The notes under the pieces are model-generated. The model was not told where the DNA came from, searched no databases, and saw nothing but the letters and a program-made list of their open reading frames with translations. 37,500 nt of DNA, from contig NC_010321.1 of the NCBI RefSeq assembly GCF_000019085.1, positions 2,227,501 to 2,265,000 of the forward strand, in the 5' to 3' direction. Position 1 is the stretch's first letter, and every line of letters begins with the position of its first letter. Below, piece by piece: positions 1 through 37,500 of this stretch. The translations under genes were made by a program, and so were the position numbers. Source of the stretch: Thermoanaerobacter pseudethanolicus ATCC 33223. GTDB lineage: Bacteria; Bacillota; Thermoanaerobacteria; Thermoanaerobacterales; Thermoanaerobacteraceae.

Positions 1-446
1 ATACTTTCTACTTTGCCTTTAATTTCTTTGGCGATTTTACGAAGCTCATTTTCATCCAATGGACTTATCTCTCTACCATCAAATTCATTTCCGCCGGCAA
101 TTAGGTAATAGTGATTTCCTACTGCCTCAACTAAATCCTTGGGCCAATCAACTAGTGGAGCAATTGCTGCGGTTGCGGGTTTACCAATTCGAATAATTGC
201 AGTTTTACAAAGCCTTTTGCGCTCAGCAACCGCATTCGTAGCATGGGTTGTTCCTAACATTGCATATTTTATTTTTTTCCGGTCTATCTTGCTTTTATAT
301 AATACTTTATTCATTGCTTCAAATATCCCGCTCGAAACATCTTTAGTAGTAGGTACTTTAACACTCTCTACTAATTCCAGATTTTCATCTACTAAAACTG
401 CATCAGTATTGGTTCCACCAACATCAATTCCAATACGATATTCCAT
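1..446 (-). CDS. Hydantoinase/oxoprolinase family protein, N-terminal part (cut by window edge)
   Basis: About 148 codons are visible from an ATG at 446; the rest lies outside the window. The N-terminus reads GIDVGGTNTDAVLVD, the phosphate-binding loop of the Hydant_A_N family. GTTHATNAVAER follows at about residues 66-77, also typical. Members of this family (HyuA, 5-oxoprolinase and acetone carboxylase subunits) use ATP to open or carboxylate hydantoin-like rings, acting in the cytoplasm. An AGGAGG ribosome site lies just upstream, and the start is 16 nt after the stop of the DUF917 gene, so the two are co-transcribed with the NCS1 permease behind the sigma-54 promoter near 3120. The exact substrate cannot be read from the sequence. 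Family assignment is secure; function as a true hydantoinase is not. Confidence 0.88.
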   Translation of the reverse strand, partial: MEYRIGIDVGGTNTDAVLVDENLELVESVKVPTTKDVSSGIFEAMNKVLYKSKIDRKKIKYAMLGTTHATNAVAERKRLCKTAIIRIGKPATAAIAPLVDWPKDLVEAVGNHYYLIAGGNEFDGREISPLDENELRKIAKEIKGKVES

Positions 447-462
447 TTTTTCCTACCTCCTT

Positions 463-1566
463 TTAACCTCTATTGAGTTCTTCTACAGGTATATAATCAA
501 CATCATATCCAAAGTAACGCGGACCAACTGTTTCTATACCTTTTTCAGTTCTCCACTTCTCATCACACGGAATTCCTATAATAAATACTCTCTGTCCATA
601 ACGTAATCCTTCGGTGGTTATAGGTAAGGCTGTATGGGCATCAACGGTACAAATCAAATCAGGCACTGTAGCTACAACTTTCCCATTGCGACGTGCTATT
701 AAATTTTCATTTTGGAAATCAATAATCATTGCTTCCCCTTTGTATTGGTCAATTCCGTCTATATGAGCTTCTCCACGAACAAATCCACCCGTAGTACGCC
801 TTTGCACATCAGAAATTTTGCCTTTAAAAAGCATATAGCCACCTGTTACCTCTAAAAGCGCCTCTATTGGATTTTCACCTTTTTTGCGGGCTTCGCGTAT
901 CGCTTTTCCAATTTGTGCTGAATAAGATACAACATTTCTTATTCCTGCTTGTTTTACATCTTTTCCACTCATCGGGTAAATTGCTATCATAACTGATCCA
1001 CCCATAACTACTGTAGCGTTCCTCGCAAGGCTTTCAGTCCAGAAATTATTGATAGTATGTAAAAGTATAGAATTACCTTTTTCATCTGCTAAAACCATAG
1101 GTGTTGCAGAAACTCCATAAAGATGATATGTTACCATTTGCAACTCTGGAAAAGCCCTTCCCATACCATCTACATCTACCAATGGTACCTTTCTTTCACC
1201 TGCAACCATAATAGGTATCATTGAATTAACGCCACCAGCTTCAATAGGAAGAACTGCATATACTTCCTTTCCAAGAAAACTTTGGAGACTATCGAAAGCC
1301 TTGAAAATCTCTTTTCCTGAAGGAACCTTTTCTACCAATACTGTCGGCGCTCCCATCATTGCCACGGGAACAACTAATGCATCATCAGGTATGTTCTCCA
1401 CATCAATAAGTTCTACTGGACCATTTCTTTGTATAGATTGAATAGCCATAAGCTTACCTACATAAGGGTCTCCTCCTCCCCCAGTTCCAAGAAGAGCAGC
1501 CCCTACTGCGATATCTTCCACCGCTTGTAAATCGATTTTCTCCAATTTTTCTATATCTTTCTTCAT
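463..1566 (-). CDS. DUF917 (S-Me-THD-like) family protein, copy 1
   Basis: A 367-residue cytoplasmic protein of the family first called DUF917, later linked to S-methyl-thiohydantoin desulfurase-like proteins. Visible hallmarks are the glycine-rich LLGTGGGGDP near residue 27, the central VDVDGMGRAFPELQM and the C-terminal GPRYFGYDVDYIPVEEL. The ATG start has a good AAGGAGG site 8 nt upstream. Genes of this family usually sit beside hydantoinase/oxoprolinase subunits and NCS1 permeases, exactly as here, which points to processing of a hydantoin- or oxoproline-like ring compound. The 138-bp gap to the permease shows no clear promoter. A second copy, similar over its whole length, lies at 4913-6022. 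The reaction catalysed is not established from sequence. Confidence 0.88.
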   Translation of the reverse strand: MKKDIEKLEKIDLQAVEDIAVGAALLGTGGGGDPYVGKLMAIQSIQRNGPVELIDVENIPDDALVVPVAMMGAPTVLVEKVPSGKEIFKAFDSLQSFLGKEVYAVLPIEAGGVNSMIPIMVAGERKVPLVDVDGMGRAFPELQMVTYHLYGVSATPMVLADEKGNSILLHTINNFWTESLARNATVVMGGSVMIAIYPMSGKDVKQAGIRNVVSYSAQIGKAIREARKKGENPIEALLEVTGGYMLFKGKISDVQRRTTGGFVRGEAHIDGIDQYKGEAMIIDFQNENLIARRNGKVVATVPDLICTVDAHTALPITTEGLRYGQRVFIIGIPCDEKWRTEKGIETVGPRYFGYDVDYIPVEELNRG

Positions 1567-1704
1567 TTTCTATAACCTCCTTGTAAAGATATATTGAAAT
1601 ATAAAAACTATACAACTCCGAACATTAAATTTCGAGATACCCCAAAGACCCTAAAAGGAAACTATCGTTTTATATGCATAACCATTTTCTTTCTATTTTT
1701 TTCC

Positions 1705-2967
1705 TCAATGCAAAGCAGTAGCTGATTTTGACACTTTCAATACATAATACAATACCAAATAGCATACCATTGAAGATATTATGCCATTTATGGCTGAAAT
1801 ACCTGTTTTCATAAACAATGCCACAATAAAGCCTATAACCAATGATGCTATTCCTATCCAGTTAATATCTACAATACCAGCCTCCCACATATTTCTATTT
1901 CCTTTTTTGCATATCCAGTAATCCGCAATCATGCTACCGGCAATAGGCGGTATACTTGCAGTAAGTACAGTAAGGAAAGAAGTAAAATAGTTTAATATGC
2001 CCATGATGGCAAGGACAGTGCCTATAGCACCGGCTATAAAGGTCATAAGTGGTCTTAATTTATTTTCCATGTTAAAAAGGCTTACAATAGCTAGCCCCCC
2101 TGAGTAGGCGTTTACCGTGTTGGTAGTCCATGTAGCCAAAATAAGGATTACAGCACCCACAAATCCCAGCCCTAATTGAGCTAAAGCAATTGTTATGTCA
2201 TATGTACCGGCTACTACAGTGAGGAGTGCCCCAACTACAAGTAGAAACATCCCCGCTGGCCAGACACCCACAAGTCCTGATGTCAAAGCATCCTTCCTAC
2301 TTTTTGCATATCTTGAAAAGTCAGCAGCAATGACGCCTCCTACTGCAAATCCTCCAACAGCCAAACCAATCGCATAACTCCAGGAATAGCGATCTTTTGG
2401 TACATAATTTATCAAATTCTCTATACCGAATGTTGTCAAAACCTGTATTAGACCTACTATAGAGAGAAATACAAGCGCTGGTATGGCAATATAATTTAAG
2501 TATTCCAGTGCCTTATAGCCATATACAGCAGTCACTAGCATAATAATACCCCATACCAATCCACTTAACCATACAGGTATATAAATCCCAAGCCACATGT
2601 TCATTATTTGAGAAAACGCAGCTCCACATACACTTGCTTGTACTCCAAACCATCCTATACAGGATATTGCAAGAATAGTAGAAATTATAAACCGTGCCCC
2701 CTCTCTGCCAAAAGCCGATGAGGACGTAACCACGGTGGGAACACCTAAGTCAGCACCCTGCATTCCTTGAAATGTCATATATACAATTATTATTGTATAA
2801 CCTATAGCTCCAGCAATTATAGCCTCTAATAGTGGCATGCCCTGGACTATCGCTCCCCCTACCATCAAAGATGATACACATATCATTGATCCTGCCCATA
2901 TAAGGGCTATACTATACCATGGTCTCTTTTCTGACTCTGGAATCGGATCCAATGCATGTTGTTCCAC
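1705..2967 (-). CDS. NCS1-family cytosine/purine/hydantoin permease
   Basis: A 420-residue integral membrane protein with about twelve hydrophobic segments. Its family signature lies in the first third (MQGADLGVPTVVTSSSAFG) and in a mid-protein stretch with AADFSRYAK, typical of CodB-like NCS1 transporters. These move nucleobases, hydantoins or related ring compounds across the plasma membrane with H+ or Na+. The start is a GTG at 2967 preceded by AGGGGG at a suitable distance. It is the first gene of the minus-strand operon permease, DUF917, HyuA, and its leader begins about 12 nt after the sigma-54 promoter near 3120. The operon context suggests that it imports the ring compound that the two downstream proteins handle. 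The exact substrate is unknown. Confidence 0.9.
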   Translation of the reverse strand: MEQHALDPIPESEKRPWYSIALIWAGSMICVSSLMVGGAIVQGMPLLEAIIAGAIGYTIIIVYMTFQGMQGADLGVPTVVTSSSAFGREGARFIISTILAISCIGWFGVQASVCGAAFSQIMNMWLGIYIPVWLSGLVWGIIMLVTAVYGYKALEYLNYIAIPALVFLSIVGLIQVLTTFGIENLINYVPKDRYSWSYAIGLAVGGFAVGGVIAADFSRYAKSRKDALTSGLVGVWPAGMFLLVVGALLTVVAGTYDITIALAQLGLGFVGAVILILATWTTNTVNAYSGGLAIVSLFNMENKLRPLMTFIAGAIGTVLAIMGILNYFTSFLTVLTASIPPIAGSMIADYWICKKGNRNMWEAGIVDINWIGIASLVIGFIVALFMKTGISAINGIISSMVCYLVLYYVLKVSKSATALH

Positions 2968-3113
2968 AATAACGACCCCCTATCTTGATATTTTTTAATT
3001 AAACTTGTAAGATTCATTCAATACTTTGGTATCTTGTTTGCTTTTTTGTTCCAAAACATCTTTTCTTTTTTACTTTAAAGTTATAAAACTTTAAATTTCT
3101 GAATAAATTAGAT

Positions 3114-3130
3114 AGCAAATATCGTGCCAA
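3114..3130 (-). promoter_or_regulatory. Sigma-54 (-24/-12) promoter for the permease operon
   Basis: Read on the minus strand the site is TTGGCAC, 5 nt (GATAT), TTGCT. The invariant GG (3128-3127) and GC (3116-3115) are separated by exactly 10 nt, as in the consensus. Transcription should begin near 3103, leaving a leader of about 135 nt before the GTG of the NCS1 permease. A sigma-54 activator gene lies divergently next door, which makes the assignment strong. Confidence 0.88.
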
Positions 3131-3201
3131 TTTGTTTTTAAGTTATCAGTTAAAAAGAGAGAAAAATAAAACGTTTAAGAGTGTATAATTGATAAAATAT
3201 G

Positions 3202-3230
3202 TTGACATAAAGTTTTCTTTGAATTAGAAT
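3202..3230 (+). promoter_or_regulatory. Sigma-A promoter of the sigma-54 activator operon
   Basis: TTGACA at 3202-3207 and TAGAAT at 3225-3230 are separated by 17 nt, matching 11 of 12 consensus positions. The start point would be near 3237, about 95 nt before the ATG of the activator. The four TTCTCA repeats at 3275-3310 therefore fall within its 5' leader. Confidence 0.75.
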
Positions 3231-3274
3231 TGTAATAAATAAATCGGTTTATATTTTACGCATTCACTGTATTT

Positions 3275-3310
3275 TTCTCATTTATTCTCACTTTTTCTCA
3301 AAATTTCTCA
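3275..3310. repeat. Four helically phased TTCTCA repeats, candidate activator binding sites
   Basis: TTCTCA occurs at 3275-3280, 3285-3290, 3295-3300 and 3305-3310, exactly 10 bp apart, each within a T-rich context. The array is about 145-180 bp upstream of the sigma-54 promoter and lies in the leader of the activator gene. Both the distance and the one-turn phasing fit an upstream activating sequence bound by an oligomeric enhancer-binding protein, which could also repress its own gene here. The role is inferred. Confidence 0.6.
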
Positions 3311-3332
3311 TTTTAAAGCGGTGATAAAATTT

Positions 3333-4904
3333 ATGAGAAATAATTTGATTGATTCTCTTCAAGAAACCTTTGGTTTTGTAACCGAACTTCAGAAAGAATG
3401 TTTATCATTTATATCACCTTCAAAAGCAGGCTATCATGTTTGGTCACCACCATGTACTCCCACTTGTCCAAATATCAACAATTGCCCCTATGATTTAATA
3501 CTTTCTTTTAAAATAGAAAAGAACAATTTTTTGGTTGCTTTACCTAAAAAACGTAGCAAAAATTTAAAAATAACGCCTGCCTCAATCATTAAATTTTTGC
3601 AGATTGTATTAGAAACATCATTCGCTTCTGAACAAAAAACAAATAATATTTTATTACTAGAACAGACATTGCAATTTTTAGCAAAACAATCAAACATAGA
3701 ATTCTACCTCTTCAACAACAAAGGGCAAATAATCTTAAGTCAAAATTCTTCTTTTGTTCAGCTCTCTCCATCTGATATTTGGGAAAAACTGGGTGATACC
3801 AATGATTCAGAAGGATTTATAAAAACTCAATGGGGAAATTTTTATTATCACCTCTTTGTAAAAAATGATAAACCAATAGGCTTAATAATCTGGAAAATCA
3901 AATCATTCCAAAAAAATGTAAATTTTTGTCCATCACGCAAAGATTATTCTTTTGCTATTATAGGTAAAAACTATCATTTTACTGAAATAAAAAAACTCAT
4001 CCGTCAAATAGCTGCAACTGAGCATACAATACTTCTTCAAGGTGAAAGTGGTACAGGCAAAGAGCTTTTTGCTCGTTATATTCATCACTTAAGTCCTCGA
4101 AAAGATGATCCTTTTATTGCCATAAACTGCGCCGCAATCCCTGAAAACCTTCTTGAAAGCGAACTTTTCGGCTATGAAGATGGTTCATTTACAGGTGCTC
4201 GTCGCGGTGGCAAACCGGGTAAATTTGAACTTGCTAATGGCGGAACAATTTTTCTTGACGAAATTGGAGACATGCCCTTACCATTACAAGCAAAATTATT
4301 ACGGGTTTTGGAAGACCGACAAGTAGAACGAATTGGTGCTACTATTTCTCGTCCAGTTGATATAAGGGTTATTGCAGCAACTAATAAAAATTTAAAAGAA
4401 TTAATTGATGCTAAATTATTTAGAGAAGACCTTTTTTTCCGCTTAAGTGTTTTCCCAGTCTACATACCAGCACTACGTGAGCGCCGAGATGATATCCTTC
4501 TTCTTTTAGACTTTTATTTAAAAAATATCTGTCTTGAACAAGATAAACCATTTAAAATTTTCAGTCCAGAAACTATTGAAATTCTTCAGAATTACAGCTG
4601 GCCAGGAAACATACGAGAATTAAAGAATGTAGTAACTTACGCCGTTTCACTTTGTAAAGACGATATAATTACTCCACAGTATTTACCGAAGTACTTACAA
4701 AATGGCGTATCCTTTAATAAATATCAGTTTACTAACGTTAAAAGCGAACACTCATTTATTGAAGATGAACAGCTCAAAAATCAATTGGAAATTTTATTAG
4801 CTAAATATGGCAAATCTACACAATCAAAAAAATTGATTGCTCAAGAATTAGGCATTAGTTTAGCAACCCTTTATCGTTGGCTTAAAAAATATCGCATAAG
4901 GTAG
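3333..4904 (+). CDS. Sigma-54-dependent transcriptional activator
   Basis: A 523-residue enhancer-binding protein. Residues 1 to about 205 form a sensory region I do not recognise, with a cysteine cluster (C41, C45, C51 in PPCTPTCPNINNC) that might bind metal. The AAA+ domain follows, with Walker A GESGTGKE near residue 237, the sigma-54-contacting loop as GSFTGA rather than GAFTGA near residue 284, and Walker B IFLDEIGDMP near residue 306. A Fis-type helix-turn-helix ends the protein (ELGISLATLYRWLKKY). ATG at 3333 is chosen over the in-frame GTG at 3321 because GGTGAT (3320-3325) is a Shine-Dalgarno for the ATG and overlaps the GTG. It is divergent from the permease operon it most likely activates and heads its own operon with DUF917 copy 2. 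The effector is unknown. Confidence 0.93.
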   Translation: MRNNLIDSLQETFGFVTELQKECLSFISPSKAGYHVWSPPCTPTCPNINNCPYDLILSFKIEKNNFLVALPKKRSKNLKITPASIIKFLQIVLETSFASEQKTNNILLLEQTLQFLAKQSNIEFYLFNNKGQIILSQNSSFVQLSPSDIWEKLGDTNDSEGFIKTQWGNFYYHLFVKNDKPIGLIIWKIKSFQKNVNFCPSRKDYSFAIIGKNYHFTEIKKLIRQIAATEHTILLQGESGTGKELFARYIHHLSPRKDDPFIAINCAAIPENLLESELFGYEDGSFTGARRGGKPGKFELANGGTIFLDEIGDMPLPLQAKLLRVLEDRQVERIGATISRPVDIRVIAATNKNLKELIDAKLFREDLFFRLSVFPVYIPALRERRDDILLLLDFYLKNICLEQDKPFKIFSPETIEILQNYSWPGNIRELKNVVTYAVSLCKDDIITPQYLPKYLQNGVSFNKYQFTNVKSEHSFIEDEQLKNQLEILLAKYGKSTQSKKLIAQELGISLATLYRWLKKYRIR

Positions 4905-4912
4905 GTGTGAAT

Positions 4913-6022
4913 ATGCAAGAAATTACCTCTGATTGGATTGAACCACTTTGGTATGGCAGTATTTTTCTTGGTTCGGGTGGTGGGGGAAAAAGTGAACTTT
5001 TGGCATCCGTACTGGATAAAGCTTTACAAAACCGTGTTATTCCTTTACTAACCCTTGATGAATTGTCTGAAAGTAACTTTTTCTGCGGTATAGGTCTTTT
5101 AGGTTCACCGGAATTATGTGAAGAAAATTTACCCTCGGGTAAAGAAGCTAGTATTGCCATTGAGGAATTAGAAAAATATACTGGGTTCCAGTTTAATGGA
5201 ATCTCAATTGTTGAAGGAGCAGGAGTTAATATCTTTTATCCACTTTTAGCAGCACTTCAAACTGGTTTGCCAGTTATTGATGGTGATGCTATGGGAAGAG
5301 CTTTCCCCGAACTACAAATGACTACTTATCATCTTGAAAACTTACCTGTTACCCCTTTGGTACTAGTTGATGGCAGTTATAACGTGCATCTGTTCCTTGA
5401 AAAGCAAGATACATTTCTTTTAGAACTTAATACGCGCCAGATTGTTTGCCAACAAGGAGGAGTTGGTTATTTTGCAGGCTTTCCTTATTCCGGTTCCGTA
5501 TTAAAAAAAGTTTTACTTCCAAGTACTCTAACTTTTGCCCGTGAAATAGGTGAATGCTTTTTACATGCTGATAATTACCACGAGCTATTCAACTTGCTTT
5601 TAGAGGTAACTTCTAATTCCTTTTATGGTCCTATAGTCGAAATTTTTCAAGGTACCATAAAAAATATATCCGCATATGAAACTGCCAAGTGGAAAGCAGC
5701 AACGCTAATCTCACCAAAAGGTGAAGAATTACAACTTCTTTTTCAATATGAGAATTTACTTGCGTTCAAAAATGGTCATATAGCCGCTAGTGTACCCGAT
5801 TTAATTTCCGCAATTGATCTAAATAAACTTAAACCAGTAAATAACAATGAAATTTATGAAGGTCAGCCTCTAGTGCTTCTAGGTCTGCCGGCACCACTTC
5901 GACTCAGAATCAATAAAGCTTTAGATGTAGTTGGTCCCCAATGTTTTGGTTATCGAACTATTTACGTGCCGCTAGAAAAACTATATTGGGATTACTACCA
6001 TGAAAAGGAGGTATTTTTTTGA
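4913..6022 (+). CDS. DUF917 (S-Me-THD-like) family protein, copy 2
   Basis: About 369 residues, similar end to end to copy 1 at 463-1566. It keeps the glycine-rich loop (FLGSGGGGKSE) and the central GDAMGRAFPELQMTTYHLE, plus the C-terminal GPQCFGYRTIYVPLEKL, so the fold and probable active region are retained. ATG 4913 is preferred, with AGGTG five bases upstream; a GTG at 4907 is possible and would add two residues. It starts 8 nt after the activator stop and its own stop overlaps the TTG start of the next gene, so the three form one operon. It may act with the HyuA-like protein, as a partner pair parallel to copy 1 with the true HyuA, or serve as a sensor component. This functional idea is inference. 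Confidence 0.86.
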   Translation: MQEITSDWIEPLWYGSIFLGSGGGGKSELLASVLDKALQNRVIPLLTLDELSESNFFCGIGLLGSPELCEENLPSGKEASIAIEELEKYTGFQFNGISIVEGAGVNIFYPLLAALQTGLPVIDGDAMGRAFPELQMTTYHLENLPVTPLVLVDGSYNVHLFLEKQDTFLLELNTRQIVCQQGGVGYFAGFPYSGSVLKKVLLPSTLTFAREIGECFLHADNYHELFNLLLEVTSNSFYGPIVEIFQGTIKNISAYETAKWKAATLISPKGEELQLLFQYENLLAFKNGHIAASVPDLISAIDLNKLKPVNNNEIYEGQPLVLLGLPAPLRLRINKALDVVGPQCFGYRTIYVPLEKLYWDYYHEKEVFF

Positions 6023-7227
6023 AAGTTACGTTAGGAATTTTTATAAATGGTCAACACGGAACTATTATTGCTGGGTCAGGTAAATATCTTTTGTACGAGA
6101 GAAAATTTTCTTCACAAACTTTTTTAAACGAATTACAACATTGTCTTACTGTCCTGGGTTTATCTAAAAAAAATGTCAGTAAAATCTATTTTACCCCGCC
6201 CTTTTCTTTTTCACCAGAAAATAAGACGAGTTCAATAATCCATCTTAGGCTTGTCCCAGAACAATTTAGTGATTTTTCTGTTTATCCTCAAAATTTACAA
6301 AAATCAGTTAAAATCTTGCAAGTAGCTCCACAAAAGCTTTTGCAAAAATTAGAAGAAAACGAAGATCAAATTAAAAAAGCTAAAGTAATTTCCATAATTA
6401 CACCTTTTGGATTGGTTTATCCAGAAAAAGAGAACAAAGCAGTTTATACAATAAACAAATTTAACCAAGGAATAATACTAAAATCCCAAAATTACCCACA
6501 TCTCGGTTTTCATAAACGAGAAAAATCATTATTAATAGCTGACAATTTTGTGGTTGCAGTATCACCTTATGTACAACAGCTTAAAAATTTCTTTGCCCCT
6601 CATTCTCCAGGAATATATTGGGTTGAAAATGAAGCTGTTTATTTAACTGAAGATTTTTTACCACAAACTTGCGGTAAAATTTACGAATTTACACCATTAA
6701 TACAACTAGCCCGAGGTGCTGCCGTTTCCTTCGGTTATGATTATGCTTTAGCCCTTTTTAAAATAGGTTCTATATTTAAACTTTTTCAAATACAAAATTA
6801 TGTTGAAGTAAGTGAATTATCCTCACCTTTTAGTTTCGCTGCTACTTCTTCAGTACAGCCTTTATTTGATGATATTAAAGGCAAACTTCCTAAAGCTCTT
6901 CAGGATGTAATTCCTATTTTTAACTTTTCCAGTTGCTATTTTTCTGATTCTTATCCGTACCGGTTTTATCAGATTACTTTTTCAAAATCACTCCGTTACA
7001 TTGGTTTACTCACAGCTCCATCGATTTTAACATCTATTACTGTTTGTAAACAAGAAGATTTATATTACCACAAAAAAAGACTACTAAAAAATTTATACCT
7101 TGTTAATAAGAACCATAATCTTCTAAAAAAGCCTATAGCTTTTTGTCAAGAAACTCCTATTCGTTATTTAACTTCTAATCATACAATCTTAAAAGTGGGA
7201 CTAAAAGAGTCAAACTCATTCCAGTAG
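6019..7227 (+). CDS. Diverged HyuA-like protein lacking the nucleotide-binding motifs
   Basis: A 402-residue protein with a TTG start, supported by AAAAGGAGG at 6004-6011 and a TTGA overlap with the DUF917 stop. It aligns by eye to hydantoinase/oxoprolinase A subunits. The N-terminus GIFINGQHGTIIAGSG takes the place of GIDVGGTNTDAVLVD. GIYWVENEAVYLTEDFL takes the place of the usual YFxSNDGTLM segment. LARGAAVSFGYDYALALFKIG takes the place of the RGAAFLSG...DxGGTTTD segment. In each case the fold-marking residues persist but the GGTNTD/GGTTTD phosphate-binding residues are gone. The family usually runs to 500 residues or more, so this is also shorter. It is probably a non-catalytic paralogue kept for binding or regulation with DUF917 copy 2. 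The homology is my reading and needs a profile search; no other family suggests itself. Confidence 0.6.
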   Translation: MKVTLGIFINGQHGTIIAGSGKYLLYERKFSSQTFLNELQHCLTVLGLSKKNVSKIYFTPPFSFSPENKTSSIIHLRLVPEQFSDFSVYPQNLQKSVKILQVAPQKLLQKLEENEDQIKKAKVISIITPFGLVYPEKENKAVYTINKFNQGIILKSQNYPHLGFHKREKSLLIADNFVVAVSPYVQQLKNFFAPHSPGIYWVENEAVYLTEDFLPQTCGKIYEFTPLIQLARGAAVSFGYDYALALFKIGSIFKLFQIQNYVEVSELSSPFSFAATSSVQPLFDDIKGKLPKALQDVIPIFNFSSCYFSDSYPYRFYQITFSKSLRYIGLLTAPSILTSITVCKQEDLYYHKKRLLKNLYLVNKNHNLLKKPIAFCQETPIRYLTSNHTILKVGLKESNSFQ

Positions 7228-7285
7228 TATAAAAATATCAACTTCATTTTTCCTAAATTTTTATTCCTCTACGCTTATGAACAAA

Positions 7286-7846
7286 TTACAATAATTTATC
7301 CAATTCCTCTTTAATCTTTTTAAAGTCCTCCATTGCAGGCTCTAATTTTTCAGGGTCTCTCAAAATTGCAGCTGGATGGTAAGTCGCTATTATTTTAACA
7401 CCTTTTCTTTCAAACCATTGGCCTCTCATTACTGTTATTTTGAAATTTTTGTCTATTATAGCTTTTGCTGCAGTCGCTCCAAGACATACTATCATTTTAG
7501 GAGCTATTATTGCAACTTGATTTCTTAAATAAGGCAAACAAGCGTCAATTTCACTCTGCAGAGGCACTCTATTGTTTGGTGGCCTGCATTTTACTATGTT
7601 GGCAATATAGACTTCTTCCCGTTTTAATCCGACATCCTCAAGCATTTTGTTGAGAAATTGACCAGCTCTTCCTACAAAAGGCCTCCCTTGCAAATCCTCG
7701 TCTCTTCCTGGTCCTTCTCCCACAAACATAACTTTTGCCCTTAAATTTCCTTCTCCAAAAACCATATTAGTTTTCGTTTTACTAAGGTCACATTTTGTAC
7801 AATGTAAACACTCTAAATATAGTTCTTTTAAGGGTAAAAGTGCCAT
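7286..7846 (-). CDS. Family 4 uracil-DNA glycosylase (4Fe-4S)
   Basis: A 186-residue enzyme that removes uracil from DNA, the first step of base excision repair of deaminated cytosine, which matters at high temperature. Four cysteines fit the iron-sulfur cluster of family 4 enzymes: C16 and C19 (CTKC), C87 (VKCRPP) and C103 (DACLPYL). The active-site motif is GEGPGRDED near residue 44, and HPAAILRDP is the C-terminal motif. ATG 7846 is chosen because AAAGGTGA lies 5 nt upstream; an in-frame GTG at 7855 falls inside that ribosome site. The stop codon of the fumarase beta gene overlaps the ribosome site, so translation is probably coupled and the three genes form one operon. Confidence 0.93.
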   Translation of the reverse strand: MALLPLKELYLECLHCTKCDLSKTKTNMVFGEGNLRAKVMFVGEGPGRDEDLQGRPFVGRAGQFLNKMLEDVGLKREEVYIANIVKCRPPNNRVPLQSEIDACLPYLRNQVAIIAPKMIVCLGATAAKAIIDKNFKITVMRGQWFERKGVKIIATYHPAAILRDPEKLEPAMEDFKKIKEELDKLL

Positions 7847-7851
7847 TTCTC

Positions 7852-8412
7852 TCACCTTTTTAAATTAGTCTTATATTTTTCTCTCTCAATCTCATACAAA
7901 TCATTACTATGGATATCTATAGTAACAATAACAGGAAAATCCTTAACTAAAAATTTATAGATAGCCTCTGTACCTAAATCTTCATAAGCTACTATTTCTG
8001 CTTTTTTTACTTTTTGTGCCAGTAATGCTCCTGCTCCTCCTATAGCAGTGAAATAGACTGCTTTATACTTTTTCATAGCTTCTATAACTTCTTTACTCCT
8101 ATATCCCTTTCCTATCATGCCTTTTAATCCCAATTCAATTAATACTGGTGTGTATTTATCCATTCTTCCACTTGTAGTAGGCCCACAACTTCCTACAACT
8201 TGTCCCGGTTTAGAAGGACAGGGACCTACATAATAAATTACACTATTTCTTATTTCGAAAGGTAATTTTTCTCCTCTATTTAATGATTCTATCATTCTCT
8301 TGTGAGCTTCATCTCTTGCTGTATAAATTTCTCCTGATAGCAAAATTAAGTCCCCTGCTTTAAGCTGGTTTACTATTTCTTCCGTCAAAGGCGTATTTAT
8401 CTTTTTATACAT
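7852..8412 (-). CDS. fumB: Class I fumarate hydratase, beta subunit
   Basis: A 186-residue protein matching the C-terminal half of class I fumarases, which in many anaerobes is a separate subunit. Family motifs are GPTTSGRMDKYTP, KGYRSKEVIEAMKKY and the C-terminal TIDIHSNDLYEIE. With the alpha subunit it interconverts fumarate and malate in the cytoplasm. ATG 8412 follows AGGAGG with 7 nt spacing; the reading frame extends upstream to 8469 inside the alpha gene, but that portion has no ribosome site and no family similarity. It starts 20 nt after the alpha stop. A tartrate dehydratase beta subunit (TtdB) is the main alternative, as the families are close. The gene symbol follows common usage for the separate beta chain. 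Confidence 0.88.
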   Translation of the reverse strand: MYKKINTPLTEEIVNQLKAGDLILLSGEIYTARDEAHKRMIESLNRGEKLPFEIRNSVIYYVGPCPSKPGQVVGSCGPTTSGRMDKYTPVLIELGLKGMIGKGYRSKEVIEAMKKYKAVYFTAIGGAGALLAQKVKKAEIVAYEDLGTEAIYKFLVKDFPVIVTIDIHSNDLYEIEREKYKTNLKR

Positions 8413-8432
8413 TCCCATGCCTCCTAGCAATA

Positions 8433-9275
8433 TTATAATACAAAAGTAGCATGTCTTGTAACATGGCATCCTAAATTGACAGCCACAGGAAGAGAAGCTA
8501 TATGGGTAGGATAAGTTTCAATATGAACATCAAGAGCAGTGGTACTCCCACCTAAGCCTTGAGGACCAATTCCCAACATATTTATTTCTTGCAACAACTC
8601 CTCTTCTAATTGAGCTAACACTTTATCTGTGTTTCTTTCACCTACACCTCTCAATAACGCCTTTTTAGCAAGATAAGGAGCAAGCTCAAAATCCCCTCCA
8701 ATTCCTATTCCCACGATCAAGGGAGGGCAAGCATTAGGACCTGCTTTTTCAACTGTTTCAATAACAAAATTTTTAATCCCTTCCACTCCGTCAGAAGGCT
8801 TTAGCATTTTTAAAGCACTCATATTTTCACTTCCTGCACCTTTAGGCATTACAGTTATTGAAAATCTATTTCCTTCACAGATATGATAATGTATTATTGC
8901 AGGAGTGTTGTCACCAGTATTTATTCGTAAAATTGGGCTTTTTACAACAGATCTTCTTAAATACTCCTCTTGATAGCCAAGTCTTACACCTTCATTTATC
9001 GCTTCTTCTAAACTGCCATTTACTATATGTACTTCTTGTCCTATCTCTACAAAAACTACGACTATTCCTGTGTCTTGACATATAGGCATTCTTTGCGTTC
9101 TCGCTATTTCAGCATTTGCAATTATATCTTTTAAAATTTCTCTACCCAAAGGACTTATTTCCTCTTTTATTCTTTCTTTTAAACTTTCAAATATATCTTG
9201 AGGTAATTCATAATTAGCTTCAATACAAAGCAATTTTACTATTTCAGTAATTTTCTTTGCTTCTATCTCTTTCAA
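8433..9275 (-). CDS. fumA: Class I fumarate hydratase, alpha subunit
   Basis: A 280-residue iron-sulfur subunit of class I fumarase. Cysteines that would hold the labile 4Fe-4S cluster are C66 (MPICQDTG), C183 (GPNACPP) and C270 (NLGCHVTRHA). GIGIGGDFE and GLGGSTTALDV are further family motifs. The cluster makes the enzyme oxygen-sensitive, in keeping with a strict anaerobe. It is the first of three genes (alpha, beta, uracil-DNA glycosylase) on the minus strand, divergent from ttuA. I found no convincing -35/-10 pair for it in the AT-rich gap of about 175 bp; a TATTATATAC stretch near 9310-9320 could serve as the -10. L(+)-tartrate dehydratase is the alternative assignment. Confidence 0.9.
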   Translation of the reverse strand: MKEIEAKKITEIVKLLCIEANYELPQDIFESLKERIKEEISPLGREILKDIIANAEIARTQRMPICQDTGIVVVFVEIGQEVHIVNGSLEEAINEGVRLGYQEEYLRRSVVKSPILRINTGDNTPAIIHYHICEGNRFSITVMPKGAGSENMSALKMLKPSDGVEGIKNFVIETVEKAGPNACPPLIVGIGIGGDFELAPYLAKKALLRGVGERNTDKVLAQLEEELLQEINMLGIGPQGLGGSTTALDVHIETYPTHIASLPVAVNLGCHVTRHATFVL

Positions 9276-9366
9276 AATTTTTCACTCCCTCTTAAGTTCT
9301 TCACAAGTATATAATACTATTTTTTTAGAAATTTTTTAAGGAAAACTTGTTGAAGTAATGGCGTTT

Positions 9367-9395
9367 TTGCAATTTCTTTTTAAATTTTTTATAAT
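9367..9395 (+). promoter_or_regulatory. Sigma-A promoter of ttuA
   Basis: TTGCAA (9367-9372) and TATAAT (9390-9395) are 17 nt apart. The expected start near 9402 leaves a leader of about 50 nt ending in AAAGGAGG before the ATG at 9451. Confidence 0.65.
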
Positions 9396-9450
9396 TTAAG
9401 GTATAGCTTTGATTCTAGTACAAAATATATTAAGCAAAGGAGGCTATGCC

Positions 9451-10347
9451 ATGAAATGCACTGTGTGTCGTAAACCAGCAATTGTAAAATTTCCCGCTCA
9501 TAATTCCGCCTTTTGCGAAGAACATTTGGACGCTTTTTTTATGAGACAAGTTGCCAAAACTATTGAAAAATATAAAATGCTGCCTCCGAAAGGGCGCGTA
9601 GTCGTTGCAATCTCAGGAGGAAAAGATTCCTTAGTCACTACTTTTGTCTTAAAAAGATTAGGTTATGAAGTGCTGGGCTTTTTTATAGATCTAGGAATAG
9701 AAGAAAACAACTTCTCTTCTCAATCTAGAGAAGTTGTGGAAAGTTTTTGCAAAGAAAATGATATTCCTTTAGAAATAGTAAACTTAAAAGAAAAATTTGG
9801 AAAAGGTATCCCGGATGTAGCTAAACGCCAAGACAGGATATGTGCTATATGTGGAGTCACTAAAAGGCATCTTATGAACGAATACACTTTATCTGTAAAA
9901 GCTGATGCACTGGCAACAGGTCATACATTAGACGATATGGCTAAGTTGCTTTTAGCAAATCTATTCCGATGGGACCTTCATCATTTATCAAAGGGAACTC
10001 CTGTACTCCCTGAAGAATCGGGATTTGCTCGAAAAATTAAACCTCTCGCTTTCCAAGCAGAAGAAGAGATAATTGCTTTTGCAAAACTTCACAATATAAA
10101 ACCTGTAACCGCAGTATGTCCTTATTCAAGAGAAGCAAAATATACAAGATATCAAGAAGCCTTAGATATGTTAGAGGAAAAATCCCCAGGAATTAAAAGG
10201 TCTTTCTATAAAAACTACACAAAATATGCCCATCTATTTGCTGGTACTTCTGCACGTCCTCCAAAAATAACTTGTGAGTTATGTGGTTTCCCTTCTGTTT
10301 CTCCTGTATGTACTTTCTGCCGCACATGGGTAAAAAGCAGCCAATGA
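9451..10347 (+). CDS. ttuA: TtuA-like tRNA 2-thiolation enzyme
   Basis: A 298-residue PP-loop ATPase. A zinc finger opens the protein (C3, C6, H17, C22, H25) and another closes it (CELCG and CTFC). The ATP loop is SGGKDS at 55-60, and GHTLDD follows at 157-162. Cysteines C131, C134 and C223 fall within one position of the three that, as I recall, bind the 4Fe-4S cluster in Thermus TtuA. TtuA makes 2-thio-ribothymidine at tRNA position 54, which stabilises tRNA in thermophiles. ATG 9451 has AAAGGAGG upstream; the frame begins at 9409 without such a site. The gene is monocistronic, with its own promoter and the terminator at 10339. A related TtcA-family enzyme with a different target base is the alternative. 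Confidence 0.82.
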   Translation: MKCTVCRKPAIVKFPAHNSAFCEEHLDAFFMRQVAKTIEKYKMLPPKGRVVVAISGGKDSLVTTFVLKRLGYEVLGFFIDLGIEENNFSSQSREVVESFCKENDIPLEIVNLKEKFGKGIPDVAKRQDRICAICGVTKRHLMNEYTLSVKADALATGHTLDDMAKLLLANLFRWDLHHLSKGTPVLPEESGFARKIKPLAFQAEEEIIAFAKLHNIKPVTAVCPYSREAKYTRYQEALDMLEEKSPGIKRSFYKNYTKYAHLFAGTSARPPKITCELCGFPSVSPVCTFCRTWVKSSQ

Positions 10348-10384
10348 AAAAATGCGCCCGTAAAGGCGCATTTTTTCATTGGCT
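10339..10384. terminator. Bidirectional terminator shared by ttuA and apu
   Basis: A 20-bp perfect stem (arms 10339-10358 and 10365-10384) with the 6-nt loop CGTAAA. The GC-rich core GCGCC/GGCGC is flanked by A6 on the left and T6 on the right, so it ends in U's on both strands. It contains the ttuA stop codon and touches the stop codon of the convergent amylopullulanase. Confidence 0.92.
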
Positions 10385-13300
10385 CATTTTGTATACTTCG
10401 CGTATACATAACCAAAACCATTTTTGTATTGGATTAAGTACCAAGCACCATATTCTCCTACCACTTTTAACTGAGTACCATAAGGTACCGCTCCTATTTT
10501 CCTTGCTTTTACGGAATCACCTGCTCTTACATTTAATCCACTCTTTGCAGTAACTTTTACAGTTTTTAGAACTGATGCCTTTGTATCAACTGTATATACA
10601 CTATATATATATCCAAAACCATCTTTATACTGCACCAAATACCAACCATTACGTTCTTCTACTACTTTTAATTCTGTCCCGTATGGTACTGCCCCTATTT
10701 TTCTTGCAGCTACAGAACTGCTCACCCTTACATTTAATCCGCTCTTCACTATAACTTTCACTGATTTTGCAACGGTTACCTTTGATGGATCTGGCACTGA
10801 AGAAACATATTTGGTTGAAACATATCCTACTTTGCCGTTATAGTCAACTTTGTACCATCCATTCACTTCCTCAAGCCATTTTACAACTTTCCCAGCAGGA
10901 ATAGTACCTATAATTTTACTTGTGATACTTGCTCCTTCTCTTAAATTAAGTGTTGAGGCAGTCACAATGCCATAATTGCAGGAAGGCTGTGGTTCTGGTG
11001 TTGGTGTCGGTTGTGGTTCAGGCATTGGTGCTGGCTCAGACTCTGGCGTAGGAGTTGGTTCTTTTTCCTGGACAGGCTCCTCTCTTATAACAGTTATTGT
11101 TATATCTTTTGTGAGTTCATTATTCTTGTCACCACTCGGCTCCACATGTATTTTAGTAGTATTTACACCGTATTCAAGAGGCACTACTTTTGTAAATACG
11201 CCATTTTCTTGTTGTACAAAAGATTCATCATTTATAGTTACTTTTGCACCTTTATAGGTATTGCCTTTAATCTCTATCTCATTTGTATTTGCATCTACTG
11301 TAGTATTATCTTTTGGAGAATAAATGTATATTGGTAAGTCTCTCCATCTTTGCACTGTGTCATTTACCACCATTGTATTTGAACCTTGATTGACAACAGT
11401 TATTTTTCTATTTGCAATTTCCTCTCCATATTCACCTTTTTCTACCTTATCCCAGCTGCCCCTTGCATATTTATATTCAAGCTGTGTTCCTTCATTTAAA
11501 GTCAATGTAATACTGTAAGTGTTAGGTCCTGTCTTTGTCATCTGATGGGCACTTGGATTCCAGAAAGCGTCATGGAAGTTTCCAGCAATATTTGCACCGT
11601 CATCAGGAGTATAATCAGGGACTGTTACATTAAATATCACTTTGATAGGTATTATATCAGGTGTAGCTTTCACTATATTTGATGCTGTTCTGTTAAAAGA
11701 AGTATCAACTGCTACAACTTTATAATAGTACACTTTTCCATTTACTACATCTGTATCTACGTAGTTATACACAGTGTCAGCCACAGTTGCAATCTTTACA
11801 AATGGTCCTGTTTCACTTAAAGATTTGTATATTTCGTAGCCATAGATAGCTACATTATCAGTTGAGAGACTCCAGTTAAGTGTAACTCTTGAGGATTCAA
11901 TTCCTGGTTGTTGTAAGCCTAGAGCTGTAGGTGGTTCTACATCATTTGATGGCACGACAATAAACTGTTTTGCTTCATCTGTTTTCCCATCTGGCCCTTT
12001 TGTATACGTCCAATCCTGTCCTTGGTTAGAGGAAAATCTCATAATATATTCCCATGTGCCTACCATATCAGGTACAAATTTAGCCATGTATTTGTCGTTA
12101 TTTCCAGAATCCCCTACATACCGTGCATCAACCCATGTCCAGTCCTTATTTATTTCAACACCTTCTACTTTGTTGCGTGTAGCATCTTGCCCACCATCTC
12201 CAATATACCTATATCCTAACTGGGCAATCATATTTTCCCCTTGGCCAGGTTTATCTGTTAATCCTTCTGCCCAAATTTCAGCATAAACTTCAACTGGATT
12301 ATTTACGCCTATTACATGGGTATCAACTTGGTTCATATTTCCTGCCCAACCAATAGAAAATGCTGGATATGCCTCAACTTCATTGCTTAAAGCACTTTCA
12401 TTTCCATCACTATCTACAGCCGTTACAGAATACACATACTTTAGACCATTGGTAACATCTGTATCAATATAAGTAATTTGCGTAACATTTGAAGCTATTT
12501 TTTCATATAGCCCTCCTTTGACTGTAGAGCGGTAAATGTTATAACTTACTGCTCTATCTACTGCACTCCACGAAAGGTCTACTTGACCATTTCCTGAAAC
12601 TGCTTTAAGGTCTGTTATTGGCTGAGGTGCCGTCAAATTCTGTCCTGGATCTGAAATGAGTATAGCCCCATCCAATGCCACAACTTCTACAACAATTTGT
12701 CCATCACGAACCGTGTATGTCTTACCACTTAAGGCATCTGTAAAAGCAACTCCATCTCTTACAAATTTAGTAGTATCTATTTGTACTGACTTTGCCTCAC
12801 CTTTATTAATCACAACAATAGCTACACTGTCAGGATAAGAATTACCAAATACATCTTTTCCATTTATAATTCTTCTTCCAAAGGCATAAACATCGCCATT
12901 TGCATAAAGTGTTTCAAGGTCTCCTGTTTTTAAAACTTGATTTTCATTCCTTATGTTTACGACTTTCTTAAAGAAATCCTGCAGATCTTTATCTTCTCTT
13001 CCCCAAGAGAATGTTCTCCTGTTATCTGGGTCTTTTCCACCAGATTGTCCTGCCTCGTCACCATAGTAAATAGAAGGCATTCCCGGATAGCCCATTTGCA
13101 ATATTGCGGCAAGTTTAAGCCTCTTAACTGCAAGGTCTTTCGCCTCTTGAGAATTTTGATTTTCATTAGCAGAGTTATATCCAAATACTGTCAATATTCT
13201 CATGGTGTCATGAGAACCTAAAAGGTTCATAGTAGAATAAAATACTGGAAGAGGATATCTCTCATATATGCTCATAAGCCTTTGGTCAAGTTTTGCTGCA

Positions 13301-15408
13301 TCTATAGGATTGTGAACCACATTTCCATCATCAAACTGTTTATCGAGTATAAAATCAATAACTGCATTTCTAAAAAGATAGTTCATAACAGAGTTAAAAG
13401 AATCTCCAAGTAAATCTAATGAAGCATCTCCCCAAAGTTCTGCAATCATTGGCGCATTTGGTTTCACAGTATTAATTGCAGCTCTAAAATGAACCCAGAA
13501 ATCGTGAGCAATTTCATTTGCAACATCCAATCTCCAGCCATCTGCACCTGCATCTTTATCCCCATCAGGATTTAACCAATACTTAGATATTGCATTAGGA
13601 TTATTTATGATAAAATCTGCCCAACTTTTTACATTGTACTCACTTCCGTTTATCTGCCTTATTACCGGTAAGCTGTCAAATCCCCACCAGCCCTCATAGG
13701 TACCGTCAGGCTTAATTTCGTACCAGTCACCGTATGGAGATTTTGACTGATCTCCCTGTTTCCAGGCTTGATAAGCACCTAATTCATTATCCAAGTACTT
13801 CCCGTATCTATCAAAATAAATACTATCATCACTTGTATGATTGAAGACGCCATCAAGTATTACTTTAATTCCTCTTGCATGGGCTTCTTTCATAAGTGTT
13901 TTAAATGTATCTAAATCTCCCAATAACTCGTCTATCTTTGTGTAATCGGTTGTATCATATCGGTGATTGGAAGGTGATTGGAAAATTGGATTGAGATAAA
14001 TAACTGATATTCCAAGGTTTTTTAGATAATCCAATTTATCATTTATACCTTGTAAATCACCACCAAAGAAGTCATTATTCCATATACCATCCCCTGTATA
14101 TCCAGGTTTATCTTTATCATTCGGATTGTCGGGAAGGTCATACCAGTCGTCATGATATTCAACAGGATCAAAACCTCTACTGTATTCCTTTAGGCGGTCA
14201 TTTAAAGGGTCACCATTGTAAAATCTATCTGGGAATATTTGATACATTACTGCCCCTTTCATCCAATCAGGGGTGTCTAAATTTTTATCGTATACAGTAA
14301 GTTCAAAGTCTTTATTTACCGTATCTGTGGCTTTACCTACTCCACCTAATTGTTCATCGTTATCTCCGTAATAAGCAGTTTTTGTCCCGTCTTTAAGTAT
14401 AAAGTAATACCAAATTCTTGTGGGATAGTCAAAGCTTAACTTCACTTCCCAGTATTCATATTGCCCGTCAGGACTTTGACCAATTTTGTACATCGGGACT
14501 TCTGTTCTTGTTTTTTTAATATCATCCCAATAAGAAATTTTAGCTGACTCAAGGTCATGATTTTTAGCCTGTATCCTCAAAGTCACTGTATCACCTGTTT
14601 TTATTGCACCGAAAGGCGAACGGAAGAATGGGTCATGGGTGTCATGTTTTAAATCGTCATAATATATGTTATTATCAGGCCCTGTGAGAGGTGGATTGTA
14701 ATCTGTCCATATATTATGTGAAACCGAATCATAGTAAAATGTAATCTTAGTATCATAGGCTACATTCAAAGGAATATTTGGACCATTTTGTTCACCATTT
14801 AAGCCATAATTTATATCCCATGAGGGCCCTAAAGTTACTTTAAACTCATAATACCCTTTTGGAACATTTGCAGTGTATTCGTAAACATTGTTAAACTTAT
14901 AGTCTCTCATTATAGCTGTCGATGTTTCAGGTTTCCAATCATCACCTGCTCCTATTGCTGATTGTATAGTACCTACAATTCTTGGAAGTTTTTCTTCCGG
15001 AATTGGTGTATATTTTGTAGAATCAGTAACACTTGAAGTATTATAGTTGTAATAAAAAGTTACTACAGAATCTGAATCAAGATGCAAGCTTAAATTACCT
15101 TGTGAAGGAACTCCTCCACCTTCCCATGAATGATTAAGAGCAACTTTATACTCATAATCACCTGCAGGTAACGCAACTGGGGTAGTAAATTCATAAAAGC
15201 CATTACCTTTATATGTCATTACTGTTTTGTCACTGTTTATATTCCAGTCAGAATCTCCAATCTTTGATTGAAAATCGCCAACAACATTGGCTATAGCAGG
15301 CGCCGTATCTGTCTCAGCTTTTGCAAATTGCACAGGCATTGAGCCAAACACTGCTGTATAAATTAAAAGAAATGACAATAAAAAGCCTAATGTTCTCCTC
15401 TTAAACAC
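10384..15408 (-). CDS. apu: Secreted amylopullulanase (GH13) with C-terminal SH3b repeats
   Basis: A 1674-residue exported enzyme that cleaves alpha-1,4 and alpha-1,6 bonds in starch and pullulan. Order: signal peptide 1-31 (ending AKA), two X25-like modules (about 36-135 and 140-240), a CBM34-like region (245-375), the GH13 barrel (380-800), then a fibronectin III domain, another beta-rich module, a second fibronectin III, a CBM20-like domain, an Ig-like domain, a Pro/Thr/Glu linker (about 1442-1475) and three SH3b domains (about 1476-1674). GH13 regions are DGVFNH, WRLDVA with nucleophile D628, AELWG with acid/base E657, and GSHDTM with D734. Subtracting the signal peptide gives 597, 626 and 703, the numbers I recall for the Thermoanaerobacter enzyme. 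The GTG start follows AAGGGGGA. SH3b repeats replace the S-layer domains found in some relatives and may bind the cell wall. Confidence 0.95.
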
Positions 15409-15488
15409 TACAATCCCCCTTTACACTATGTTTTTATTTAAAAATCTTACGAAAAGCTCCTTTACAACACCACCCCCATTTCTTTTAG

Positions 15489-15501
15489 GCAATCGCTTTC
15501 A
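15489..15501. promoter_or_regulatory. LacI-family operator candidate 1 in the apu leader
   Basis: GCAATCGCTTTCA (reverse complement TGAAAGCGATTGC) resembles catabolite-response or maltose-regulator operators. It shares GCAATCG-TTTC with the second site about 70 bp upstream relative to apu. Confidence 0.5.
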
Positions 15502-15556
15502 TAAATTGCAAAAAGATAAATGTGTTTATAAATACACATCCCTTGTGCAAATTTTT

Positions 15557-15572
15557 GCGCAATCGTTTTCGC
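15557..15572. promoter_or_regulatory. LacI-family operator candidate 2 at the apu start point
   Basis: GCGCAATCGTTTTCGC has the CG centre and flanking pattern of LacI/CcpA-type operators. It lies just downstream of the -10 element, at about +6 to +21, where a bound repressor would block transcription. Confidence 0.6.
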
Positions 15573-15584
15573 TGCCTTATTGTT

Positions 15585-15613
15585 ATTATAGCCAACCCCA
15601 TATATTTTGTCAA
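15585..15613 (-). promoter_or_regulatory. Consensus sigma-A promoter of apu
   Basis: On the minus strand TTGACA (15613-15608) and TATAAT (15590-15585) are separated by exactly 17 nt, a perfect match to consensus. Start near 15578 gives a leader of about 170 nt carrying both operator candidates. Confidence 0.88.
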
Positions 15614-15632
15614 TACCTTGCAAAAAAGAAAA

Positions 15633-15650
15633 GGATGCACATAAGCATCC
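15633..15650 (-). terminator. Intrinsic terminator downstream of the YhgE/Pip remnant
   Basis: GGATGC and GCATCC form a 6-bp stem with a 6-nt loop. On the minus strand the hairpin is followed by CTTTTCTTTTTT, as expected for an intrinsic terminator just past the remnant gene's stop. Confidence 0.7.
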
Positions 15651-15662
15651 CTCTTTGAAAAT

Positions 15663-15893
15663 TCATATTTGTTTTAACATTTGTGTTATCTCCATCTTAT
15701 CTGCTTTTTCTGCTAAAAGTATTGTAAACAGTAAGAACAGCGCTCCAAATCCTGCAATTATAGAGATATTGTACAGTATTGCGCTAATATTGTTCCCAGA
15801 TATTGCTTCCCTAAGACCTGCAACTCCATAAGTCATAGGCAGATAAGGATTTATTGCGTTGAAAAACTTAGGAAACAACTTTATTGGGAAAGT
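15663..15893 (-). pseudogene. C-terminal remnant of a YhgE/Pip family membrane protein
   Basis: About 76 codons resembling the last part of YhgE/Pip (phage infection protein) transporters: TFPIKLFPKFFNAINPYLP, then MTYGVAGLREAISG, one hydrophobic segment and a charged tail. Family members are normally 700 residues or more, so nine tenths are missing. Similarity continues about five codons upstream of the first possible start (TTG at 15878), right up to an in-frame TAA, and there is no ribosome site. This shows a deleted 5' end rather than a true small gene. The intact terminator downstream is retained. Confidence 0.7.
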
Positions 15894-15935
15894 TTATCTT
15901 GTTAAATATTTTTAACAAAAGAAGAATATTTAAAA

Positions 15936-16703
15936 TCAAACATATATCATTTTAACTGTCATTCCGCCATCCACAATGAGATTCGCTCCTGTAATAAAAG
16001 AAGCTTCTTCCGAACACAAAAATAAACATGCATTTGCTACGTCCTCTGGTTTACCCACCCGTCCTGCAGGATGTTGCAAATGGTCCTCTTCTGTCAATTG
16101 GGGCTTTTTAGCTTCTCTACTTTTCTTCCATTCAGACACTTCTATCCATCCGGGACTTATAGAATTCACCCTTATTTTATCATAACTTAAACTTATTGCA
16201 AGAGAGTGAGTTAAAGCTATAATACCACCTTTTGAAGCAGAATAAGGTTCTGTATGAGGTTCTGACATAAATGCCCTTGTAGACGCTATATTTATTATGA
16301 CTCCTCCGCCATTGTCTCTCATGTGAGGAGCAACATATTTTGAACACATATATGTTCCTCTTAAATTCACATTTATGACTCTATCCCATTCCTCCATGGG
16401 CCTTGTGTAAATCGTCCCTCCTGACCCAATACCTGCATTGTTTATCAAAATATCGATCTTACCATAGGTTTTTATCGTCTTATCTACCAAATTCCTAACA
16501 TCTTCCTCTAAAGAAACATCTGTATGTACAAAAAGACAATCTCCACCTTTAGATTTTATATATTTTTCATTTTCTATGCCAGCCTCATCGTCAATATCGG
16601 CTATAACTACTTTTGCTCCTTTTTCAGCAAAAGTTTGCGCAATACACCGGCCTATTCCTTGTCCTCCACCTGTAACTATCACTACTTTGTCATTAAAATC
16701 CAT
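15936..16703 (-). CDS. Short-chain dehydrogenase/reductase (SDR)
   Basis: A 255-residue classical SDR. The cofactor loop is TGGGQGIG at residues 11-18, followed by NNAG, the catalytic YSASKGG with a serine in NIAST, and the C-terminal GANLIVDGG. Such enzymes oxidise or reduce alcohols, sugars or ketones with NAD(P)H in the cytoplasm. ATG 16703 follows GGAGG. It stands alone between the GC-rich block and the YhgE/Pip remnant. A weak stem (TTGTTAAA/TTTAACAA at about 15899-15918) follows the stop and may be its terminator. The specific substrate cannot be told; glucose or acetoin-type dehydrogenase names would be guesses. Confidence 0.88.
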   Translation of the reverse strand: MDFNDKVVIVTGGGQGIGRCIAQTFAEKGAKVVIADIDDEAGIENEKYIKSKGGDCLFVHTDVSLEEDVRNLVDKTIKTYGKIDILINNAGIGSGGTIYTRPMEEWDRVINVNLRGTYMCSKYVAPHMRDNGGGVIINIASTRAFMSEPHTEPYSASKGGIIALTHSLAISLSYDKIRVNSISPGWIEVSEWKKSREAKKPQLTEEDHLQHPAGRVGKPEDVANACLFLCSEEASFITGANLIVDGGMTVKMIYV

Positions 16704-16737
16704 AGTTAACCCTCCAATCTCTTAACTTATAAAAGAA

Positions 16738-16779
16738 GATAAGGTAACCCCATAGTAAAAAAAAGAGGTATACCTTATC
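16738..16779. promoter_or_regulatory. Inverted repeat upstream of the SDR gene
   Basis: GATAAGGTA (16738-16746) and TACCTTATC (16771-16779) are perfect inverted 9-mers with a 24-nt spacer. The right arm also belongs to the 10-bp palindrome AGGTATACCT. A TTGATA overlaps the right arm on the minus strand, and TACTAT lies 19 nt further on, so this could be the promoter with operator half-sites. No regulator is identifiable. Confidence 0.4.
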
Positions 16780-16832
16780 AAAAATAGTATAACTTAAAAG
16801 TTTTATAAAAATCAAATAGAAAAATTATCTGA

Positions 16833-16945
16833 GGTGCGTCCAACTTTGTAGGTAGCTGACATTTTGCACAAAGCGCGCAACTTGACCGAACAGTCCTAAA
16901 CTTAGCAAGACCAAAAGATGGAGGGGGGGCCGGAGGCTGGCCCCT
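16833..16945. other. GC-rich non-coding block, possible insertion-sequence remnant
   Basis: This stretch between two genes is richer in G and C than its surroundings (for example GCGCGCAACTTGACC) and has no open frame of note. It begins abruptly at GAGGTGCGTCCAACTTTG after AT-rich DNA. It ends in the hairpin GGGGCC-7-GGCCCC (16926-16944) next to the stop of the ATP-grasp gene, which could act as that gene's terminator although it lacks a good U run. I do not recognise the sequence; a relic of an IS end or a dispersed element are both possible. Confidence 0.4.
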
Positions 16946-16949
16946 CAAA

Positions 16950-17927
16950 TTACTTCAATTTATACCTTTCTATAGCACTTTCTATAATCTTCCCAATAAA
17001 TTCTCCTCTTGTTAAACCTGCCGCTTTTGCCATATAACCCATGTATCCGTGGTGAACATGTTTTTCTCCTTTGCTACTTGACATTGTAAGTCCCGCAAAG
17101 GTATTCAATTCTAAGAAATAAGGAACATTATCTTTGCTTAGAATCATATCAATTCTAGCAAAATCCTTGGCATTTAAAACCTTATAAATATTCAAAGCCG
17201 TCTCTTTAATCTTTTCTTCCACTTCTTTTGGTACTTCTATAGGGCATTTTATTATCTCGTTGTCAAACATTTTGTGTTCATAAGTATTAGTTTTAACGTT
17301 ATTATATCCTACTTCCAATAAAGGCAATACTTGTGGGTGTTTATATCCGATTATTCCAACGGTCACTTCTTTTCCTTCGATGAATTCTTCGATTAGCGCT
17401 GCTTGTCCTATTTTTTCTGTTATTTTGCTTACAACTTGTGGAAGTTTATCCTTATCATAAATTATATTTTCTTCATCTATACCTGCACTTCCTCTTCCAC
17501 TTATAGGTTTTACAAATAGAGGAAATTTAAGATGGTCTACAGAAGGAATTTCTTGAGGATTTTCTGCAATTACATATTTAGGCGTAGGCAAACCGTGAGA
17601 AGCCACAATGTCCTTCCTCATTCTCTTATCAGTTGCTACTACGTCCAAACCAGATCCAACATATGGTATGTTGAATACTTCTAAAAATGCTACTTCTTTC
17701 ATACTCGAGGCATTAAAAATTAAATCCACCTTTTCTTTTTTTATAGTTTCATAAGTTTCTAATGGATCTTCCTTCCATTCTATGAGGACTGAATCAAATC
17801 CAGCTTCTTTTATGGCCATATAATGATGGTATGCTTCATCATAGGCATCGTCATATACTTTGTCTGGCGTCAATTTCCTCTGAAATTCGACATTCCTGAA
17901 TTTCCTCCAAAGCACACCAATTTTCAT
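16950..17927 (-). CDS. ATP-grasp ligase of the D-alanine-D-alanine ligase type
   Basis: A 325-residue ATP-grasp protein related to D-Ala-D-Ala ligase. Visible motifs are FVKPISGRGSAGI (ATP and magnesium-binding region), LIEEFIEGKEVTVG and the catalytic end FARIDMILSKDNVPYFLELNTFAG. These enzymes join a carboxylate to an amine through an acyl-phosphate. It is the last gene of the nucleotidyltransferase, GT4, (alpha/alpha)6 operon, which suggests a role in modifying a glycan or solute rather than in peptidoglycan synthesis, where Ddl genes normally sit beside mur genes. AAGGGTGAT precedes the ATG. A true Ddl function cannot be excluded; the substrate is unknown. Confidence 0.82.
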   Translation of the reverse strand: MKIGVLWRKFRNVEFQRKLTPDKVYDDAYDEAYHHYMAIKEAGFDSVLIEWKEDPLETYETIKKEKVDLIFNASSMKEVAFLEVFNIPYVGSGLDVVATDKRMRKDIVASHGLPTPKYVIAENPQEIPSVDHLKFPLFVKPISGRGSAGIDEENIIYDKDKLPQVVSKITEKIGQAALIEEFIEGKEVTVGIIGYKHPQVLPLLEVGYNNVKTNTYEHKMFDNEIIKCPIEVPKEVEEKIKETALNIYKVLNAKDFARIDMILSKDNVPYFLELNTFAGLTMSSSKGEKHVHHGYMGYMAKAAGLTRGEFIGKIIESAIERYKLK

Positions 17928-17980
17928 ATGGCATCACCCTTTTCAATTTTTATAAAAATTTTTGAAAAGAAAAGTAAAAA

Positions 17981-19030
17981 CTACTTAAATACAGTTTCTG
18001 TGTGATTCACCACCATGTCAGTTATAATCAGTGAAATCATGCTTTCTGCTCCTTCATTTAAATTTACTCCCTCTTTAGTTATACCGTCGTAGCAACCTCC
18101 TGTTTCCTCATCTATCAAAGGCACATTTTTTGAGTTTTCTCCTAAAAACCAATTGTAACATTTCAAACTCTTTTCTTTGTATTTTTCTTCTTGAAAAATT
18201 TTATAAGCTTCTGTGTACATAAGAGCAGTTTCACAAGCCTCTACCGGTTGTTCATCAAATTCTGCAGGTTTTTCATCTCCTTTTTTGTACCAATCTTTAC
18301 AACCTATCGGCTTAAAATACCCACTTCTAAAAGTTACTTTTTCTAAAAATTCCATGCTTTCTTTTGCAACATCTAAGACTTCTTCATCTTTTGTAATAAT
18401 GTATGACCTAAGAAGAGCCCAAGGAAGTACGGCATTGCTGTAAGTCATTATATTTTCAAACCATTTCCACTCTCCATCTTTGTTTTCCCTATATTTTTGA
18501 ACTATTTTTTTTGAAATAGAAGTTATTAAATTTTTTATCTTCTCTTTGTTAAATTCAGTAACATCAGAACTGTATAAAAGGCTTAATCCTATTAACGAAT
18601 AAGCGTTACCGCGAAGAGAATTTAAATTTGCTACATTTGGCAAAGCTTTTTTGATTAATGTCACAGCAACACTTTGATAACCATTAGACAAATTAGTATT
18701 TAATAAATATCCTAATGCCCATAAAGTTCTGCCAAAACAATCTTCTGAGCCAACTTCTTCAATAAATTCTCTATTGTAGTTCATAAAATTTCTAAAATAT
18801 CCTTTGCCGTTTTGGGCATAAATCAAGAAAGAAAGGTATCTCTTTAAAAGATCGAGGTATTTTTCATCTTTGTAAACTTCATATAGCATTGAAGCAGCAA
18901 TAAGAGCCCTTGAATTGTCATCAGTAGTGTAACCTTTTGTCAAATCAGGAATAGAGTAAAGGGAATGTTGTAAAATGCCTGTATCGTCTGTTAGGTTGAA
19001 AAGATGCTGAAACTTAGTTGCTAGCTTCAT
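17981..19030 (-). CDS. (Alpha/alpha)6-barrel glycosidase-like protein
   Basis: A 349-residue protein rich in helices, with repeated aromatic and acidic motifs of (alpha/alpha)6 toroid enzymes: YTTDDNSRALIAA near residue 34, NREFIEEVGSEDCFGRTLWA, GEWKWFENIMTYSNAVLPWAL, DEQPVEACETALMY and GGCYDGITKEGVNLNEGAES. No signal peptide is present, so it is cytoplasmic. From memory, such proteins are commonly annotated as glycosyltransferase or glycosidase and lie beside GT4 genes in mannose-related loci. It begins 20 nt after the GT4 stop with AAGGGGGAA upstream. It may trim or branch the glycan made by its neighbour. The catalytic activity is not established. Confidence 0.65.
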   Translation of the reverse strand: MKLATKFQHLFNLTDDTGILQHSLYSIPDLTKGYTTDDNSRALIAASMLYEVYKDEKYLDLLKRYLSFLIYAQNGKGYFRNFMNYNREFIEEVGSEDCFGRTLWALGYLLNTNLSNGYQSVAVTLIKKALPNVANLNSLRGNAYSLIGLSLLYSSDVTEFNKEKIKNLITSISKKIVQKYRENKDGEWKWFENIMTYSNAVLPWALLRSYIITKDEEVLDVAKESMEFLEKVTFRSGYFKPIGCKDWYKKGDEKPAEFDEQPVEACETALMYTEAYKIFQEEKYKEKSLKCYNWFLGENSKNVPLIDEETGGCYDGITKEGVNLNEGAESMISLIITDMVVNHTETVFK

Positions 19031-19050
19031 TATTTCAATTCCCCCTTCCT

Positions 19051-20226
19051 CTATATCACAACTTCCTCCCTTGATTTAATGTCCAATACAGACAAAATCA
19101 TTATGACATATCTGTAAGCAACGTTATTCCACATCATTGTATTCCCTAATTTTTTAATTTCTGCCTCTATCTGCAGCCTTTTCTCAGGGTTTTCAAATAT
19201 ATACTCAATATGTTTAGCTAAAGACTTTGCATCACGGAAATTAGCAAGCAATCCTCTTCCTTCTCCTAAAATTTCTTCAGCGTACATATAAGGAGTGGAA
19301 ATAATCACTTTCCCTAAACCTGCTGCATATGCTAAAGTACCGCTTACAGCTTGTTCTTTGTTTAAGTATGGAGTCATATATATATCTGACATCTTCAAAT
19401 ACTCCAAAATCTCTTTCTTCCTAAGATATTTATCCACAAATTTTACATTGTCTTCTACTCCAAGGTCATGGACTAGTTTTTGAAGTTTCTCCCTATACTC
19501 TTCCCCAAATTCTCTCTTTATGTTTGGATGGGTTTGCCCTAAAATTAGGTATAATACATCTTTGTATTTTTTTGCTACCATACTTATTGCTTCTATACCG
19601 TACTCTATTCCTTTACCAGGATTTATAAGACCAAAAGTGCTTATTATTCTTCTCCCTTTAAAGCCATATCTTTCTTTCAATGTTTCCTTAGGTAATACTG
19701 GAAAATTGGGAACTCCATGAGGAATCACTGTGATTTTACAGGAGGGTATGTGATATATCTTTTCAAGAAGTGGTATAGTATTTTTAGCCATTGTAACTAC
19801 TTTAACGCTTTTTTCCCCTAATTCTCTAAGTATCATAAGTTGTTTTTCATTTGGATTTGATAATACTGTGTGGACTGTCAAAACAAAGGGTATATTTAAA
19901 TTGTCTACCAAATCTAATAAGTATTCTCCACTTTCTCCTCCAAATATTCCGTATTCATGCTCTATAATGAGCAAATCTATGTCAGATTCATTTAATTCAT
20001 GGGCTAATCTTACATAATCTTCTCTTACAAATTGTTGTAACTGATATTTAACATCGCTGTCATATTCATAAGTTTTATTATCATTTATTGCAATTACTCC
20101 TGCAAAATTAATAAGTTTTATCTTTTTTATTTCATTAACTAAATCTTGAGTAAAAGTAGCAATGCCACATTCTCTTGGTGGATAAGTACTCAAAAATGCT
20201 ACATTTCTCCCCAATACGCTCATCAT
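19051..20226 (-). CDS. GT4-family glycosyltransferase
   Basis: A 391-residue GT-B glycosyltransferase. The N-terminus STYPPRECGIATFTQDLV fits acceptor-side loops of GT4 enzymes. PHGVP, then STFGLINPGKGIEYGIEA and GTLAYAAGLGKVIIS mark the nucleotide-sugar-binding half. There is no signal peptide or membrane segment. It would transfer a sugar, probably mannose from GDP-mannose judging by the gene before it, to an unknown acceptor with retention. AAGGGGG lies 6 nt before the first of two tandem ATGs. It is the second gene of the operon controlled by the CIRCE-like site. Confidence 0.87.
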   Translation of the reverse strand: MMSVLGRNVAFLSTYPPRECGIATFTQDLVNEIKKIKLINFAGVIAINDNKTYEYDSDVKYQLQQFVREDYVRLAHELNESDIDLLIIEHEYGIFGGESGEYLLDLVDNLNIPFVLTVHTVLSNPNEKQLMILRELGEKSVKVVTMAKNTIPLLEKIYHIPSCKITVIPHGVPNFPVLPKETLKERYGFKGRRIISTFGLINPGKGIEYGIEAISMVAKKYKDVLYLILGQTHPNIKREFGEEYREKLQKLVHDLGVEDNVKFVDKYLRKKEILEYLKMSDIYMTPYLNKEQAVSGTLAYAAGLGKVIISTPYMYAEEILGEGRGLLANFRDAKSLAKHIEYIFENPEKRLQIEAEIKKLGNTMMWNNVAYRYVIMILSVLDIKSREEVVI

Positions 20227-20255
20227 ATCACGCCCCCTTCTTAGTTTGTTTAGTA

Positions 20256-21302
20256 TTAAGTTGTCATTGTAGTACTTGCTAATCTATTAGGTGTAAACAC
20301 TGTATTTTTAATTTCCATATTCACCTCTACTATACATTCTGAAGTTACAACTGCATTGTCTAATCTTGCAAACCTGCGGACTTTTACATTATCCCACAAT
20401 ACACTTTGGGATACTTTGCTCTCTTGACCTATTCGACAGTTATTCCCAATTACTGTATACGGACCAACTGTAGCATAGGCATCAATTTCAGTATTATTTC
20501 CAATATAAGCAGGTCCTATCACTCTTGCGGTAGGATGAATTTTAACATTGTCTCCTAAAATTATGCCTCTTGAGGAAGTAGTACTTACAAATCTTGATTT
20601 TCCTTTTAAAATGTCCTCATGAACTTTTTTGTATTTGTCTATTGTACCTATATCTATCCAGTAGCCGTTAAATTTATAAATAGCCATTCTATACCCTTTT
20701 TCCAAAAGTTTGGGATATGTCTCTCTTTCTACAGATATCACTGTATTTTCAGGAATTTCTTTTAGCACCTCAGGTTCAAATACATATACTCCTGCGTTAA
20801 TATATTTAGAATTGCTCTCGCCTGGTTTGGGCTTTTCTTTGAAAGCAGTTATAAAGCCTTTTTCATCAAATTCTATAACTCCGTACTGAGAAGTATCTCT
20901 TACTTCAATAGATGCAATAGTTACTTGAGCTCTTCTTCTCTTGTGGTATTTTATCAAATCTGCATAGTCAATATCACTGACAATATCAGAGTTTAAAATG
21001 AGGAAAGTATCATCAAAAAATTTTTCGGCGTTTTTTATTGCTCCACCAGTCCCTAAAGGGGACTCTTCTGTAATGAAGTGTATTTTTACACCTAAGTCCT
21101 CTTTTTGTTTGAAGTAGTCTTCAATGTACTGAGACTTATAATAAGTACTTATTACAATTTCATCTACTCCACTTTTTTTAAGGTTTAAAATAATCCTTCC
21201 TAAAAGAGGTCTTCCCATGATAGGAACCATTGGTTTTGGCAGGTCATCTGTAAGAGGTCTTAGCCTTGTTCCCAAACCTCCTGCCAATAGCAATGCCTTC
21301 AT
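20256..21302 (-). CDS. Sugar-1-phosphate nucleotidyltransferase (GDP-mannose pyrophosphorylase-like)
   Basis: A 348-residue enzyme joining a sugar 1-phosphate to a nucleotide. The signature LAGGLGTRLRPLT starts at residue 5, followed by KPMVPIMGRPLL, the metal site NSDIVSDID and EKPKPGES. The C-terminal part has hexapeptide repeats of a left-handed beta helix (VIGPAYIGNNTEIDAYATVG). ATG 21302 follows AAAGGAGGGG; the frame extends ten codons further but without such support. It is the first gene of its operon, about 140 nt downstream of a consensus promoter with a CIRCE-like operator. Mannose 1-phosphate from the GH130 enzymes of the neighbouring operon is a plausible substrate. Glucose 1-phosphate with UTP or dTTP is the alternative. 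Confidence 0.88.
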   Translation of the reverse strand: MKALLLAGGLGTRLRPLTDDLPKPMVPIMGRPLLGRIILNLKKSGVDEIVISTYYKSQYIEDYFKQKEDLGVKIHFITEESPLGTGGAIKNAEKFFDDTFLILNSDIVSDIDYADLIKYHKRRRAQVTIASIEVRDTSQYGVIEFDEKGFITAFKEKPKPGESNSKYINAGVYVFEPEVLKEIPENTVISVERETYPKLLEKGYRMAIYKFNGYWIDIGTIDKYKKVHEDILKGKSRFVSTTSSRGIILGDNVKIHPTARVIGPAYIGNNTEIDAYATVGPYTVIGNNCRIGQESKVSQSVLWDNVKVRRFARLDNAVVTSECIVEVNMEIKNTVFTPNRLASTTMTT

Positions 21303-21417
21303 AAAAGACCCCTCCTTTATGAAGTTTTTCAAAAATTAAACTTAAAAACAAAAGAAGGGCGTGATACAAGTGATATAATTTATAAGAGCGATAAAAACTA
21401 AGAAGAGGAGAAATATA

Positions 21418-21444
21418 TTAGCACTCTTGAAATTCGGCTGCTAA
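21418..21444. promoter_or_regulatory. CIRCE-like operator (HrcA site)
   Basis: On the minus strand TTAGCAGCC, 9 nt, GAGTGCTAA. The heat-shock operator CIRCE is TTAGCACTC-N9-GAGTGCTAA, so the right half is perfect, the spacer length is exact and the left half has two mismatches. It covers the expected start point of the promoter at 21450-21478, the normal place for HrcA repression. Confidence 0.75.
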
Positions 21445-21449
21445 TAAGT

Positions 21450-21478
21450 ATTATAATTAATCCTTTTTGGTATGTCAA
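21450..21478 (-). promoter_or_regulatory. Consensus sigma-A promoter of the glycan operon
   Basis: TTGACA (21478-21473) and TATAAT (21455-21450) on the minus strand are separated by exactly 17 nt, a perfect consensus. It drives the nucleotidyltransferase, GT4, (alpha/alpha)6 and ATP-grasp genes. Confidence 0.88.
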
Positions 21479-21500
21479 GTACTTTTCTGTAAATAAAAAA

Positions 21501-21519
21501 CAGGCCTTTTAAAAGCCTG
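21501..21519 (-). terminator. Intrinsic terminator of the mannoside operon
   Basis: On the minus strand CAGGC and GCCTG form a stem closed by an AT-rich loop and followed by TTTTTTATTT. It abuts the stop codon of the last GH130 gene and separates that operon from the next promoter. Confidence 0.82.
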
Positions 21520-22410
21520 CTAAAATTTGATATCCTTCATTTCTAATATCGCCACGCCTATAACAGTATCCGCACCCCCATAATAAACGTAAATAGTATC
21601 ATCTTTTACTGCATTACCACAACTAAATACAACATTAGGGATGTATCCTTCTTTTTCCCAACCCAGTTCTGGCTCTAAGATAGGTTCTTTTTGCCTTGCA
21701 ATAACCTTTGATGGATCTTCTAAATCTAAAAGGACTGCTCCCAATCTATACACATTATTGTCATCAGCTGCATGGTATATCAAAAACCAACCGTCCTTTG
21801 TCTTAATAGGAGGCCCTCCAATTCCTACTCTCGCACTCTCCCATGTATTTGGAATAGGTTTTAGTATTGGTTTATGGTCGTACCAATTTTTTAAATCATC
21901 AGAAAATGCTATCCAAATGTCGGGATATCTCCTGTGCAACATCACATATTTACCATTAATTTTTTCAGGAAATAAAGAGGCGTCTTTATTAGGTTCATCT
22001 AAAACTACTCCTTTTCTCTCCCAATCTATAAGGTTTTTGGAGGTAGCCAAACAGATCCTATAGTCATCTTGAAATCTGTCTCCAAAACCTGTGTACATCA
22101 TATAATAAATGCCGTCAATTTTGACTATCCTTGGGTCTTCTAATCCTCTGAGCTCTTGTTCTGTCTCATTGCTCATCACTGGTTTGTCTAATCTCATAAA
22201 ATTAATTCCGTCTTTGCTAACTGCATATCCCAAGCGAGAAATATATTTCCCATATTTGGCGTGAGGTCCAATGTCAGTAGCTCTGTAAATCAAGTGAAAC
22301 AGTCCATTGTCATAAATTGCTGCAGTGTTAAAAACTGCTGCTCTTTCCCATTCATTTTCTGCTTTTGGCATCAATACCGGCTTATCTGATAATCTCTTTA
22401 ATTTTATCAC
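21520..22410 (-). CDS. GH130 beta-mannoside phosphorylase, copy A
   Basis: A 296-residue five-bladed propeller enzyme of family GH130. Motifs shared with its neighbour: NEWERAAVFNTAAIY, LIYRATD, GLEDPRIVKIDG, MYTGFGDR, LFPEKINGKYVMLHRR, PDIWIAFSDDL, GGPPIKTKDGWFLIYH and QKEPILEPELGWE. Such enzymes split beta-mannosides with phosphate to give alpha-mannose 1-phosphate in the cytoplasm. A GTG at 22410 is chosen: AAAAGGAG lies 8 nt upstream and the resulting MIKLKRLSDKPVL aligns residue for residue with MFRLTRLSNKPIL of copy B. From memory, an adjacent GH130 pair in Thermoanaerobacter sp. X-514 (Teth514_1788 and 1789) was shown to be a beta-1,2-oligomannan and a beta-1,2-mannobiose phosphorylase; this pair is probably the same. 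Which copy is which I cannot tell. Confidence 0.88.
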   Translation of the reverse strand: MIKLKRLSDKPVLMPKAENEWERAAVFNTAAIYDNGLFHLIYRATDIGPHAKYGKYISRLGYAVSKDGINFMRLDKPVMSNETEQELRGLEDPRIVKIDGIYYMMYTGFGDRFQDDYRICLATSKNLIDWERKGVVLDEPNKDASLFPEKINGKYVMLHRRYPDIWIAFSDDLKNWYDHKPILKPIPNTWESARVGIGGPPIKTKDGWFLIYHAADDNNVYRLGAVLLDLEDPSKVIARQKEPILEPELGWEKEGYIPNVVFSCGNAVKDDTIYVYYGGADTVIGVAILEMKDIKF

Positions 22411-22424
22411 TCCATACACTCCTT

Positions 22425-23333
22425 TTAAAATTTTACTTTTTCTTTTTCAATGACTGCTACACCTATATGGGTATCTGCTGCTCCATAATACACATAATAC
22501 ATGTCATTCACTTCAACTGCACCGCAGCTAAACACCACATTAGGTACCAGCCCATTTATTTCCCAATCAAGCTCTGGCTCTAAAATAGGCTCTTTTTGTC
22601 TCGCAATAACCTTTGATGGGTCCTTTAAGTCTAAAAGAGCTACACCAAGTCTGTACACATTGTTGTTATCCACCCCGTGATATATTAAAAGCCATCCATC
22701 TTCTCTTTTTATAGGAGGTCCTGCTATGCCAATTTTCTTTGACTCCCATGTGTGAGATTTAGGGGACATTATAATCTTATGGTTATACCAATTTACTAAA
22801 TCATCAGAATAAGCAATCCAAATATCGGGCATTCTTCTATGGAAAAGCACATACTTACCATTTATTTTTTCGGATAAAAGCGCCGCATCTTTATTGGGTT
22901 CATCAAGAACAATTCTGTGTCCTTTCCAATTTTTTAAATCATCAGACCAAACCATACATATTCTAAAATCCAACCAGTCCCTTCCTCCAAAACCTGTATA
23001 GAGCATGTAATACTTATTGTCTATTTTTGTAATCCTTGGGTCCTCTACTCCCCAAGCTTCTTGCGGAATCTCACCTACTAAAACAGGTTTGTCAAATCTT
23101 TCAAAATTTATACCATCTTCACTTACAGCATATCCAATAGAGGATACAAATTTATATTTTTCTTCTGGCTTTTCAGTATTCAAAACGAATTTATTATTAG
23201 AAGCTCTGTAAAACAAGTGAAATTTATTACCTTCATAAATTACTGCTGCATTAAAAACAGCCTCCTTTTCCCATTCATGCTCTTTTATTGGCGACAATAT
23301 AGGTTTGTTACTAAGTCTTGTTAGCCTGAACAT
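22425..23333 (-). CDS. GH130 beta-mannoside phosphorylase, copy B
   Basis: A 302-residue GH130 enzyme, closely related along its full length to copy A. It has HEWEKEAVFNAAVIYEG, FHLFYRASN, GVEDPRITKIDN, LYTGFGGRDW, LLSEKINGKYVLFHRR, PDIWIAYSDDLVNW and GPPIKREDGWLLIYHG. One difference is a longer loop after FYRASN (about residues 48-62). Such loops can set chain-length preference in the family, which fits one enzyme for disaccharide and one for longer chains. AAAAGGGG, inside the end of the GH5-like gene, precedes the ATG, so the genes are translationally coupled. The products would be mannose 1-phosphate and a shortened mannoside. Linkage specificity (beta-1,2) is inferred from the X-514 pair as recalled. 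Confidence 0.88.
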   Translation of the reverse strand: MFRLTRLSNKPILSPIKEHEWEKEAVFNAAVIYEGNKFHLFYRASNNKFVLNTEKPEEKYKFVSSIGYAVSEDGINFERFDKPVLVGEIPQEAWGVEDPRITKIDNKYYMLYTGFGGRDWLDFRICMVWSDDLKNWKGHRIVLDEPNKDAALLSEKINGKYVLFHRRMPDIWIAYSDDLVNWYNHKIIMSPKSHTWESKKIGIAGPPIKREDGWLLIYHGVDNNNVYRLGVALLDLKDPSKVIARQKEPILEPELDWEINGLVPNVVFSCGAVEVNDMYYVYYGAADTHIGVAVIEKEKVKF

Positions 23334-23335
23334 CT

Positions 23336-25219
23336 TTATAACCCCTTTTCCAGCAAAATTGCAACTACTCCATTAGCCTCTATTGTGAAATTTTCTAAAT
23401 TAATCTGTCTTCCGCTAATTAAATCTTGTATTTTCTCATTATTTTTTGTTTTTCTACTTATTCTTATTTTAGTATGAATATCTATGTCTTCATGATTTAT
23501 AAAGAGCACAAGGGTTTTCCCGCCATAATCAAACTCTTTTACTTCAATATAAGGAGATTCTACTTTTACGTTGTATTCTATTCCGCTCAGCTCTTTAGCA
23601 TACTTATAAATCAAATAAGACCTGTCAGTCTTATATACATCGGGCATATAACTTAAATAGAGCTCAATAGGATACGTAACAAGAATAGCATTCCCTTCGC
23701 CATATTTATTCACAACTATTGCCGGGTTATTCTCATCATCATTTGCAATTACACGGCCCGTTGTCGGTTTTGCAATAAGTCTTTTATTAAATTTAAGAGC
23801 TTTATAATTTAAATCAATTCCAAGTTCTTCACAATGCATTGATACTGTCTCATTTTTGGGCACCATAGAATATTGCGTTTTAACTCCAAAAACCTCATCA
23901 AAACCTTCTAAAGAAATTCCATCGTATGATACATACAAAGTGCCACCATTTTTAACAAAATCCATAATTTTTACCCATTGGTCATAATTTAAATGCCCTT
24001 TTCTATAAGCGGAAGGCAGTATAAGCATTTTATACTTACTAAAATCTCCATCAGCTCTTGCCAATTCAACGTCTATACCTGCTTCCTTTGCCAGTATAAA
24101 ACTATTTAAAAGAATCCTAAAATTTCTCTCTGGAGTATAATCGTTACCTACAAATAAAGCACTATAATACTTATCCGGAATGATTATCGCGGCATCGCAC
24201 TTTTTGTGTTTTAAGTCCTTATACTCAATTCTATTCATAAATTCAGAATAAGCTTTTATTTCAAGTCCTGCTTTTTTAACTCTTCCATCAACTGCTGTTA
24301 TACCAAATTGCGTTTCAAAGGGGGTAGAATTATAGGGAAGCCTTTCGCCAACAGAAAAATCTCCAAAGCACCAGGCTATTGCACCTATCGATTCATTCGC
24401 AAGAAGGCTATACAGAACCACCTTGTAATAATCTCCCTCTATATCTTCACTCATCATAAGTGTAGTTGCACCAAATTCCTCCAGTAGCACTTCTTTGCCA
24501 CCCATAGCTTGGGTGAGTTTAGAAGCAAAAGGTGCCATATAAGTGCTTCTTATAGAATTTACAGGGTCTATACATGTATCTGTATAAATTGGATATGCGT
24601 GCATACATAGAAAATCGTTGCCTTCTTGCATGTCTTCAGGATAAAAATTATTATCAGTAAGAAGAGATGCCTGGTGTATTCCAAGCGTTACGGGATGATT
24701 TTTGTCGTATTTTTTTATCTCATTTGATAAGACATAGTTCCACAGCCAAGCATCATGTCTTGACTCTGCTTTTACATAATTATCTGGCTCATTTGAAAGG
24801 TCCCAAAACAAAATAGCAGATTCATCTTTGTACCTCTCAGCAAAAAAGCGTACCAATTTAATTTGATACCTCAACATAAATGAATCACTGTATATATTCC
24901 TACCTTCTCTCCACGGCACATCCCAGTTCTCACCGCTCATATGCCCCACAAAAAAAGTAGGCGCGATTTTCATATCGACTTCATGACATATCTTAATAAG
25001 CTCGTCAAACTTTTTCACCGCTTCCTCTGATATTACATCAGGCTTTGGCTGGAAATCCTCCCAAAAAAGATTTATTCTCATTACATTAATGCCTAAGCTT
25101 TTCGCCTCAATAAATTCACTTTTTATCTCATCATAATTCCACTCTTTCCACATTTCAATGCCGTGATTTCTTGGCCAATAATTAGCTCCTATTATAAATT
25201 CATCTGCAAATTTTGCCAT
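23336..25219 (-). CDS. GH5-like glycoside hydrolase, probably acting on beta-mannosides
   Basis: A 627-residue cytoplasmic enzyme without a signal peptide. The first 340 residues form a clan GH-A barrel: GANYWPR near residue 11, FWDLSNEPDN with the acid/base E144, and LLEEFGATT with the likely nucleophile E248. The second part resembles the glutamine-amidotransferase-like domain of beta-galactosidase families, with MLILPSAYRKGHLNYDQW and FVKNGGTLYVSYDG, followed by a small beta domain. The operon context (mannoside importer, two GH130 phosphorylases) suggests hydrolysis of a beta-mannoside or a mannose-containing heteroside. GGAGGT precedes the ATG. The family could also be GH2- or GH42-like at this level of inspection. 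Substrate not established. Confidence 0.75.
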   Translation of the reverse strand: MAKFADEFIIGANYWPRNHGIEMWKEWNYDEIKSEFIEAKSLGINVMRINLFWEDFQPKPDVISEEAVKKFDELIKICHEVDMKIAPTFFVGHMSGENWDVPWREGRNIYSDSFMLRYQIKLVRFFAERYKDESAILFWDLSNEPDNYVKAESRHDAWLWNYVLSNEIKKYDKNHPVTLGIHQASLLTDNNFYPEDMQEGNDFLCMHAYPIYTDTCIDPVNSIRSTYMAPFASKLTQAMGGKEVLLEEFGATTLMMSEDIEGDYYKVVLYSLLANESIGAIAWCFGDFSVGERLPYNSTPFETQFGITAVDGRVKKAGLEIKAYSEFMNRIEYKDLKHKKCDAAIIIPDKYYSALFVGNDYTPERNFRILLNSFILAKEAGIDVELARADGDFSKYKMLILPSAYRKGHLNYDQWVKIMDFVKNGGTLYVSYDGISLEGFDEVFGVKTQYSMVPKNETVSMHCEELGIDLNYKALKFNKRLIAKPTTGRVIANDDENNPAIVVNKYGEGNAILVTYPIELYLSYMPDVYKTDRSYLIYKYAKELSGIEYNVKVESPYIEVKEFDYGGKTLVLFINHEDIDIHTKIRISRKTKNNEKIQDLISGRQINLENFTIEANGVVAILLEKGL

Positions 25220-25237
25220 TTTTCTACCTCCGTCGTA

Positions 25238-25408
25238 CTATTTTTTCTTTTTCTCATATAAAAGTATCAATAATATAGTGAAAACAGAAAATCCCAATGA
25301 TAACACCACTAATACTAACTCTACGCCATTTTTTTGAAAAAAACTTATCCAAATAAGAGCCAGTACTATTACCAATATTGAAAGAAACATATAAAATTTA
25401 TTTTTCAT
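25238..25408 (-). CDS. 56-residue membrane protein within the transporter operon
   Basis: A short frame between the second ATPase gene and the GH5-like gene. The protein starts MKNKFYMFLSILVIVLALIW and has two hydrophobic segments (about 5-23 and 30-49) separated by FFQKNGVE, ending in the basic tail YEKKKK. The topology would be hairpin-like in the plasma membrane. GGGTGA lies 5 nt before the ATG and the gene starts 11 nt after the ATPase stop, so it is translated with the operon. It has no recognisable family. A role as a small accessory subunit of the importer is possible but only inferred from position. Confidence 0.68.
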   Translation of the reverse strand: MKNKFYMFLSILVIVLALIWISFFQKNGVELVLVVLSLGFSVFTILLILLYEKKKK

Positions 25409-25419
25409 ATTTTTCACCC

Positions 25420-26400
25420 TTATTTACTAAAAACATGACATGCTACTTCATGACTTGAATCGATAACAATGAGTTGAGGGTCTTCCTCTAAGCACTTTTC
25501 TGTATAATAATTACATGCATGAGCAAAAGGACACCCCTTGCTTTCTGGTGTTCGCACAGGAACTTCATAAGACCTTAATTGTTCCACCACTCTATTCCTA
25601 GCTATTTCAGGGTCAGCAATGGGGCTGGAATTTATTAATACTTTAGTATAAGGATGAACTGGATTAGTTAAAACTTCTCTACCTTTTCCTTTTTCGACTA
25701 TTTTGCCCCCATACAATACCGCAATTTCTCCCTTTTCATAGGTAAAATATTTTGCTGCTCCAATGTCATGCAAAACAAGTATAACGGCAATACCGTATAA
25801 ATCATTTAAGTCTTTAAAAAGTTTAATTATTGCTGCCCTCAATGACATATCAATCATACTAATCGGTTCATCAGCAATTATCACTTGAGGTTCCGTCGTT
25901 AAAGCCCTTGCAATTGCAAGTCTCTGACGTCCTCCTCCTGATAAGTGGTGAGGATATTTATTGAAAAAATATTCTGCAGGAGTTAAACCTACTTTTTCCA
26001 GTAATTGTTTTGTCTTTTCATATACCTCTTTCCTATTAATTTTTTGAGCATTTCTAAGAGGGTCTGCGATTATTTTATAGATAGTTTTAGCCGGATGTAA
26101 GGAAGCATAAGGGTCCTGATGAATATATTGTACTTTACCTCTTAATAATTTTTTTTCTTTTTCCCTCAGTTTCTGTATATTTTTTTCAAACCAAAGAACT
26201 TCACCTTCAGAAGGCAATTCTAAATTAGCCATAATTCGCGCTAAGGTAGTTTTGCCCATTCCACTTTCGCCAACAATAACTAATCTATCTCCTTGTGAAA
26301 TTTCTAAATTTATATCACTGAGAACAAGTTTATGCTGTTTTTTAAAAAACCCTCGTGAAAAGATTTTACTAATATGATCTATTTTTATCACTTGTTTCAT
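25420..26400 (-). CDS. Opp/Dpp-type ABC transporter ATPase (second ATPase subunit)
   Basis: A 326-residue ATP-binding subunit. Walker A is GESGMGKTT near residue 39, the signature is LSGGGRQRLAIARAL (GGG rather than the usual GGQ), and Walker B is VIIADEPISMID. The C-terminus has the oligopeptide-transporter extension with cysteines (KGCPFAHACNYYTEKCLEEDP). It is the second ATPase of a heterodimer with the gene just before it, from which it is separated by a single base. GGAGGAAGGTG lies before the ATG. Although the family is named for peptides, many members import oligosaccharides in thermophiles, and the glycosidase neighbours favour sugars here. Confidence 0.92.
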   Translation of the reverse strand: MKQVIKIDHISKIFSRGFFKKQHKLVLSDINLEISQGDRLVIVGESGMGKTTLARIMANLELPSEGEVLWFEKNIQKLREKEKKLLRGKVQYIHQDPYASLHPAKTIYKIIADPLRNAQKINRKEVYEKTKQLLEKVGLTPAEYFFNKYPHHLSGGGRQRLAIARALTTEPQVIIADEPISMIDMSLRAAIIKLFKDLNDLYGIAVILVLHDIGAAKYFTYEKGEIAVLYGGKIVEKGKGREVLTNPVHPYTKVLINSSPIADPEIARNRVVEQLRSYEVPVRTPESKGCPFAHACNYYTEKCLEEDPQLIVIDSSHEVACHVFSK

Positions 26401-26401
26401 T

Positions 26402-27385
26402 TCACCTTCCTCCTTCCTTATACAAGTAACATGCTACTTGTGCTCCGTTTTCTGTCTCAATTAATTGCGGCTTTTCCTTCTTGCATATCTCCATCGCATG
26501 CTCACATCTTGGATGAAATCTACATCCAGAAGGAGGATTCAATAAACTTGGAGGGTCTCCCGGAATCGGCTTAACTTTTGACATATCTGCATTTACTGCC
26601 ATAATAGAATTTATCAATCCATTTGTATAGGGATGTAATGGATTTTTGAAAATTTGAAATGTTGAATTATATTCTATCAGATTTCCACCATAAATAACTG
26701 CAACATTATCCGCTAATTCGGCTGCTACTGCTATGTCGTGGGTAACAAAAATAAGAGTAATATTTAGCATTTTCTTTAATTCTTTTAAAAGTTGAATAAT
26801 ATGGGCTTGTGTAAGAACATCTAATGCAGAAGTAGGCTCATCTAATATTAAAACTTTAGGTTCCATTAAAAGCGCTAAAGCAATTAAAACTCTTTGTTTC
26901 ATTCCTCCTGAAAGTTGCAAAGGATAAGCGTATAAAACCACCTCTGGATTTAATCTTACCATTTTTAATTTTTCTGAAGCTTTTTTAATTAACTCATTGT
27001 GACTCCAATTTACCCTATGAGCTTCTACTGTGTCTTTAAAATGGTCAATTATCTTCATTGTAGGATTTAAAGATTGCTGAGCTGCCTGAGGTACTAACGC
27101 AATTTCTTTCCATTTTATTTTTCTTAACTCTTCATTACTTAGAGTCAATATGTCTTTTCCATTGTATAAAACTTTTCCTGATAAAATTCTTCCATTTGGA
27201 GGTAGTGTCTTCGTCATGGCTTCTATAATTGTACTCTTACCAGAAGCACTCTCCCCTACAATAGCTGTAACTGAATTTTCTGGAACCTCAAAAGAAATAC
27301 CGTCTGCTGCTTTAATCGTACCTTCTCTCACAAGATATACTGCTTTTAAATTTTCTACTTTTATTATTGGATTCAACTTATTCAT
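26402..27385 (-). CDS. Opp/Dpp-type ABC transporter ATPase (first ATPase subunit)
   Basis: About 327 residues. Walker A is GESASGKST, the signature LSGGMKQRVLIALAL, Walker B VLILDEPTSALD, and the C-terminal extension is GCRFHPRCEHAMEICKKEKP with its conserved cysteines. It powers import together with the next ATPase. The start is taken as ATG 27385, giving MNKLNPIIKVENL; it overlaps the end of the permease gene by 8 nt. The frame is open upstream to 27418 but that part is not family-like. The ribosome site AGGGGGA is very close to the ATG, so TTG 27376 remains possible. Confidence 0.9.
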   Translation of the reverse strand: MNKLNPIIKVENLKAVYLVREGTIKAADGISFEVPENSVTAIVGESASGKSTIIEAMTKTLPPNGRILSGKVLYNGKDILTLSNEELRKIKWKEIALVPQAAQQSLNPTMKIIDHFKDTVEAHRVNWSHNELIKKASEKLKMVRLNPEVVLYAYPLQLSGGMKQRVLIALALLMEPKVLILDEPTSALDVLTQAHIIQLLKELKKMLNITLIFVTHDIAVAAELADNVAVIYGGNLIEYNSTFQIFKNPLHPYTNGLINSIMAVNADMSKVKPIPGDPPSLLNPPSGCRFHPRCEHAMEICKKEKPQLIETENGAQVACYLYKEGGR

Positions 27386-28259
27386 TCCCCCTAAGCCGTG
27401 GGTTGAAAACTTCTTCAACCCCTTGTGATAACAATATTCCGCCGTAAATTAGTAATACTATATTTAAAATTATAAAGAATAAATAGTGAAACCCTTTAGC
27501 AGTATACAAGGCTCCCGCTTGGTATAAAGCATAATTTAACATGATTCCCCAATGGGTAGGATCAAACTTGGCTAGTCCTAAAAACATAAGTCCTACTGAA
27601 AACTCCATAGCTCCTTTTATCTGCATGACAAAATTTATGAAAATATAAGGAATTAAAAGTTTTGCAATATCACTGAATAAAATATAACTAAGCGGCATAT
27701 TAAGCATTTTTGACGCTTCTATGAATTCTTTTGATTTAATAGATAAAACCTGAGCTGATATTTGTTTCGCCAATGGTGCCCATAACCATATAGAAACTAA
27801 TAGAGCTATTTCAACAACATTAAGGTTGTAATTAACAAATATAGCAGCTAGAATCAATAGAGCAGGAAATGACGGAATTACTAGAAAAACCATAATAATA
27901 GCATCAATGATTTTACCAGCAATCCCTTCTAAATACCCTCTTGCAACACCAATAACCGTTCCTATTAGCACAGCAAAAAAACTTGCTAATAAAGTAAGAG
28001 AAATAACAGACCTAGAACCGTGTACAATTTGTTGGAAAATATCTACTCCAAAATAGTCTGTCCCAAAAGGATGTTTCAAAGAAGGTTTTTGATACCTTTC
28101 TGCAAAGTTAGAATTCATATCTAAAGGTACTACAACAGGACCTATTGTAGCCATCAATATATAAAATAGCAATATCATTAACCCAATTAAAGATTTTTTA
28201 TTTGTTAATAAAGGCTGAATGTAATCATAATAAAAGTTTGCAATATTTTCTTTTTTCAT
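27378..28259 (-). CDS. Opp/Dpp-type ABC transporter permease (DppC-like)
   Basis: A 293-residue inner-membrane subunit with about six hydrophobic segments. It has the DppC-type N-terminal helix and the motif HPFGTDYFGVDIFQQIVHGSR, followed by the core with LLVSIWLWAPLAKQISAQVLSI and EFIEASKMLNM, the EAA-like loop that meets the ATPases. The ATG overlaps the preceding permease's stop by 4 nt (ATGA), so the two are translationally coupled in equal amounts. It forms the channel with the DppB-like protein. The likely cargo is a mannoside oligosaccharide given the operon, by analogy with Opp-type mannoside importers recalled from Thermotoga. Confidence 0.92.
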   Translation of the reverse strand: MKKENIANFYYDYIQPLLTNKKSLIGLMILLFYILMATIGPVVVPLDMNSNFAERYQKPSLKHPFGTDYFGVDIFQQIVHGSRSVISLTLLASFFAVLIGTVIGVARGYLEGIAGKIIDAIIMVFLVIPSFPALLILAAIFVNYNLNVVEIALLVSIWLWAPLAKQISAQVLSIKSKEFIEASKMLNMPLSYILFSDIAKLLIPYIFINFVMQIKGAMEFSVGLMFLGLAKFDPTHWGIMLNYALYQAGALYTAKGFHYLFFIILNIVLLIYGGILLSQGVEEVFNPRLRGNE

Positions 28260-29242
28260 TTCAATTTCACCCTCGGATCAATTAATGCATAAACAAAATC
28301 TGCAATAAAAGTTGCTAATATTACTCCTATTACAATTAGAGTAAACAATCCAGTCAATAATCCAAAATCTCTAACAGCTATAGCCTTGCCAAAATAAAAT
28401 CCTATCCCCGGGTAATTAAAAATAGATTCCACCAACGTCTGGCCTCCTAACATATATCCCACACTAATCGCTAAACTTGCCACTAAAGGCAACATCGCAT
28501 TATTTCTCACATATTTTGCTGCAATTACAGAATCTCTTAAGCCTCTTGCCTCTGCAAACCTTATAAAATCCTCCTCCATTATTTGGGAAGTGTTACCTCT
28601 CATAGCTAAAGTCCAAGAAGCCATTTGAGGTATTGCAATTGCAAGCATTGGGCCTAAAGCATGTAAAAATATTTTCGAAATAAACTCAAGGGAGAAAGAA
28701 GGCTCTATATCAACAGGATAAGCGCCTCCTAGCGGCAATACTTTTAATCTAACTGAAAATACAAACAAAATTAAAACCGCTAGTATAAAAGGAGGTATGG
28801 CTTGTATTATACTCGAAACTGTAGAAATAATTCCTTCTGTAATTGTAGCTCTTTTTTGTGCTGCAAAAGCTCCTAAAAATATTCCTATTGTAAAACTCAA
28901 AAAAGTAGCTAAAGAAATTACAAAAAGAGTCCATGGTAGCGATTCTGCAATTATTTCATTTACACTTGTGTTATAAAAAGCAGAATACCCAAAGTTGCCT
29001 TTTAATAGATTTGACACAAATTTTCCATATCTTATAAATATCGATTCATGAGGGTCTATCCCCATCATCTTATGGGATATTTCTAAAGCTTGCTCTATCT
29101 GCATATTCCTCTGTTGAGCAATAGAAACAGCCAGGCCATAAGCGGGGTCCCCTGGCATATTGTTTACCAGTACAAATACCCCACTTATGGCAATTACAAA
29201 CACTATTAATAAATACAAGGTTTTATTTATAAAATAATTCAT
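28256..29242 (-). CDS. Opp/Dpp-type ABC transporter permease (DppB-like)
   Basis: A 328-residue inner-membrane subunit with six hydrophobic segments. Family landmarks are NNMPGDPAYGL in the large external loop near residue 28, LGGAYP near residue 172 and the EAA-like loop MEEDFIRFAEARGLRDSVI. It ends VYALIDPRVKLK as is usual for DppB-type proteins. The ATG follows GGCGGGGGTAAAG. It sits between the binding-protein gene (15 nt gap) and the second permease (4-nt overlap), and would form the translocation pore with that permease. Confidence 0.93.
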   Translation of the reverse strand: MNYFINKTLYLLIVFVIAISGVFVLVNNMPGDPAYGLAVSIAQQRNMQIEQALEISHKMMGIDPHESIFIRYGKFVSNLLKGNFGYSAFYNTSVNEIIAESLPWTLFVISLATFLSFTIGIFLGAFAAQKRATITEGIISTVSSIIQAIPPFILAVLILFVFSVRLKVLPLGGAYPVDIEPSFSLEFISKIFLHALGPMLAIAIPQMASWTLAMRGNTSQIMEEDFIRFAEARGLRDSVIAAKYVRNNAMLPLVASLAISVGYMLGGQTLVESIFNYPGIGFYFGKAIAVRDFGLLTGLFTLIVIGVILATFIADFVYALIDPRVKLK

Positions 29243-29257
29243 CTTTACCCCCGCCTA

Positions 29258-31108
29258 TTATTTTGCTGGAACTAATTTACCTGTAGTAATCAATAAATCG
29301 TATACCCTTTCAATTCCACCTGGTGCTAAAGACCATATAGCATCATCTTCTGCAGGCCATCCTTTAACTCTATAACCATCATTGTAATAAATGGGCAGTA
29401 CTTTCTCATATAGCGGTATCACAGGCAAATACTCATTAGTAATATAGGCTAATTGCTGAATTATTTCCATTGCCTTGTTCTCATCCTGCAGGTTCTTCTG
29501 CAATTCAAGTGTCAAATCATAGGGGGAAAGTTCTCCCCATGGAGTTTGATATTTGTCTTTTGCAGGGAAATTAGTAATAGCAGAAACGTCTCCATCATAC
29601 AACCTCTGATACCCAGTCAAAGGATGAGGATAACCCCACCATGCAGAACCAAATTCAATAGCTACATCGTAATCTCCACTTCTCATTACTTGGTCTCTCA
29701 TACCTTCAGGAATCAATTTCATTTCAACTTTAAATCCAAAATTGTTCAATTGTTGAACTACTTCCTTTGCAGCCAATACCCAATCGTTATGAGGTCCGTA
29801 TACAGATAAAGTGAAAGCCACTGGTTGTCCGTTAGGTTGTTGCCAGGTATCTCCTACTTTTTTGTAGCCTGCATTCTTTAAAATCTCCTCTGCTGCTGCC
29901 ACATCCGTGTTATATTTTGTAAGTTTTTGCAATGTATCTTGAGTTACCCATTTTGCTTCCATACTCTTTAATACACCGTCAGCGTAATTTTCATAACTAT
30001 TTGCTTGCCATACAGAGACATCCCTAATTTTATCTCTATCTAATATATGAGCAATAGCTTTTCTTAAGTTCAGATCTTGAAAGAGCGGTTTCTTAAAATT
30101 AAATACTAATGCTATGTCGGACAAGTCAGAAACAGTAAGCACATTTAATTTTGGATTCAATGTTGAAAGTTGTTCTACTACATCTTTTGGCATAGAAGGA
30201 TGAGCTGCATCAATTTCATTAGATATAAGTGAAGCCCATACAAATTCATTTGAAGACCATTTCTTAAACACAACTTTGTCAATTTTCATTTGCGGATAAG
30301 CCCAATAGTATTTATTTGCCTCCAATACCATTTCTGATTGAGTTACTTTAACAGGTTCAAAAGCACCAACTACCGGTAACTTTCCTAATGTCTTAAAGGG
30401 TGAAAAATCATTCACTTGTTTTCTTAATTCGTCTGATTTTTTATCATACTCTGCTTTCATATCCTCTGGCACAGTTTTGCCTTCTGTTTGTAAGTAAAAT
30501 ATCTTTTTCCCTAAATCAGCCACTTCCTGAGCAGATTTAGCAAAATCCCCATATACATGTACAGGCGCTAAGGATGCCATAGCTCCATCTGTAAGCAGTG
30601 TGTGTACAAAAGAAGAGGAAGCTGTCTTTGAAAGGGTAAAAATAACTGTATTGTCATCTGGAGCCTCTACAGATTCAATGTCATAAGGCCATTGCCACAT
30701 AGCCTGTATTAAATTCACCGTATTTATCACATCTTTTGAGGTAAAAGGTTCGCCATCGCTGAACTTTGCATCTTTCCTAAGATTTACTGTAACCTTATTT
30801 CCTTCTACTTTCCAACTTTCAGCTAAGCGCGGAATGTATTCCCCTGTTTGAGGAATATAATAGGCAAAAGGCTCATAAGCAAACCACCATGCTCCTCCTA
30901 TACCTCCTGGGCCAAATGGGTTACCGTGGAAAGGATAGGGCCAATCCGTCGCAAGTCTAAGTTCTCTTGTCTTCTTTACCTCTTCTTGTTGTTTTGCTTC
31001 TTGGGATTCCTGTTGAGTAGAATTTGACTGCCCACACCCCACAAAAATACCTGCTGTAAAGAAAACAATTACAAGCAGTGCAATAAATTTTTTAATTTTT
31101 TTACTCAT
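29258..31108 (-). CDS. Family 5 extracellular solute-binding lipoprotein
   Basis: A 616-residue binding protein. The lipoprotein signal ends in IFVGCG with the lipidated cysteine at C25, followed by a flexible Gln/Ser/Thr/Glu-rich stretch. The mature part has the SBP_bac_5 pattern, for example PRLAESWKVEGNKVTVNLRK, then DAKFSDGEPFTSKDVINT and AIAHILDRDKIRD. It would capture the ligand outside the membrane and deliver it to the two permeases. GGGAGAGG lies before the ATG. It is the first transporter gene, 60 nt downstream of the LacI regulator. The ligand is inferred to be a beta-mannoside oligosaccharide from the GH130 and GH5-like genes of the same operon; a peptide ligand cannot be ruled out from sequence alone. 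Confidence 0.92.
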   Translation of the reverse strand: MSKKIKKFIALLVIVFFTAGIFVGCGQSNSTQQESQEAKQQEEVKKTRELRLATDWPYPFHGNPFGPGGIGGAWWFAYEPFAYYIPQTGEYIPRLAESWKVEGNKVTVNLRKDAKFSDGEPFTSKDVINTVNLIQAMWQWPYDIESVEAPDDNTVIFTLSKTASSSFVHTLLTDGAMASLAPVHVYGDFAKSAQEVADLGKKIFYLQTEGKTVPEDMKAEYDKKSDELRKQVNDFSPFKTLGKLPVVGAFEPVKVTQSEMVLEANKYYWAYPQMKIDKVVFKKWSSNEFVWASLISNEIDAAHPSMPKDVVEQLSTLNPKLNVLTVSDLSDIALVFNFKKPLFQDLNLRKAIAHILDRDKIRDVSVWQANSYENYADGVLKSMEAKWVTQDTLQKLTKYNTDVAAAEEILKNAGYKKVGDTWQQPNGQPVAFTLSVYGPHNDWVLAAKEVVQQLNNFGFKVEMKLIPEGMRDQVMRSGDYDVAIEFGSAWWGYPHPLTGYQRLYDGDVSAITNFPAKDKYQTPWGELSPYDLTLELQKNLQDENKAMEIIQQLAYITNEYLPVIPLYEKVLPIYYNDGYRVKGWPAEDDAIWSLAPGGIERVYDLLITTGKLVPAK

Positions 31109-31168
31109 TTTTAACCTCTCCCCTCTTTTTTACTTAAAAATATATTTAAAAATTATTTGGAAACGTGG

Positions 31169-32215
31169 TTAATAAATCTCTTTAACGGACTCTCTTTCTA
31201 TTAGCTTAACCTCCATCCGTATATGGTCACAGGGCTCTTTTGGATTTTCCATCCTCCACAAAAGTCTTTTTACAGCTTTTTCTCCCATAAGTTCTTTATT
31301 TATGCGGATAGTAGTCAAATGCGGTGTCACAATGTTACATATATCAATATCATCAAAGCCAACTACAGAGATATCGTCAGGTACTTTAATACCCAAAATG
31401 CTCAATGCATTGTACAAGGTAATAGCAGCACTATCGTTGGAGCATACCCATGCAGTAGGAAGTTTATCTAACTTTGAGATAATATTTGCTACCTCTTTGT
31501 AGTTTTTGCTTAAAACATATTGTTCTACCTGTCCTATTACACAATATCCAGGATTTACATTAAATATGGGATCTACATTAAGTCCTGCATTTCTCATCGC
31601 CTCGTTAAAGCCTAACCATCTTTCTTTAAAACTTAAAGAAAAATCTATTTCACCAAAAAAACCTATTTGAGTATGTCCTTTTCGAATAAGATATTGTGTT
31701 GCCATATATGTTCCAGGCATATTTTGAGTTAATACAGCATCTGTACTTATAGTAAATGAAGCATGGTCTACAAGGACAGTTGGTATATCATACTTCAATA
31801 ATTTTTCCAGATGTTCATCTTTAATAGTACCAACCACTAAAATTCCTGAAACTTTTCTCGTTTCAACACTGGAAGGTACCTGAAAATCATCTTGATTCAT
31901 GAAGTTTACTAAAATATCGTAATTATTTTTCTTTGCTTCATTCTCTATACCTAAAATTACTTTTGTATAAAAATGAGTATCGCGGAAATTTCTCTCTTCA
32001 ATCAATAGACAAATATTCCTGAAGTGATTTTTAGCAATAAAAGAGGGATTTTCATCAAAATACCCCATTTCATCAGCTGTTTTTAAAACTATTTTCCTTG
32101 TCTCTTCGCTCACCCCCACCTTGTCATTTAAAGCCAGGGACACAGCATTAATTGATAAGTTCAACCTTTCAGCGATATCTTTCATGGTCACTTTTTTCCT
32201 TTTAATTGCCGTCAA
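31169..32215 (-). CDS. LacI-family transcriptional regulator of the mannoside operon
   Basis: About 348 residues. The N-terminal helix-turn-helix is VTMKDIAERLNLSINAVSLALN, with the hinge region VGVSEETRKIVLKTADEMGY. The periplasmic-binding-like effector domain follows, with ISVVGFDDIDICNIVTPHLTTIRI near the end. A TTG at 32215 is chosen because AGAGGTG lies 5 nt upstream; an in-frame GTG at 32224 overlaps that site. It is the first gene of the importer operon and probably represses it, releasing on binding a mannoside or sugar phosphate. Multiple TTACTTGAATT motifs around its promoter are candidate operators. Confidence 0.9.
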   Translation of the reverse strand: MTAIKRKKVTMKDIAERLNLSINAVSLALNDKVGVSEETRKIVLKTADEMGYFDENPSFIAKNHFRNICLLIEERNFRDTHFYTKVILGIENEAKKNNYDILVNFMNQDDFQVPSSVETRKVSGILVVGTIKDEHLEKLLKYDIPTVLVDHASFTISTDAVLTQNMPGTYMATQYLIRKGHTQIGFFGEIDFSLSFKERWLGFNEAMRNAGLNVDPIFNVNPGYCVIGQVEQYVLSKNYKEVANIISKLDKLPTAWVCSNDSAAITLYNALSILGIKVPDDISVVGFDDIDICNIVTPHLTTIRINKELMGEKAVKRLLWRMENPKEPCDHIRMEVKLIERESVKEIY

Positions 32216-32250
32216 ACTTAACACCTCTAAAAATCGTTTTCTTGTAATAG

Positions 32251-32279
32251 ATTATAAATCATTTGAATTTAATTATCAA
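32251..32279 (-). promoter_or_regulatory. Sigma-A promoter of the LacI/importer operon
   Basis: On the minus strand TTGATA (32279-32274) and TATAAT (32256-32251) are 17 nt apart. Transcription would begin near 32244, about 30 nt before the regulator start. Two TTACTTGAATT sites lie directly upstream of the -35 element. Confidence 0.75.
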
Positions 32280-32286
32280 GCAAAAT

Positions 32287-32411
32287 TTACTTGAATTATT
32301 ATAGATTTTACTTGAATTTTGTTTGTTATAATCTTATCTTAACGATTACTTGAAATATATTCACAATAAAGTAGAGAACACAGCACTTTGTCTAATTTAT
32401 AATTCAAGTAA
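32287..32411. repeat. Repeated TTACTTGAATT motif, candidate operator array
   Basis: The 11-mer TTACTTGAATT occurs at 32287-32297 and 32308-32318 (exactly 21 bp apart), as TTACTTGAAAT at 32346-32356, and inverted as AATTCAAGTAA at 32401-32411. A shorter TTTGAATT lies in the promoter spacer near 32262. The array fills the space between the divergent LacI and rsuA promoters, so it may be a multi-site operator for the adjacent LacI protein. It lacks the usual palindromic CG centre of LacI sites, so another regulator is possible. Confidence 0.5.
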
Positions 32412-32465
32412 TTTAAAGTGAATTGAATAAACCAATATTATATACTCTAAAAATACAAAATTTCG

Positions 32466-32474
32466 TGTTATAAT
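32466..32474 (+). promoter_or_regulatory. Extended -10 promoter of rsuA
   Basis: TGTTATAAT is a perfect extended -10 element. The -35 position is poor, which is usual for this promoter type. The start point would be near 32481, with TTTGGAGG then ATG at 32507. Confidence 0.6.
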
Positions 32475-32506
32475 TACATCATAGACTCTTTTTGGAGGTA
32501 ATTTAT

Positions 32507-33232
32507 ATGGCAAAAATGAGAATAGATAAACTTTTATCGAATATAGGCATTGGTACGAGAAAAGAAGTTAAAAAATTCATTAAAGAAGGTCTTGTATTGG
32601 TAAATGGAAATACAGTAAAAGATGCTGGTTTAATTGTAGATACTGAATCTGATGAAATTTTATTTGATGGTGAAAAGATCAATTACAAAGAATTTATATA
32701 TATCATGATAAATAAGCCAAAAGGAGTTATTAGCGCCACATATGACGAAGTTGAAAAAACAGTTATTGACCTTCTTCCTCAAGAATTAAAAGCTCGAAAT
32801 CCATTTCCCGTAGGAAGACTTGATAAAGATACAGAAGGATTGCTTCTTATAACTAATGACGGAGACTTGGCACATCAGCTTTTATCACCAAAAAAGAATG
32901 TTATAAAAAAATATTATGCTGAAATATTAGGCTTTGTCAATGAAAGCGACATTAAAGCTTTCAATGAAGGCATTATACTTGAAGATGGGTATAAAACTCT
33001 TCCCGCAAACCTTGAAATTCTTTTTTCTTCTTCTGATGTGTCGAAAGTTTACGTTTATATAAGAGAAGGAAAATATCACCAAATAAAAAGGATGTTTGAA
33101 TCAGTCGGTAAAAAGGTCATATACCTCAAAAGATTGGCAATGGGTAGTCTCACCCTTGACGAAAATCTAAAACCTGGGGAGTGGAGAGAATTGTCTGAAG
33201 AAGAGCTATCTTTCCTGAAAAAGTCGATATAA
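32507..33232 (+). CDS. rsuA: RsuA-type rRNA pseudouridine synthase
   Basis: A 241-residue enzyme that converts uridine to pseudouridine in ribosomal RNA, probably U516 of 16S rRNA. An S4 RNA-binding domain occupies residues 1-60 (MRIDKLLSNIGIGTRKEVKKF). The catalytic motif is GRLDKDTEGLLLITNDG with the essential aspartate in RLD. KVYVYIREGKYHQIKRMFESVG is the typical C-terminal motif. ATG 32507 is supported by TTTGGAGGT 7 nt upstream; the frame opens at a TTG five codons earlier without support. The gene is monocistronic between its own promoter and a hairpin. RluB (23S) is the main alternative, but the length fits RsuA better. Confidence 0.88.
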   Translation: MAKMRIDKLLSNIGIGTRKEVKKFIKEGLVLVNGNTVKDAGLIVDTESDEILFDGEKINYKEFIYIMINKPKGVISATYDEVEKTVIDLLPQELKARNPFPVGRLDKDTEGLLLITNDGDLAHQLLSPKKNVIKKYYAEILGFVNESDIKAFNEGIILEDGYKTLPANLEILFSSSDVSKVYVYIREGKYHQIKRMFESVGKKVIYLKRLAMGSLTLDENLKPGEWRELSEEELSFLKKSI

Positions 33233-33235
33233 AAG

Positions 33236-33257
33236 CAAGGCCTTCACCAAAGCCTTG
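33236..33257. terminator. Hairpin between the convergent rsuA and SDR genes
   Basis: CAAGGC (33236-33241) and GCCTTG (33252-33257) form a 6-bp stem with a 10-nt loop between two convergent genes. Flanking U runs are short, so it is a modest terminator in either direction. Confidence 0.55.
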
Positions 33258-33995
33258 TTATATAAATCCCCCATCTACAGTTATAACTTGCCCTGTTATA
33301 AAATTTGCCTTGTCAGATAGTAAAAACAGTACAGCATTTGCTACATCTTGAGGTTTCCCTATACTCATAAGTGGTATATCCTCAATTAAGTGTTTCTTTT
33401 CTTCCCTATTTAAAATGTTGTTCATTCGAGTATCAATTACTCCAGGAGCAATACAATTAACTCTTATTTTAGAAGGCCCTAACTCTTTTGCCAAAGCCTT
33501 TGTAAAAGCTATTATTCCTCCTTTAGATGCTGAATAATGTACTTCACAGGAAGCACCGGAAATACCCCAAATTGAAGAAATGTTTATTATGCTCCCATGT
33601 TTTTGAGGCAACATATGCCTCAAAACACTTTGTGTGCAATTGAAAAGACCTTTTAAATTGACATTCATCATCCTATCCCAATCTTCTTCTGTTATTTCTA
33701 TAAATGGTTTGATTTGGGCAATTCCTGCATTATTTATAAGATAGTCAATGCGACCAAATTTATTATAAATACTATCAATCATATTGTCTACCTGCTGTCT
33801 GTTTGAAATATCTGCTTTAAAAATTTCCGCATAACTAAAATTGCTTTTTATATACTCTCTTAATTTAACAGCTTGCTCATAACTGTTATTATAATGTATT
33901 GCTATAGAAGCCCCTTCTTTTGCAAGCTCTATACAAATTTCTCTTCCTATATCCCCAGCACCACCAGTTACAATCGCTACTTTGCCATTTAACAT
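33258..33995 (-). CDS. ymfI: YmfI-like SDR, putative EF-P 5-aminopentanone reductase
   Basis: A 245-residue short-chain reductase of the FabG group. The cofactor loop is VTGGAGDIGRE, with NNAG and catalytic YSASKGG. The stretch ISSIWGISGASCEV (about residues 138-151) is what I associate with the YmfI subgroup, which reduces the 5-aminopentanone group on translation factor P in Bacillus. ATG 33995 is chosen since AAGGTGA lies 6 nt before it; the GTG at 34004 overlaps that ribosome site. It has its own promoter (34035-34062) between it and the rRNA operon terminator. An ordinary 3-oxoacyl-ACP reductase is the alternative. Confidence 0.75.
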   Translation of the reverse strand: MLNGKVAIVTGGAGDIGREICIELAKEGASIAIHYNNSYEQAVKLREYIKSNFSYAEIFKADISNRQQVDNMIDSIYNKFGRIDYLINNAGIAQIKPFIEITEEDWDRMMNVNLKGLFNCTQSVLRHMLPQKHGSIINISSIWGISGASCEVHYSASKGGIIAFTKALAKELGPSKIRVNCIAPGVIDTRMNNILNREEKKHLIEDIPLMSIGKPQDVANAVLFLLSDKANFITGQVITVDGGFI

Positions 33996-34034
33996 CTCTT
34001 TCACCTTCTAAATTAATTGACACTTCTTTTTGTA

Positions 34035-34062
34035 ATTTTATAAAAAAATAAAATTATGTCAA
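34035..34062 (-). promoter_or_regulatory. Sigma-A promoter of the YmfI-like gene
   Basis: TTGACA (34062-34057) and TAAAAT (34040-34035) are 16 nt apart on the minus strand, just downstream of the rRNA operon terminator. Confidence 0.6.
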
Positions 34063-34085
34063 TATCAATAAAAAATACTAAAAAA

Positions 34086-34110
34086 GGTTCTGCATTTACC
34101 TCGCAGAACC
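34086..34110 (-). terminator. Terminator of the rRNA/tRNA operon
   Basis: On the minus strand GGTTCTGC and GCAGAACC form a perfect 8-bp stem with a 9-nt loop, followed by TTTTTTAG. It lies 13 nt past the last tRNA gene. Confidence 0.9.
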
Positions 34111-34123
34111 TCTCATTTTCTTA

Positions 34124-34198
34124 TGGAGCGGATGACGGGATTCGAACCCGCGATCCTCGGCTTGGGAAGCCGATGCTCTACCGCTGAGCCACATCCGC
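34124..34198 (-). tRNA. tRNA-Gly (anticodon CCC)
   Basis: A 75-nt cloverleaf on the minus strand. The acceptor arms are GCGGATG and CATCCGC, the D arm has GGCTCAGCGGTAGAGC, the anticodon loop is TTCCCAA giving anticodon CCC, and the T arm has GGTTCGAATCC. The 3' CCA is encoded. It is the last gene of the rRNA operon. Confidence 0.95.
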
Positions 34199-34211
34199 AT
34201 CTCTTAAAAGT

Positions 34212-34286
34212 TGGCTCCTCAGGTAGGACTCGAACCTACAGCCTACCGGTTAACAGCCGGTTGCTCCACCATTGAGCTACTGAGGA
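34212..34286 (-). tRNA. tRNA-Asn (anticodon GTT)
   Basis: A 75-nt cloverleaf on the minus strand. Acceptor arms are TCCTCAG and CTGAGGA, the anticodon loop is CTGTTAA with GTT at 34-36, and the T loop region is GGTTCGAGTCC. CCA is encoded. It lies between 5S rRNA and tRNA-Gly. Confidence 0.95.
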
Positions 34287-34296
34287 ATATTTTTAA

Positions 34297-34407
<111 letters not shown>

Positions 34408-34534
34408 TCTAGACCCTCAAAACTGCACAAAGCCTTCTCGGTCAAGTCCTCGACTGATTAGTACCGGTCAGCTAAGAGTGTTTCCACTCTTACACCCCCG
34501 GCCTATCTACCTCGTGGTCTTCGAGGTGTCTTAC

Positions 34535-34842
34535 CCCGGCACTCAACTCTACTCACTAGTGGAAAGACTATTCTTTATCCTCTCTTTTAGCCATCTACGC
34601 CCTTGTCCTGACTTTTTTAAATGTTTCTCCCTTATCAACGCATCTTTTTTATCTCTATATGCTTCATAGTATACTAATCTCCATTTTCCTTCTCTTGTAC
34701 TCTTTACTTCTTTTCGTTGATGCGCTAAATACCTTTCCTTTATATTAGACGTATAGCCTATATATATCTTTCCTTTTTCATTTGCCAGGACATACACATA
34801 ATACATCTTGCCTTCCTCCAGTAAGTATAGTTGAGTGCCGGG
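34535..34842 (-). other. 23S rRNA intervening sequence in helix 98, encoding a GIY-YIG protein
   Basis: An insertion of about 308 nt between two halves of 23S helix 98. Its ends are complementary: the left arm (34535-34562, starting CCCGGCACTCAACTCTACTC) pairs with the right arm (34818-34842, ending GTTGAGTGCCGGG) over about 24 bp with a few mismatches. A long terminal stem of this sort is the usual RNase III substrate of bacterial IVSs. Nearly the whole interior is occupied by one reading frame. It is not a group I or II intron as far as I can see, since no core motifs fit in the small non-coding part. Confidence 0.8.
34549..34806 (-). CDS. GIY-YIG nuclease-like protein encoded inside the 23S IVS
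   Basis: An 85-residue single-domain protein. It has YYVYVLANEKGKIYIGYTSN, the GIY-YIG pair as YVY and YIG, with the following arginine in NIKERYLAHQ and the catalytic glutamate in ALIREKHLKKS, ending in GQGRRWLKERI. This is the UPF0213/YhbQ type without a separate DNA-binding domain. ATG 34806 is preceded by GGAGG at 8 nt; the last codons (STSE and stop) are formed by the IVS stem arm. It could cleave DNA to spread the IVS to other rRNA copies or act on RNA. Both are inference. Expression would depend on translation from rRNA transcripts before cleavage. Confidence 0.85.
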   Translation of the reverse strand: MYYVYVLANEKGKIYIGYTSNIKERYLAHQRKEVKSTREGKWRLVYYEAYRDKKDALIREKHLKKSGQGRRWLKERIKNSLSTSE

Positions 34843-34955
34843 TGGGAAACCTAATCTTGAGGCGGGCTTCACGCTTAGATGCTTTCAGCGTTTATCCCCT
34901 CCGAACTTGGCTACCCAGCTGTGCACCTGGCGGTGCAACTGGTACACCATCGGTT

Positions 34956-34987
<32 letters not shown>

Positions 34988-35014
34988 TGCCTCTCAAGTT
35001 TCCTTCGCCCGCGA

Positions 35015-35158
<144 letters not shown>

Positions 35159-35175
35159 GACTCTTGGGGGAGATC

Positions 35176-35212
<37 letters not shown>

Positions 35213-35364
35213 GACGGCGTTCCCACTCACTGCCGCCGGATCACTAAGCCCGACTTTCGTCCCTGCTCGAGATGTCTCTCTCGCAGTCAGGCTACCTTCT
35301 GCCTTTGCACTCTCTCGCGCGATTCCCGTCCGCGCTGAGGTAACCTTTGGGCGCCTCCGTTACC

Positions 35365-35402
<38 letters not shown>

Positions 35403-35651
35403 CCATTGTCCCTACGCCGGTTCCACGGCTATAGGTTAGAATTCCGGTAATCCCAGGGTGGTATCCCAACGCCGACTCCAGTAAGGCTGGCGCCCTACCT
35501 TCTCCGTCTCCCACCTATCCTGTACAAGAATTACCAAAATCCAGTGACAGGCTACAGTAAAGCTCCACGGGGTCTTTCTGTCCAATCGCGGGTAACTCGC
35601 ATCTTCACGAGTACTACAATTTCACCGGGCCCCTCATCAAGACAGCGCCCA

Positions 35652-35738
<87 letters not shown>

Positions 35739-36400
35739 TGGGGCTTCGGTTCAGTGCTCTCACACTTCCCCTTAACCTTCCAGCACCGGGCAGGCGTCAG
35801 CCCCTATACTTCGTCTTCCGACTTAGCAGAGACCTGTGTTTTTGGTAAACAGTCGCTTGGGTCTCTTCTCTGCGGCCTTTCGGCACTCCTTCTCCCGAAG
35901 TTACGGAGTCATTTTGCCGAGTTCCTTAATGAGGGTTCTCCCGCTCGCCTGTGGATCCTCTCCTCGCCTACCTGTGTCGGTTTGCAGTACGGGCACCTTG
36001 GACCTCGATAGCGGCTTTTCTCGGCAGCTGCTTCGGTGGCTTCGCCTTCCGGCTCCCCTTCTCAGACCCCTGCCTGTACGCGGATTTGCCTACGTACCCT
36101 TCGGTGCCTGATTGGACGTGCCCTACCAACCGCACGCTCCACCTATCTCGCTGCGTCCCCACTTCTCTTACCGGCCCTCGGTGGTACCGGATTCTCTACC
36201 GGTTCCCCATCGCCTACGCTCTCGCCTCGGCTTAGGCCCCGACTTACCCTGGGTGGATTACCCTTCCCCAGGAAACCTCAGGCTTCCGGCGGTAAGGTTT
36301 CTCACCTTACTCTCGTTACTCATGCCGGCATTCTCTCTACTGTACAGTCCAGCTTAGCTTACGCTTTGCCTTCTACCCGTACAGTACGCTCCCCTACCCC

Positions 36401-36830
36401 AAACAGAAGTCAGATGTCGGAAGTCAGATGTCGGATACTCTCCACTTCTTTATCATCGTGTATATTTGCTTCCTTAAAGCTGTGTATTCTTCTATTAGTT
36501 CGTTATGCAATGTCTTATCTATATATCCTAAGTCATAACTTAAGTCTAGTAATACTTCTATTTCATTGCTTGATCCAAGCGCTATCTTTAAATACCTCTT
36601 AAAATCTGCCTCTGATTCTTTCTTTCCATATCCTTCGGCTATATTTAACGGTATTGATGTTGCTGCCCTTCTTAGTTGACTCCCTAATTCGTATCTTTCA
36701 TACCCAGGATAGTTCTGGGTTAGCTTGTGTATCTCTATGCTTAGCTTGTATGATTGTTGATATATTCTGAGATCCTTATACGTCTTTATCATTTTCTCAC
36801 CTCTGACCTCTCACATCTGACTTCTGTTTA
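36401..36830 (-). other. 23S rRNA intervening sequence in helix 45, encoding an S23-type protein
   Basis: An insertion of about 430 nt at 23S helix 45, a classic IVS site. The ends are complementary: AAACAGAAGTCAGATGT on the left and ACATCTGACTTCTGTTT on the right form a 17-bp perfect stem. The left arm has a 14-bp perfect tandem duplication (GAAGTCAGATGTCG at 36406-36419 and 36420-36433), and the right arm has a weaker second copy (CTCTGACCTCTCACATC). The interior carries one gene. Confidence 0.88.
36424..36792 (-). CDS. 23S rRNA IVS protein, four-helix bundle (S23 type)
   Basis: A 122-residue protein of the family regularly encoded in 23S rRNA IVSs. Hallmarks are YKDLRIYQQSYKLSIEIHKL at the start, the ELGSQLRRAATSIPLNIAEG motif, and GKKESEADFKRYLKIALGSSNE. 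It is all-helical, forms pentamers in solved examples, and is of unknown function. The ATG follows AGAGGTGAG, part of the right IVS arm, and the last residues (VSDI) are encoded by the left arm repeat, so the coding region and IVS stem are interleaved. Confidence 0.93.
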   Translation of the reverse strand: MIKTYKDLRIYQQSYKLSIEIHKLTQNYPGYERYELGSQLRRAATSIPLNIAEGYGKKESEADFKRYLKIALGSSNEIEVLLDLSYDLGYIDKTLHNELIEEYTALRKQIYTMIKKWRVSDI

Positions 36831-37440
36831 GCCCCAGCTTCGGTGGCATGTTTGAGCCCCGTTCATTTTCGGCGCAGGACCTCTCGACCAGTGAGCTGTT
36901 ACGCACTCTTTAAATGTATGGCTGCTTCTAAGCCAACATCCTGGTTGTCTCCGAAGTCCCACTTCCTTTACCACTTAACATGCCCTTCGGGACCTTAGCT
37001 GGAGGTCTGGGCTGTTCCCCTCTCGACTACGGATCTTATCACTCGTAGTCTGACTCCCAGGTTCCTCCCTATGGCATTCGGAGTTTGATAGGGTTCGGTA
37101 ACCTACTTGGCCCCTAGCCCATTCAGTGCTCTACCTCCATAGGTTCTACCCTGAGGCTAGCCCTAAAGCTATTTCGGGGAGAACCAGCTATCTCCGTGCT
37201 CGATTGGCATTTCACCTCTACCCACAGCTCATCCCATGGCTTTTCAACGCCAACGTGGTTCGGGCCTCCACCAGATCTTACTCCGGCTTCACCCTGGCCA
37301 TGGGTAGGTCGCACGGTTTCGGGTCTACGGCAGCAAACTCCCGCCCTCTTCGGACTCGCTTTCGCTTCGGCTCCGCTTTTCGCTTAACCTCGCTTGCTAC
37401 CGTAACTCGCCGGCCCGTTCTACAAAAAGTACGCCATCAT

Positions 37441-37500
37441 CCGGCACTCAACTTAGTGCTTACTCTTCTCTTAACTACTTCTACCTCTTTCTATCCCTCT
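37441..37500 (-). other. Edge of a third 23S insertion at helix 25 (cut by window)
   Basis: After the normal 23S sequence GGCGTACTTTTTGTAGAACG (read on the minus strand) the window's last 60 nt do not give the expected complementary strand of helix 25. They begin CCGGCACTCAACT, identical over 13 nt to the end of the helix 98 insertion, and share CTTACT further in with its other arm. Helix 25 is the other classic IVS site. A simple lengthened helix 25 is possible, since GCACT and AGTGC can form a small hairpin there. Confidence 0.55.

Follow-up and report, generated by a model that had tools for sequence, protein, structure and literature searches.

A predicted HrcA operator at the start of a putative mannose-glycan operon in Thermoanaerobacter and related Clostridia

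Introduction

Does the heat-shock repressor HrcA control a carbohydrate pathway in Thermoanaerobacter pseudethanolicus ATCC 33223? HrcA is the textbook case of a narrow repressor, known chiefly from groE and dnaK. A sequence-only reading of the window (the whole stretch of 37,500 nucleotides analysed here) had nevertheless proposed a CIRCE-like HrcA operator over the start of a sugar-nucleotide/glycosyltransferase operon. According to our analysis, the best explanation is a genuine HrcA operator on a unit of NTP transferase, GT4 glycosyltransferase and six-hairpin protein (SIXH), extended here by an ATP-grasp gene, with a mannose glycan as the predicted product; we give this reading a probability of about 85%. 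Mannose-glycan synthesis thus appears to be a conserved, overlooked part of the heat-shock response in Thermoanaerobacter and many related Clostridia. Searches of the open-access literature turned up no link between HrcA or CIRCE and a glycan operon, an earlier prediction in databases (e.g. RegPrecise) being possible.

Results

The features of the locus are collected in Table 1. In a scan of the surrounding 10-kb region, the promoter TTGACA-N17-TATAAT was the top of 48 promoter-like matches. The operator differs from the CIRCE consensus TTAGCACTC-N9-GAGTGCTAA by two mismatches with the 9-bp spacing exact, and on the minus strand (reading 21444-21418) both departing bases lie in the promoter-proximal arm. 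It begins 5 bp past the -10 box and therefore covers the start point. Shuffled versions of the window gave a chance expectation of 0.01 such sites at three or fewer mismatches, which, together with the promoter's full match to consensus, confirms the proposed overlap of a CIRCE-like repeat with this start point. Only three CIRCE-like sites at up to three mismatches occur in the 2,362,816-bp genome, namely the operon site and two perfect ones at the starts of groES and hrcA, and the reversed pattern had no match in it. The HrcA protein of this genome scored 319 bits against an NCBIfam cut-off of 197. One HrcA above the cut-off was found in 19 of the 20 family genomes, the remaining genome being incomplete, and no second HrcA exceeded the cut-off in these genomes. 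We predict that the regulator acting on the site is, very probably, HrcA.

Table 1. Features of the locus, with positions counted from the first letter of the window.
Feature	Position	Strand	Remarks
Sugar-1-phosphate nucleotidyltransferase, hexapeptide C-terminus	20256..21302	-	First gene of unit; ORF listed from 21332; ATG and Shine-Dalgarno at 21302
GT4 glycosyltransferase	19051..20226	-	Second gene of unit
Six-hairpin protein (SIXH), (alpha/alpha)6 barrel	17981..19030	-	Pairs with GT4
D-Ala-D-Ala ligase-like ATP-grasp protein	16950..17927	-	Last gene of unit
Sigma-A-type promoter TTGACA-N17-TATAAT	21450..21478	-	12/12 consensus; -35 at 21478-21473, -10 at 21455-21450
Predicted HrcA operator, CIRCE-like, TTAGCAGCC-GAATTTCAA-GAGTGCTAA	21418..21444	-	27 bp; over predicted transcription start
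Terminator-like hairpin with T run	21499..21521	-	Between upstream GH130 unit and CIRCE promoter
G+C-rich hairpin GGGGCC..GGCCCC, possible terminator	16922..16945	-	No T run; 3' of ATP-grasp gene
GH130 beta-1,2-mannoside phosphorylase	21520..22419	-	Upstream unit, own control; over NCBIfam NF052550 cut-off
Second GH130 beta-1,2-mannoside phosphorylase	22425..23333	-	Over curated cut-off
LacI-type regulator gene	31169-32224		Neighbouring cluster

It is plausible that the NTP transferase, GT4, SIXH and ATP-grasp genes form a four-gene unit, because hairpins lie just before the promoter and after the ATP-grasp gene; the latter hairpin, having no T run, was missing from the terminator-scan list. 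The nucleotidyltransferase, an ortholog of Teth514_1787 (PMC4264767), found its best NCBIfam model in NF052502 (mannose-1-P guanylyltransferase), at 274 bits under a cut-off of 440, and from its context and that paper we infer mannose-1-phosphate guanylyltransferase activity. The same source names the GT4 counterpart, Teth514_1786, a GDP-mannose-dependent mannosyltransferase. The structure model of SIXH is an (alpha/alpha)6 barrel (pLDDT 90, pTM 0.91), most similar to an uncharacterised Yersinia protein (7tem, Z 38). Matches to AGE-type sugar epimerases (Z about 30) and to GH76 mannanases (Z 25-28) reflect a shared fold class. Upstream, the two GH130 proteins reached 547 and 546.8 bits against the NCBIfam cut-off of 450 for beta-1,2-mannobiose phosphorylase; among their homologs are Teth514_1788/1789, which have been characterised (PMC4264767).

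Three further observations concern these genes and their surroundings. SIXH also matched within open frames of about 770-820 aa (loci L216-L234, e.g. L217, L219, L222 and L227), a length that would accommodate both domains, and there it is apparently fused to GT4 as one protein. On the minus strand at 15700-15890 of the window lies a short coding remnant with a membrane-protein-like end (..NPYLPMTYGVAGLREAISG..); no full gene was found around it, and it is probably a gene fragment. An imperfect inverted repeat, GATAAGGTATACC..GGGGTTACCTTATC, stands directly before an SDR gene at 16740-16790 (minus strand) and is a possible operator of some other regulator.

The family comparison covered 20 genomes, which are as follows: ten of Thermoanaerobacter, nine of a second genus and one of a third. 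The site precedes the same operon in all ten Thermoanaerobacter genomes and in eight of the nine from the second genus (g3), the contig of the ninth being broken. The inverted repeat is accordingly kept in every complete genome of the two genera, so that the check on close relatives proposed with the sequence-only reading came out in its favour, and the spacer alone varies. Its family form is TTAGCAGCC-N9-GAGTGCTAA, with one genome (G004) one base further off. Between the two genera the arms are 99-100% identical, against 31% for the spacer and 31% for the downstream flank; as read from this alignment, invariant arms around a free spacer are what marks out a site bound by protein. The sole genome of the third genus (g2, G001) retains only a remnant with five mismatches, and in two genomes of another family (f2) these genes are preceded by sites that depart from CIRCE by a single mismatch. 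In Thermoanaerobacter wiegelii Rt8.B1 (genome G002, L089:6001-8075), the SIXH and ATP-grasp genes are each split by frame changes, and the operon may be decaying there with its operator intact.

For the wider survey, loci were taken from named genomes, a phylum sample and the order holding Pseudobacteroides; SIXH was present in 91 of the 398 phylum-sample genomes. For each of 198 de-duplicated loci, the score was that of the best CIRCE match in the 450 bp ahead of any gene of the block. CIRCE was found at zero to three mismatches in 51 loci and at four in none, and the remainder formed a background at five to nine, while shuffled palindromes produced on average about 0.07 loci at three or fewer. 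The site stood before 46 of 71 blocks with an NTP transferase versus 5 of 127 without one. Some of the CIRCE-negative loci are incomplete or have the site farther out, ahead of a first gene that was not recognised (e.g. L094, L100, L164, L274). The association extends over Thermoanaerobacterales, Acetivibrionales and Negativicutes and includes eleven perfect sites, and a near-consensus -35/-10 pair precedes 48 of the 51, mostly with a gap of 4-8 bp. The search of related genomes proposed with the sequence-only reading thus recovered the site in other orders too, where the CIRCE ahead of the orthologous operon is often perfect. On a GT4+SIXH tree (FastTree, with long branches, to be taken as a guide only), the sites fall almost all within one large operon clade with scattered exceptions, which suggests that the link between CIRCE and the operon is old and has been kept with some losses. 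The GT4-SIXH pair occurs without CIRCE in Caldicellulosiruptor, Paenibacillus and archaea, and the glycan would therefore not be tied to heat shock everywhere. The earlier phrase "in a thermophile" proved too narrow, since the mesophiles Pseudobacteroides and Propionispira are also among the operon carriers listed.

Some loci join the operon to groESL. In Pseudobacteroides cellulosolvens (L085:2377-10371) a perfect CIRCE is followed by GH130-NTP-GT4-SIXH-phosphomannomutase-groES-groEL, and in Thermoclostridium caenicola (L090:2428-8982) by GH130-NTP-GT4-SIXH-groES-groEL. In both, the CIRCE lies behind a sigma-A promoter and all genes run in the same direction; no separate CIRCE was found near the operon-linked second groESL, and in each genome a further groEL, at a different locus, has a perfect CIRCE to itself. 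A metagenome-assembled genome (L127) shows NTP-GT4-SIXH followed by groES-groEL, without CIRCE. Another perfect CIRCE precedes GH130, NTP, GT4, SIXH and manA in locus L275 (genome G449), which we take to be Clostridium (Acetivibrio) thermocellum ATCC 27405, the gene order also fitting Cthe_3112-3116; the GH130 of this locus falls short of the cut-off set for beta-1,2-mannobiose phosphorylase.

A peculiarity of the operator is its promoter-proximal arm, whose two departing bases, at positions 7-8, do not vary within Thermoanaerobacteraceae (the AGCC variant). Across the 51 sites, these positions carry 26 and 22 mismatches, compared with 0 and 1 at their distal mirror positions; outside the family the figures are 8 and 4 against, again, 0 and 1. 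Within the family genomes themselves, by contrast, almost every groES and hrcA site is perfect. As a lead, from related sequences that are not independent, this suggests that the weakened arm makes the operon a regulon member of lower affinity that is released earlier.

Published expression data point in the same direction. The ten genes most strongly induced by heat at 30-120 min include, according to Table 2 of PMC3848806 (whose negative values denote higher expression under treatment), the mannose-6-phosphate isomerase gene Cthe_3116 and Cthe_3112, annotated "glycosidase related protein"; the dnaK operon genes of C. thermocellum are heat-induced as well. That study took the induction of the Cthe genes as central carbon metabolism and, in its accessible sections, names no HrcA site. 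In Thermoanaerobacter X514, Teth514_1784-1789 and hrcA-grpE-dnaK-dnaJ (2078-2081) are among 72 up-regulated genes (PMC3751872), the contrast being 6% ethanol in an ethanol-adapted mutant and not plain heat shock; the accessible text does not ascribe the induction of Teth514_1784-1789 to HrcA. These heat and ethanol data are correlative and fit HrcA control. Deletion of hrcA in T. kivui left growth at 72 C unchanged (PMC12044746), and a paper on transcription-factor binding in C. thermocellum (PMC8457756) contains no HrcA data. Taken together, conservation, perfect CIRCE at orthologs and the published induction of orthologs leave the HrcA reading of the site well supported.

Discussion

In unstressed cells, we posit, HrcA bound to the operator would cover the transcription start and keep the unit low. 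Heat or ethanol ties up GroEL, and HrcA then loses activity, which is the established CIRCE mechanism. With GroEL thus occupied and repression by HrcA lost, transcription of the unit would rise alongside that of groESL and hrcA-grpE-dnaK-dnaJ. The two-base departure in the promoter-proximal arm may lower the affinity of the Thermoanaerobacteraceae sites for the repressor. The unit's enzymes would convert mannose-1-phosphate to GDP-mannose, from which the GT4/SIXH pair would build a mannose glycan, the likeliest form being a beta-linked oligo- or polymannose inside the cell; GH130 phosphorylases would return it to mannose-1-phosphate, and the glycan could serve as a heat-induced reserve or protectant.

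We hold with moderate confidence that the product contains mannose, because genes for GDP-mannose and GH130 phosphorylases travel with the operon. In one species or another, GT4 comes with manA, phosphomannomutase or a GDP-mannose-type nucleotidyltransferase, and GH130 genes often lie next to the operon, archaeal and WOR-1 loci included. The original "glycan or glycosylated solute" can on the strength of the manA, phosphomannomutase, mannose-1-P guanylyltransferase-like and GH130 genes be narrowed to a mannose glycan. Turnover is probably by GH130 beta-mannoside phosphorylases. Mannose-glycan synthesis with phosphorolytic recovery is the most economical reading, the linkage, size, location and role given above being what the gene content suggests; our confidence in a heat-protective function is weak, and the envelope change that the sequence-only reading also suggested is no more than a possibility. 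The ATP-grasp ligase that the sequence-only reading had included is indeed the last gene of the unit here, but it is a local addition, adjoining the operon in Thermoanaerobacter alone among the loci examined.

Among the alternatives, the one that survives best, in our view an improbable one, is that the unit is a route by which beta-1,2-mannosides taken up from outside are salvaged into GDP-mannose (Chiku et al. 2014), as one cluster with GH130 and ABC genes and with no special link to heat. Phosphorolysis of beta-1,2-mannosides is indeed what the cluster's GH130 enzymes carry out, and synteny of the cluster holds within Thermoanaerobacter (PMC4264767); the cluster is divided, however, by the terminator-like hairpin and the separate perfect promoter of the CIRCE site. 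Elsewhere NTP-GT4-SIXH occurs without the ABC/GH42-like set and with manA or phosphomannomutase, which amounts to de novo supply of mannose-1-P, and salvage leaves GT4 and SIXH unexplained.

Distinctly less likely is a different repressor with a CIRCE-like operator, by which the unit would respond to a sugar or envelope signal instead of heat. The consistent AGCC of the proximal arm in Thermoanaerobacteraceae could be the half-site of a second protein, and the neighbouring cluster encodes a LacI-type regulator. LacI operators differ in form, however, no HrcA paralog exceeded the cut-off in the family genomes, many orthologous operons carry a perfect CIRCE, and co-induction with class I heat-shock genes has been published (PMC3848806 and PMC3751872). 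Slightly behind it in likelihood comes the reading that the repeat works as RNA, a stability element in the form of a stem-loop with which the mRNA begins, and is no HrcA operator. A CIRCE at the transcript start can fold (-18.3 kcal/mol in C. thermocellum, -8.3 for the window site), and some mismatches are symmetric (TCAGCACTC..GAGTGCTGA) with pairing kept, but such changes suit a DNA dyad equally well. Selection for pairing would permit changes in AGCC or repair it, whereas this left arm is unchanged in two genera despite broken inner stem pairs, as is the distal arm.

That the unit glycosylates ethanol and so lowers the ethanol concentration within the cell (Lin et al. 2013) is very unlikely: the tolerant mutant does induce the unit at 6% ethanol (PMC3751872), yet annotation is the sole basis of the proposal, many carriers of operon and CIRCE have no such need, and ethanol classically induces the HrcA regulon, which accounts for the induction. 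A chance match or functionless fossil, to which the two mismatches from consensus might point, has a negligible probability, chance being ruled out by the shuffles (0.01 per window) and the reversed-arm and shuffled-palindrome controls, and the arms being invariant across genera around a randomised spacer, with a bimodal mismatch distribution over the 198 loci.

Comparison with known systems

As an analogy and not as evidence, Leishmania mannogen is a soluble intracellular beta-1,2-mannan reserve made from GDP-mannose (PMC3290622). It has no known GT4/SIXH pair and no HrcA, and the clostridial polymer is putative. The same genes make up the X514 cluster of Chiku et al. 2014 (PMC4264767), in which Teth514_1785-1787 correspond to SIXH, GT4 and NTP transferase and 1788/1789 to the GH130s. 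It was drawn as a single salvage cluster, with no regulator or heat link in the accessible part of the paper; the hairpin and the CIRCE promoter imply that a cluster of this type comprises two transcription units. In C. thermocellum, the orthologous GH130-NTP-GT4-SIXH genes and manA (Cthe_3112-3116) have their first and last members among the top ten heat-induced genes (PMC3848806, Table 2). The unit there includes GH130 and manA, whereas in Thermoanaerobacter the GH130 genes lie in a separate upstream unit and the ATP-grasp gene is added. The predicted HrcA link would explain the heat and ethanol induction that was published in 2013 under other readings, and would point to an unrecognised stress glycan in industrial thermophiles.

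The class I regulon of Firmicutes (HrcA/CIRCE on groE and dnaK) shares with the present system the operator TTAGCACTC-N9-GAGTGCTAA over a sigma-A start and one HrcA per genome. Further likenesses are the published co-induction with dnaK and the second groESL at the operon's end in two species. It is tempting, if somewhat less than an even bet, to regard a mannogen-like glycan as a third conserved class I heat-shock arm in Clostridia and Negativicutes, called up by the HrcA signal that also governs GroE and DnaK and in some species sharing its transcript with a dedicated second GroESL, the glycan or its enzymes working with GroEL in survival of heat or solvent. The targets of the known regulon are chaperones and that of the present site is a carbohydrate-synthesis unit, with a two-base arm departure fixed in Thermoanaerobacteraceae; the HrcA regulon would thereby gain a carbohydrate pathway across a wide range of Clostridia, which in the home genome is the sole other CIRCE target.
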